A stretch of 64,000 nucleotides of DNA, taken from Cenococcum geophilum 1.58 (lineage: Eukaryota; Ascomycota; Dothideomycetes; Gloniales; Gloniaceae). How positions within the stretch are numbered: position 1 is the stretch's first letter; the number at the start of each line of letters is the position of its first letter. The DNA is taken from the NCBI GenBank assembly GCA_001692895.1, contig KV748202.1, forward strand, positions 620,001-684,000, in the 5' to 3' direction. Below the pieces are notes generated by a model. The model worked only from the letters and a program-made list of their open reading frames with translations. It did not search any database and was not told the origin of the DNA. This document shows positions 1 through 64,000 of this stretch, piece by piece. A program made the position numbers and the translations under genes.

Positions 1-3000
1 TACTTCTTCTAAACTTAATATAATCGCTAGCCTTATACCTAACCTATTTAACTAAATTCGTCCTATAAACCTAAGCAGTTTTAGAATTAATCTTACTGGC
101 TAAAGTATACCTAGTACTTAAGTTACGGACCGCAATACCCCCGTAACCCAAATTACAGACTATAATACCCCCGTAAACCAAAATACGGACTAAACCCCTT
201 CCGTTATTTAAGTTATAGATTCGCAAGCTATATATCCGTAAACTATATATCCGCAAACTATATATCCACAAGCTATAGATCCGCAAGCTATAGATCCGCA
301 ACCTACCTGAGTAAAGACCTATAGTAAGGAGCTAGCTAACCTAGCTAAGCTCTACACCGACGAATCTAAGTATAGCGGTGAAAATAATAACTTTGACTTT
401 AAACTGACTATCTTTACGGACCTCTGCCAGAAGGCTGATATTCCTAAATAGGAATTTAGCTAAGCCTACTCTACTATACTGCGCGGCCTAGTACTTAACT
501 ACTACTACATTAACCTTAAGAGCAACCCCCTTGGTGTTTCCTTTAATAAGCTATATAAAGCTACCTATAACTACTTTAAAGAACCGGAATATAAGCGTGA
601 TATCCTTACCTAATAGAATGCGACCAAGCTACGGACCGTAATCGATAAGAATACTAAAAAATCGACTATAGAGTGCCTGCAAATTCTTATTAAAGACCTC
701 CGGCACCTATAGTACGGCCTTAACGCTAAGCTTTAAACAGACGACTTCCTATACAATAAACTTATTACAGCCTGCTAGGAAGTAGAGCCCTATAAGTACG
801 CCTGTTATAAGCCTATAGACACTTTAACTAGCCTTATTAATAATCTACGCTCCTCTATTATAATATACGAAGTCTTAAACCCACCAGGCAGCACTTAAGC
901 CTTTATTACAGATATTTAATATCCGTAAATAGACTTAGACGTCTACTTTACGGACCGCCGCTACCGCTAGCAGTACCCGCATTAACTAGGCCCTACCCGC
1001 AACCCCTATAATAACTCCCGTATAAAAGCATACCCCTATAGACGAACTAGCCAGAAGTGCTTTATATGCGGTAAGGAAGGATATTAGTCTATAAGGTATA
1101 CCTAGGAAGAATATAATAAGTCTAAGAAGAGATTTGATAATCGGATTAACTAGTTTATCTTAGACTATAAAGGAGAGGAAGCGGAGGAGTCTCTTGATAA
1201 GTTAATAGAAGCCCTTATAATTAACTTTGACTTAGATATTTAGGAATAGGAGATCTTAGAGACGTTCCTAACTACTTACGGACCTTTTATAGATAACTAA
1301 GCCTTTAATATTACGACCGTATTAGCCGACCGTTTCTTTATACACTTAATTATACCTAAAAACTAGCCCGTAAGCATACCTGTTAGACCTGTTATGGACG
1401 TTACGGACTGTAAACAGGACCTATTTGTATATATTACCACAGAACGCTACACCCCTAAAGAATTCTACCCCGTTATAATTGATATAGGTGCCTCTAAGAA
1501 GTCTATTATAGGTTATGGACAATACCTTATATATAAGACCACCACAAATAATAATACGGACATTGATATTACGTAAACTAGGGCCGTAAACGTCTAATTC
1601 GGCATCGGCTTAACCGCATTAATTGGATCAGTTAAAGTTAAGACTCTAATTAGCCTAGTTAATTTCCACGTGGTAAAAGCGGACACCCCCTTCCTACTCT
1701 ATCTTGTAGATATGGATAGGTTATAGGTCTACTATAATAATATTATGGACACCCTAATTAGCCCTATAACTGCCCTAGAAAGCAAGTATATTACCCTACT
1801 AATTATATAACGATTTAGACACCCGTTCCTTATATAGGGAGAAACTTTACGGACCTATATTTAGAAATCTTTTAACTATAACCCGTGCTACCTTACTAGT
1901 ACTAAGATCTACCGCCTATACTGCCGTTTTAGCTACTTATTAGCCGAAAAGCTATATAGAGTCCTTAAACGCTCTGGATACGACAATATTAATAGGAAGG
2001 TAATTAACCACCTAACTAAATACTACTCCTTTTGCTAGAAATACGGACGTTCCCTAGGCCGATTTAAGTTCACCCTTTATAAGGATCTTAACTTTAACTA
2101 CTTAGTATATGTAGATATTATATATATTAACGGCAGCCTAGTACTATATATAATTAATAAGGCAACCTATTATTAAGCCGCCCGTTAGTTACAAAATATA
2201 TCTATAAAGTATACTTAGGATATTCTACGGACCTACTAGATTAACACGTACGTTAGACCCCCTAAGTATATTACCTACAACGCTAGTAGGAACTTTATTA
2301 ATAAGGAATTCTAGCAGTATACTACGGCTATAGCTATATTAACAAAAGCTGTTCTAGTTAAGGCGCATTAGTCCGTTGGGCTTATTAAGTAAGCTTACCT
2401 AGCCTTATAGAGAGCTTACTAGATTATTACGGACGAATATAAGGACATCTGAAAGGAACTGGCTCTATAGATGGCTGTAAAAGCTATTAATAACACTACT
2501 GGCCCTAACGGACTAGTACCTACCCTCTTGGTTTATAGAGCCTACCCAAGGATAAGTAACCTAGGCCCTTTTACCCCGTCTATTACGGAACGAGCAGCTA
2601 TAATACGGAAGGTAATAGCCGAAATAGTTAAATTACGGGCTAAATAAACTGTTAATAACGCCCTATACTACTGTAACGGACCTAATACGACCTTAGTATA
2701 TAACCTCCCGCTTAACTCTAAAGTCCTTATATAGCGTAAAAGCGGTAGCTAGAATGGACCCTATTATCTACTAGCCGTAAAAAACGAGACGTGCTGCGTA
2801 TAGCTTCCTAGCGGGCCAACTAGCTTTAGAAGCACGTCCGTAAAACCCTACTTTCGACCCAAAGATAACCATAACGTTAAGCTAGATGAACTAGAAACAC
2901 CCGTTAAACCAGACGAACCGGAAGCACCCGCCAAACTAGATAGACTGGAAGCACCCCTGCCTTTAAACGAACTAAAAGCACCTATGCCTACTATAGAAGT

Positions 3001-4732
3001 CCCCCGTAAACCTACTAAACCTACTAAACCTGCTATAAAACGTGGTTGAGGACGCCCCTAAAAGCACCCTATAACTAAGAACCCTATAACAAAGAATTAC
3101 CTAACCTCCGTAGGAATCTCCGCAAGGCAATCTCCGCCTATAGATATATTAGTTCTAGTATAGGAAACCCCATTTATAGACTTATAACGTAAAGAAATTA
3201 ACGGACTACTTAAAAAGGGTGTCTTTGTAGTTGTAATAGAAAGAGACGTTCCGCAAGGCGCCCGTATATTTAACTTATGCTTTATTAACGAAATTAAGCA
3301 CCCTAGTACTAATAAAGCTTTTAAAAAATTAAGGCTTATTATATAAGCCTATAACGACTAAGGAAAGGACTTAGTCCTTATATAATCGCCTATAATTTAA
3401 CGAGTTAGTTAACGGATTATACTTGTACTTATGCCTAGACTATAGTAAAGTAAACCTATAGCCCTTTACCTACGGGACATCTTATAAGCCTATGTGCAGT
3501 CTAATACCTACCTAAGTAGGGATATCTTTATATGGTTACCCCCCAAGCTTAACCTATAACTAGGAATAATTTTATAGGTTATAAAACCTCTTTACGGAGT
3601 ACTAGAAGCCGGAAACTATTAGTTTAAGATATACCACTAGCATTACGTTAGTAAACTTAAAATAGAATAGTTAACCTACAACTTCTGCCTCTTATACACC
3701 CCATTAAACGGCCTTAGTATTATTAGACTCTAAACTAATAATACCCTCTTCCTAGCAGACTAAACCTTTACGGACGCTAAAGAAACTAAACTATAAAAGG
3801 TAAAGTTCTTAGTAAAACTATAAGAGTAGTTAACTAAGCAGATTCTAATTAAGTTTAATAGAGGCTTAATTATATAAAAGGGCAACTTAATTAAGCTAAC
3901 TTAGGAACGCCAAGTATAAAACCTAAAGCCCGTTATAGCAAAGCCTATAGACCTTACTAGTTCCCGCGAAGAGACTTGCAAGACCGTAAATATAAAGGAC
4001 TAATACGCTGCATAGCGTATAAGAGGCGCCTATATTACTATAGTCTGTTAACCTAAATCTGCCTATAACCTGTCCTTTATGGCCCAGGCAGTAGACCCGT
4101 AAGAAGAAAATATTAAATAGCTTAATAAGCGCATCTAGTGGCAAATCAACAATGCAGTAAGAGGACTTACTTTTGTACTACTAGACCTAAATTCCCTTAG
4201 CCTACTAGTATTTATAGATACATCTTTTACTAATAATAAAGACCTATTATTATAAATCGGCTTTGTAATTATACTTACGGACCATAATTAGGACGTAAAT
4301 ATACTATACTAGTCCTTAATTAAGTGTAAATAAGTAACCTAAAGTGTACTAGCTTCTAAACTATATATACTAGCCTATGGCTTTAATATAGCAGCCGCAA
4401 TCAAATCAACGGTTTAGAAGATTCTATAACTAGAGCAGTTACTCCTAGTTTTATACACCGATTTAAAGTCCCTTTATAACTGCCTAGTTAAACTAGGTAT
4501 AACATAAGAGAAGAGGCTTATAGTCGACCTAATGTGCTTACGTTAGGCCTATAAACGACGTAAGATTACGGAGGTTAAATAGATTAGTAGCGGAGATAAC
4601 CCAGCAGACGCCATAACTAAGGTAAAGCTGTGTTAAGCTCTTAAAACCCTAATTAACATAAATAAGCTTAACCTAAAGGTTATAGAATGGGTAGAGCGAG
4701 ACTAACGGAGTATTTACGGTTCAGTTACGGCC
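1..4732 (+). pseudogene. RIP-inactivated Ty1/copia gag-pol (internal region, 5' end outside window)
   Basis: Reading through the in-frame TAG/TAA stops gives one polyprotein in copia order. A Gag-like stretch starts near 335. A zinc knuckle lies at about 1058-1102 (CFICGKEGY, with the usual His/Cys partly mutated). A retropepsin motif (VIIDIGASKKS) is at about 1471-1503, and an integrase HHCC and core follow at about 2000-2800. Reverse transcriptase is at about 3170-3900 (KKGVFVVVIERDVPQGARI, then LYGVLEAGN). RNase H is at about 4195-4690, with YTDLKSLYNCLVK and DNPADAITK. Protease-integrase-RT-RNaseH order is diagnostic of Ty1/copia rather than Ty3/gypsy. Almost all stops are TAG or TAA where CAG, CAA or TGG is expected, and CA/TG dinucleotides are nearly absent, so RIP killed it. 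No functional product is expected. The 5' LTR lies left of the window. Confidence 0.88.
211..300. repeat. 15-bp tandem repeat, 6 units, in copia 5' region
   Basis: Six consecutive 15-bp units related to AGCTATAGATCCGCA run from 211 to 300. Two weaker 30-bp units lie upstream (about 124-183). The unit length is a multiple of three, so it reads as a pentapeptide repeat in both strands (YRSAS on +, LRIYS on -). It precedes the recognisable Gag region and could be a repetitive Gag N-terminus or leader. Confidence 0.8.
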
Positions 4733-5148
4733 TGTTGGAAGGCCGTATGGTGCATTTATAGCCCGTTAAAAGGCCGTATAGTTCATTTTACGGACCATAA
4801 GCAGGACTTACGGCCAGCTTGGAGCACTATTTAGAAGGCAACCCAGAAGGCACCTTAGGAGGGATTTCCTATGTATTTTCTTATGTGTTTTATAGTTCTA
4901 TTAAGACAATTACGGAGGCTATATACAAGTGGTTTCATTTTCCAAGTACCGCTAGTATATAATTACAGCACCTGTCGTACCAACCGCGTGCTTACGCGTT
5001 CGGTACGCCGAGTACGCGTTTACGCGTTTGGTGCACTAACCACCCGCTTACGCGTCTAGTGCACTTCTGAAGCACTGACTAATTAGGGGGGAGGCGCATC
5101 AGTATATAGACTACATAGTTTGCTTTATACAATCGACAGTTACTATCA
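4733..5148 (+). repeat. Putative 3' LTR of the copia element
   Basis: The pol relic ends near 4705. TGTTGGAAGG, a typical copia LTR start, follows at 4733. The likely end is a CA at 5147-5148. It contains CpG-rich repeats around TTACGCGT at about 4990-5063. No partner LTR lies in the window, so the right edge and any target duplication cannot be verified. Confidence 0.45.
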
Positions 5149-5223
5149 TCCAAAAGAGCATACGATACTACATGTATTTCGTGCCCCTGGATCTGACTCA
5201 CTTGTGCTATTAAGTTAGTACGA

Positions 5224-5860
5224 ACATTACCATTTAAGGCAAATTATAGATATAAGCTAAGAACATCGTTATTACTACAATAAGTAAAGAAAATAAGTAG
5301 TATAGCTAAAGAAAGAATAAAGATATTAATAAATCTTTATATAGACCTTATAGAATTAGTAAAGAAAGTATAAGAGAGAATAAAAAAGTACTATAATGCT
5401 AAGAAATCTAAGGGACTAGACCTTAAGGAGGGAGATAAAGTGTAGCTACTATATAAAAAATTTAAGAGTTAACAACTAAGTAAGAAGTTAAACTATATTA
5501 GACTAGGACCTTTTAAAATTACGTAAAGAATTTTACTAGTTATATTTAAGCTAGACCTACTAGCCAAAATAAAGATCTACCCTATATAGTATATCGTAAT
5601 GCTAGAGCTAGTATATAGGAATATTAAGCTACTAATTTATAAAGTAGATATATATAGAGGACAAAAAGAAGATAAATAGTAAGTTTTAAAGATTATTAGT
5701 TATAAGGACATTAATAATAAAATATAGTATAAGGTTAAGTAGATAGGCTATACTAAGACTACCTAAGAACCACTAGAAAATTTAAAGAATACTATAGAAA
5801 AGGTATAGGAGTATCGGAAGAGATTAGGTTAGGTAGTATTAATAAAAAAGGATTACTAAA
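5224..5860 (+). pseudogene. 3' fragment of family A chromovirus pol (integrase C-terminus + chromodomain)
   Basis: This truncated copy starts abruptly near 5224 and is collinear with 36601-37230 of the full-length element A. It encodes the integrase C-terminal domain (LDLKEGDKV at about 5418-5444) and then a chromodomain (VK*IGYTKTT at about 5732-5760, with Trp codons turned into stops). Chromodomains steer Ty3/gypsy integrases to methylated histone H3 chromatin. Many RIP-type stops are present, so it is dead. Everything upstream of the integrase C-terminus is missing, and the junction with the copia LTR side is at 5149-5223. Confidence 0.82.
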
Positions 5861-5886
5861 GAATAAGTTACCTAATCCTATAGACC

Positions 5887-6130
5887 CTATTCTATAAGTT
5901 TCTACTCTTTAGAACGCACCTTCTTACGGACCTTTTTAAGACGGAGTAAGTGAGCGGACGCCACAATGCGGGCCTTTAAGGCCTTTTACTCCGTGTTATA
6001 AGAACGTTCCAACTTAGTAAGGGCTTAAGATAGTTTACTATTTAGCTATATAGCAGTAGATTAAATATAAAACCTTAAGATAAATTAATTAGGGAACTAG
6101 ACGACTATTAAGAGTAATAGGTTGCGTATA
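5887..6130 (-). pseudogene. Conserved antisense reading frame downstream of pol (family A, copy 1)
   Basis: On the minus strand between the chromodomain and the 3' LTR, a frame with only RIP-type stops encodes a basic helical tail. It includes LRLKKVRKKVRSKE and ends at a stop near 5887. The same frame, with the same tail and stop, is at 37346-37610 in element A (IRLKKVYKKVRFKE). The product is not recognised. Conservation as protein in two damaged copies suggests a real accessory ORF or a captured C-terminus. Confidence 0.4.
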
Positions 6131-6466
6131 TTTAGCATTAAAGATAAAGCGAATATTACAGGATAAATAAATATTCGCTTTAGTGCACTTTAAGTAAAAA
6201 GACGGTTATTATAAAGATAGGTTCGCTAACGCAATATAAACTAACCCCTTTTTTAAACAGTAAGAATACGGAGACGGTATAATCTTACCAAAAAACAATA
6301 TTGCAGCAATAGTACGAGTATAACGCTACGCCTATAAGGAAAAAGGAGCCTTTAGTATAATAAGTAACGATATTAACTAAATTAATTAAATAGATATTAT
6401 ACCTCTAGTAAACAACCTAGAGATATTTTAAATCTTTAAGGATAAAAATAAAGAGGAGGGAGATAG

Positions 6467-6889
6467 TGTTATAGACGCTTTAAGCATAATATTATAACTA
6501 CTTAGAGAAGAGTCGGAAGAAGCTAGTTAGTTAATTTAAGTATAGTCTAAGATAGAGCTAATAGAGCTATATAATGAGAAATAGTAACTAAAGTTATATA
6601 ATATTATACGCAGTATACGCGGTATATAAAGGGAACGTACGTATAATATATATACTACATATATTACGTATAAGAAGGATTTTATAGGAGTACGGTTATA
6701 TATTTAAAGGACTATAGTCCCTACCTAGATAGTTCCTTCCTTATAGTAATTCTTAGAATATAATTAGAGTTAATCTATTAGGCAATTACTCTACTAGTTA
6801 TTATTACGTTGTTAACTTTAACTTGCTTTACCTATATACCTAGCCTAATAACAAGCCTACCGTAGTTCCTGCTACAGGGTTCCGTTACA
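6467..6889 (+). repeat. 3' LTR of truncated family A element
   Basis: This 423-bp LTR begins TGTTATAGACGC and ends CCGTTACA. It is preceded by a purine tract (AGAGGAGGGAGATAG) that fits the plus-strand primer. It is homologous along its length to the LTRs at 28588-29013, 37947-38372 and 63380-63806, with transition differences of RIP type. Confidence 0.88.
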
Positions 6890-7273
6890 ATAACTATATT
6901 TAAAAACGCGTCTTTAAACTTTAAGGCTGTACTTTACCCTCTAATACGTTAATTAGCTAGTTAAATTTACTAAAATATACTAATAAAGGATATTATAATT
7001 TAATTATATTAGAAACTATAGCTATAGCTACTATATTAACCCTATTATAGTTATTTAAAGTTAATATATATTAAGAATCGCGTCTAGTTTATAGTAAACG
7101 CGCACTTATAATCTCTTAGACGCTTTATAGAGGAATTTTAGGGTTATAGGGGGCTAGGGGGTAGCGCGACGTTCTATTGGCTTAGGAGTTCGCAGGAGTT
7201 AGTGCGCGCCGCTAATTGGCTCAGGAGTTCGCACGAGTTGGCAGGGTAGGGCTGTGGCGGGAGAGTTGGGCCA
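6890..7273. other. AT-rich spacer with a duplicated 27-bp segment
   Basis: No coding region is recognised. The left part is RIP-like AT-rich sequence. From about 7140 the composition turns GC-richer. A 27-bp segment around GGCTTAGGAGTTCGCA (7173-7199) is repeated imperfectly at 7211-7237. Confidence 0.5.
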
Positions 7274-7688
7274 TGTAACGCCACAAATTCCTCGGAGAAG
7301 CGGCTAAGGCACCTGAGATAAGAGCCATGGGACAAGGGGTAGCCGAGTCACATGACGAATCACGATGTCAGTTCGGAACGCAGAAACGTGGGAACGTGGG
7401 AAAGCGGGAACGTGGGAACGTGGGAACGCGGGAACGTGGGAACGGGGAACACGTACTGACGTACCAACGTACTCAGTACATTTCCTAGATGCAGTATTGT
7501 GTATTTAAAAGACTACAGTCCCTACCTAGATAGTTCTCTTTTTTATAGTGAATCTTAGAATACAATTGGAGTTAATCTGTTGGGCAACCTACTTCACTAG
7601 TTGTGTTTACGTTGTTGACTTCTTGTTTACCTATATACCTAGCCCATTAACAGGTCCACCGTAGTATTTCCTACAAGGCTTCGTTACA
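7274..7688 (+). repeat. Less-mutated LTR related to family A
   Basis: This 415-bp LTR starts TGTAACG and ends CGTTACA. Its 3' half (from about 7499) aligns closely with the family A LTRs, and the 5' half is more diverged. It carries far fewer RIP changes than its relatives. Flanks are GGCCA and GTAAG, so there is no target duplication and it is not a clean solo LTR. Confidence 0.75.
7385..7447. repeat. 8-bp minisatellite (AACGTGGG)x8 inside LTR
   Basis: Eight consecutive near-identical units of AACGTGGG occupy 7385-7447 within the LTR at 7274-7688. The array is absent from the three fully RIP-mutated LTRs of the family. Confidence 0.9.
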
Positions 7689-7803
7689 GTAAGTGCCCGT
7701 AGCGATATTAAAGCCGCAGTTAATTCCTCTAATCCCTGAACCTTAATACCACGCTTAAACTACTCTAATTATTGCCGTAAACGCTCTAGCTTAGCCTATT
7801 ATA

Positions 7804-7946
7804 CACTATCTCGTCAATTCCGGTGGTTAGCGCAGCCACGTCTGCACGGCCTTTTTGTAGGGGAAGTTTTGGTATTTTTGCTATTTAAGGGAAAGTAAGG
7901 TCTTGCAGACGTGGCTGCGCCAACCACCGGAATTGACGAGATGGTG
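7804..7946. mobile_element. MITE with ~43-bp terminal inverted repeats, TA flanks
   Basis: The left arm (CACTATCTCGTCAATTCCGG...) and right arm (...CCGGAATTGACGAGATGGTG) are inverted copies over about 43 bp with only a few mismatches. The loop is about 56 bp. The 143-bp unit is flanked by TA on both sides (7802-7803 and 7947-7948), as expected for Tc1/mariner-type insertion. It is not RIP-damaged. The adjacent transposase relic does not clearly share these ends. Confidence 0.85.
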
Positions 7947-7959
7947 TATATATATTCCT

Positions 7960-8940
7960 CCTGCGGCATATTAAAACTACTACTAGGCAAAGGAATTATA
8001 CCTACTCTTGCGAATAGCTTGCTTAAGAAACTTACTATAACTATAGTGGAATTCTTAAGTATATAGGTGCCAGTAACGAATATATGCCTTTAAGACAGTC
8101 TATATAAGCTTAATTGGATTAAAGTCTAGTAAGTACAGCGGCAAATAGCGAAGGATATAGCCCTCCTCTTTAATAGCAACCGGAATTTACGCGTTAACGT
8201 AAACCTTAAGGTTATCTATCACAATTACTATAGTCCGATTTGGATATCGCTTACGAAGTGCAGGAAACAGGCAGCCATATAGCCACCTAATAAAGTCGTT
8301 AATTTTAAAGTAGCCTTTACGGGTTTAATAGCAAACCCAGCCATTAATTATTGTAGCCGCGTAGATACTCCAAGTATCGCCCCTAATAGCACGCCTCCTT
8401 ACCAACTAGAGCTCGTCCTCTCGTCCGCCAGCCTGTCTTTTCGTTAAAAATAGCCTTATTAAGGAATGCCACAATATCTACCAGAAACTGTCTCATATTA
8501 TCATAATAGAGCTCCCTCAGCTGTGAGTTACGGCCCTGCGCTATACGCCTGATTGCCTTCCTTAACCACCCTTTCTTCTTTAAGATACGGTGGATTGTAG
8601 TATAATTAACCTTAAGATTACGTTCGTGATAAAGCCAGTACTAAATTTCGTCTAGATATTTCTAACCGTCGTAGAGTAGGAGTTTAAGGAGAGCCTCTCT
8701 GTTAGCTCTCGTTAATGCCACCGGCCGGCCAGCCTTCCGTACATAAGGCCCGATAGGCTGGCCATATCGCATAAGATAACGTTTAGTGTTATATACAGTA
8801 GCTCGACTAACGTGTAGCTGTTCTACGATAGCATCTGGCCGCCAGCCTAACTTAAGTAGACGGACATATCCGCGCGACGAGCAGGGTCGATAGGAGGCAC
8901 TACAACACCAGGAAACGCGTCAAGATAGGGCAAATAGCAG
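7960..8940 (-). pseudogene. Tc1/mariner-type DDE transposase relic
   Basis: The minus-strand translation gives an N-terminal helix-turn-helix region (RPDAIVEQLHVSRATVYNTK at about 8785-8845). A second HTH-like region and a DDE_3-type segment (NEKTGWRTRGRALVGKEA) at about 8390-8450 follow. The remaining C-terminal half is riddled with stops and possible frameshifts. The family catalyses cut-and-paste transposition into TA sites. The N-terminal 550 bp are much less RIP-damaged than the C-terminal half. No intact ORF remains. Confidence 0.72.
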
Positions 8941-8944
8941 AGAG

Positions 8945-9316
8945 ACGTCGGCTTCAACTTACTAACTGACGGCAGGGGGTTATATGGACAATAAGGCGCG
9001 TTTAACGTGGAAATGGGCTATCTCACGGTTTTACACGTAAGTTTGGGTGCAAAAATTGGGGATCTGCATGCCAAGGATTCTAATGCATTTCGTGAACGAC
9101 TAGTTAATGGTAGGCGGAGTCTTGCATTGATTACGCCAATTCCAAACGCCGCAATGCCAGAATCTCGAATCTCTAATTCAGGTTCAACTACAACTCCAGC
9201 CTCGCCGTTTCCCCCCATCACATCACGCTCGTTTACACAAATACATCAGATCACAATAATCGAACCGCGTGCTTGGTATTGCATCTACTTTACAGACCAA
9301 GATCGTGTTCTTCGCC
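8945..9316. other. Intergenic region upstream of KRE9/KNH1
   Basis: Balanced composition begins here, marking the start of the gene island. No coding region is recognised. A pyrimidine stretch (CCGTTTCCCCCC near 9205) lies in the presumed promoter. An upstream in-frame ATG at 9269 would add 16 residues ahead of the signal peptide. Confidence 0.4.
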
Positions 9317-10329
9317 ATGCAGTTCCGACTCCTTGCGTTGCTGGTGGCAATCACCCCCTTCGCCCTCGCAGACGTCGAGTTTACGAGTCCAGCAGCGGGC
9401 GCAAAATTAACAGGAGGCGGTTCTATCAACATTGGATGGAAGGATTCCGGGAGTGCTCCGTCGATATCGGATCTCAAAACTTACCAGCTCTTTCTTTGCG
9501 CAGGGGGGAACGATGATTCCACCTTTGTGAGCACACGACGCGGACTAAAGTGCACTTGAGACTGTTAATGATGGCTGACTCGTGTTTTATAATAGATTCA
9601 ACTCACTTCTATCACGACATCCGGGACGTTTGCTGCTGGCAACAAGGCGATTGGTAATGTCGGTGCAGGTGTTGGTGCAAGCACACCGTCCAATGCATAG
9701 TACGTCTAACCTTTCCAGTATATATTGTCAAGATTTTATCCAAGTCCTTCAACCCTTCTAGATTCTGGACTAATGCATGTCGCTTTATAGCTTCCTTAAA
9801 ATGATCTCCGTTGCCAAAGAAGGCGGTTCTGTAACCAACTACTCCCCACGCTTCTCGCTCTCTGGCATGACTGGAACCTTCCCCCCCAACGTCCTAGCTG
9901 GAGCAAAAGCTGTAACTGGAACCGATGGACCTCCAACTGTCAATCAAGTGGCGAACAACGCGAATGCCGCTCCAGCTGCAGCTTCAGACTACGCTATACC
10001 CTATACGATGCAGACGGGCTTGACCAAGTTTGCGCCAATGCAGCCTGTTCCACCGAGCAAAATAACAAAGAAAAATCCTACGCCACAATACCCAACGAGT
10101 GCTGTGTCGTTGGCGAGCACCTTCCTGCCTACACCCAAGCAGGTCACAACAATGACGATGAGCCAGACATTTAGTGTTAGCAGTATGGAGAATACGGTAT
10201 GCTTTGGCCCTCCCTTTGTGAAAAACCAGGAAAGAGCATTTGCTGACCGAATTTATCACTACACAGGTTGCAGCTGCTCCTATGCCTTCTGATGATATGG
10301 CCAAGTTTCTTGCACGGTGGAAGGATTGA
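9317..10329 (+). CDS. KRE9: Kre9/Knh1-family cell-wall beta-1,6-glucan protein
   Basis: Four exons (9317-9526, 9596-9699, 9791-10196, 10267-10329) join in frame to a 260-residue secreted protein. Donors are GTGAGC, GTACGT and GTATGC. The start at 9317 gives a clean signal peptide (MQFRLLALLVAITPFALA). Residues 19-110 form the Kre9/Knh1 N-terminal domain (VEFTSPAAGAKL... YQLFLCAGG...). Splicing restores the conserved YFLKMISVA across the second junction. The C-terminal Kre9 domain contains YAIPYTMQTGLTKFAPMQP and TFLPTP, and the protein ends in the typical short ARWKD tail. In yeast these proteins are secreted O-glycoproteins needed for cell-wall beta-1,6-glucan. Kre9 and Knh1 cannot be told apart here. 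The gene looks intact, with transposons on both sides. Confidence 0.9.
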
Positions 10330-10427
10330 TTATTTCAGCAATCGATCAGCACCTTTACACTCTAAAGGTATAATTTATTATTCGGATACGGCTACCTGGG
10401 ATTGAGGATTTGGGATACATCGTTTTA

Positions 10428-10647
10428 CTATGGTGTCCGGCGAAAGTATTTACATTGTCGGTGCGTTGCAGGGGGTTGGGCGGCTTGCGGCTTATTTTTA
10501 ATTCACTTTTGCGGCAAATGAAAAAGGAGGACAATTAAGAAGGTTCATGTTTTGTATACAAACCGGCTTTCTTATTGGTGTAAAATGCTCTGCAAGGAAC
10601 CCCTGCGACGTACCGACAGTATACAATACTTTCGCCGGATACCATAG
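10428..10647. mobile_element. Fold-back MITE, TA-flanked, downstream of KRE9
   Basis: The left arm (CTATGGTGTCCGGCGAAAGT...) at 10428-10476 and the right arm at 10600-10647 are inverted copies with a few mismatches. TA flanks both ends. The element is 220 bp with no coding capacity. A degraded short relative is at 48471-48565. Confidence 0.8.
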
Positions 10648-11234
10648 TATGACTTTCGGTCTATCATTAGCCGTATTTGTCAATGGGGTCGCGAATACGA
10701 ACCCGATCACGAATCATCGTCGTCAGCCTTTCGCTACCTTAGGGGTCGTTCGGTTGCACCTCCGTTACGAATATGGAGGCTCCATATTGTAACGGAACCG
10801 GAGCTCAAATATGAAAATGAGGGTGTCGTTTGGTAGACTGACACCGTTTGAATATGGAGCTCCTCCATATTGGTAAGCGCGTCAATTTGCAAGCTATACC
10901 GTATACAGTAGTTGAAATGAGGTTCTTGGCTCTGTTCTAATATGTAGCCTCGAGCTCCCGTTATATATTCCGTTTCAATCTGGAGCTCTCGCATATGCGC
11001 CTAAGTGACGACTTCTTATAATATGGCGACCCCACATACCCCAACCGTAATACTGCTGTCGCATTTGCAAGCCTTATATGATGTTATTATCTTAACCTTT
11101 ATAATCGCGATGGGCTTGTTTCCGGGGGGCGTTTATACTTATAGTTGTTGATTTCTAGATAAACTTTTTCTACGTTTTAGCTAGTTAGGAGGGCTCTACT
11201 TATAACTCTAGAATTATTAATTTAGCAAGAGCTA

Positions 11235-11700
11235 AAGGATTCAAACCCTTACCTAATAGATACTATGTCGCGGATGCTAGGTACTCTAATATGCCTATAA
11301 CTTTAACTCCCTACCGCGGCGTACGGTATTACCTTTATAAATAAGTATAGGCAAATATAAGGCTATAGAATGTAAAGGAGCCCTTTAATCTACGGTACGT
11401 GGTACTAAGGAATATAGTAAAGCGTACTATAGGAGTTTTTAATAATTATTTCCAGTACTTTAAGGCCAGTAGGCGTAACCTTCCTTTAAGTATATAGGTA
11501 GATGTAGTGTACGCCCTAGCTGTAGTTTATAACTTTATAAATATAAATAATTTAGCTAATCTAGATGGCAATCTAGAGGTAGAGGATAGGGTTATAAATA
11601 AGGAAGACGCGGGGCTTATAGAGGTAGAAAGTGATATAGTTATAAACCAAATACGCGATAAGATTGAGGAGCTTATATAGAAGAGTTACTGTTAGGCAAT
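11235..11700 (+). pseudogene. PIF/Harbinger DDE_4 transposase, C-terminal relic
   Basis: The plus-strand frame reads YYVADARYSNMPITLTPYRG, then NVKEPFNLRYVVLRN, and RRNLPLSI followed by a short tail. This matches the C-terminal third of Harbinger nucleases, including the last catalytic region before the RNAVERTFG-like helix (here RNIVKRTIGVF). Upstream (11090-11230) only scattered similarity remains, so the N-terminal two thirds are lost or beyond recognition. Stops at former Trp/Gln codons indicate RIP. No functional enzyme. Confidence 0.8.
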
Positions 11701-12099
11701 TAGTAGGCCAATTTAATTGAGAATATACAGTAGATTTGGGTATATTTACTATAGAAATCTATATAGTTTCCCTCTATATATTGCTTACTGGTTGCTTATA
11801 TAGAAAGGCTCTAAAGAGCTACTTAGATCTTACCTAAAGCTTACTCTCCTATACGTCCTTCCTACTAGTTAAAATATTATTAATTAAGCTTTGCCAAAGC
11901 TCTATAACCCTAGCCGTTATAAGAAATAATCTGGTAGTAGACTCTGTCTTAAAAGCTTATAAAATAGCTAGTTACTCTATAGGATCTAGGTAACTAAACT
12001 TATAGATAAATTTTATAGAGGCCTTCTCTTAAGAAGACTTCTAGGCGATTAACTCTTTTATGGCCCTTATTTCTCTTATTACTTTCTCTACTATCTCCT

Positions 12100-12874
12100 C
12101 TAGTATCTCTATAACTTGCCGTCTTCCTTATTAGCGCTTTATATTAGATTTAACTTCTTTAACAGCCTACCTAAGAGCCCGTTTCCATATAGCTAGTAAA
12201 GAAGGCCGGCTTAGTGTTATAGAGGATCTCGGTATACTAGAAGGACTAAAGCGCTTAGCTAAAGGTAAGCTTAATTAACGGCTTTTAATAGAGCTGCGAG
12301 CTGACTTTAACTTAAAGGCTTTATCTACTTTCTCCTTATCTTCCTTATCTTTAGCTTCTTTATCTACCAAATCTAGCGCCTATAAGGTCACCGCTAAAGA
12401 AGCTTAAAATCTATACAGCTCTTAATTACTTCGTTAATCGACCTTATATAACTGCCTATTGCTAGGACTCCCTTAAATAGCTCCTGTAGTAGATTTAGGA
12501 AGTTAGGTAGTATATTATAAAACTTTATAGCTTTAGAATGGGCTATAAAGTAGGCCTTTATAACTTCCTTACTAGTAATAGGTACACCTTTGGCTTTGTT
12601 TTACCCCCAGCTAGAGAGGCTGTAAAGCTCTATTTATACCTTCTAATCCCTCTTCTAGTTGTTATGCTTGCTCTTAATTTGCTTAATAGTAAGGGGCTGC
12701 TGGGTAATCTAACATCGCCTCCTCCATCTTACTTGTCCATCTTAGACGCGCCCTCCTGTGCCCCGCGGGCGTCGCGGGCGTCGCGGTAACTCTGCTGCGA
12801 CTCGTACGGGAGGTTGGCGAAGGTGTAGAAAACGTTGACGGACGAGAGGGCGTTGGTTGAGGAGGAGGCTCCAT
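12100..12874 (-). pseudogene. Harbinger Myb/SANT-like accessory protein relic
   Basis: A minus-strand frame from ATG 12874 has a Pro/Ser/Thr-rich N-terminus and then RWTSKMEEAML, the first helix of a SANT/Myb-like domain. It is interrupted soon afterwards. Downstream, another frame gives KEVIKAYFIAHSKAIKFYN followed by LLQELFKGVLAIGSY, the typical tail of these DNA-binding partners. The partner protein delivers the transposase to DNA in PIF/Harbinger systems. The first 200 bp keep GC-rich composition and the rest is RIP-degraded. Frames are broken, so it is non-functional. Confidence 0.65.
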
Positions 12875-13131
12875 TACTACACCAAGGCAGGGAGTCGCGA
12901 TAGAGGTCTAGTGGCAGAGGGGTCACTCGAATTGCTCACCAAAATTAATCACGCATTGTGCGAAGCCAAATCTGGAGCCTCATCTGGAGGCCCACCGAAC
13001 GATCGACTCAATTACAGATTCAATTGAACCACGGTAGTAGCCGCCACTAATTATAAAATGGGCGACGCTAAAATACGCACAGATCGAACAGATTCTGTAA
13101 CGGAGGCAATTTGCAACCGAACGAACCCTTA

Positions 13132-13637
13132 TGTATTTATAGAGGCCCTAGAGCAACATTTAATAGACAGACATCTCATTCTTTGATCTGCACACGAACT
13201 TCCGATCGACAGTATTATATACATGTCGGCGCCGGCGTCTATGAGCTCCTGGGATTAACGATCAGGTTCATCTTAGAAATTTTGGCATGGACGGAGAAGG
13301 CGTATTTTATTGGAATATAATATAAGATTCAGAATATGCCAAAAACGTAACTCCGCTTGTGACGTTGAGCCAAATTGACGTCGTGAGGGATGCTTAGGAT
13401 CAGTTAGGCGATATGGACTGCGGGGCTTTATATTTCTCAGTTGAAAGGAAAGCAGAGTGAAATGCACCATGCGAGCTCGTTGAGACGTTTGCTTGCAAGA
13501 AATCTCCCGAGTGCTGCTGTCCAGATCATCCATAAGATTCGATCCGTGACTTTCCACACCAAATCGTAACACCGCGTGTATCCGAGGATCCTCTAAATGA
13601 CAGCCCTGAAACTACAACCTCACCCCCCACCTGACGT
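13132..13637. other. Intergenic spacer, no gene recognised
   Basis: Between the Harbinger element and the MITE upstream of pepP. A 99-residue open frame on the minus strand (13273-13572) has no recognisable domain and no codon or splice support. Confidence 0.4.
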
Positions 13638-13638
13638 A

Positions 13639-13774
13639 GGTGATAGGGTTATGACGGTCGGCATAGTTATGAGTGGGGCTCCACCGCCTTGTATTTTACC
13701 TGTAATCGGGTATTCGGCAGTATTTTGATGTTCTAAACTGTCATAACCATGCCGACCGTCATAACCCTATCACC
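13639..13774. mobile_element. 136-bp MITE, TA-flanked, in the pepP promoter
   Basis: The arms (GGTGATAGGGTTATGACGG... and its inverse ending ...CCCTATCACC) match over about 34 bp with one mismatch. TA lies on each side (13637-13638, 13775-13776). It ends 33 bp before the pepP ATG, so it occupies the proximal promoter or 5' UTR. A longer RIP-mutated relative is at 39439-39696. Confidence 0.87.
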
Positions 13775-13807
13775 TACATTATCGCAACCTCATCGCTCCT
13801 TTTCAGG

Positions 13808-15973
13808 ATGACAACTACAGAAGATGTTCTTAAGGGTAAATACCCTGCGAAAGCCCATGCTAAAAAGGTTGCGGGGTATATTAAGAGCAAAGGCGGGGAT
13901 ATCACTGGGACGCTTTATCTAGAAGGGCAGAAAACGAGGATGATTGAAGTGAGGTCTTATATGCTTCTCTATCTCGCTTTGTTCTATGCCACATCGCTCT
14001 CTGCAAGAGAACTTCTTCTACACGTCTAGAAATATATTATTTCACATGGAAACTGGGAAGAGGAGCGGCAGCATTGTCATAAGCTTGTGGAGTTCTTGAG
14101 TCATCGCTGTAACTCGCGTTCTTGAGCAAGCGTTTCTTTCTCTCATATCTTTCAGTATAATTAATACCCTATTCAGAATTAATAAGAGCTTGCTAATCTG
14201 GAGGACTTAGGATAATGACGAGCCGATGCCATTTAGGTGAGCCTCCTGTCATCTGCCTTTCCAGTAGTATTCTACTTCCCTCTAATCTTCTATCACCAAT
14301 CATTTGCTCTTTCAAGACCTGCACTCCTATATTCTGCGTCTTAAGGTATTCCATTGATATTGACTTCATCTTAGACAGCGTCGCTACTTCTATTACTTAA
14401 CCGGATGTGCACTACCTGATTGCTACTTTACTTACGATATGAAGACTGAGAAATCTACCTTATTCATTCCCCCCATTGATCCGGACGAGGTTATGTGGTC
14501 GGGACTGCCAATGACTCCAGAGGAAGCTCTAAAAGCGTGAGTGTTATTCAACTAAGTTTTCGTCGTTTTAACGGTCTCTTGCATGCCTTTGATATGCATT
14601 TTATCTCTTTTTAACTAAAGCATAAGCTTTTCACCTCATGTCGAAATTTTAGAGCACTTTTGGGTAAACACAGAATCTCCTCTCCAATATATATTCCCCT
14701 TGCAGTTCTATCACCCCTTTTCCAGTCCGTCCCAAAATAACCAGGGATACCTAAACCCAACCACAGCTACGACATCGACGCCGTCCTCCCTACCACCGAA
14801 GTGAACGCCGAGCTAACCTCCTCTTCCACGCCCAAAACCACCATTTACGCCATCCCAAACCAAGTCTCCGACCACATAACCTTCCTCTCCTACAGCGCCA
14901 AAGACTTCGAGCTCCTCAAGTCCGCCATCGAAATCTGCCGCGTCGTCAAAACCCCCTACGAAATCGCGCTAATCCGCCACGCCAACGCCATCTCGACCGC
15001 CGCCCACACCGCCGTCATGCGGGCCGTGTCGACCGCCGCCAACGAGCGCGATCTCGAGGCGCTGTTCCTGAAATCCTGCATCGAGCGCGGCGCCCGCGAC
15101 CAGGCCTACCACTCCGTCGTCGCTGCCGGCACCGCCGCCGCGACCCTACACTACGTCCGCAACGACCAGCCGCTCGCGGGCAAGCTGAACCTGCTGCTTG
15201 ACGCCGGCGCCGAGGTCGCATGCTACGCGTCGGACATCACGCGCACGTTCCCCCTCTCGGGCGCCTTCAGCGTCGAGAGCGCCGCCGTCTACGATGTCGT
15301 GCTGCGGATGCAGAAGGAGTGCATCGCGATGCTGCGGGCTGGCGTGCGCTGGGACGACGTGCATGCGCACGCGCACCGCGTGGCCATCGCGGGCCTGCTG
15401 CGGCTGGGGATCCTGAAGGGCGTGGCGGAGGACATCTTTGCTGCGGGGACCAGCGTTGCGTTTTTCCCGCACGGCTTGGGACACTATCTCGGGATGGACA
15501 CGCATGATTCGGGCGGGAATCCGGATTATGCGGATCCGGATCCGATGTTTCGTTATTTGAGGGTGAGAGGGACGTTGCCGGCTGGGAGCGTCATTACGGT
15601 GGAGCCGGGGATATATTTTTGCAGGTTTATTATCGAGCCGTATTTGAGGGATCCGAAGCATAAAGGGTTTATTGACGAGGGGGTTTTGGAGAAGTATTGG
15701 GATGTTGGGGGGGTTAGGATTGAGGGTGAGTTTGGACTTCCTTTCCGATAGCGGATTCTATGTGCTCGGTGGCATTGCTGGTCTCACATTTTGAGAGTCA
15801 AGGGGTGGTGGTGGGTAGGGAGAGGAGGGAGTACCAATAGCGTACTGGGCACGGGCTAACTCATCTTTGCTTTGACAGATAACATCCTGATCACCGACTC
15901 CGGCTACGACAACCTTACGCCGACTCCTAAGGAAGTGCACGAGATGGAGAAAATCATTCGTGGCGAGGCATGA
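13808..15973 (+). CDS. pepP: Xaa-Pro aminopeptidase PEPP (prolidase, M24B)
   Basis: Five exons (13808-13948, 14211-14236, 14375-14536, 14767-15725, 15879-15973) join in phase to 460 residues, the usual PEPP size. Exon 2 is only 26 nt (DNDEPMPF) but is needed to link ...KTRMIE to [12 protein letters not shown]. Donors are GTGAGG, GTGAGC, GTGAGT and GTGAGT. Residues 1-165 form the aminopeptidase-P N-terminal domain. The rest is the pita-bread metallopeptidase fold. All five metal ligands are visible: D255 (LLLDAGAE), D266 (SDITRTF), H349 (HGLGHYLG), E389 (TVEPGIYF) and E429 (GVRIE). The enzyme removes N-terminal residues before proline, probably in the cytosol, since no signal peptide is seen. 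Exon 4 is strongly GC-rich. A MITE ends 33 bp upstream of the ATG. Confidence 0.93.
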
Positions 15974-16391
15974 TTGTGCAGTTTCGCTCTGGCATCTGAT
16001 TGCAGTTCTAATGGATTGCATAGCAACGAGCGTGATGCTGGGGATTGATACGTAGTTGCATGAGCATGACTACTTATAATCACGATAGAACGGCTTACTT
16101 GAGAAGATAGATGTGGGAAGGCGATTAAGATGGACTGTTCCTGTCTCCACTCAGACTTTCACGTTTTCTTCCGTGCCGTTGTTGCAATGATCAAGTGTAG
16201 CCCATCTAAGCTGGATAAAATAATACAGGTATCATTGAATTTATCGCATTCCTATTCCACCTCATGCACATCACCGTATTGACAACCCCGCATGGAACAA
16301 GTTCAATTGCTACAGCTCCTCCCCAAAATCATAATATCCAAGATTGACAGCGAAAATCTAACACATTCACCAAACTCTTTCTAGAGCCAGC
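15974..16391. other. Convergent intergenic region between pepP and the GFA gene
   Basis: Shared 3' region of two convergent genes (418 bp). It is AT-leaning with no ORF or structured repeat recognised. It presumably holds both polyadenylation regions. Confidence 0.4.
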
Positions 16392-17191
16392 TCAAGCACT
16401 CTTCCCATCAGCCTCCTTGATGTTCAACTTACTAACATCGACATCGTGGAACGCGCGAACCTGTCACGTTCAATCAGCACCAGCTCCCAACCTCTTCTCC
16501 CGCCTTTTCTCTTCAAAGCAAAGAAACCAGGCCGAAAAGGCTAGACTTACATTGATAGCCATTATATCTGGGTAGTAGTCGGCCTTAATACTCTGGGCCA
16601 TCAAGCTGCTCCCGCAGGTGGGGCAGAAGGAGTGCTGAATACGCTCTTGGGCGAAGGTGTATTTCTACACAACGCAGCGGGTCAGCAAAACAAGCGCATA
16701 CGGCAATTCGCCTACCCGCTTCTCTCTACTCCTACACATCTCCGTCTTCAACCCCTCTCTCCCGCTTCTTCCCGCTCGCCCTGCAACTCATATCTCCAAT
16801 CTCTTCCCCGCCATCTCCCAACCGCGCTCCGGAATTGCAGAGAGACAGGGGAAAGGGGGGGAAAGGAAACGGAGCAAAGGGAAAGGAGACTGCACGAAAA
16901 AAAAGGAAAACCCAAACCCACCGTCATGGCCCCCTCCCCCTTCTCGAACTCCACGTCCTTGCTCGGGACGTAGATGAGCAGGTAGCCGTTGCGCACGCAG
17001 ATGGAGCAGTTGCAGCTGCTGACGCTGGACGCCGGGTGGTCGAGCGGCGGGGAGACGGTGGCGCGGTAGGCGACGGCGCCGCAGTGGCAGGACGCGTTGT
17101 AGGTTGCCGAGGGCGCGGGTTCTGCTGCTGCTGCTGCTGCGGCGGCGGCGGCGGCCGGGGCTGCGTCGTTGCTGGCGGTGCTGGCGGACAT
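16392..17191 (-). CDS. GFA-domain (glutathione-dependent formaldehyde-activating-like) zinc protein
   Basis: Three exons on the minus strand (17191-16922, 16664-16551, 16460-16392) join in phase to 150 residues. The GFA/CENP-V zinc-binding cysteines are complete. CHCGAVAYRAT and CNCSICVRNGYL lie in exon 1, and FCPTCGSSLMA in exon 2. Exon 3 ends the protein with VRAFHDVDVSKLNIKEADG. The start at 17191 precedes a low-complexity N-terminus with an 11-alanine run encoded by GCN triplets. Upstream in-frame ATG 17308 would add a proline-rich 39 residues and is less likely. The intron 1 donor is GTGGGT, weaker than the others, so that junction could shift. GFA enzymes bind S-hydroxymethylglutathione-type adducts, but the substrate of most fungal paralogues is unknown. 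Confidence 0.86.
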
Positions 17192-19801
17192 GGTGGGGTG
17201 GGAGGAGGGGAGGAGAGGGGGAGGAAGTAGATTAGGTGGAGAGCTATGAGGGGCGGTTGGAGGGGGGGAGAAAGGTTTGGTGGGATTGGAAGGGGGTTGG
17301 ATAGGCAATTGGTGTTTGTTATGATGGCTGAAGAGGAATTGAGGTGGTTGAGGAATTTAAGTCGGACGGCATGCTCGCGCTGCCTTTTATATATCCCCCA
17401 TACGAAGCACTATTTCAAAGCATTAACGTTATTTCCACCAACGAAACACGGCTGCTGCTGTCGGACTTTCACATCTTTGCCGCTCCAGAACGACCTTGGT
17501 TGGCTGCGGCTGAACTGGCGGGGAAAGAAGGCAAGGTGAGAAGGGCTGAGAGTGAGAAGGGCTGAGGGTGCGAGTCAGAAGAGGGTGCGCGCACCGCGTG
17601 TAGTGCTGTCTCCGCGGCCGTCACCCGTATGCACGAAGTCAGGTGTGTGGCGGCCCCCCAATCGAGGTTGAGTGATGGGCTGGATGACTCATTTCTGCCT
17701 CACACGGGCTGCAAGGCGTTTTTGGCTTCGACTTCCTTAACGTTATGCGGCAGGTTGGGGAGGGTCAGCCCCCCTTGTTTGGAGGTAGGCGGGGGGAATC
17801 GGTGGGTTGATTTGGCCGTAGGCCGCTGCGGGATGAACGTTAAACTTCTAACTTCAGACTTCAGACTTCTCCCATGGTGAGATGGATGGGTCAAGGAGTT
17901 GCGGTCAGGCACGGGCAATGCGAAACTTTGCTGTACGTCTTATTCATCTTGCTCGTTCTTATCTTTGTTGGGCGCGGTTTAGTATCAATTGGACAGCTTT
18001 ACTGCGGTCATACAAAGTACCCCCAAAACACTTAATTAGAGTCCGAGACACCTGCAGCCTACGACACCGTATTCTAGGAGTAATTGCCTGAAAGAGGACA
18101 TCTTTCTTTTCTTTTCTTTCTCGCATGCGTTGCAGCACAATAGACTGTTGTAGCATGTTAGACTACGGCCGAACTGCCGATCGCAATCCCCCCCAAGCAC
18201 GTGTAGGCCACCTCTTTGCATCTCGTTGTAAGTGCGTGTTGACCGTGCCGATCAAACTGCGCGAAATTTACCTCTTCTGTGTAGAATTATACCCAGAATA
18301 GGTAGAGATACGCTAAAATGGTCGTGCTTGGTACTTTAAAGGGTATCGCCAAGATCAACAGGCGCTTACAACGGGATGGAAAGAGGTGGTGTATTTTTAA
18401 GCGGGCGCTTTGCTGTATCGAGCCCACCTTTGACGCGATGGAGGCGGAACGAGTGTGCCGGCGGTTGGCTACTTGGGCTGGGTGCTTGGTGGTTTGCTTG
18501 GGTTGGTCTGCTTGAAAGTCGGCTGCTTAGAATTGGACAGGGCTTGGCTACTTGGCCGCGGGTCGGAGATTGAAGGGTCCGTTTGAGTCGTGTGCCCCGC
18601 CTTCCAACAAGGGCAAGTTTTGCGTGTATTGCCAATTAAACCCGCCACCACTCATACATAGCAATTCTCTCCTCTAGAGAGCCGAGTGTGCTGTCGATGA
18701 TTCTAAAAAAGGTCCGATGCTGCGAAGATAGCATTACACTTTTGCGGTAAGGCACGCGACACAAGCAACCTGTTGGGCTCTAGCATCCGGGTAAGATACA
18801 AGGTTGGCAGTTTCAGAAGTCCATTATTCTCTTCGTCCTTGTTACTCTGCTTATAAGCGATTCCGATGCGGATCTTGGCGTGCGTCACAGCTTTGTCCGT
18901 TCACAGGGGTGGTTTAATTACTTGCGGTCCCAAAGTTCTGCCGGCTAGCAATCTACATGCAATATATTCTACAAAACATCACTATATAATACTAACCTAA
19001 TGGCTTTACCATCTAAATTAACTAATATTTTACATCACTTAGGGATTTCTACAATACGGGCACGCACCTCCTCCATGTAGTTATCGCCTCTCACTCCTCC
19101 TGCAGCACCCGTCTAATAAGTTAACAAATCAATTTCTACTCCCACCTTCCCGCGCACTGCTTTAGTATATTTCATATTGTCTCTATAGGATATCTATCTA
19201 ATTGGCGTCTTTAAGCTTCTTAGTAACATTATATTACATTCTTATACTATATAAAGGATTACTACTTTCCCTAGTAATTTGGAGTCATACGCAGAGAAGA
19301 ACTGGCTTCATTTAATAGTATCTGCTTCTTTAGCCTTTATAGATGGGGAGGAGTAGAAGGAAGCATTAAGTTACAATTTGCTGTATAATTTATGTGTATT
19401 AATGTCAAGTGACGAAGTCTGCGCGTATATGCACTGTTCTGCACAGCCGTGCCTGGCACAGTCATTCGCTTACCTTTTGTGGGTTTGTGCGGTGGCTGAG
19501 TGGTGCGGAGCTTGTCACGTCACAATTAATAAAAGGACATTTGCTGGCAGAATTTCGGGACCGCAAATAATTAAGCGACCCACATCGTTTGTCGGACATT
19601 CTTTTCACCCGTTGTTGAGGGCGTCGCCACACGGGCGAGGCGTACCGGATTCCTCCAGATGTCCCCAGCTGTCTCGTCAACACCCACAGTATTGTTTTAA
19701 TGCTCGCATCTCTCCCTGTGCTGAACCCAGTGCTGAAGCAATGGCAGAACCTGAGCTCCTTGCTGTTCCTTGACCGTCGCTTGACTGGGAAAAGTGGATC
19801 A

Positions 19802-19855
19802 ATGTATGCCAAGTATGCCATGTATGCCATGTATGCCATGTATGCCAAGAATGCA
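19802..19855. repeat. 9-bp tandem repeat (ATGTATGCC)x6
   Basis: Six 9-bp units, four of them exact or one base off. The unit reads MYA on the plus strand and HTW on the minus strand, which explains the repetitive open frames seen there. No gene support. Confidence 0.85.
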
Positions 19856-19984
19856 TGCCAAGATGCGCCCCTTTCGGAGTGGACATTGCGATTTTTAGGA
19901 CAAGCTTCACTCTTAGAAGCCCTTCTTGCTCACGACCCCCCGGAATCCGCGCGGCAGTGATCGTCATCATTCTGCTTGCATAGC

Positions 19985-20200
19985 CCTCTCTTGTTTCCTA
20001 CTTGCTCTTCCTCTACCTTCTATTCCTACATCCTTCTTACTCTCTTTTGCCCGCCTTATAACCCACCACATCCCGCTTCTTAGGGGCCGATACTTGCCGC
20101 GTCATCCTACCTCCCGCGCATACAACTTAGCAAAACATCTGAATTTCATTTCAATACCACTACTCCTGTCGACTTCTCTTACACTTTTTACTGCTTTTCT
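19985..20200 (+). promoter_or_regulatory. CT-rich promoter tract of the PAP2 gene
   Basis: A long pyrimidine-rich stretch on the sense strand (for example CTTGCTCTTCCTCTACCTTC near 20003) lies 120-330 bp upstream of the ATG at 20324. CT-rich blocks like this are common just upstream of transcription starts in filamentous ascomycetes. No TATA box is obvious. Confidence 0.4.
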
Positions 20201-20323
20201 GTCCCGGGGCTGGTCTCCTTGTACTTCCATTATACTTTTTGGATCCTTCTACCGCAGTTGTTTGATCCTGCAAGGGCATCTACCCCCCTGACCACTCGCC
20301 AATTCTTGGTCCTTATCACCACC

Positions 20324-21709
20324 ATGGCCATGACGATGAATGTCACGGTTCCCATCGAGGAGCCAGAATGGAACAGCAAGCCTGCGTGGAAGTTGCCAGG
20401 ATGGGCAGAACCAATAGTGCGTCGTGTCTCGCATTATCGTGAAAACTTTAAATTATCATCCATCGCTAATGCATAGCCTTGTTATCAGATTGTCGCATCT
20501 ATTTTGCTCACAGCCATGTTCATGACGAGGAGGAGGGGCTTCCGCATATTTGACAAGCCGAGGTCGCGATATAATTCCCTTTTGGACAGTTCCGAGTCGA
20601 GTCACTCCTCGGACGAACTACTAGCCTATAACTCCAACGACGACGATGACCTCGACGATTACTTTGCGACTTCAAAGGACCCTCCCAAGCAACGCAACTG
20701 CTGTGGGACGGTTATCCATACACCTAATTCCTCGCGTTTCAAAAACAACATTCATAGCCGCATCCTTCAGCGATTTCCCTTCCTAATTGAAATGTTTTAT
20801 TGGATCATCAACTACGCATTTTACCGCATGACATCGATCACTTCGCAGAGAATATTCGCCAAAACGGGCATTTGGAATGTTGCTCAGTCGCATGGCATTG
20901 CGGTGTTGGAGACGGAGCAATTCAGCTGGATCAGCTTTTTATTTCCTGTGCCTGAGAGGAGCGTCCAGCAATGGTTTATGCACGGCCATCAGGATTTCCT
21001 TACGGTCTTGAACAAGGCGTACGCGCTGATTCATATCCCTGGAACCGTTGGGTAAGTTTGTTCAAAAATGCCCACCCAATCAGATTAACTGATGTAAGAT
21101 CTTGGTATGTACTGATACACGCACAGCTTCATCTGCTGGTACTACTACGTCGCTCCGTCCCACAAGACCTTCGCCGTCGTCCGCCGCACGATAACGCTCA
21201 CAAACTTCTGCGCCTTCCTCACCTTCATCCTATACCCATGCATGCCGCCGCGGCTCCTCCCCGCCGAATTCGGCTTCCTCGACACCGTGCGCCACGACGA
21301 TGCGCAGAGCGTGTGGATGAGCGGTAAGTACGTGAACACGCTGGCCGCGATGCCAAGCATGCACTTCGGCTACTCCTTCTGCATCGGCTGCACGCTGATT
21401 TACCACTCGGGGCTCTTCCGACGCACGCTGGAGAAGGGCGAGAGCCGCAAGTCTGCTTTCTGGAAGCTGTTCTACCTGCTGCTGGGTGTCGGCTATCCGG
21501 CCTTCATCCTGACCACGATTGTGGCGACCGCCAACCACTACTACCTCGACGCCATAGTCGCGACCTGCTTCGTTTTCTTGTCATTTGCGTGTAACAAGGT
21601 CTTCTATGTCTTTCTCCCGCTCGAGGACCTCCTGCTGTGGGTCATCCGTGCCGATAAGCCGGTGCCGACGACGGGCGATCAGTTCAGGGAGCGCAGGGGT
21701 AGGATATGA
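20324..21709 (+). CDS. PAP2-superfamily membrane protein (Aur1/IPC-synthase-like)
   Basis: Three exons (20324-20416, 20489-21051, 21127-21709) join in phase to 412 residues. The start ACCATGG at 20324 has strong context. Intron 1 donor GTGCGT is chosen because it gives WAEPI-IVASILLTAMF, an N-terminal membrane segment; this junction is the least certain. Residues 60-110 are acidic and Ser/Asp-rich, hence cytosolic. Several membrane spans follow. The PAP2 catalytic histidines are present: H298 in MPSMHFGYS, and H356 with D360 in TANHYYLDAI. This HxxxD arrangement is shared with inositol-phosphorylceramide synthases and related lipid phosphatases/transferases of the Golgi and ER. The N-terminal layout differs from canonical Aur1, so a related lipid phosphatase or transferase is the safer call. 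Confidence 0.85.
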
Positions 21710-22213
21710 AGCGCGCTTTAGATCCTCCCCGAGATCCTCCCTCATCTCCGATTCGCATTTCCCTTCAAATACTTATATGAATAGGCTGTACTACTTAGCT
21801 CATCCAGCATCCTGTAGCGCGGCGCTTACTTTTTCTGTACACTTGGTTTTTTTTCCTCCCTGCATTGGCATCAGCCTCGGCGTTTTTCCTGCAGCTGCAT
21901 TTCGGGGCTCTGGTGGGGCATTTTGTTTGAAGTTGTGTACACCGCATGCGTGCGCGCTGCGTGTATGCATGTGTGTTCTGGATAAGCAAGCGTGGGTCTG
22001 TTTGGCGGGCTTTGGAGGGAAAAATGGGCAGAATTGCTGCCGCTGGATCGGTGAAAATAGGTATGCTGCTGCTTAGCTGCTTTTTGGTTAAGTCAATCGG
22101 CCCGCAAGCGAATGACTAACCACATTCGTGGTGCACCACCATAGTAATTGTAGCGAAGCCGTATGCTTGGTTGCAAGAACCTTGCTTCTGGCGGCGATCG
22201 GCCTCCGCAGTAG
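21710..22213. other. Intergenic spacer, no gene recognised
   Basis: Holds the 3' region of the PAP2 gene and the presumed promoter or first exon of the next gene. An open frame overlapping 21585-22076 is a shadow of the PAP2 last exon plus flanking sequence. Confidence 0.35.
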
Positions 22214-22237
22214 CTATCTTCGATATTCAAAGTTACA

Positions 22238-24046
22238 TTGAATTCTTCCAATACCTCTTCAATCTTCTTTGAAATCATCTATTCTTGTAATCTCGCGCAT
22301 TGGGGTTGTCGTGGGTCCAGTAATTTTCAGGTTCTGCAATGTACTTATTTCAACACCCGACCTTCGCATGCGTACCCAACCCTTACAAATATTACCGTCA
22401 CTCTTCCTAACGGTACGACGAATCATGGAAACCCGCATCTCCTATGTACTCCCACAAAGTGGACCGATGTCGCTCTCTTCTTTCTCGGCAATTTTGTTGC
22501 TCACGCTGGAACGGTTCAGAAGAAAGCAGGCGAACCATTCGTTTCTACTCTCCTAGCTATGGTTGTTGTTCTTTTAATTTCTTCCTCCGGTGTTCTGCGG
22601 GGATTACTTGGGATCTGGCGGCATGTCAAATTTTGCACATCACCGCTCATAGCCGCTTCCAAAGCCGGTGCACTTTGTACTGTTGTTCGAACAGCTGAGT
22701 GGAAACATCAGGACGGTATTGTGATTCAAGGTCTAAGATCTCTACAAAAGCCAGCTCTCGGGGAATTGGTGCCTATTACCTATGAGGTCGAGCCTTCGTC
22801 GAATTTCACACCATCCCATAATAAATTCGATATCAGTAGTCGCAAAGTTCATGGCAATTTGGGCAAATGCCCCCTTCCTCTTGGTTACGCTCTCGCAATG
22901 CTTCCGCCTGGAACCACCGTTAAAGGGCCGGGTCGGGACGATCCGAAAGATCCGAGTCATTCGACCAGATATGGCACCAAAATTAGCTTCTCTCCAGATA
23001 GTATCAGTCCGTCATACAGCCTTTCACACGGCTTAATTGCCATTTTACAGACAATCTCTGCATTCATCACCCTGTATCTCTCAAGAGGAAACCAGCTTCA
23101 ACATTACGGATACGCTGCGTTTGGCCTTACTGTCATACCATATTTGCTTATATCGATAGTGAACCTACTTAGTACAATCCTTACACCAGATTATGACAAA
23201 GTATACTTGATATATTCGGAAATAATGAGAGAGGCAGTAGGGCAAGGGGGGACTTTTGACGGCGTGGTTGGTTGTATCGTCGCCGCTCCCTTGGGTGAAG
23301 AGACCTTCGATGCTACATTCGCCGGAGACAACGATAACACAATCATGCAGCCAGTTACTCGAGAGCAAACCGGCGGATCGATCCAAGATGAGCAAACCTT
23401 GGAGACTAACACAACCCTGGGAACTGACGCACCATTGGAGACTAAGACGCCGGAGGATACCAACACACCCTCTATCACCACGCAGCGGGTCATAGTGCCT
23501 TCGTATCCAAGGAATGACAGTGGCCTTACCAGGGGATTAGTGGCTTCGTATCTAAGGAATAGCAGTGGCCTCACCAGGGGATTAGTGGATTCGTATCCAG
23601 GGAATGACAGCGGACTCACCAGGGGAATTCTGGAATTCTACGGCAGTTTCTATGGTAGTATATTCATTGGTTCTATCGCGATAGCGACCATTGGAGGATT
23701 GACTAGTTTTCACCGAAAGGAGAGTACAAGGGCACAACAGGCGTGGACTATGACTTGGCTTGCTAGTTGGATCTTTTTCGGTTTGGTGGATTCAGTGGTC
23801 CGCACCCAGATTCATCGAGGGCCTCAGAGCAATCCCTTTCTTTTAAAAGTTTTTTATATTTATGGCTACGTAAGTCCGGATAGTGGTCGGATTGACGAGG
23901 CACGATATACCACCAGGATGCTGGGGTTTGTTTATAGTCTCTCGGCCTTCACTTCTCTGATTCTGGTTGGCATTCCTTCTATTGGGGGATTTGTTGTCGT
24001 TGGCCGGATGCTACGGGCGTACGGCAATTGTACGAGGTTATACTGA
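22238..24046 (+). CDS. Orphan multi-pass fungal membrane protein with 3x15-residue repeat
   Basis: A single long exon of about 600 codons. The 5' end is unresolved. The frame opens at 22214 after a TAG, the codon at 22238 is TTG, and the first in-frame ATG is only at 22559, inside a conserved-looking segment (NFVAHAGTV... VVVLLISSSGVLRG). An upstream exon with the ATG is therefore likely. Predicted spans (counted from 22238) are near residues 107-127, 265-285, 295-320, 465-485, 500-520 and 570-597. A cytosolic or lumenal Thr/Glu-rich loop lies at about 360-418. It is followed by three tandem copies of a 15-residue unit (SYPRNDSGLTRGL-like). It resembles a family of uncharacterised fungal integral membrane proteins with an extracellular Cys-containing N-terminus. 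The function is unknown. Confidence 0.72.
   Translation: MNSSNTSSIFFEIIYSCNLAHWGCRGSSNFQVLQCTYFNTRPSHAYPTLTNITVTLPNGTTNHGNPHLLCTPTKWTDVALFFLGNFVAHAGTVQKKAGEPFVSTLLAMVVVLLISSSGVLRGLLGIWRHVKFCTSPLIAASKAGALCTVVRTAEWKHQDGIVIQGLRSLQKPALGELVPITYEVEPSSNFTPSHNKFDISSRKVHGNLGKCPLPLGYALAMLPPGTTVKGPGRDDPKDPSHSTRYGTKISFSPDSISPSYSLSHGLIAILQTISAFITLYLSRGNQLQHYGYAAFGLTVIPYLLISIVNLLSTILTPDYDKVYLIYSEIMREAVGQGGTFDGVVGCIVAAPLGEETFDATFAGDNDNTIMQPVTREQTGGSIQDEQTLETNTTLGTDAPLETKTPEDTNTPSITTQRVIVPSYPRNDSGLTRGLVASYLRNSSGLTRGLVDSYPGNDSGLTRGILEFYGSFYGSIFIGSIAIATIGGLTSFHRKESTRAQQAWTMTWLASWIFFGLVDSVVRTQIHRGPQSNPFLLKVFYIYGYVSPDSGRIDEARYTTRMLGFVYSLSAFTSLILVGIPSIGGFVVVGRMLRAYGNCTRLY
23495..23629 (+). repeat. 45-bp coding tandem repeat, 3 units
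   Basis: Units at 23495-23539, 23540-23584 and 23585-23629 encode VPSYPRNDSGLTRGL and two variants. The length stays in frame and most differences are single bases, so the array is recent. It sits just before a membrane span. Confidence 0.9.
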
Positions 24047-24282
24047 TAGTTTGCTTTGTGCCAGGTAATATTGGGAACTAATGCTATTATTGAACGGTAT
24101 CGTGGACGATGGCTGTTTTGTGGGGCCTAAGGGTACTAAAGCAAGACGCTGCCCATTTTGAACGCTATAGCTGGCATTACCAGAGCCTTCCAGTTTGGTT
24201 TAGAACATTTGAATTCACTTAAATTCATACATTACAAACCGTTCCATAGATAGGATACCTCCACCCAAGTTTACCAAAAAAG

Positions 24283-24439
24283 GTTGCAAAAAGGTGCATA
24301 GAGGCGAAAAAATCGTTCTGTTTTTTCCAAGTCATTTTGCGTGTAGTTTCAATCACGCCTGCGTACATGATTAGTTTTACCGCAAAATGACTTAGAAAAA
24401 ATAAGCGATCTTTTCGCCTCTATGCACCTTTTTTGCAAC
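24283..24439. mobile_element. 157-bp fold-back element (59-bp arms)
   Basis: The left arm 24283-24341 (GTTGCAAAAAGGTGCATAGA...) and right arm 24381-24439 are inverted copies over 59 bp with under ten differences. The loop is 39 bp. No convincing target duplication is seen. It lies 240 bp past the membrane-protein stop, so it could form a strong hairpin in a read-through transcript. Confidence 0.83.
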
Positions 24440-25297
24440 ATACTCTTACAAAGGGCAATTCCTGTTAGAACGAACTCGTGTGCAAATTGATCTACGAAGA
24501 AAAGAGGCTATATTTACAAGAGGTGGATGAGTCATGGTACCCCTGATCTAACCTTGATATAGTAGTGATCGACACCAGGTCGACAATTCCAATCGTGCCA
24601 CCACCTCCGTAATGTCAAATATCGAGACGTTGGAAACAATTAAACCGGGAGGGGATTATATAAACCCCATCGTGATAAATTTGAATTCCCCAATGGACAA
24701 GAAAACATCCACAAATGACAGGATGCACACGACGTTAAAAATGTATTTATACCATCGAGGACCACTATCGCGAATGTGACAACAATCTTTTAACGTCGAG
24801 GCTTTGAATATGGTATTGCTCTGTATATTATAAGTGGAAGAAAAATTAATGATATGAAAATAGAACGATGTTGTTTAAGTTAGACTCTGCCGTGCTGTGG
24901 CTATTACATTAATCAGAGAAAGCCCCCCAAAGTCAGCCCTAGTTTAACCCCGCCCACGAGGCACAGAGATGACTGCTTGCTCCTACGCTCGGGAACGGGA
25001 ACGGGACAACGTTGAGCCTTTTGCATACCGCCATTCGCTCGCTGTGATCTCGTGTTGATTCTGCTTTGCTGCTTGCTTGCTTAATCGCTTGCTTGCTTGA
25101 TCGCTTGATCGCTTTGACCCCGCTCGTTCTCTGCGCAGTTCGTGTGCTGCTGCTCTCTCTTGACCGTCCTTGACCTCGACCTCGACCTCAACCCCAACCT
25201 CAACCCCAACCCCGACGGCACCACCGCCCCGCACCCAATTGCACGCCTCGGACCCCTACCCTTCCTTGGCTGATCGTGCGGAACCAGAAGGCACAAT
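24440..25297. other. Intergenic region upstream of the BTB gene
   Basis: No gene recognised. The right end is low complexity. CTTGCTTG/ATCGCTTG repeats lie at about 25061-25114, and CTCGAC/CTCAAC hexamer-like repeats at about 25176-25215. These are probably promoter or 5' UTR of the BTB gene. Confidence 0.5.
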
Positions 25298-26568
25298 ATG
25301 GCAACCGTGGAGGCTCCGTCCCCGACCCCGACCGGGGATGTGGATATGGAGGAGAGCAGGGCTGCCGCTGGGGGGGAGGATGTGGAAGAGATGCTGGGGG
25401 GCATTGAGCCGGAGGTTGTGAAGCGGACGACATTTCTGGAGTGAGTTTGCTGGTCTCTTTTTTTTTAGGTCTCGGGAAGAGGGGGAGCTGGGGGAGGAAC
25501 GGGAAGGTTGGGAGGACTGGGAGGACTGGGAGAACTGGGAGAATTGGGAGAACTGGGAGAACTGGGAGAATTGGGAGAATTGGGAAATCAGGGGATTGGG
25601 AATTGCTGGACGGACGATTGGACTTTCTAAGGGACACCAAGTTGACGGTTATCTGCATGCAGTTATCTCAAGTCCCCGATTGTGGAGCTGGCTGTTGGCA
25701 CGGGCGAGGAAGAGACGCTGCTATGGGCGCACCAGGCCATGCTGATTAAGAGCCCGTATTTCGCGGAGATATGTGGGCAGTTCGGTGCGGGGGCTACTGT
25801 GAGTTCTCGCTCCCTCTCTCTTTTCCTTTCCGGTCCTTAGGATACCGTCGTGCCCCTACGTCCTCTCCTTCCCAACGGCCTCATCGTCCATCCCTCCATC
25901 CCTCCTCTAGCAGAGCAAGAGCAAAGCTCATGAAGCTCCCAACAGCGGAAGAACCCAAACCAGCACAACCCCCTTACCCAACCACACTCAAACTAACCAC
26001 CCCTCCCCCCCCGCAGCGCCGCCGCATTGACCTCCCAAACGACGACCTCTCCGCCGCAGGCTCGGTCCTTGAATACCTCTACAACGGCGAATACTTCCCG
26101 CGCCGCCTCTCCGCCTCCAAAGACGCGCCCCTCGAACCCGACCCCTCTCTCCCCTCCCCTGACAACACTGGCGCCGCGCTTCTCCAGCACGCCAAAGTCT
26201 ACACTCTAGCCGACAAGCTGGGCCTCCCCGTGCTGAAATCCCTCGCCCACGCCAAGATCCACCGCACATCGTCGACCGCGCGTGGCGAGATCGCGTATGC
26301 GCGGTACGTATACAAGGAGACGAGCAAGGAGGACGTCACGATCCGGCGGCCCGTGGCGGCGTTTTGGGCGACCAGGAGTCATGTCCTCAGGCACGAGGCA
26401 GAGGATGAGTTCCGCGCGATGTGTCTTGAGTTCCCGCAGTTTGGGTTCGATGTGCTTAGTTTGGTGCTGGATCAGCGGGAGAAGAAGGGGGAGCGCGGGC
26501 ATGCGGAGCCGGCTGTTGTGCCGGGGAGCGCACATGGGCGGAAGAGGGCGAGGGTTAGTCAGGGGTAG
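25298..26568 (+). CDS. BTB/POZ-domain protein
   Basis: Three exons (25298-25440, 25663-25798, 26017-26568) join in phase to 276 residues. Donors are GTGAGT and GTGAGT. The exon 2 acceptor at 25661-25662 is chosen because it gives DYLKSPIVELAVG, the conserved start of fungal BTB domains. The domain runs about residues 45-160: AHQAMLIKSPYFAEIC, then IDLPNDD and VLEYLYNGEYFP, interrupted by an acidic, proline-rich loop. A helical C-terminal half and a basic KRARV tail follow. BTB domains mediate dimerisation or Cullin-3 adaptor binding. This Zn-finger-free class is abundant in ascomycetes and mostly uncharacterised. Intron 1 contains a 9-bp minisatellite. Confidence 0.86.
25511..25582. repeat. 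9-bp minisatellite (GGAGAACTG)x8 in BTB intron 1
   Basis: Eight uninterrupted 9-bp units with variation at two positions (A/G and C/T), wholly inside the first intron. It produces artificial LPV/LPI-repeat frames on the opposite strand. Confidence 0.92.
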
Positions 26569-27650
26569 GCGAATTAGTTTGCTGCTCAGGGGGAAGGGGG
26601 GGAGACAAGGGGCAAGCTGGAATGATGCGAATTGGGGAAATGAAAAGACTGGCGGGAGAGAGGTCTGGGCTGTCTAGCCCGCTGAGGTGTCGATGTGTAT
26701 CTGGGTGGAATTTTCTCGGCCTTAATATTTTTAGGGTTTTGTGCGGGTGGAAAAATAGGGATGGTCTCATTTGATTTTCTTCTTGGTTTCGGCATTTTTA
26801 TTTATCTACCTGTGTATCTGGCGTAGAGCGATTTTTTTCGAGCTTGAAATATATGGGTGGGGAGGTGTATGAATAGTTTAGCTGAGATATACAATGGATG
26901 TTCAGCTAAGGTATGTGATGTAATTTTTACCTGTCTATTTGCTTTTATTATTCAGTTATGAGACGGGTTGAGAGGTTCTAGCTCACGATTGACTCCGCGA
27001 GACCTGCTTTACTAGAGCTGCTCCGTTTAACATCCAACTAGACTTCACATTGGTTTACCTTTCTGCTACACCACCTCTTTATATCTCCTTGTACGTACCT
27101 GGTGATCACGTTAATCAAATGGTGCCAATTTATACCTTCCTATATAAAATTCTGCCTATTCTGGCAGCCATATGTTAAAATGACCCTGCAAGTTAACTCA
27201 AAGGTATAATTTCACGCCGTTTGATCAACATTAATTAGCGGGGCTAGCACGTGCTTACAACGAGCTTTAAAGAGGTGGTGCATTATACGGTCTACTGCTC
27301 CATTAACCCACCAATGCAGGAGCTTTTGTGGTCAATTTAAACACTTGCAGGTTTGTCCAGGCCTTAGTGGCGGTATCCGCAGCATCAACACTATTTCTGC
27401 CACGTACCAGGCTGTAGCTGTTGCTTTCGGCTACATCGTCTAGGCTGAACGTACATAGGGCACGACGCATAACAGTTGCGCTATTTTCAGTTCACCAGAA
27501 GATTTGCGATCCTGTTCTTTTTTTTTTCCCAAGCTGCTCTATTCAGCGTGTTTTTGCCAAGCAGACATTTTCAGCTTACCTAGATCTTCCTTCCACCTCT
27601 AACTACCTATTAACAGTCTGGATGACCGCGAGGCCATGACGCCTACCGCT
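26569..27650. other. 3' flank of the gene island, no gene recognised
   Basis: Balanced to AT-leaning sequence after the BTB gene. A 72-codon open frame at 27421-27639 has no recognisable feature. A short motif (GCTTACAACG..., 27253-27283) recurs at 18364-18393. Confidence 0.4.
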
Positions 27651-28210
27651 TCTTCGTTTTCCTCTTGCACTCGTAGAGGCTTAAAAAGGTAGATAAAACG
27701 GTCGGTAGTAAAGGCTCCGGAGGCTCTATTTCTATATTAGATTTAATTAAATACGAAGCTCTATCAAATATATCTTACTAAGCTAACTTTTCTATTAAAC
27801 ATTAGAGGGTTAGGGAGCTTTTTAGATTTTATAGTAGGTATTAGGTTTATTATAGGTATGGGTTAAGCTACCATTACTAATTTAGGGTTTATATTTAACG
27901 GGCTAGGTTTATATATAATTATTTTAATTTTATTTATAGGTATTATTATTAGGGTCTCTAATATAAGTGCTTTAAGGTTATAGAGTTCTTTGTAGATTGT
28001 TCCTATTAATTACTAGTGCTAAGATTCTAATATTGCTTGCTATTAGGCTAAAGCATCTATAAAGGACTGTTATATTATAGTTAACTATTCCCTAACTAGG
28101 GCTATAATGCTTATAGTTAACGCGGTAGGTTTAAGTTCATTTACTATTTTAATAGTAGTTGTTTTAACGTAACGTAATATAAGGGCGCAGAGAGACTTTA
28201 GGGAAGATTC
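27650..28210 (-). pseudogene. RIP-degraded Gag-like relic
   Basis: The minus-strand reading with RIP-type stops gives a helical stretch (QQSFIDAL-like, then IGTIYKELYNLKALILE). A proline-rich linker and KKLPNPLMFN follow, resembling the KLPDPPxFDG start of fungal retrotransposon Gag core. Element assignment is uncertain, and its pol is not next to it. Confidence 0.4.
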
Positions 28211-28587
28211 GAAAGAATAATATAAATTCTATCTAAATCTAAGGGTATATAGCTCTCGCTAAGAACAAGACGTTATATAAAGAAAAGAAAGGAATAATAA
28301 GAGAATTATATAATTAAATAGTTAGGGGCTTAGTAGTCGATGCGTGCGTATGTGCGCATGCGGTCTTTAACAGACTTTGGTAGAATTCGATTGATCTGGT
28401 AGAATTCGGTCAAAGCGTCGGAATTTATCTATCGAGTGTTTCACCGAGACATTCCTACTATAACTGGGCTAGTCCCGTTACAACGCTTTTCGATAAAAAT
28501 CTGTGGACTTCTTAAAAGCGTTTCGTTCTGTATGCCAAAGTTCCGTAGTTATACGCTATAACTTTTTAGATCTTAAATCGGCTATCT
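28211..28587. other. Left flank of element A, mixed composition
   Basis: The part from about 28330 to 28560 is less RIP-mutated (GTAGAATTCG is duplicated near 28380 and 28399). TATCT at 28583-28587 is the left target duplication of element A. Before insertion this sequence was therefore contiguous with 38378 onward. No gene recognised. Confidence 0.5.
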
Positions 28588-29013
28588 TGTTACGGACGCT
28601 TTAAGTACGATGTTACGACTACTTGGAGAAGAGACGGAAGAAGCTAGTTGGTTGATTTAGGCACGGTCCAGGATGGAGCCGATAGAACTATATGACGAGG
28701 AATAGTAACCAAGGTCACGTGGCGTGATCTATATGATCTGTGGGATCTATATAATCCGTAATAGAGTAGATAAAGTATACGTACATTACGTATAAGAAGG
28801 ATTTTATAGGAGTACGGTTGTGTATTTAAGGACCCTTAGTCCCTACCTAGATAGTTTCTTCCTTATAGTAATTCTTAGAATATAATTGGAGTTAATCTAT
28901 TAGGTAACTACTCCACTAGTTATTATTTTGTTATTAACTTCTATACTTATATTTTCTATATACCTAGCCTAATAATAAGCCCATTATAGTTCCTACTATA
29001 AGGTTCCGTTATA
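28588..29013 (+). repeat. 5' LTR of element A
   Basis: 426 bp, starting TGTTACGGACGC and ending CCGTTATA (original CA end RIP-mutated). It differs from the 3' LTR mainly by C/T and G/A changes. Confidence 0.92.
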
Positions 29014-32000
29014 TAATTACTACCTGGTTATAGTATTAAGTATAAAAAGTTAAACAATATGCTACTAAAAGCAGCTACTATAACGCTATTAACGGCGGCA
29101 ACTATATTAAGGTTAGGTAACGATACTAGTATAGTAGACACTAACTTATAGTAACCTATAACGGTTGGATAGCTATAAAAGATAGTTAACTAGCTAATAG
29201 AAAATAATATAATATTAGAAAATAGAATTAACGGGATAGGCGTAGTAAAGGTTAAGTTACTATTAATTAAAAGATACTTAGGAGAGAGATTAAAGCTTAA
29301 AGGATTTCTTATATAAATGTACTTTAAGGTCGCGCAGGAAGGAGCTAAGCTGGTAACGCCTATAGATTAAATAGCGTATGCGGGATTGTTCTTAATAGGA
29401 AGGGTACTTAAGTGGTTTAAGCCTTACCTTATAGAAATTTAGGTAAATAGAATAATAACTATAAACTAAGAGGTATAGTTTATGTTCTTAAGCTAGAATG
29501 GATTTATAAAATAACTTATATAAATGTTTAAAGACTTAGAGGCAATAACTATAACGGAAAGAAAACTCTAAGATATTATATAATAAACCTTAGTAATTAA
29601 GTATATAATATAGTTCCAGACGTTAGTAATATAAGTTAAGTGGAATAATAGGGCGCTTATGGTATAGTATAAATAGGGACTTAAGGCTAAAGTCTAGGAT
29701 GTAATTATCCTAATAAAAGATATAAATACCCTAAGGGAACTAATAGATTAAGCGATTAAGATTAATAATTAGATCTACTAAAGGGAATAGGCTAAGAGAG
29801 GCTAGGATAGAGTTCTATAGTTNTATAAGNNNTANAGNACGNAANAACNAAAGCTAAGTTANAAANTATAGTATGGCGCAGAGCTAATAGACCTAAGTAG
29901 TACTAAAGAAGCCTATAAGAGATGGAGTAAGAAACTATAGAAACCCAGAGGATAAGAATTAAGTAATTAGAGGTCTAAGGAGCAGAGGCTAAATTAGGGA
30001 TCTTAGCAGCAGAAGATATTTAGGCGGACTCTATAGTAAGAAAGATGGTTTAAAGAGGGAGCTTATATAAATTGCGGAAAATAAGGTTACTTTATAAGGG
30101 ATTATAAAGATGGTTAGAAGTACTATATAATAAAGGGAACTAGACTAATAGTAGATGATATATATATATAAAGGGACGATAATATACTGCGAGGAATAAA
30201 AGAGTGTTTAATTAAAAGCTTTGCGTTTTATTACAATAATATATACCAAATTTATAAGGACGCTAAGTATAGCGTAAGCTATTGGCTATAAGAGCTAGTA
30301 CCTATAGGATATAGAGGAACTAATAAACTAGTTTGTAGATTAGATATTAAGGACGATAAATTTAATATAGGCGAAATATTTTATAACAATAAGGTAATAA
30401 GAGCAGTTTACTGGGAATACGTAGCTATTAGAGATGTTATAATAGAGGTAGAGGATGATTCCACTATAGAATAAGGAATATTAGTAGGGATTAAGACCCC
30501 ACTAGATACGATGTCTATTGCTTTATAAGACGCAAGAGAAGTAGGATAGCGAACTACTTCGGCACTTAATAAAGGCAAAAGGCCACAAGCTTAAGATTCT
30601 TAAGACAAGATAAGAGATAACCCAATTTTTTAAAATAAGATAAGGCAAGCTTAAGGACCTATAATGGATAATAACCGATAGAGTAGAGTAGCGGCTTAGT
30701 TTAGTAATATATAAATAAGCTTAGGACGAAGTTTTCTACAGGCATAAGATTCTTAAGATAAGATAAGTGAGATTTAAGACTCTTAAGATAAGATGAGAAT
30801 ACTAAGTAAGCCTAGTTAGACTAAGGCTGAAGCTAAGCTTAAGTTAGAAGCTAGCTTAGGATTAATAAATCTAAAGGGTTAAGAATTCGGGGTACGAATT
30901 AGGACACCTATAGGTAAGAGGTAAGAAGCTTCTTTATAGATTAGAGAATCTATAATATAAATAGTAACTAGATTAAGAGACAGGTATATAGACCTAGAGG
31001 ATTTACTAGGGGAATATAGTATTTGGCCTAAAGATTAAAAAGTTAATACTAAGATTAAGAAGTAAGAAGACTTTAAGGATTTAGTAGTAAGACGTAAACC
31101 AAAAGAAACTATAGAAGAATTTAGGTAAAGAATTATCGTATAGTAAGAATAGAAACTAGATAAGAGATTTAGCGTATTAGGACGTATAAGGGATAGAGCG
31201 CTAGTATAAAGAATTACTAATAGGCCTAGGGCAGGTACACTAAGAGCTAAGTGGCTTACTAAACTGGAAAATGAAGAGGATTTAGAAATTCCTATTAGGT
31301 TTAAAGAACGATATATAAAGGGCTATTATAATGTAGTAATAAGAAGATATTTCCTTATGGATAAGCTGTATATACTCTAATAGCTATACTAAAAGTGGTA
31401 TAGGCAGCGACACAATAATAAGTAGGAAGATTTCTATATATAGTTGGATAAAAAAGTTATCTAAGACCACCTAATTATAGAAAAGGCTATAACTTACATT
31501 AAAGGAGCCTTAATTATAACGTTAAAGGATCTAAAGGAATAATTAGAGGACTAGAGAAGCAAGAGACGTATCTTAGTACCTATAAATAAAGCCATAACGT
31601 TTAGATTAGCATAATAGAGGTTTAAACTTAAGGATAAAGACGAGCCGAGAGTTAACCTAAAGCACTTAGTATACTATACGCTATTATGGATTATATGCGT
31701 AGACGATATATATAAAATATATAAAAATCTAAAGGAAAAGAATTGGAAATACCCTATAAGGATATATTGGATAATAGATAAGCAATAATATAAGAATGCT
31801 AAGTATATATACGGCTGGTATCTAGTAGAAGTTTAGGAGTTAGGCGACTTAATACTTTAACTAGGAAGATTCCTTACGGAAGAATGCTTAGATGGACGAT
31901 AGTGGTGAGAATGCCTAGAAAATATGTGTCTATAGTATATAGAGGATAAAAAGCGAACTAAGTATTGGCTAAAGAGTGAGCTAAGCGCGATAGGATTAAG

Positions 32001-34263
32001 CAGCTAATAATTAGGAAAAGTAGAGGCCTATAAAACTAGAGGGAGCTAGTAGTAGAGCCTTAGACCCTTAAAGGAATTTAAGGATAATACCTAAATTTAT
32101 AAGTTAAATAGTAAGATTAGTAGTTTAAAGCGTTAATAGATAGTAGAGTAATACGGAACTATATCTTACTAGTAGTAGTTAAGAGAATGGGATTACCTTA
32201 TAGATAGAAGGAGCAACCTTACCTATTAGTTACAATTTTAGGGGATCTAATAGCCTATGGAGGAGGGATTATTAACCTTAAAATAGGACCTATTTAGCTA
32301 ACTATTAAAGGAAGACAAATTAAGGTGTTATTTAATATCCTACTATTAGGACGGGATAAGGTAGTATTAGGGATGCCTTAGTTACAGAAATACAATCTAA
32401 AGATCGATTAGATTATAGGTTAGGTTAATATTAGAGATATTTAACGCCATAAGATGTAATAATAAGCTAAGTTGGTATAGTACTAAGTCGGAGTAATATA
32501 TAAAGAAACTAAGCGAGGCTTAAGTTATGTACTAAAAAGATACTATAAGTATAGTAAGAAACTATAGTTACTAAAAAGTGAAAAGCTGTTAAAATATATA
32601 GTATAGGACTATAAAATAGAATTGGAACCAGGAATAAGTCTAAAGTTCTTTCTAATCTATAAGCTTACTAAAGAAGAAGGTAGAGCACTAAAAGAGTTTA
32701 TTTAGGAAAATCTATAAAAGGGATATATTAGACTATTATAGTTATTAGCGGGTTATCTAGTACTGTTCGTACTAAAGAAGAATAGCAAACTAAGGCTGTA
32801 TATCGACTATAGATAGTTAAATAGTATTACTAGAAAGGATAGGTATCCTTTACCCTTAATTAGCGAAATCTAAGATAGGATAGGTAACGCGTAAATCTTT
32901 ACAAAGATAGATCTAAGATAGGCGTATTACTAGATTAGGATTAAGGAAGGCGATAAATAAAAAGTAGCTTTTAGGTTAAAGGAAGGACTATATAAACTAT
33001 TAGTTATGCAATTTAGGCTTATAAACGCACTAGCAACGTTCTAAAAGCGTATTAACAATATATTAGGAGAATACTTGGATAAATTTGTTATGGTATACCT
33101 TAACGATATTATTATCTACTTAATAACTAAGGAAGAATACGGGGAATACGTTAAATAGGTTTTAAGGAGACTATAGGAAGAATAGATACTAGTAGTAATT
33201 AAGAAATACGAGTTCTTTACCAGGAAGACTAATTTTATTAGATTTATTATTAAACTAGGCCAACTTAGTATAGATCTAAAGAAGATTAAGGCTATAGTGA
33301 ATTAGTAAGAACTAGAGAACATTATATAGTTGAGATTATTCCTAGGGTTTTATAATTACTGTAGAAGGTTTATAGCATAATAGTTAAAGGATATTAAACT
33401 ATTTACGCGGTTAATAAAGAAAGAAGAACTATAGGTATAGGGAAAGGAATAGTAAGAACTCTTTAAGAAAGTTAAAGAGTTATTTACCTAGGAGCTAGTT
33501 CTTAAGATCTATTAACTAGGGCTAGAGACGGTTATAGAAACAGATGCATTAGACTATATACTAGGGGTATACTTTATACAGAAATATTAAGATAGATAGC
33601 ACCTAGTAGTATATTATAGTTAAAAGATAATACTACTAGAGTTAAACTATAACATCTATAATAAAGAGTTATTAGGTATAGTTATAGTATTAAAGAAATA
33701 GAGAGTATTCTTATAAGGTATAGAGAAACTATTTATAGTTAAGACGGATTATAAGAACCTAATAGGATTCCTAACAATAAAGGAACTTAACTAAAGATAG
33801 GTTAGATAGGCAGACATCAGCAAAATGTTTATGCCTCCTGACAGTACTGACAGCTCCTGACAGCTCCTGTCAGGGCTGTCAGGAGCTCCAGGAGACACTC
33901 ACACTCGGCATCCTGTCAGGAACCTGTCAGGAGGTCGCCCGGACCACCAGGACCACCAGGACCTCCAGGACCTCCAGGACCTCCAGGACCATCAGGACCA
34001 TCAGGACAATAATAAAAATTCTAGATTTAAAAATAAGGTATATTAACACTCCAGTATTTGCAGCTAGTCAAAAAATATAAAATTAATTTAATTATATATA
34101 ATCTAAATAATCCAAATCAATCTCTCCTGTCTACCGCCTGTGTCTGTCATGGAGCTCTACGATCGCTCGGGCGTCGGGCGATCGACTGAGGAGCCTCTCG
34201 CGGAGGCTCCAAATCGTCGATCGGCGGTGTTCCCGATGATCCGCCGGCCGTGTGCTGATTTCC

Positions 34264-34960
34264 TAACTAGGCCTAGTGCCTGCCTGCCTGCCTGCCTGTC
34301 TGCCTGTCCTACCTGTCCTACCTGTCTGTGCCTGCCTGTGCCTGTCGTGCCTACCTGTCTATGCCTACCTGTCTGTATCTGTAATTCGGGGGAGAGGTCG
34401 GCCCGATCGAAGGCTCTGCTTGATTCGATTGCGATTGATTGTATTGATTCGAATCGTTCTCCATGGGCGTTCGTTGGCTGTACGTTTGAACGGTGGTCGT
34501 CTAGGGTGCCTCCCTAGGAGGCCTTGATTCGATTTGATTCGGTAATAGGCTGATATCGAGGCTCTGGTTCGATTCGATCGATCGATCGAATCGATCGTGT
34601 TCGCTGGCTGGTCGTTCGAACGATTATCGTCTGGTTCTGACGACGGTCCTCTCTTACTTGCCTGCCTACCTGCCTGCCTACCTACTTACTTACCTACCTA
34701 CCTACCTACCTACCTACCTACCTGCCTGCCTGTGTCAGTATCTAATTTAATTCGGGGGAGAGGTCGGCCCGATCGAAGGCTCTAATTGATCCAGGTCGTT
34801 CTCTATGGCCGTTCGCTAGCTGTACATTCGAACGGTAGTCGTCTAGGGTGCCTCCCTAGGAGGCCTTGATACGATTCGGTAATGGGCCAATATCAAATTC
34901 GATTAATCGATCAATTNAATCGTTCGTGGTCTTCGCTAGCTGGTTGTTCGAAAGGTTGTC
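34264..34960. repeat. Two diverged copies of a ~340-bp composite unit
   Basis: Each copy has a CCTG/CCTA tetranucleotide tract (34270-34340; 34660-34732), then GGGGGAGAGGTCGGCCCGAT (34389 and 34755). CGTTCG plus GTCGTCTAGGGTGCCTCCCT (about 34494; about 34837) follows, and then a GATTCGGTAAT tail. The copies have the same order, so the element grew by internal duplication. Confidence 0.82.
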
Positions 34961-35080
34961 GTCTAGTTCTTGTAACGGTCGTCTGGTTCTGGCGACGGTC
35001 GTCTGGTTCTGGCGACGGTCGTCTGGTTCTGGCGACGGTCGTCTGGTTCTGGCGATGGTCGTCTGGTTTTGGCGACGGTC
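34961..35080. repeat. 20-bp tandem array, 6 units
   Basis: Units of GTCTGGTTCTGGCGACGGTC repeat exactly at 34981-35040, then with one change each at 35041-35060 and 35061-35080. A diverged first unit lies at 34961-34980. There are no spacers, so this is not CRISPR-like. Confidence 0.95.
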
Positions 35081-37345
35081 CTCTGCTGGCTGCCGTTCTA
35101 GTGCCTCCCTAAGGGAGGATGTAAGGAGGTAAAAGAATGGGGTGACTGCAAAGGGGGTAACTTGGCAGAGGCACGTGTAGGCTATCGGGGAATATAGCGG
35201 GGGACCCGATAGCACTGTGTGTCGCGCGCACGCGCACATAGGGTCGTGTCGCATTAGGGGGGAGGTATCCCATTGCGGGGGAGGTATCACAGTGGGGAGG
35301 GTGTCGCATTGGGGGGGTGTCTTGAGGGGTGTGCATAGGAGGTGTCGCTTGGGGGGGGTTGGGAGGGGTGTCGCTTAGGGGTATCCTGTCAGGAACCTGA
35401 CAGGACGATCAGGAAAATTAAGATCCTGCCAGGAGCCTGTCAGGAACGATCAGGAAATACTAGTTTCCTGTCAGGACCCTGTCAGGACGACCAGGACGAT
35501 CAGGAAAATCAAAATCCTGCCTGCCAGGAGCCTACCAGGACGATCAGGACCTCCAGGAAAGTCAAAATCCTGTCAGGAGGCCTCCAGGATCTTGGCACCC
35601 CAACAAAATGCTGATGGAGATGCTTACAGAATACTATTTTAAGATTTAGTATACTAAGGGTATAGATAACACGCAAGTAGATGCTTTAAGTTAGAAAGCT
35701 AAGCTATGAAATAATAAAAAGCTATTAGGGGCTTTACTGCGAAAAGATATAGACGGATTGATTAGGTATAATTATCTAAAAATTATAGCAACTTAAGAGA
35801 GTAACAAATTAGAGAAAGTCTATAAGATACTAGAAAGCTTTTAGGTATAAAGAATTCTAGAAGTATAACTAGAAGATTTATAGACGGATATATATAAGAA
35901 TTAAGAAGTAAAGTATATCCCAAGAAGTATAGCAGAGTAATTTATAGAAAAATTCTATAGGGGATTAACCTAAAGATATAATGGAGCTATAGGCTTAGTG
36001 TTAAGACTTTAGGAAGAGTATATTATTAATAGAATCTAAAATATTATAAGAAAAGTAATAAAAGAGTGTTTAGATTGCTAAAGAAATAAGCTAATAAGGT
36101 ATAAGCTATATAGAGGGCTATAACCTATTAAAATACTAGAGAGACTATAGGAGGTTATATTATAGGACTTTATTATTAAGTTACTAAAGTTAAGAGACCC
36201 TATTACCGGATAAGATTATAACGTAATCTTAGTAATAGTAGATAAGCTTATAAAGTGGGGATACTTTATAGCATATATAAAAGAAATATTAGCGGAAGAT
36301 ATCGCTAGAATCTATATTAAAGAAGTATTTATAAGATATAGAGCACTAAGTAAGATTATATTAGATAAAGATCTAAGATTTATAGCAGTATTCTAGGAAG
36401 TGTTCTTAGTAAAGCAAGGAGTTTAAGCAGTAACTTCCACCGCATATTATTTATAGACAGATAGTTAAACAGAAAGATTAAATTAGACACTAGAGTAGTA
36501 TCTAAGGCATTATATCAATTATATATAGAATAATTAGGTATTGCTATTACTAGTTATATAGTTTATATATAATATAACACCCTAAAAGGGAATAGGCATA
36601 TTACCATTTAAGGTAAATTACGGATATAAGCTAAGAACATTATTATTACTACGGCAAGCGAAGAAAATAAGTAGCATAGCTAAAGAAAGAATAAAGACGT
36701 TAATAAATCTTTATATAAACCTTATAGAATTAGTAAAGAAAGTATAAGAGAGAATAAAAAGGTATTATAATGCTAAGAGATCTAAGGGACTAGATCTTAA
36801 GGAGGGAGATAAAGTATGGCTACTATATAAAAATTTTAAGAGTTAACGACTAAGTAAGAAGTTAAACCACGTTAGACTAGGACCTTTTAAAATTATATAA
36901 AGGATTTCACCAGTTATGTTTAAGTTAAACCTACTAGCTAAAATAAAGATCTACCCTATACAGCATATTATAATGCTAGAACTAGCATATAGAAATATTA
37001 AGCTATTAGCCTACGAAGTAGATATATATGGAGGATAGGAAGAAGATAAATAGTAAGTTTCGAAGATTGTTAATTATAAGGATATTAATAATAAAATATA
37101 GTATAAGGTTAAGTAGATAGGCTATACTAAAACTACTTAGGAGCTACTAGAAAATTTAAAGAATGCTATAAGAAAGGTATAGGAGTATTAGAAGAAATTA
37201 GGTTAGGCAGTATTAATAAAGAAGGATTGCTAAAAAATGAGTTACCTAAGGGGGACCTAAGAAGAGCAGTTGCCGAGCTACTTAGATCTATTTCCTTCTC
37301 TATTAGAAGAGAATCCGTTCTTTTATTACTAAGTTCCTATAAACC

Positions 37346-37610
37346 TTATTTTATAAGTTTCTACTCCTTAAAACGGACCTTTTTATAAACCTTTTTAAGA
37401 CGGATTAACTAAGCGGATGCCGTAAGATAAGACTTAAGGGCCCGTTGCTAAGCATTAGCAGCCTTCCGTTCTACGTCATAAGAACGGTGTAACTCCGCTA
37501 GAGTAACAGACAGTTTATTATCTAGCCGCGTAGCAGCAGATTAAATATAAAACCCTAAGATAAATTAATTAAGGAACTAGACGACTATTAAGAGTAATAG
37601 GTTGTGTATA
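37346..37610 (-). pseudogene. Conserved antisense reading frame in element A 3' region
   Basis: Same frame as 5887-6130. The reading runs through RIP-type stops: SAATRLDNKLSVTLAELHRS, then DVERKAANA, and RLKKVYKKVRFKE followed by a stop near 37346. The minus strand in this gap between pol and the purine tract keeps a helical, basic protein pattern, while the plus strand has no comparable frame. Function unknown. Confidence 0.4.
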
Positions 37611-37946
37611 TTTAGTATTAGAGACGGAGCAAACATTACAGGACGAATAAATATTCGCTTTAGTGCACTCTAAATAAGAGGACGGTTATTGCAAAAATGG
37701 GTTCGCTAACGTAATATAAACCAACCCCTCTTTTAAATAGCAAGAATATAGAGACGGTATAATCTCACTAAGAGATAATATCGCAGCAATAGTGCGAGTA
37801 TAATAAGCAGTTAAGAAAGAAGAAATTAATTTAGGTATAATAAGTAACGATATTAACTAAATTAATTAGACGGATATTATACCTCTAGTAAACGACTTAG
37901 AGATATTTTAGATCTTTAAGGATAAAGATAAAGGGGAGGGAGATAG

Positions 37947-38372
37947 TGTTATGGACGCTTTAAGTATAATATTATAACTACTTGGAGAAGAGACGGAAGA
38001 AGCTAGTTAGTTAATTTAGGTATAGTCTAGGATAGAGCCAATAGAACTATATGACGAGGAATAGTAACTAAGGTCACGTGGCGTAATCTATATAATCTAT
38101 AGGATCTATATAATCCGTAATAGAGTAGATAGAGTATACGTATATTACGTATAAGAAGGATTTTATAGAAGTATAGTTGTGTATTTAAGGACCCTTAGTC
38201 CCTACTTAGATAGTTTCTTCCTTATAGTAATTCTCAGAATATAATTAGAGTTAATCTGTTAGGCAACCACTTCACTAGTTATTATTTCGTTGTTAACTTC
38301 TATACTTGCATTTCCTACACACCTAGCCTAATAACGAGCCCATCGTAGTTCCTGCTATAAGGTTCCGTTACA
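37947..38372 (+). repeat. 3' LTR of element A
   Basis: 426 bp, TGTTATGGACGC...CCGTTACA, directly after the purine tract at 37931-37946 and directly before the TATCT duplication. Confidence 0.93.
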
Positions 38373-39017
38373 TATCTAGCGCGTACTAATCGCTAATATA
38401 AATACCTACTTGCGATTACCTAGCTCTATAGTAAAGGCTTAGGCCTATAATTAAGGAACTAGTACCTTAACCTTACTACTAACTCCTAAGGTAATTCCTT
38501 TTTAGTTTATATTATATTAATCTTTTATAGAGACTTTATACTTTATAACTATAGCTATATATAAATTAAACTATTCTTAAATAATTTCCAGATCTCTAGC
38601 GTCCTTCCTTTTTTAATTAAAGCCTCTAGCGAATCTAGCCTTAAGTTTTAGATAGTTATTAAGGAAGTTCTTATACTAATATTAGCTAAGATTAGTAGGT
38701 TTCCCTTTTGATTTAAGAATATCTTTAGCCATAGACTTAAGGTGTTTTACCCTTAATGGCTACTTCTAGCTTACTATCATATTAATCTATTTAATTAAAG
38801 AGTCCTCCTTAATAGCTAAGAGCTTTTACTAGGCTTATAAAGTTCTACAGCTTAATATATAGCCTCTTAAACGGCGTTATAAAGTAGTATATGGTAACTG
38901 GAAAATTTTAGCAATTTATTAAATAGATTGGTTAGGGTAGACTTGTAAATACGCTATCGTAAGCGTCATTTAATCTTCTTAATTAAGATCTGGCGATTTG
39001 GTAGCCGTAGAGTCCAT
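38373..39017 (-). pseudogene. Fot1/Pogo-like transposase N-terminal relic, cut by element A
   Basis: The minus-strand reading from ATG 39017 gives MDSTATKSPDLN, then a psq-type HTH (KIFQLPYTTL*RRLRGYI). A CENP-B/Tc5-type segment (LLAIKEDSLIK, MAKDIL) follows, and GITLGVSSKVKVLVP marks the beginning of the DDE_1 core. The reading stops at the right end of element A (38377), and the expected DDE remainder is not clear on the other side. Stops are RIP-type. Fot1/Pogo transposases move into TA sites. Confidence 0.62.
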
Positions 39018-39438
39018 AGTTATAGTGTAGGAAAAGGAGTATACATTAAAAAGGGGGTGATTTGGATCGCGATTGCTAGGTAACTCAATTGGGAAGCTAG
39101 TGGCTATTACGTTAATAAATACCCCTATAAGGTTACAAAGTTATAGGGGCTCTATTACCTAAGCAATAAAGATTTTAGGCGGTCTATCCCTAAGACCCCC
39201 TAAAGGCCTAAAATCTTAGCAACCTTATAGGCACTTTATAGAACCCGCTAGTCTTAAAAAGGAAGGGAAATCTATTTTTACTCCTTCCTCTATATATTAG
39301 TATGGCTTAAAGAGATAAGGCTTAGCGATATTATATATATCTTCCTTAGGGCCACCTACGCCATAAAGATAAGATAAGAAATTTTATTAAAAATTAGGTA
39401 AGACTATCTTTTTCATGCCCGATATAATATCTAACATA
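39018..39438. other. RIP-degraded spacer between Pogo relic and MITE
   Basis: No coding region recognised. Short inverted segments (CCTATAAGGTT near 39124, AACCTTATAGG near 39220) suggest a degraded fold-back. Confidence 0.35.
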
Positions 39439-39696
39439 GGTAATAGGGTTATAACGGCGATAGGGTTATAATAGTCGGCTACTACCGCCTTCCTAATGTA
39501 GATGGAACACTAAAATACTGCCAAAATACCTTAGTAGCCGTTGGGTCGTGCACGCCGTTAGGTTATATACGCCGTTATACTGTATATAACCTAACGGCCA
39601 CTTCTAAGGCATTTTGGTAGTATTTTAGTGTTCTATCTATATTAGGAAGGTAGTAGTAGCCGACTATTATAACCCTATCGCTATTATAACCCTATC
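39439..39696. mobile_element. 258-bp fold-back MITE, RIP-mutated, TA-flanked
   Basis: More than 100 bp at each end are inverted copies (GGTAATAGGGTTATAACGG... against ...CCCTATC), with a nested palindrome in the centre (GGTTATATACG around 39562). TA lies at 39437-39438 and 39697-39698. The termini and an internal GGCAGTATTTT-like motif match the 13639-13774 element, making it a longer member of that family. Confidence 0.8.
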
Positions 39697-40184
39697 TATC
39701 CGCCGAACTTTTATAACTGTACCGTGCATATTAAACTATATAGTAACTTTAGTAAAAAATAGTAATATATATTTTAAAACTTTATATAGCGCCCTACGCA
39801 GCTATTACGGCCTTACAGCGCTCCTTTATGCTATCCCTTCCGCTAGTATATTTTGTCCTACTATTATTAATAAAAGCCGGCCAATAGAATTAATAGGATT
39901 AAGGTTCCGTAATAAAAATATAAAGCCGTAGAATTTGCTAATTTCTATATACAATTACTATATACACTTAATTTTTAGAGTTAAGTCGCTTTAAATAAGG
40001 AAGCTAATACTTATCCTTTCTATAGAACGGAATTTAGCAAATAGAGCAGCTAAATATAGTTCTTAAAGCTCTGCGAGGTCTCTTCTAACTCTTACTATTA
40101 TAAGGTTTATAAATTATATTTAGTAAAAGCTTTAAAAGAGCCTTTTTATGTCCTTTATATAGCGTTTAAGTCTCTCTACCTACC

Positions 40185-40377
40185 TATTACGGAACGTGGG
40201 CAGTGGCTACAGAGCGTATATATTCGAGGAGTCTATAAAACGTTACGCGATCGATCGTAAGGGTTAAGGGCGTAAGGAGGTAATATACCTACGTGTAGCT
40301 AATATAAGCTATACATAAGGTGTACGTAAGAGCACGGGGCTCTCCTATGGAGGCCCCTATAATGGGGTTTTATAATA
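40185..40377 (-). repeat. LTR of element B, RIP-mutated copy
   Basis: 193 bp beginning TATTACGGAACGTGGGCAGT. Differences from the other LTR are almost all C-to-T or G-to-A. On the coding (minus) strand it is the 3' LTR. Confidence 0.92.
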
Positions 40378-40449
40378 CTACCCTCCCTCCTATAGAGGCG
40401 GAGCTCCGGCGACGCTGTGGTTACTATATATATATAAAAGGGATACTTA

Positions 40450-43400
40450 AGGTATAGAAAAGAATAAAGGGGGGTATTGCTAAAGGTTTAAAATAACGTT
40501 ATATAATAAGGCTTGGCATTTAAGAATCTAACTAATTAAATAACTTTAACCGCCGGTTAAAGTTCCTAGACATTTTAACAATATTCCGGTTATATAATTA
40601 TACTTTACCGCAATCTAATAGTAATTTGCCCTTACGTGGTAATGTATAACTCTATAAGGACCCCTATAGAGGATTAGGTATAAAATCTCTGCTTAGGCCC
40701 AGTTTCTATAGGTTCGCGTAGTAAAAGTTGCTAATTAGATCCTTTATATTTTTTTAAAGTCTTCCTATAGTTGCCATTTTGGCTAATTTATATTAAATCC
40801 TATATATATAGCTCTGTAGTAGAGCCGTTATCCTCTGCCTTTACTAAAGTATTTAGAGTTAATAATTCGTTTAANNGTNNACTCCTNNTAGTTNTTATCT
40901 TNNTTCTNATCTNNNATTANTACTAGTAGGGGTTTAGGCTATATCTGCCCTAGTAAGGGGTTAGGCTAATAGAGGTATAGTAGCTATAGGTAAAATATAG
41001 GCTATATCCCATAGGTGGCTAGGGTAAGTAGAAGTTCTAGCTTATATACAGCTCCCCTATTAATAACTCGTTTAATTAAATAGGGGCCGAGGTTTTTATA
41101 ATTAAGTAACTTTATAGGCCTCTGCGTAGAGATATTACGTATATTTAGCTATACCTTGTCGCCAATACGCATCTCCGGTAGTGGCGTTCTATAGCAGTTA
41201 GTAAAGTAGGCCTACTTTACTTAAGCCTAGGCCATTTCTCCCTTATAGTAGTTAAGTAGATTTTTTATACGGTCTATATGCTAGTCGGTAAGTAGCATCT
41301 TAAGGCGTTTTTAATATAGTAGTTTCTTATTAATAGGTTCTAGTGGCTCTATGCCGGATTAGGGGTAATAACCCTTATTTGCAAAGAATGGGGTAAGTCC
41401 TATAATAGTTAAGACATAGTTATTCGCTATAAATTTACTTAGTAGGAGGTAATCTACCTAGTTATTTTAACTATAGGTACCTACCTGTCGTAGGTACGCT
41501 TTTATACTAGCATTAGCGTTTTCTAGTTGCCTAGCAGTTTTATAGTAGAAAGATATAGATATCTTAATGGAGATGCTAAGGCGTTAGCAGATTCGTCTTT
41601 ATATATTAGAGTTAAATTATATACCTTAGTCGGACGTAATCAAGTTAGGTAGCCTATATAGTCGGTAGACTTTATAGAAAAAGGCGTTAGTAATATTGCT
41701 AATAGCTACGCCTTTGGTTAGGACGTAGTAGCGCTCTTTTATAAGTTAGTATATTATTATAAGGATATTCTTATAGGTACGGCCATGTCGTTTATAGGGT
41801 AGTAGGTTAATAACAAAATCTATAGCGATATCTGCCTATTATTATATAGGTACTAATAGAGGGTATAGTAGTCCTTAGTACTTTATATTAAAGGCCTTAG
41901 CGCGCTTATAACTATAGTAGGCGCCTATAAAGCGTTTAACTAAGTCTATTATTTTTGGCTAAAAGTAATATTGGCTAAAAAGCTCGTAGTTTCCTTCTTT
42001 ACTTAGGTAGCCGCTTAATCGGAGGTCGTAGGCTATTTAGATTAGTTGCCGTTATAGATTTTCTAAGTTAGGGATAAATAGGTGACCTTTATAATAGAGC
42101 CTGTTTTCTTTTACTTTTAAGGCTACTATATTAATTTAGCCTAAGCTTTAGAGGTTAGTAGGCAGTATATAGGCGCTAGTAGTCTTTATAGTAATAAGTT
42201 AATATAATAATAATAGGTTAACAGAAGTGTTATATACTGTAGTAATAAGCTTATTAATTTTAGGAGGTAACTTTAGTTCTATAGTATAAAGCTAAGGTAT
42301 AGTTAGCTTTATTATAGGTAGTATACCTAGGGCCAAATTTCGTGCTTTTAGGATTGTCTATTATTAGAACTAATTATAGGGGTTATTTTTAGACTAAGGA
42401 AGGTCTTATAAGCGGCGTGTTAGGCTATTAGGTTTAATACCTTATACTCCTAGTCTATATATAATTTTAAAGTTAAAACTAGAGAGGAACTCGTTCTAAT
42501 ATACTTAGCATTAGTTTAGCTACTTTATAGTTATAAAGTACTTAAGATTATAATAGTCTGTAAGGACTTTAGTTAGCTAGTTAGGCTTTACTAAAAAGAG
42601 TTCTGGTTAGAATTCTTTAAACGCTTATATAATTATAAGGAGTTCTTTATTATAGATCTTATAGTTATACTTTTATAGTATAAGCTTAGATAAGTAGAAT
42701 ATAACTAGGTAAAGAAAACCGTTATTACCTATTTAGAAAAGGACGCCTGCGTTAATATAGTTTCAGAAGTTAGTTTTAAGATAGAGTTGTTGTCCTAATA
42801 TAAAGTAGGCTAGGATAGGTGCTTTAGTAAAGGTATTTTTAAGGTCTTAGAACGCCTTCTTATATTCAGGCGTCTAGGTAAAGCATAGGTACGTTTTTCT
42901 TCCTTTTGCAGAAAGGCCCTTCGTTCGCATTATTGCTATAAGTAGTGCTACTATACCTAAGAAGTTGTATATAAATTTCTAATAGAAGTTAGCGAAACTA
43001 AGGAAGGCTTATACGTCCTTAATACAGTTAGGGGCTTATTATTTAGTAATTATATATACCTTCTTAGGGTCTATACGGATATCCTTAGTAGTAATAATTA
43101 GTTTAAGGTATTTTACTTCTGTAACTAAGAATTTATATTTCTTTAAGTTAATATAAAGTCCTATATCCCTAAGGCGCTATAAGACCTTTTAAATATGTTT
43201 AGTATATTTAGAAGGGTTATTGCTATAAATAAGTATATCGTCTAGGTACGCGGAGTAGAAGTCATTAAGGTAGTCCTATAAGGCGTTATTAATATAGCTT
43301 TAAAAGGTGCTTAGGCCGTTATATACGCTAAAGGGTATAATAGTATATTTAAATTAGCCAAAGCGCAATATAAATATAGTTTTCTATTTGTTACCTTCCC

Positions 43401-46300
43401 GTATTTAAAGATAATTAAAGGCGGCGATAATATTAAGCTTAGTATAAATTTTAGCTTAGCTAAGCCGCTTAAGGGTCTCCCGTATAAGCGGTACTAGGTA
43501 TTAGTTTTTAATTATAATAGCGTTAAGTCCTCTATAGTTAACGTAGAATTAAATACCTCTTCCTAGCTTCTTAGCGAGAAGGATAGGGGCAGCTGTTAGT
43601 AATATACTAGGACAAATAAACCCTTTATTAAGGTGCTTGTTAATATACTTTTTTATAACTAAAAGTTCGTTTTTTAATATTAAGTAGGGTCTCTTATAAG
43701 GTAGCGTTTTTCCTTATTTAATATTAATAGTATAGTTATTAGGTCGATATAGGGGGAGTATATTTACGCCCTTTTGTAAGTATATATTAATAAAGTTATA
43801 GTACCTCTTAGGGAGGAGCTTACGGAGTTCTTTATTAGTAAGTCCTTTTTTAAGTTTTATAAAATTCTTAAAGTTTAAAGGTAAAAGTTTATAGAGTTTT
43901 ATAGGGGCGTCGTCTTCTAGAAGGTTAACTATGTCTATTTTATTACTATAGAGGATATAGTTTTATTCTTTATTAAGCTTATATAGTTATAATTAGGAAG
44001 CTATAGCAATGGTCTAGCCTTTCCTATATACTATACGGTAAAAGGCCGCAGCACTTACGTAGTAGTAGTTAGTTATAGGTGGGATAATAAGGGATTTCTT
44101 AGGTTAATATCCTAGTAAGTAAATAGAGACGGCTAGGCTATGTCCTAAGCAAGTTTCTCTATAGTATTTAGAGTTAAAGGTTACTTATCTCTTTTCCTAG
44201 TTAATAGTGGGGTTATATTATTTAAGCTAGCTTATTTTAAGAATAATAGGGTAGTTAGTAAGTAGTATAATATAGGCCTAGAGCTCTTCCTGGTGCCTAT
44301 TTATATCTAAGTAAAGTTATACTATATAGGTAATCTTCTATACGGTATAACTACTATTAGCGAGTTGTAGGGCGCGGGCTTTAATAAGGGGTAAGGTAGG
44401 TAGGTTATAAGTACGTATAAGTTAGGTATCTATAAATTAGTTAGTAGCTCTATAGTTAATTATAAAACGGCTTTTATATTATTTTATAATAGTAGTTCCT
44501 ATTATAGGTAAAACTATTTATTTCCGTTTATTTATCTTTACTAAGTTATCTATTAAGTAGGCCGATATATAGATCCCTCTATTATTAGGGCGTCCTAACC
44601 CATAACTTAGGGCTAGAATTTAGCGTTTTCCGTTTCCGTATCCGATTTTATTGCTATTACTACGTCTTTATCTTATATAGTAGTGGCATATAGTAACGTA
44701 TTTAGTATTTAGGGCATTAGGTTAAATATTAGGCGGCGGGTACTAAACCTAGCTATTAGGCAGTTTAGGTTATTATAATAATAGCCTTTTTAACGGTATT
44801 TATAGCAGCGTCCTAATTTTTAAAGTAGCTTGCGCTCTCTATCTAGGAGTTTTTATAAAAAGGTTAGTATAAAGAGGTTAATATTGGCTCTAGTGGCACC
44901 TAAGGTAGTAGGCGTTAGTGGTTTAGTATATATAGGTTTAGTAGGCCCAGAGGGCTTTTATAGAGAGGTCTTTAAGTAAAGGTTAGTAGTAATAATCTAA
45001 TTTAGTTGTTATTTAATCTTCTATAGGGCTGCTACTATCTTATAAATATCGTTATAGTTATAGCTAGCGGCTACGTAACTAAGGCAATAAGTAACTTTTT
45101 TAAGGAGATTCTCTTAGTCTTTAGTATTGTCTTAGGTAAGGGCTTTAGTATATTTCTGGAATTTAATATAGAACTTATTAAATAATTTAGTAAGGCTTAT
45201 CTTTAGGGTATATAGTTTAGCTCGGTTAGTAGCTAGTAGGTTATAGTTACAGTATATTAGGTTAAGATTATTAAGGACTTTTTAGTAAGACTACTACTTT
45301 TAGGGGCTACTAGTCTCCTATTCGGCGAAGAGTCTATTAAATAGTATACCCTTTATTCGCCCAATAATATAGCCAATCTTAGTATCTTCTATAGGAAAAA
45401 GGTAGGTACTCTAAGTTAGTTTCTTGCGGATTTATATCTTTTAGTAGCTATATTTCTTACAATTTCCTTAAAAGACTAGGGGATTAGGGTAGCATATATT
45501 AGATTCTATAGTGGCAGTTTAGGTCTAATTATTATAGCTTTTATTATCGCTGCTTTAGTAGGGGTTTCTATTAGGTAAAGCCGCTTAGCACTAACCCTCT
45601 ATTAAGTGTTAAGTAGGTAAAGTTACTAGAGGCGTAGAGACTTAGGTGGTATTGTATATAGTAAAAAGGTATCTAGTATTATTATAAATGTGCTCATTAA
45701 GCTAAGATTATAGGTATTTAATTATACCTTCTTTTTTAGTAACTGTAGCAATTAGTATAATCTTATTCTTCTTTAACTATTAAACGTTGCGTTTAAACAC
45801 GCGGAGGTTATCTTTAGTTTCTTAATATATATTATTAGCGAGCGCCTTATAAGCTTATAGGTCTTAGATAATATCACGATCTTAGGTAGTACGCATCTTA
45901 GCTTATATAAGCTTTAGGTAGTAGTTCTATAGAAGGCAATAGTATTTATTAGGGTCTTATACTACTATTTTTATAAACATCTTAGCGTTTTATATTTTGA
46001 TTTTAATAGGTAGTAGCCCTTTTATTTACTTATCCGTAGTTATATAGTTAATAAAAGATAAGACATTATTAGTGTTTATCTTCTTAGGGGTTAAGGCTAA
46101 TAAATTAAATTCTTTTAGGATTGGTTGGCGTTATAGGTTAAGTATAGGTATTAGATTATTCTTTAGGTTTAATATAGTAGCTAGTAAGAAATATTGTCTT
46201 ACTATTATGGGTTTCTTAAAAGTATAAAGTAAGGTAATTTATAAATACGCTACTTCTAGTAGCGCCTGCAGTATTATAAAGATGTAGAATTAGTTATAGG
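40450..46300 (-). pseudogene. Element B gag-pol (RIP-dead)
   Basis: Minus-strand order from right to left: Gag (about 46100-44850), a zinc knuckle near 44810-44770 (CYKYR*KGYYYNNLNC), protease near 44600, and RT near 43900-43100 with the intact catalytic box AYLDDILIYS at about 43245-43216. RNase H follows at about 42850-42400 (KAPILAYFILGQQL, then KYNYKIYNKELL) and integrase at about 42000-41100. Runs of N lie at 40875-40920. RT-RNaseH-integrase order makes it Ty3/gypsy, in a lineage distinct from element A. No intact frame. Confidence 0.85.
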
Positions 46301-46332
46301 CTAAGTATTAGTAGTAAAAAGGCGCAACGTAA

Positions 46333-46525
46333 TGTTATGGAATGTAGGTAGTGGCTACAGAGCGTATATATTTAAGGAGTCTACAAGACGTTGCGCGATC
46401 GATTGTAAGGGTCGAGGGCGTAAGGAGGTGATATACCTACGCGTAGCTGACATAAGCTGTACGCGAGGTGTACGCGAGAGCACGGGGCTCTCCTATGGAG
46501 GCCCCTGCGGTGGGGTTCCGTGACA
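46333..46525 (-). repeat. LTR of element B, nearly unmutated copy
   Basis: 193 bp beginning TGTTATGGAATGTAGGTAGT and ending TTCCGTGACA. On the coding strand it is the 5' LTR. It keeps normal GC content inside a RIP-saturated region. Confidence 0.92.
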
Positions 46526-46530
46526 CTACC

Positions 46531-48300
46531 TTAATATAAGTAAAGCAGAACTTCTGCTTTATAAACAGCTTTATAAGCTTATAATTATTAATAAGGTATT
46601 ATAAAATATTACTTATAGAGTATCTAACTGGTGCCTTTTAATTATACTCTTATAAGACGTAAGTTAACTACTTAAATAGAGTCTACCGAAAATCCTTTTA
46701 AAACTGCTTATACGTATTACAAGTATTATTAAAAAAAGGTATAGGAGGAGAGTAGAAAGCAGTTAATAAGGATAATATTAATGGGGGGGGGTGCGCTAAA
46801 GGCCTCTAAGTCTTTATATAAGGCCGCTAAGTGTTATAATAAGATTGTCTCTAATTAGTAAGATTAACCCCTAGTATATAGTAATTGTAGTCGTTTATAA
46901 AGGTAGGAATTGGCAACTTTTAATAATGGTGTTTCTAGACACCTTACGCGTTTATTTAGCAGAGCTAGTAGTAAAAGTAGGACGCCGTTAAGGGGTAATA
47001 ATAGATTTCTGGCCTGGTGGTAATATATAATATTAGTAGGAAATATTAGTAAGAAGCAAGGTATAACTCTTACTATTATTAACTATACTTATAAAAAGGA
47101 CGACTTAGGCGTTCTTTTAAGCAAATTTTATTACTTTTAAGTCCTTTAAGGTAGTTCTGTATAGAACACCCTATAGTAGCTAAGCTATATAGTAGAGCTT
47201 AAGATAAGAGAGTCTCTTATTAATTTACTTAGTAGGAATCTTCTTTCTACTCCCTCTAGCATTAATTAAGATATTACCTTTAAAGTTACCTAACTCCTTA
47301 CATTTTATTTTAGTTATTTAAATAGTGCCTATACCTCTAGTTCCTTCTTTATAAAGCCTAATAAGAAGTTTAACGCTTATAAATAGGTTATTAAGCTAAA
47401 TAATATAATGCCTAGGGGGGTAGAGAGGCTTATTTATATCTATATTATATTAAAAGAGTAAATTAAGTATAACTATTTATATCTTTAAAAAGCCTTTCTC
47501 CTTTATAAATATAGTATTAAGATCTACTAGGCCCTTTTTATTACCTTTAGTATACTATAGCTAATTAAGAATATAACCCTTATTAGCTAACACCCAAATT
47601 TTAAAGCCTTTAAGTATTAGTTTTAATAAAATATTAATAATTTTAGGGGCGTGTCCTATAAAGTGTTATATTGTCTTATTAACTATAAAATAAGTTTTAG
47701 GGGTATAGAGCTTATAATACCTTAATTAGAGATATTTAGAAAGGTTATTAACTCTATTAAATATAGTATATAGTATTAAATCTTTCTTTAGCTAAGGATC
47801 CGTATACCTAAAGTAGCGATTAAGTTACTAAAATCTTATAAGGCTTATATAGTTTTTAACTATATAGTCTATACTAGCTAGCTTTAAATTACCCTAGTAG
47901 TCCTTAATAGTAGATTCTACGGTAATGCCTATATAAATTAGTATACTAAAGTAGGCGTATAATTCTTACCTATTTATTAGTTTCTATAGGCGTATATACT
48001 TAGCTTCCTCTAGAGAATAAAGCTCCGTATATTTATTTATCCACTCTATAAGCTTATTTATTATTATATTAGTAAAAAAGAGCTTAAATATAGTAAAGGG
48101 GTCGTGTAGATTAAGGTTAGAAGGAAGATTTAGGGTGTTATAGTTGTTAAAATCCTTAATATATAGAGTCTTAAAGGGGGCAACGGCTACGGCTATGGGG
48201 GGGGGGTCTTTTACTTTCTAAGTTGGTGGAATAAAGTCTATATTATTAGAAGTATAATTAGAAGGCATAGTTAATTAATATAGATTAATTAAATTTATAT
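46531..48300 (-). pseudogene. PiggyBac transposase (copy 2), N-terminal and catalytic part
   Basis: Collinear with copy 1 (52500-54245). The minus-strand reading gives the DDE_Tnp_1_7 N-terminal region (GITIESSIKDYWG-like), then IPKGFKIWVLANKG and the late catalytic block (YNHYMLGVN-like, RIP-altered). It ends at the element B junction within the cysteine-rich tail. The last segment lies at 39832-40184 on the other side of element B and contains the zinc-finger end (about 40040-40075) and 3' UTR. Dead by RIP stops. Confidence 0.82.
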
Positions 48301-48470
48301 AGGTAATACGCATACTTCTAATTTTAGTGTTTTAATATTCAACGCACGGTCTAACTCTTATAGGACACCACTAGCGGAAGGGATATATTAGTAAATTAAG
48401 TTAATCTATAGTAATAGGAAAGGGTAAGAGAAGGAGGGAAGGAAGAAGGTATATTATATTATATAAAAAA

Positions 48471-48565
48471 TAGTATGTTAATTGGTGTATTAAATTGTCA
48501 ATGCGCTACAGGGGGCCCCTACTACAGACGCCACATTTACAAAAGCTAGGCCAAATACCATAGTA
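48471..48565. mobile_element. Degraded short MITE related to 10428-10647
   Basis: Inverted ends TAGTATG... and ...ACCATAGTA with inner motifs (GTCAATGCGCTACAGGGGG and its partial inverse) match the arms of the 10428-10647 element but lack most of its loop. Confidence 0.55.
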
Positions 48566-49984
48566 TGCCAATAGAGAACCGCGGCGCGCCTGGCGTCAAA
48601 TCAAATATTAAGGACGTGGAGGAGATTTGACCTCAGGTCCACGCCACGCTAATCCAAATAGATTACCGTGTGCACGGCGTTATAGATGGCAAGAAGAGTC
48701 CAAAAACATAACAATTCGACCTTATATAACTATAACTTGCTTAGCCTTATTAATGCTCAAAAGAATAGGAAAAAGTATTTAATATATTTTAAAGGTGCGA
48801 ATTTAAGGAAAGCCAATAAGTATAGAAAAGTATGGAATGCGGTTTAGCAGCTATGGCCGCTTACTTAAATTAGGCTTCTTTCTAGCAAGGTACTCGCCTC
48901 GATATTGGTCAGATCGGCCTTTACTAACATTAACATCCGACGACCACAATGTCGCAATGACCATTAAATGTCGCTTCAACACCCAGGATCGGGGCATTTT
49001 TGACAACGGTTATAAGAGCCGTCGTAGTAGGCTGTCCTATGGTAACATTGCGTCGGCTAGTTATAAGATCTACACTAACGCAAGACTTTCTTAATGCGCC
49101 TCTCGCACTGTTCAAGCCGTAGCCTTATTGGAAGACAATTTATTAGCCTCGTGCCACTTATTGTCGCCTTCAAGACTCAGATCACTTAGAAATATTCTAC
49201 AGTTCTATCCCGCCGGCCGTCCTAAAGTACCCCAATACCACAGTCTCCTTGCAACGCGCAGCCACTCCTAGCCCTAAAATAGATGCAGAACGGCGTACTC
49301 ACACGCCCATTCTGCCTGATTTGTTAAGCTCGCTTACACCTTTTATTACTATGGCTTTCAGGAGCCCAACTGTCTCAAAGCCCTACACCAAATTTCTCCA
49401 CTTCCGGCACAGCCTGGCTCAGCTTAAGCAGCTAAATAACATGGATATCGCTAAATATTTCTCCTTAAAGAGAAGGTGCTCAGTTCTTCGAACCCACAAA
49501 ATGTAATAGCACGGTGCAAGAGATTGCGTTATCCCGTGTGGGCTATTCTGCAACCGGATTGGTTAGTTATTACCCACACGGATGGCACTTAAGTGGTCCG
49601 GTCAGCACTAGCGGGTATAAATCAAACTATGGTAGGAACTGGCACGAAATGCGGTACGTTTAAGGTATTTTTAGTCGCTTCTTCCCCATATAAAGGTGCT
49701 GCGCCACAATAAGTGTCGGACGGACAAGTCACTCATAAGAACTCTGTCGATTAAAGCTGGCTCTAGAAGCTCTCTATATACATAAGGAAGGGGTAGTAGT
49801 TAGTGACCGTGTCAATGACCGAGTCGATGACCGAGTCAAAGGGTAGGTAAGATGACAAGAAACAGGGTAGTGAGTTATAAGGTGGTACCGACAGTGACTT
49901 CAACAGTCGACAATAAGTAAGTAAGTGTCGATGGGATTCCCTGTGACGGTATAGTGACACGACAGGTCTCTATAAACAACATAC
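48566..49984. other. Low-RIP spacer inside the transposon block, no gene recognised
   Basis: Composition is near normal for 1.4 kb. Open frames at 48837-49094 (+), 48930-49115 (-) and 49249-49506 (+) show no domain. A small inverted pair (CCGTGTGGG at 49534; CCCACACGG at 49572) and short GACCGAGTC repeats near 49805-49838 occur. It may be unique host sequence or an eroded gene. Confidence 0.45.
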
Positions 49985-50289
49985 CTATTATGGGGCTTCG
50001 AGTCAGGAAACAGTGATCTATTTAGATTGGCGCCTATTTAGAGCGGCCGGCTAGCGGCTCTTTGCATTAGCTATAGATCCGCCGATTTTATAGCCAGCAT
50101 GGCGTGGATTTAAGGCTGTGGAGCGCTTAGAGCGCCGGATCTATACCCAATTTAAGGAGGAGGCTAAGGAGGAAGGAGCGGTAAGTTGTTAAAGCGTATA
50201 AGGAAGCCAATCGGATGCTTCTATAATAACTTAACCACCTATAGTATAAGTAGTTACCATAGAATTTAGGGGCTCTGGTTATTCCCCTA

Positions 50290-52392
50290 CCACTATTATT
50301 GCTTACCTTAATCTATATTAACTTTTTAACGTTTTTAATCGCGATATAGCAGGTATTTCCTTCGCGATTAGGCCTACCTACTAATAACATTATTCTTAGC
50401 CCAAAATCCATTAATTTAAAAGCCGACGATTTAAAGAAATTTAATAAGTTTAAGCTCTATAGTAAGCAATATATTTAATATAAAGCTTTAATAAAGAAGC
50501 TAAAGGCTACTAAGTAAAGGACCTCGCCAATATAGAAGTGGGGTAAGGATATTATCTTATAAGGAGCCACCGAATCTACTACCTTCTTCTACTACTAGCT
50601 TTATAAGAAGTAGAGCTAAAGGTAAAAGCTAATATATATTAAAAGGAAGGTATATAGCTTTAGATTATCTATAAGGCGACTATAATATAAATAGATCTAC
50701 TAGTAAGCTTAAATAGAGGCTTCCTTCTAAGTCAAATTAGCTAATAATTAATAAGTATCCGGTATAGTAATCGCTTAAACTTAATTATAACTTTAAGAAC
50801 TTTAAACGGCTTCTAATTTAGTAGATTATTTGCTATTATATTACCTTCTTTTAATTTAAGAATAAGTATTTCTGTTAACTCCTTAACTTCCTATACTTAG
50901 GCCTTAAGAGGTTGCTTCTAAAGGCAGTAAATATAATTTATAGTTAGGTAGTATAAGAATATAAGAATTAGAAGGCATAATTAAGGAGAGAGCTTAAGGA
51001 AGCTTAAAGCGCGATATTAATATCCTTTAACTTATAGACGTTACTAATTTTATTAATAAGAGAGGGAGGCGTTAGTAGGCTGTTTTAGGCCTTTAAGAGG
51101 TGCTTAGTAAGCATAGTAGTAAAAACTAAGCAGCCGTACTTATCGTGTTATTTAAGGAGTACGATATCTATAGAAATATTAGGTATTTTATAGCTAATAA
51201 TACGGAGTTAAATAATACGTGTATTAAAGCAATCCTTTAAGCTCTTTATTTAAATATATTAGTAAAGAAATAAAAGGCCCGTTAACTACGTTACTTTAGT
51301 TATATTACTAACCTCTATACCTAGGCCTTTATTATAAGAAAGGATTTAGAAAAGATTTATAAGGTACTAGCTACTACCTATTATAACCTTAACTTTAATA
51401 AAGTAGAAAAGCTTTAGAGAAAGCGCAGAGCAGTTAGATTGCTTTATAATATTATCTATTTTATTAGGTAAACACCCTAGTATTACGGCATCTTTAGGAG
51501 GATTTAATTAGGAGGCTTATTAGCTAAATTTAATAGCTTAGAAGTAAGTATTAAGATTTTATATAAATATTTAGTGTTAAGATTTAAGCTTTAATTTTCC
51601 TTCTAACGTTATAAGTTAAGGATTTAATTAGCTTAGTCTTAGATTTTCTATTTACTAGTAGAAAATTACATAGGAAATCTCTACTAGTCGCAATATTTTC
51701 TACCAGTTATAATATTTAATTTAACTCTTAAATTAATACTAATCTTTTATAGGCTTATTTAAAATAACTAAATATAATAGAACTCTCTCTTTATAGCTAT
51801 TACTCGCTTCCTAAATTATAAAGGACGTATCTAATAGTTCTGCTATAACTATATTTCCTCCTCTAGCTTAAAGCCTCTCTTAAAGGATAATATACTTTAA
51901 AATTACTACTAGAAGGAGCTTAAGTATCTATATAATTATTTAGAGACTTTTTATAAGGCTATACTTATAGTAGAAGGCAATTATACTAGGCTTGCTAACT
52001 ACTTTTAAACGCTTAATTAGCCGTTAAATTAGCTTAATTTTACTAAATAGAAGTTTTTTAAGCTCTTTACTAAAATATAAAAGGTTAATTGCGTAGAGTT
52101 ATAGAGTTATAAGTACTTAGCTAGCTGCTTAAAGGTAGCTTAGGTAAAGTATAAGAAATACTATAAGAAAGCTAATAATACTGCAGCTTACTATATAGAC
52201 ATTATCCTTAATCTAACGCTTAAGATACTATAGTTTAAGCAGTAATAGAAGGATAAAGCTTAGAAAGATAAGTGGATTATTATAATTAAGGCTTCTATAA
52301 GAGAGCTTTAGCTTAAATACAAAGGTAACTACGTTTCTACTTTATTAAATCTATCTAGGAGAGCTTCTTTAGAGTTATAAGGCAAGAAGATC
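50290..52392 (+). pseudogene. hAT-family transposase relic 1, 5' part
   Basis: The reading with RIP stops contains YNFKNFKRLLI, LRRELKEAQSA-like, and ILISFNLWT-like sequence. YFIANNTELNNTCIKA at about 51184-51235 is the ADNAESND block with Asp codons mutated to Asn. KVEKL*RKRRAVRLLYNII, ELKYLYNYLE and DIILNLTLKI follow. This order is that of fungal hAT (Ac-like) transposases. It breaks at 52392 where PiggyBac copy 1 begins and resumes at 54621. Confidence 0.78.
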
Positions 52393-54620
52393 TATCCCTT
52401 CCCCTAGTGACGCCCTATAAGAGTTAGACCGTATATAGAGTAACAAAACTCTAGAATTAAAAGTACGCGTATAATCTATATAGATTTAACTAATTATATT
52501 AATTAACTATACTTACTAATTATACTTCTAATAATATAGACTTTATTTCACCGACTTAATATTTAATTCTACTAACTTAGAAGGTAAAAGAACCCCCCTT
52601 ATAGCCGTGGCCGTTACTATCCTTTAAGCCTCTATATATTAAGGATTTTAATAACTATAACACCCTAAATCTTCCTCCTAATCTTAGTATATATAACCCC
52701 TTTACTATATTTACGCTCTTCTTTACTAATAAGATAATAGATAAGCTTACGGAGTAGATAAATAAATATGCGGAGTTTTATCCTATAGAGGAAGCTAAGC
52801 TTATATGCCTGTAGAAACTAATATATAGGCAAAAATTATATGCATACTTTAGTATGCTAATTTATATAGGTATTACTATAGAATCTTCTATTAAGGATTA
52901 CTGGGGCAATTTAGAGCTAGCTAGCGCTAGCTATATAGTTAAAAACTATATAAGCCTTATAAGATTCTAGCAACTTAATTACTACTTTAAGTATACGGAT
53001 CCTTAGCTAAAAAAAGACTCTACTCTATAAACTATATTTAATAGAGTTAATAACCTTTCTAAACACCTCTAATTAAGCTATTATAGGCTTTATAACCCTA
53101 GAACTTATTTTACGGTTAATAAGATAATATAACGCTTTATAGGACGCGCCCTAGAAATTATTAATATTCTATTAAAACTAATACCTAAAGGCTTTAAGAT
53201 TTGGGTGTTGGCTAATAAGGGCTATATACTTAATTAGTTGTACCACACTAAAGGTAATAAAAAGAGCCTAGTAGATCTTAATACGACGTTTATAAAGAAG
53301 GAAGGCTTTTTAAAAACGTAGGCAGTTATATTTAATCTACTTATTTAGCGCAATCTAAATATAAATAAGCCTCTTTATTCTCTAGGGCGTTATATTATCT
53401 AGCTTAATAATCTATTTATAAGTATTAAACTCCTTATAAGGCTTTGCGGATTAGGAATTAGAGGTATAGGCACTATTTAAATAACTAAAATAAAGTGTAA
53501 GGAGTTAGGTAACTTTAAAGGTAATATCTTAATTAACTCCGGAGGGAGTAAGAAGAAGATTCCTACTAAGCAAATTAATAAGAGACTCTCTTACCTTAAG
53601 CTCCACTATACAGCTCAGCTACCGTACGGTGTACTGTATGGAGCTACCTCAAAGGACTCAAACGTAATGGAATTTGCTTGGAAGGACGCTTAAGTCGTCC
53701 TCTTTGTGAGTACAGTTAACGACAGTAAGAAATCCACCTTGCTTCTCAATTACTTTCCCGCTGACGTCATACATCGCAATAGGACAGAAATCTATTATTA
53801 CCTCTTAGAGGCGTCCCGCTCTTACTAGCAGCTCTACTAAACAAACGCGCAAGGTGTTCGGTAATGCCGTCGTCAAAGACTTGCCAATTCCCACCTTTAT
53901 AAACGACTATAATCACTACATGCTAGGGGTTAATCTTACCGACCAGAGACGATCTTATTACAATACTCAGCGGCCTTATATAAAGACTTGGAAGCCTCTC
54001 TGGCACTTCCTAATTAACGTCATCATTGTCAATTGCTATCTACTCTTCTCCTACTATTCCTCCTCTAATTATCATCGCGATACACATAAGCAGTTTCGGA
54101 AGGATCTTCGGCAGGCTCTTTTTGAGAAGTCAGCTCGCCTCCCACGAGAGTATAATCAGAAGGCGCCAGTCAGATACTCTACAAGTGATATTTTGTGGTA
54201 TCCTGTCGACAACCATAAGCTTGTAAAGCTGTTTACAAAGCAGAAGTCCTGCTTTGCTTGTATTGAGGCAGGAAGGAAGACTCGGGCGCAGCATAGAAGA
54301 CGTAGGAAGGCTCTCTTAGAGCTCTCACCAAATACAACTCATAAGGCTCGTAATAGTAAGAGTTGGAAGAGGCCTTGCAAAGCTCCGAGGACTACATTCG
54401 GCTGCTCTGTTTGCCAAATTCCATTCTGTAGAAAGGATAAGTGTTGGCTACCTCATCTTGAGCGACTCAACTCCGAAGATTAAGTGTATATAGCAATTGT
54501 ATATAGAAATCAGCAGATTCTACGACCTCGTAGCTCTCATCACGGAGCCTTGATACTATTGATTCTATTGGCTGGCTCTTATCGATAATAGTAGGACGAA
54601 ATGCACCAGGGGAAGGGATA
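52393..54620 (+). mobile_element. PiggyBac-type transposon copy 1, inserted in hAT relic 1
   Basis: The ends TATCCCTTCCCCTAGTG (52393) and CACCAGGGGAAGGGATA (54620) are inverted repeats. The 2228-bp element interrupts the hAT transposase, which resumes after it. The left 1.2 kb are RIP-saturated, but from about 53600 to 54620 the sequence is essentially unmutated. Confidence 0.87.
52580..54483 (+). pseudogene. PiggyBac transposase (copy 1), intact-looking C-terminus
   Basis: The left part reads PFTIFTLFFTNKIIDKL, then IGITIESSIKDYWGNLE and IPKGFKIWVLANKGYIL, with RIP stops. From 53600 the frame is nearly clean (GATSKDSNVMEFAWKDA, STVNDSKKS) with one frameshift near 53810-53825. An open frame from 53854 encodes 209 residues. 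It holds the last catalytic block (FINDYNHYMLGVNLTDQ), an aromatic helix (KTWKPLWHFLINV) and a C-terminal cysteine-rich zinc domain (CFACIEAGRK, then GCSVCQIPFCRKDKCWLPH). The PiggyBac family uses three aspartates for seamless cut-and-paste. The enzyme is dead because its N-terminal half is destroyed. Confidence 0.85.
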
Positions 54621-54970
54621 CCTCTGCCTAAGCTTATAAACGTCTTAAAGTCTCTAATTAAGTAGAGCCCTCTTAACCACCGCTAAAGGATTATCTATAA
54701 GAATATTTAGAAACTAATTATAAGCCTATAAGCGAGAGTAAATACTTTAACGTTATATAATACTAGATAGATCGCTCTAAGAGCCAACTAAATCTCACTC
54801 GCTTTGCCCTTAATATTCTTACGGTGCCTCCTATATTAGATAAGTATAAGCGGCTATTTAGCAGCTGTAAAATTCTATTAGAGGATTGTCGCTTATAATT
54901 ATAAATAGATATAATTAAGGCAAATAAGTGTCTTTGGTACTCTTACGGGCAGAGTCTATTTGGACTGGAC
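54621..54970 (+). pseudogene. hAT transposase relic 1, C-terminal part
   Basis: Continuation of 50290-52392. It reads LTRFALNILTVPPILDKYKR, then LFSSCKILLEDCRL and IDIIKANKCLWYSYG. This is the hAT dimerisation region (usually SRxFSxxxxxxxxxRxxLxP). RIP-type stops are moderate. Confidence 0.82.
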
Positions 54971-55130
54971 TGGACTAGATCTAGGCTCAAATCCAGTCCA
55001 CACCAGTTCTATTGCGATTTGGCTCCAGGAGCGCCATACAATCTATATACTATTTATAGTAAGTCTTAGCATCCTTTGGTGTTGCAGTAGGAAGTTATAT
55101 AAAGTACTAAATTTGGCCTAAATTGTTTAT
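54960..55130. other. Junction between two hAT relics
   Basis: A short palindromic segment (TTGGACTGGACTGGA at 54959, then TCCAGTCCA at 54991) with normal composition. No gene. Confidence 0.4.
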
Positions 55131-55179
55131 ATTACTCCTTATATATTACTCCTTAAAGGCCTTAATCGTCTTAAATGCG

Positions 55180-56700
55180 TCCTTATTGTTGCCTTTATCC
55201 TTATTATCGCCCCCACCCTTACTACTAGCACGCTCTATCATCGCCAGAACCTTATTATCCTCCTCTATATCCTCTTCCTCCACCTAGGTAGTGGCGGCGG
55301 TGGCTATATCCGCAGCTTAGCGCTCCTTAATATACTCCTTAAGCTGCTCTAGTATAGGGTTATATAGAGGTAATAGGTAAGGCTCTCCTTCTACTAATCT
55401 AACGCCTTTATTATTAAATGTACTACTTCTTAGGTGCCCGTAGCTCTAGCAAAGCCACTTATTTACTTTAATTATATCTATCTTTAGGCGCGAGTGTTGG
55501 TTTTTAAGGAGTATCTTATAACTACTAAATAGGCGTTTATATTTGTTGCTTATAGGTAGAGGAGTAAGTACGTTAAGGGCGAAGCGGGCGAGGTTGGGTT
55601 AACTATAATAGATCTTAAGACTGTAATCTAAAGCTCTTACCTTTATAGTCTTTAAATATGTCCTAAATCTTCTTTTTAACCTTATTAATCTAGGCCTTCT
55701 TATTCTTATCTAACCCCAATTTCTGGTAAAACCATTTTATTTTAAATGTTGGATTTATTATAATGGCGGCGTAGTAGGTAGGTGTCTTATTAGCCTTCTT
55801 AAAGTACTTTTTATACTTCTTTTATATAGCGCTCACGCAGCCAGATAGCAGCTTATAGTTTTAATTATTAGGTTAATGTGGAGCTGTAAGCTTAAGAAAC
55901 CGATCTTTAGTGGTATAAAGTTTATTAGTAAGCCAATCTAGCGTCTAAAAATGATTAGTAAGGCCTATATAATTACCCTCTACTATAATAGTCGCCTTAT
56001 AAAAAGATTCTAGGTGCGCATAAAGGTGTTTAAGCTTTTTCTATTAGTGGGGCTTAAGGTAGTCCTCCTTAGTAAGAGGCTTTAAGTTAGTAGATGGAAC
56101 GTAGTTATTATAGAACTGAGTTATACATTCGCGGCAATTTAGAAACTAAGTAATTACTATAAAAAGTAAGTTCTAGCGAGTTTAATTATTTTAAATAAGC
56201 TAGTAAATTATTAGTGTCGCTTTTAGTAGAGTATAAGAAAATAGAAGATTATAATTATAAAGGTAGCTAAATACGGCAGAACTAAATTCTAATAATCTAA
56301 TTAGTCTGGCAACGGGCTAGGTAGTAAATATTACTACTTTTAAAAATATTACTTACCTTTAAGCAGTTATATTTTGCTAGATCTCCTTTAATTTTAATAC
56401 TCTTAAAGAACCTACGCCTTTAGGGAGTTATTTAAATATACTAAATAAGATTATAAAGTAATTTAATAGACCCCCGCTTCTTCTAGAGCTCCTAAACCCT
56501 CTTAAAGTCTATCTTATAGTACGTAAAGGCCATTTCCTTATAAATATTTTTAGCGTTTTTTCTAATTATAAAGGCTTATGTATAGAGGTTAATAATATAG
56601 CTAAAGCAGCGTAGTTAACGAGTGTTACGGCACTGGTGGAAACTGGTAAATTACGGCTAATAGATATTAGTAAATTATAGCAAATAGTTATAGATAGTTT
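55180..56700 (-). pseudogene. hAT-family transposase relic 2
   Basis: The minus-strand reading from right to left includes TYYAAIIINPTFKIKWFYQK at about 55790-55735. It then gives ARFALNVLTPLPISNKYKRL and FSSYKILLKNQHSRLKIDII near 55590-55460. An acidic tail (VEEEDIEEDNKVLAMIERA, about 55290-55230) follows. It is a second hAT, opposite in orientation to relic 1 and diverged from it. RIP-type stops throughout. Confidence 0.75.
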
Positions 56701-57112
56701 TATATAGTTTTATATAGTTCTAAATAGTTACCGTTATATAACTAGAGGATCGTATATAATATTAAGCGGCACTACCCTTCGTCTCCTTTCCTTTCTTTAG
56801 CTTTAGATTCTTATTTATAGACTACCAATTATATAGGCTTACGCGTCCCTCTTGCCGTACTCATGCCTTAATTAACTAAGTCGCTAATATTATCTAAAGC
56901 TTAACTACCTCTTCTTCTTAAGAAGGAACTTAAAAATATTTATGGACTATAAATAAGAATAGAACATAGAAACAGACCTAAAGACTATTATTAGAACTTA
57001 AAGAATAAAATAAAACTAGAAGAATAAAAAAGAATAATAAGATTTATAAAACACGTATAGACCAGAACCCCTATAAAATCCTATTAAAAGTTACCCTAAT
57101 AACTGTACCATA
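56701..57112. other. AT-rich spacer, possible 5' LTR/leader of gypsy D
   Basis: No coding region recognised. Short tandem TTTTATATAG units at about 56699-56718. LTR ends could not be defined. Confidence 0.3.
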
Positions 57113-59775
57113 ATGCTAAAAAATATAGCAGCTGGTAAAGCAGCTATAGGACCCTTAAATACCTCTAATAGTAAAATAGTAACTAACTTAAACTCCTAGG
57201 TGGAGCTTATAGCAGCTAATACCAAAATTAAATAACTTTAAGAGCTGCTTAAAGCTAGAGAACCCCCTATAGCTAGTAAAGAGTTATTAGACACCTAGAG
57301 ACTTACTATAATCTTTAAGGCTCTAGCCTAATATATAGCATTAGCATTATTACGGTCCGCAAAGGTCGCGGACCCCCTATTACTTATAGATGGAACTAAC
57401 CCTATATTTAATAATTAGAAGCTTTAATTATAGGATAAGCTTAAAGTTAATATCGACCACTTCTCTACTACTTAGGCTAAAATGGCCTACGTCTTTAGCC
57501 GTACCGGCGGGGATGTATAGACGTACCTACGTCCGCGGTACGCACAGAATTCGGCAAATCCCTTCCTCTCTAAAGAAAAAATAATTATCTACCTATCTTC
57601 TATTTATAAGGACCCCTTTAAAGTATAAAACGCCCGACTTAATTATAAAAGCCTAAATATAAAAACGATAGAGACCTTCTTAGCCTTTTAGACCCGCTTT
57701 CTGCACCTAGCTAGCTAGGCTTAAATTCCTTAGGAAGATCTAATACTAGGCTTATTTAATAAGCTTACCCTAGACCTATAGCAAGCTATATTACTAGTTT
57801 TTACTACTATATAGACGCTAAAGGAACTTATAGACTAGTGCTTAGCTATTAACTAAGGCCTCTGCCGAATTAAGGCACGTGCTGAACGGTATAAAGCTAG
57901 AAACCCTTTAAATCAGACTATAAGCAATATAAAAACAGCCCGTAATGCCCTAGTACAATTAGTAACCTCTATAGCACTACCTATATAGCCTGCCGCTAAT
58001 TTAGTAGCTAGCTATACAGCTAGTCCTACTATAGGTCTAGTAAATACTCGGCCTATATATAGTAACCCCCGTATATAGGCCCTTAGTAATTAAGGAGCTT
58101 ACTTCTCTTACGGTTAGAAAGGTTACCGTGTAAAGGATTGCCCAATAGGCGTAAAAGCGGACGAGGTTCTATTAATTTAGGAGAATAGCGCGGAGTTAGA
58201 AAAAGAGGAACCCTAAAGGAAGACTCCTTTCTAGGGTTAAAAGGGATTAATATATTAGATATTAATCTAGGTCGGCTAGTTAGTAGAAGAAGCTATACTA
58301 TCCCTTATACTTTATTCCGTAATAGATACTAAGTTTTAACCTCTGCTTTAGCTAACTTTAGAGTAAATACCTTTACCTTAATAGATACCTAATATGCTGT
58401 AAAGCTAGCTAACTTTCTAAATGCACCTATTAAAGAACTGCCTAAACTAATTCCTATCTATGGGTACAATAGGCGGATAGGGCCACCTATTATAACTATC
58501 TTGCGAATTTACCTCTATGTTAATAGATAAAGGCAGTATAATATCCCCTTCCTTATTACGGACCTAGGTAGCTATAATATAATCTTAAGGTAAAAATGGC
58601 TAGCCTATTTAGGCTTATAGCTTAATATATAGAGTAGACGGCTTATCTAGCCTAAAACTCTACCCACGACCCCTTCCTTTATAAAAGAAATTAGTATTAT
58701 AATAGAAAACCTTATACGGCCCTAGATTAATACTATTTACTAAGCCAATACTATGCGTAGAGATTAGGCCTTTAAGAAAGATATACAGCTTAATTTGTAA
58801 CGGATCTGTATATTACGTCGCCCCTAGACTACCTATATTACGCCACCTGCATTAAAGACCTAGGAAGTTAGTAGTGACCTAAAAAAGCCCCCTATAGAAA
58901 GCTTAGGCCCTATACAGCCATAAAGAACAGTAAGAGATATTGGACGTTATACTAAACTAATAAATTGGAGGGATAACCTATGGAAGATAGAATAGGAGCT
59001 AAGAAAGATTATAAACCCTAAACCGCAAAATATAGTCCGAAAAACGGCTGTAAGGAAACTAGCGGACCTCCCACTAGTTAATATCTGCTATATTAATGCC
59101 ATAGGATTTTACCAGAACTTAGTTTAGCCTAATACCGTTGCCTTTATAATAAGCTTATATAAAATTAATTAAATAATTAAGGAAAAGGGAAGTAAGCTTA
59201 GCGGATAAGAAAGCGAGCTTATAGATAAAGAACTAGTAGAATAAAAGCTACCCTATTAACACCAGAAATTTAAGGATATATTCTCTAAAGCAGTGTCTAA
59301 TATACTTCTACCTTACTAACTATATAACTATAAGATTAAGATTAAGCAGGGTAAGGAAAACACCCTTAGCTTTAGCCCCCTCTATAAGCAGTCTATTACC
59401 GAATTATAGGCCATAAAGTAGTATCTTATTAATAACCTAAATAAGGGCTTTATTAAGCCTAGCTAAGCCCCTTTTACCTTATCTATTCTCTTTATTAAAA
59501 AGCTAAATAAAGGACTCCGCTTCTATATTAACTACTATAAGTTAAATAATATAACCCGCAAGGACCGCTATCCGCTACCCCTACTTAATAAGACTTTAGC
59601 CTAAATAAGTAGAGCTAAGGTCTTTATAAAGCTTAATACCCGCTAAGCCTTCTACTAAATTAGGATAAACCTTAGGTCTAAAAATCTTACTATATTTTAG
59701 ACCTGTTTATAATAGCTTATATAAATACCTCTAAACTAAAGCTTATAGAATGCTATTTTACAAAGATACTAAGCT
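57113..59775 (+). pseudogene. Ty3/gypsy element D gag-pol, 5' two thirds (RIP-dead)
   Basis: Gag starts at ATG 57113 (MLKNIAAGKAAIGPLN...), with LLLIDGTNPIFNN*KL and YLSSIYKDPFKV. The zinc knuckle YFSYG*KGYRVKDCPI is at about 58101-58148. Protease at about 58345-58620 has FTLIDT, NIPFLITDLGSYNIILR and KWLAYLG. RT at about 59230-59775 contains LRFYINYYKLNNITRKDRYP and AKVFIKLNTR. It breaks after the LQRY motif at 59775, where element C begins. It is a different lineage from A and B (CCHC with no chromodomain seen here). RIP stops throughout. Confidence 0.82.
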
Positions 59776-62700
59776 AAGGAGAAGGAAAGGGGGTCGCTAG
59801 GGCTAGTATAAATAAATAAGTAGCGCGAGCCGCTAAGGCGCTAGTAGTAGGCGAGCTAATAGTACGCGATAGTATGTAATAGTATATAATAATATAAGAT
59901 AGTAACAGGTGGCAGAATATAGCAGAACTTGGGCAGAATTTAGCAGGTAACGCGCTCTAGCGCCGTCACATTACCCCCCCCCCTCCTAAAAAAGCCTGCC
60001 CTTAGGCGTTGTCTAAGCTCCCTATTATTGTTTAAATTGTTATAGTTATCTAACCCCTCTTTCTAGCATTTAATCTAGTTGTCTAATTTACGTAGTAGTC
60101 TAGGGAGGTTAAGGTAGGCTATATAAACGTCCTGTAGCTTATAGGGAGAGTACTTAAAATTAGATACGGGGTACTATTCTAGGTCTTTATTATGGCCTAC
60201 CTAGCTTATACGGTATTTTAAGACATTATAGTCCTTTTTTACTGCTAGGATTTTTTTAACTTTCTATTTCTCGTCCTCTATAATCTAGATTAGCGGTAGG
60301 GGGTCGTTATACTACCTAGGTAGTAGATTATTTATAGCCTTTTATAGTTAGTCCGGGGAGAAAGCGGGGTGGATCCTTATTAACTCTAGTAGCTTAACCT
60401 TAAAAGAGTGTCCTACCCTTTAAAGAATCTTATATGGGCTAGCCATTTAGTAGTCTAGCTTATGGCTTAGCCTTTAGGTTTTCTAGTTTTTTATTAACAC
60501 CTATACCTTATCTCCTACTTAAAAGTCTACCTTATAACACTATTAGTTTATATCGGACTCCTTTTTCTCTTACGCCTTTTTTATAATGGTTTAAGTAGTC
60601 TCCTAGGCTCTATATATTCTCTTAGTAAATGCCTAAGCCTCTTTATAGCTAAGGCGTTTACGGGCCGTAGCGGGTTTAGTAGGTCTATCCTAATTAAAAG
60701 ACGTTTATAGTGTATACCCGTGGAGCAGTTTAAATAGCGACATCCCTATACTATTATAGGGGAGGGTAAGCTACGCGTAGTTTATTATAGGTAGTAGTTC
60801 TAACTAGTTATCCTAATAGTAGTCTATAAAGGGACGTAGTCGCTAGTTAAGGTACTAGTTTATAATCTTGGTTTAGCCGTTAATTTAAGGGTAAAATGTA
60901 GTAGAGAGCTTAATTTTAATTCTAAGGATATAGTAAAATTCGTTTTAGAAATCTGATATAAATTGGGGACTATAGTTAGAGATAATTAATTTAAGGGCGC
61001 CGTAGAATTAATAGATATTATTAATATAGAGGCGGGCCATATCCTTCGCTGTTATAATCTTAAAATAAGGGAGGGAGACGGATTGCTTATATAGTCGGTT
61101 AATTATAATAAAGGCCGTATTGTGGCCGTGGGCGTCCTTTAGAAACGACTTAAAGTCTATTATAATATATTGCTAAGGGTATTCTAGGACTAGTAGCGGT
61201 CGTAACTATCTAGAAGTTTAATCCCTAGGGGCATCTACGCGTTTATAGGCGTGGTAGTTTTTAATAAATTAATCCATATTTAATAAAAGTCTTTACTAGT
61301 AGTAATGGGGCGTTAGTAGTTAGCAGGTCTTATTTTAACTAGAGTATACCGTAGAGACTTAACAGTAGGCTTTATAAATTAGCTTTATCCGTAGGTTGTT
61401 AATATCTAGAACTATAAGCTGTTCTTAGTATAGAAGTAATTCTTCTTTTATTTCTAAATTAGGGTTACCTTTTATGGCTTAGTCGCGGAGGGCCTTTAGG
61501 GAGTTAGCTATGCGGTTCACGGTTAAAATGCAATTAATTAGCCCTATTAGTTTGTCTAAGACTTCTTTTATAGGTGCTAAATTATTCTACTTAGAGTCTA
61601 GCTTCTTAAGGATCTGCGGGTTAAGCGGTTTAGGGTAAAGAAGGGCGCGTGTCCGGTATTAGGCTTTTAGCTTATTTTAGGGTCCTACATCTTATTCCCT
61701 TTGGGTTAATACATTAGCCTAAGAGTTTTATTTACTAGAACGATATATAATTATAAAGAAGAATTAAAAGAGTATTTTAGCCTAGTAAGCTTATTATTTA
61801 GTAAGCTGCTTTATAGTTATAAAGTACTCTAAGGCTTTATAATCTGTGTATATTTTAATCTAGGAGTTTGCACCTTTAAGCTTTACGTATTATTAGGATA
61901 GCGATTAGATAATAGCTAGTATTTCTTTATTATATACCTTATAGTTACACTTAGCTAGGTTTATTATTTTTAAGAAGAAGGTAATAGGGTACTATTTGCT
62001 ATCTAAATATAGTTATAATAGGATTCCCGCTATAACTTTATTAGAAGCATCCGTTTTTAGCATTAACTTAAGGTCCAGGTTATAGTAATAAGGGATTAGA
62101 GAGGAAATAAGCCGATCTTTTAACTCTCTAAAGGCTTTTATATGGTTATTATTAAAGATAAAAGGCGTATCTTTCCGGGTAAGTTGTATAAGAGGCCTTG
62201 TTATAACTCTATAGTTACGGATAAACTAGTAATAGAAATTATAAAACCTAAGGAAGGACTAAATCCCTTTTACTATATAAGGGGGCTTCTAGTTGCAGAT
62301 TACCTCTACCTTCTTAAGGTTGACCTTAATTTCTTCTATAGTTACAATAAACCTGAGGTACTTTATACGTTTTACCCTAAACTTGCATTTCTTAATATTA
62401 ACTTATAAGCCTGCATTCTATAGTCTCTCTAGGACCTTCTTAATATAAACTTAATATTTAAGTTCGTTATTTAAGTATATAAGAATGTCATCTAAGTATA
62501 ACGTATAGAATTCGTCTAGGTCATTAAAAAGAACGTTATTTATATACCTTTGGTATATAGCTAATCCGTTTATTAGTCTAAAAGGAAGAACTTTATATTT
62601 ATAGGAACTATAATAGGTATAGAATGTTATTAAATCTTTAAATACGGGGTTTATTCTAATTTAGTAGAAAGCTTAACGGATATTGAGTTTAGTAAAGATC

Positions 62701-63379
62701 TTTACCCGGCTTAAATATATAAGGGTCTTATTAATTAAAGGAATAGGATACTAATCCTTTTAAGTAATAGCGTTTAGCTTTTAATAGTTAATGTAAAAGC
62801 AAAGGCCTCTATTAGGCTTTTTTATAAATAGGATAGGGGAAGTAAAAGGGGCTTAACTTAGCTCAATAAACCCTTTATCTAGGTTATTAATTATTAGTAA
62901 AGGGGGCTATAACCTAGTAAGTTATTGGCTTTTAATTAAATCTTATAATTATATGTCTGGTAAAGGGGTAACTTATTTAAAGCTGCCTTTAAGAATATAT
63001 CCTTATAATTTATATAAATAGTAAAAAGGAGGCGTTTAACTAGTTTCTCGTTAGTCTCCTTAGCTAGCTCTTCCTCCCTATTATTAATAATTTAGTTAAT
63101 TTTATATAGGCTTGCTATAAAGACCTTATTATCCTTTTAGTATATATTAAAGTGGAACGCTATAGCGCTAATTGCGGCAATGTCTACGGTAGGGGGGTTA
63201 TATAATAATAGGGGTGTATATAACTTTGTAGACTTCTAGGGTATTAGCGTTATTATTACTTCTTTTAGCTTCTATTGTATCTTTTAGAGGTTATCCCTTA
63301 TATCCTATTAATGCGTTCTTTTCTATACTGGTTAGATCTACGTAATTTAGATATCGTCTATATTACTATCTATCCTACT
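59776..63379 (-). mobile_element. Ty3/gypsy element C (minus), inserted in D, truncated by a second A element
   Basis: A 3' LTR-like segment (about 59776-59970, minus strand starting TGTGACGGCGCTAGAGCG) is preceded on the coding strand by a purine tract (AGGAGGGGGGGGGG). The pol reading runs leftward from 63379 to about 60000. The 5' end is cut at 63380 by the LTR of element A2. Target duplications cannot be checked inside the window. Confidence 0.8.
60000..63000 (-). pseudogene. Element C pol with C-terminal chromodomain-like region
   Basis: Minus strand from right to left: RT with the catalytic box LYLDDILIYL (about 62504-62475), RNase H (about 62150-61720), and integrase (about 61450-60600). 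The integrase C-terminal domain near 60530 reads GDKVWVLIKNWKT. A chromodomain-like region at about 60290-60160 reads VEKILAVKKDYNVLKYRVS*, then VGHNKDLE*YPVSNFKYSP. The tail is CNNREL-like. It is dead by RIP stops. The YLDD box itself survived. Confidence 0.78.
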
Positions 63380-63806
63380 TATTACGGACGCTTTAAGTAC
63401 AATGTTACGACTACTTAGAAGAGAGTTAGAAGAAGCTAGTTAGTTAATATAAGCACGGTCTAGGATAGAGCCGATAGAGCTATATAACGAGGAATGGTAA
63501 CTAAGGTCACGTGACGTAATCTATATAATCTGTAGGATCTATAGGATCCGTAATAGAGTAGATAGAGCATACGTACATTACGTATAAAAAGGATTTCATA
63601 GGAGTACGGTTGTGTATTTAAGGACCCTTAATCCCTACCTAGATAGTTCCTTCCTTATAGTAATTCTCAGAATATAATTAGAGTTAATCTGTTAGGCAAC
63701 CACTCTACCAGTTATTATTACGTTGTTAACTACTATTCTTTGCATTTACTATATACCTAGCCTAATAACGAGCCTACTATAGTTCTTGCTACAAGGTTCT
63801 ATTATA
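63380..63806 (+). repeat. 5' LTR of a second family A element (A2)
   Basis: 427 bp, starting TATTACGGACGC (RIP-mutated TGTTACGG) and ending CTATTATA. It is homologous to the 28588-29013 LTR. Confidence 0.92.
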
Positions 63807-64000
63807 TAATTACTACCTAGTTACAGTATTAAATAACAGAAAGTCAAATAATATGCCACTAAAAGCAGCCACTATAACGCTATTGACGGCGGCAACTATA
63901 TTAAGATTAGGTAACGACACTAGTATAGCAGATACTAACTTATAGCAACCTATAACGGTTAGATAGCTATAAGAGATAGTTAACTAGCTAATAGAAAATA
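63807..64000 (+). pseudogene. Start of family A element A2 internal region
   Basis: Collinear with 29014-29208 of element A, including the ATGCCACTAAAAGCAGCC start region of Gag. It continues beyond the window. Confidence 0.85.

Follow-up and report, generated by a model that had tools for sequence, protein, structure and literature searches.

Ends shared between a 1.8-kb non-autonomous Plavaka-type transposon family and a 28–29-kb transposase-bearing element in Cenococcum geophilum

Relation to described transposon systems

Non-autonomous elements of the CACTA/EnSpm group, such as dSpm, have short inverted ends and dense subterminal repeats and follow a logic of mobilisation in trans, while the MITEs of ascomycetes are short, non-coding elements with inverted ends and many copies, and Tc1/mariner elements duplicate TA only. 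In the part of the published classification used here, PlavakaB has CATCA..TGATG ends and 2–3-bp duplications, PlavakaA is defined by TGT...ACA termini, EnSpm has CAC..GTG termini with a 3-bp duplication, and the Plavaka families of section 20 were reconstructed from Agaricomycotina (Kojima 2025, PMC12730594). Enlarged EnSpm elements of 16–20 kb are described from Chondrus crispus in the portion of PMC6431247 used here.

The insert described here lies in a 64,000-nucleotide stretch of C. geophilum 1.58 (contig KV748202.1, positions 620,001 to 684,000; the window), and an earlier note made from the sequence of that stretch had called its class unknown, with a tentative CACTA/Plavaka-like idea. 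For one gene of the window the nearest named relative is Lepidopterella palustris (77%), with Coniosporium and Lasiodiplodia next (75%), which points to a host in the Dothideomycetes. The class can now be given, as the insert represents a new family of a known superfamily: ends shared with a Plavaka element, the termini CATCA..TGATG and 2-bp duplications together indicate a non-autonomous Plavaka-type element, and the tentative idea was borne out by a transposon with the Plavaka transposase domain PF18759 bounded by the same ends. Like PlavakaB as characterized in the part of PMC12730594 used, the insert ends in CATCA...TGATG, has 2-bp duplications and has a Plavaka transposase in a larger relative, a likeness that rests on termini, duplications and PF18759 and not on a transposase tree; PF18759 lies between the shared ends in the large element and is absent from the 1.8-kb element. 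The differences from that PlavakaB are the ascomycete host, the 28–29-kb partner and the numerous 1.8-kb non-autonomous family. Public databases hold Plavaka-domain proteins from the ascomycetes Emmonsia crescens and Phaeosphaeriaceae sp., so that occurrence in ascomycetes as such is not new; what is added is a multi-copy 28–29-kb Plavaka element described from an ascomycete. The portion of the Plavaka literature covered contains no multi-copy 28–29-kb element with a short family, which is no proof of absence, and a literature search found no paper joining Plavaka and Cenococcum.

Against the published signatures, as far as the sections used give them, the CATCA...TGATG termini set aside PlavakaA, and CATCAGCA ends with a 2-bp duplication set aside EnSpm/CACTA in the narrow sense. 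The same two features separate the insert from elements of the dSpm type, which it resembles in its short inverted ends, its dense subterminal repeats and, presumably, its trans-mobilisation logic. The insert family is also MITE-like in being short and non-coding with inverted ends, in having no transposase, in sharing its ends with a transposase-bearing element and in its many copies; it differs from MITEs in its length of 1.6–2.1 kb (one copy of 3.2 kb), subterminal repeats, minisatellite body and variable 2-bp duplication. The large partner recalls the Chondrus crispus EnSpm, as far as that account was available, as a CACTA-related transposon grown by extra sequence, although the latter is smaller, comes from a red alga and belongs to another branch.

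Borders of the insert and its host retrotransposon

The insert has the termini CATCAGCA...TGCTGATG, with GGCAGA flanking it on the left and GAGATGC on the right, and its 15-bp ends, CATCAGCAAAATGTT...AACAAAATGCTGATG, match as inverted repeats at 12 of 15 terminal positions, in agreement with the inverted ends and GA/GA duplication of the earlier note. It was oriented so that the end held in common with the large partner's left end lies on the left (Table 1). The exact borders claimed previously were confirmed by empty sites, since five other stretches of the retrotransposon, among the loci retrieved, align unbroken across the junction without the insert, L023, L028 and L029 at 81–82% identity (L029 spanning it in part only) and L054 and L055 at ~90%; the base-by-base reading of the junction is that of the L054 alignment.

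Table 1 Features of the insert and the interrupted retrotransposon (window positions)
Feature	Position	Strand	Basis
Left target-site duplication copy, GA (2 bp)	33813..33814	.	Flanks and empty site
Entire non-autonomous Plavaka-type element, 1802 bp	33815..35616	+	Borders, RIP index, shared ends
Left terminal inverted repeat, CATCAGCAAAATGTT	33815..33829	+	Terminal sequence
Left end common to insert and 28–29-kb Plavaka element, CAGGA/TCCTG-rich	33815..34100	+	
Insert body without recognised coding content; minisatellites; no C30 match	34101..35374	.	
Right subterminal region, palindromic TCCTGNCAGGA units (4 in final 242 bp)	35375..35616	.	
Right end common to insert and large Plavaka element	35418..35616	+	C30 comparison
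Right terminal inverted repeat; minus strand reads CATCAGCATTTTGTT	35602..35616	-	
Right target-site duplication copy, GA (2 bp)	35617..35618	.	Flanks and empty site
Interrupted retrotransposon, RIP-damaged; reverse transcriptase and RNase H domains	32001..33812	+	
Retrotransposon, continued; Tf2-1-like SH3 and sub-cut-off integrase zinc-binding match	35617..37200	+	

Together with one GA the insert amounts to 1804 bp and thereby shifts the reading frame of the retrotransposon. The retrotransposon pieces were translated with stops as X before the domain search, and the left piece, in the frame joined by removal, gave a reverse transcriptase and an RNase H (PF17917, 5e-17) whose match ends at residue 602 of 604 and profile position 97 of 105, consistent with the previous claim that removal restores the RNase H frame. 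The right piece matched a Tf2-1-like SH3 domain (7.4e-10) and also, without reaching the cut-off (19.7 versus 25.5 bits required), integrase H2C2. Minisatellites in the insert body comprise a 20-bp GTCGTCTGGTTCTGGCGACG, CCTACCTGCC-type runs and a 19-bp GGTGTCGCATTGGGGGGGT. As anticipated, there was no ORF of note, with none of four ORF pieces giving a Pfam match over the cut-off (one sub-threshold match, UPF0542, E 0.019) and no match of the insert to Rfam; plasmid records gave no match either.

Copies, target sites and the 28–29-kb partner

A genome search with the ends, as had been proposed, returned many copies with the same termini and 2-bp duplications as well as a transposase-bearing relative. 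The first 325 bp of the insert matched at 85–100% in all 40 places scored, window included, out of 236 candidates, and the 31-bp right terminus occurs at 140 genomic sites with ≤3 mismatches, versus 0 for the reversed control. Some short copies have an altered left end (for example L021, L027 and L029) or an altered right end (L011, L017, L019, L025, L026 and L028), and L028 has lost its left terminus. Within the insert, CAGGA/TCCTG units number 15 in the outer 230 bp of one end and 21 in the outer 242 bp of the other, compared with 1 in the middle 1330 bp.

A 2-bp target-site duplication was present in 22 of the 23 insertions with both ends read, and a scripted comparison found identical 2-bp flanks in 18 of 20 fetched copies, compared with agreement in 30 of 440 cases at shifted positions and in 134 of 380 when flank partners were exchanged between copies, the latter control being high because TA is common. 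No duplication extended to 3 bp in the 20 scored copies, and 8 of these duplications were not TA, which excludes Tc1/mariner. Besides GA in the window, the duplication is AA in L016 (read by eye), TA in the large copy C5 and AG in the large copy C30; C34, one of the three large copies in which each end was read, has none (flanks TC/GG).

The large element, 28–29 kb long, carries the Plavaka transposase gene between the same ends as the insert. PF18759 gave 123 matches over the cut-off in this genome and none in 14 control genomes, the top match (C30:1712561-1713541, 230 bits) containing 5 stop codons that may lie in introns. The right end of the C30 element is that of the insert (81.5% over 200 bp, final 31 bp identical), and its left end, which is altered too, was found at C30:1689887, ~500 bp from where the 21.5-kb distance observed in C34 and C5 had placed it in advance. 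Identity between the insert and the C30 copy over both ends is ~82%, and bp 1–193 of the insert match the C34 copy at 93.8%, with weaker, repeat-rich similarity to ~bp 286. Nothing in the C30 element matches the insert body, which means that simple internal deletion of the C30 copy does not account for the insert. The last 420 bp of the C30 element contain 14 CAGGA/TCCTG units, and its left 400 bp contain 4, within the shuffled range (maximum 5). For each of the 13 full-length copies of the transposase gene of C30, counting C30 itself, a cargo block in the same orientation lies 16–33 kb upstream; none of nine cargo ORF pieces scanned in C30 had a Pfam match.

Other candidates were set aside. 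The facing C6 termini at 434036 and 453460 are not those of one 19-kb element, as the left one belongs to a complete short copy with its right terminus at 436070 and the right-hand one carries the family right end and body. L034 and L037, which share only the right end with the family, had been considered as transposase candidates; L034 gave no clear gene, and L037 proved to belong to the large copy at C8, as its right end.

RIP damage and spread of the 1.8-kb family

The composite RIP index is −0.16 in the insert versus 1.23 in its 1-kb flanks, in line with the lack of RIP previously described for an insert in a damaged host. The index is ≤0.45 in all 20 measured copies, while it exceeds 0.7 in 18 of 20 flank pairs. 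C-to-T change at CpA ranges from 1.0% to 36.5% per copy among 20 aligned copies, a sample that leans toward little-damaged ones because it was picked as the best matches to the window copy. Pooled change was 14.2% at CpA, 7.35% at CpG, 2.0% at CpC and 1.65% at CpT, with CpA odds 8.9-fold over CpC plus CpT. By this sequence measure, RIP strikes the 1.8-kb family, and sister copies range from almost no load to a heavy one. The window copy is changed at 4 of 201 CpA sites, indicating that it is probably young and was inserted after RIP of its retrotransposon host; among the 1704 sites compared, it disagrees with the column majority at only 14. L015, L018 and L023 are further copies with a low CpA load.

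Taken with the shared ends, these observations make it very probable that the insert belongs, as a non-autonomous element, to the Plavaka-type (CACTA/EnSpm-related) cut-and-paste group and has the two ends of the 28–29-kb transposase-bearing element. The large element would supply the transposase, which would bind the CAGGA/TCCTG repeats close to each end, cut at CATCA...TGATG and insert at a 2-bp stagger, often TA, leaving the 2-bp duplication. The short element could thereby spread in trans and may be active at present, and the window copy would have landed in a retrotransposon already ruined by RIP and gained almost none since.

The supply of transposase could differ, with another enzyme, perhaps of another Plavaka subfamily, mobilising the 1.8-kb family and the C30-type ends reflecting shared ancestry only. 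The >100 further Plavaka-domain matches (matches, not genes) and the unrelated insert body are consistent with this, but the likeness to the large element reaches ~190–290 bp on the left and 100–200 bp on the right, far past the terminal repeat, and the identity of the final 31 bp to C30 also argues against it, so we regard another enzyme as quite improbable. That the stretch instead belongs to the retrotransposon, or is satellite DNA of local origin, as its minisatellite arrays might suggest, can be practically dismissed, since the five uninterrupted stretches pass through the site and the copies have differing flanks and differing duplications.

The earlier note had offered two readings of the missing RIP, of which insertion after RIP is favoured over evasion. 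Escape by design, in which a single-copy, too diverged or otherwise shielded insert lacks RIP as a family property, would fit the low indices of the window copy and its sisters within damaged flanks; it is nevertheless very unlikely, as copies at 85–100% make the insert neither single-copy nor highly diverged, and CpA-to-TpA damage in other copies shows that the family is hit. An old insert left undamaged after RIP ceased in the lineage, following the ruin of the retrotransposon, would also explain a window copy almost without RIP. A single genome cannot separate this from recent insertion, but the few departures from the column majority and the graded damage among copies favour youth, making cessation the less likely course.

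What had been an unclassified insert can now be placed in a defined family, for which the superfamily, a partner element and a measurable range of damage are given. Elements of 1.8 kb and 29 kb that carry the same ends, together with single copies at many RIP stages, form a natural series suited to asking how DNA transposons persist where a genome mutates its repeats. One Plavaka transposase gene shows almost no CpA damage, yet the element that carries it is damaged at the left end, and this is perhaps a stranded helper. More speculatively, and with doubt predominating, the numerous non-autonomous family may be kept moving by this one surviving gene in a 29-kb element with a RIP-damaged left end, the helper being stranded while its parasites stay ahead of RIP because they transpose more quickly than sexual cycles can destroy them, and the per-copy CpA-to-TpA load would then serve as a relative insertion clock. 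The high flank index does not point to a preference for RIP-ruined targets, as values >0.7 were also found in 42 of 64 window tiles.

Insert borders and the interrupted retrotransposon

The 1.8-kb insert is very probably a non-autonomous Plavaka-type element whose ends and transposase source are those of a large element of 28–29 kb, and its group is a new family within a known superfamily. The borders of the insert, called exact in the earlier note, held up in both the termini and the flanking GA on either side. Together with one GA, the insert adds 1804 bp and thereby shifts the reading frame of its host, a RIP-damaged retrotransposon. With stop codons read as X, the left piece of the host contained both a reverse transcriptase and an RNase H domain, and its RNase H match stopped 2 residues short of the piece's end. 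In the frame that is joined upon removal of the insert, the right piece contained a Tf2-1-like SH3 domain as well as a match, under its cut-off, to an integrase zinc-binding domain. An alignment of empty copies over the junction had been proposed, and five other retrotransposon stretches among the loci compared cross it as one unbroken alignment, with the base-by-base view taken from one of them (L054). A single ambiguous base (N) lies within the insert at window position 34917.

Coordinates and lengths of the insert and of three copies of the large element
Feature	Coordinates	Length (bp)	Termini, flanks or basis	Genomic stretches
Insert	window 33815-35616	1802	starts CATCAGCAAAATGTT, ends AACAAAATGCTGATG; GA at each side	
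C30 element	C30:1689887-1719153	29,267		L052, L049, L056, L046, L043, L039, L044
C5 large copy		28,642	from end coordinates	
C34 large copy		28,033	from end coordinates	

Copy number, target-site duplications and RIP load of the short family

Of 236 candidate places, 40 were scored, and the first 325 bp of the insert matched at all of them, with 85–97% at the 39 besides the insert itself. The last 256 bp gave at least 46 matches (40 of 207 candidates scored), the long ones mostly at 76–89%, indicating that the right end is more variable than the left. When a 31-bp pattern was taken from the right terminus, 140 genomic sites carried it with up to three mismatches, part of them ends of the large element; the reversed control had none. 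The insert is a member of a large family.

Among the 20 best-matching short copies besides the window copy, a script found identical 2-bp flanks in 18; L016 shows AA at either side once its end is inspected by eye, and L028 has lost its left terminus. The large copies read at both ends have TA (C5), AG (C30), and TC versus GG, no duplication (C34). A genome search with the insert's ends, as suggested earlier, thus yielded many copies with common termini and 2-bp duplications at 22 of 23 insertions (short copies, window copy and three large copies). In the 20 tabulated cases (window, 18 short copies and C5), the duplication was TA in 12 and GA, AT, CT, CT, GT, AA, TC and AG in the other eight, extending to 3 bp in none. 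Control counts were 30/440 at shifted positions and 134/380 with partners swapped between copies, the latter being high because TA is common. Three copies (L012, L024 and L025) carry 44, 61 and 55 transversions together with A/T-to-G/C changes, beyond RIP-type change, which suggests that they form a separate subfamily of short elements. Four others (L033, L035, L036 and L038) match in the right end and in some of the body, with longer and more repeated subterminal regions. L034 (G000:C3:2765601-2767400) has only ~ 100 bp of the right end in common, together with a run of N and an interior that is GC-rich and different; it is perhaps another non-autonomous derivative.

RIP load was scored as C-to-T against the column majority in an alignment of 20 copies, made up of the window copy plus 19 of the 20 sampled (L016 was left out, its right end being unrecognised by the script). 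Changes amounted to 576/4068 (14.2%) at CpA, 279/3795 at CpG, 108/5490 at CpC and 77/4671 at CpT, and the CpA load by copy was 1.0, 2.0 (L018), 2.0 (window), 2.5, 4.4 and 5.9%, rising to 36.5%. This CpA excess and the per-copy loads indicate that the short family is RIP-sensitive. The family mean is probably underestimated, since sampled copies were biased to likeness with the window copy. The absence of RIP noted earlier in the window copy largely stood (CpA 4/201, no clear difference from its own CpC plus CpT rate, p = 0.1), and the suggestion of RIP evasion did not, given CpA loads up to 36.5% in the family's copies. Family identity is presumably above the threshold RIP needs. Against the other copies pooled, the load of the window copy is far lower (p = 2e-9), indicating that it is young or else has been through few sexual cycles.

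The large Plavaka partner

A domain search with PF18759 gave 123 matches over the cut-off in the genome (matches, not genes; 123 of 266 candidates scored) and none over it in 14 control genomes. Nearly all 123 contain TAG/TAA stops, and they are a graveyard of what appear to be several subfamilies. The best match, C30:1712561-1713541, scored 230 bits (the next 158), and the right end of the insert recurs downstream of it, at 81.5% over 200 bp and with its last 31 bp identical; a C8 relative has a right end in the same orientation at C8:540114. On C34 and on C5, a CATCAGCAAAATGTT site is located 21.5 kb upstream of the respective transposase match, and the C30 left end was found ~ 500 bp off the position predicted beforehand. 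At the left end of the insert, identity is 93.8% over 193 bp with C34, 86% with C5 and 82% with C30. The transposase-bearing relative sought by the earlier note was therefore found, with the insert's ends at both sides of PF18759 on C30. The C30 element sits in the retrotransposon family of the window host, 641 bp further along than the insert.

The large element recurs as a unit in multiple copies. Each of the 13 full-length copies of the C30-type transposase gene (C30 included; 40 of 67 candidates scored) has, 16–33 kb upstream and in the same orientation, a 3-kb cargo block derived from close to the element's left end; the block was only partial in C8 and one C6 copy. C5 and C89, with the gene in two pieces, also have it upstream; certain blocks, such as those on C19 and C35, are without such a gene match. 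The commonest spacing is 19.4–19.6 kb. That of C89 is ~ 1.9 kb longer, which fits the presence inside this large copy (G000:C89:46577-71334) of L019, an 1832-bp short copy with a TA duplication whose own partner is presumed to be the copy that houses it. The C30 element has ~ 20 kb of extra sequence, in which a Pfam scan of nine cargo ORF pieces gave no matches. The insert body between the ends had no match to the C30 element and no recognised coding content.

The earlier, tentative CACTA/Plavaka-like idea can be narrowed, as the insert's termini and duplications fit the published description of PlavakaB (CATCA..TGATG, duplications of 2 or 3 bp) and not that of PlavakaA (TGT..ACA, 2 bp) (Kojima 2025, PMC12730594). 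CAGGA/TCCTG units number 15 in the first 230 bp of the insert, 21 in the last 242 bp and 1 in the 1330 bp between, and the palindromic TCCTGNCAGGA occurs 1, 4 and 0 times, respectively. The last 420 bp of the C30 element contain 14 CAGGA/TCCTG units; its damaged first 400 bp contain 4, not above shuffles. By analogy with CACTA elements, the transposase probably binds at these units.

The C30 transposase region is nearly without CpA damage: in the comparison with C8, 214 CpA sites read C in C30 against T in C8, and 11 show the reverse. C30 is again less damaged than C5 in its right 1.7 kb (92 versus 6), a region of intermediate damage lies upstream of the gene (156 versus 64), and damage is about equal in the left kilobase (20 versus 27 with C34, 26 versus 19 with C5). 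The left terminus is CATTAGGA, with two changes, one RIP-type and one not. The domain match contains five stop codons, which perhaps lie in introns; these stops and the weak left-end repeats slightly lowered our confidence in the main explanation. If a helper with one spoiled end still produced transposase, short copies whose ends are good could make use of it. The family is well defined; its partner is clear and unusually large, and its RIP damage spans an informative range.

When a 250-aa piece taken from the C30 transposase was compared with the protein collection, 24 relatives were recovered. The nearest stood at 100% and 98%, and those with an organism name came from ascomycetes (Emmonsia crescens, a Phaeosphaeriaceae) and from basidiomycetes. 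The host fungus is probably a dothideomycete, to judge from a single window gene, and its CpA-type RIP points to an ascomycete. Elsewhere in the window, 14741-15748 holds a piece of a host gene, an Xaa-Pro aminopeptidase (PF00557 in relatives), at 77% to Lepidopterella palustris.
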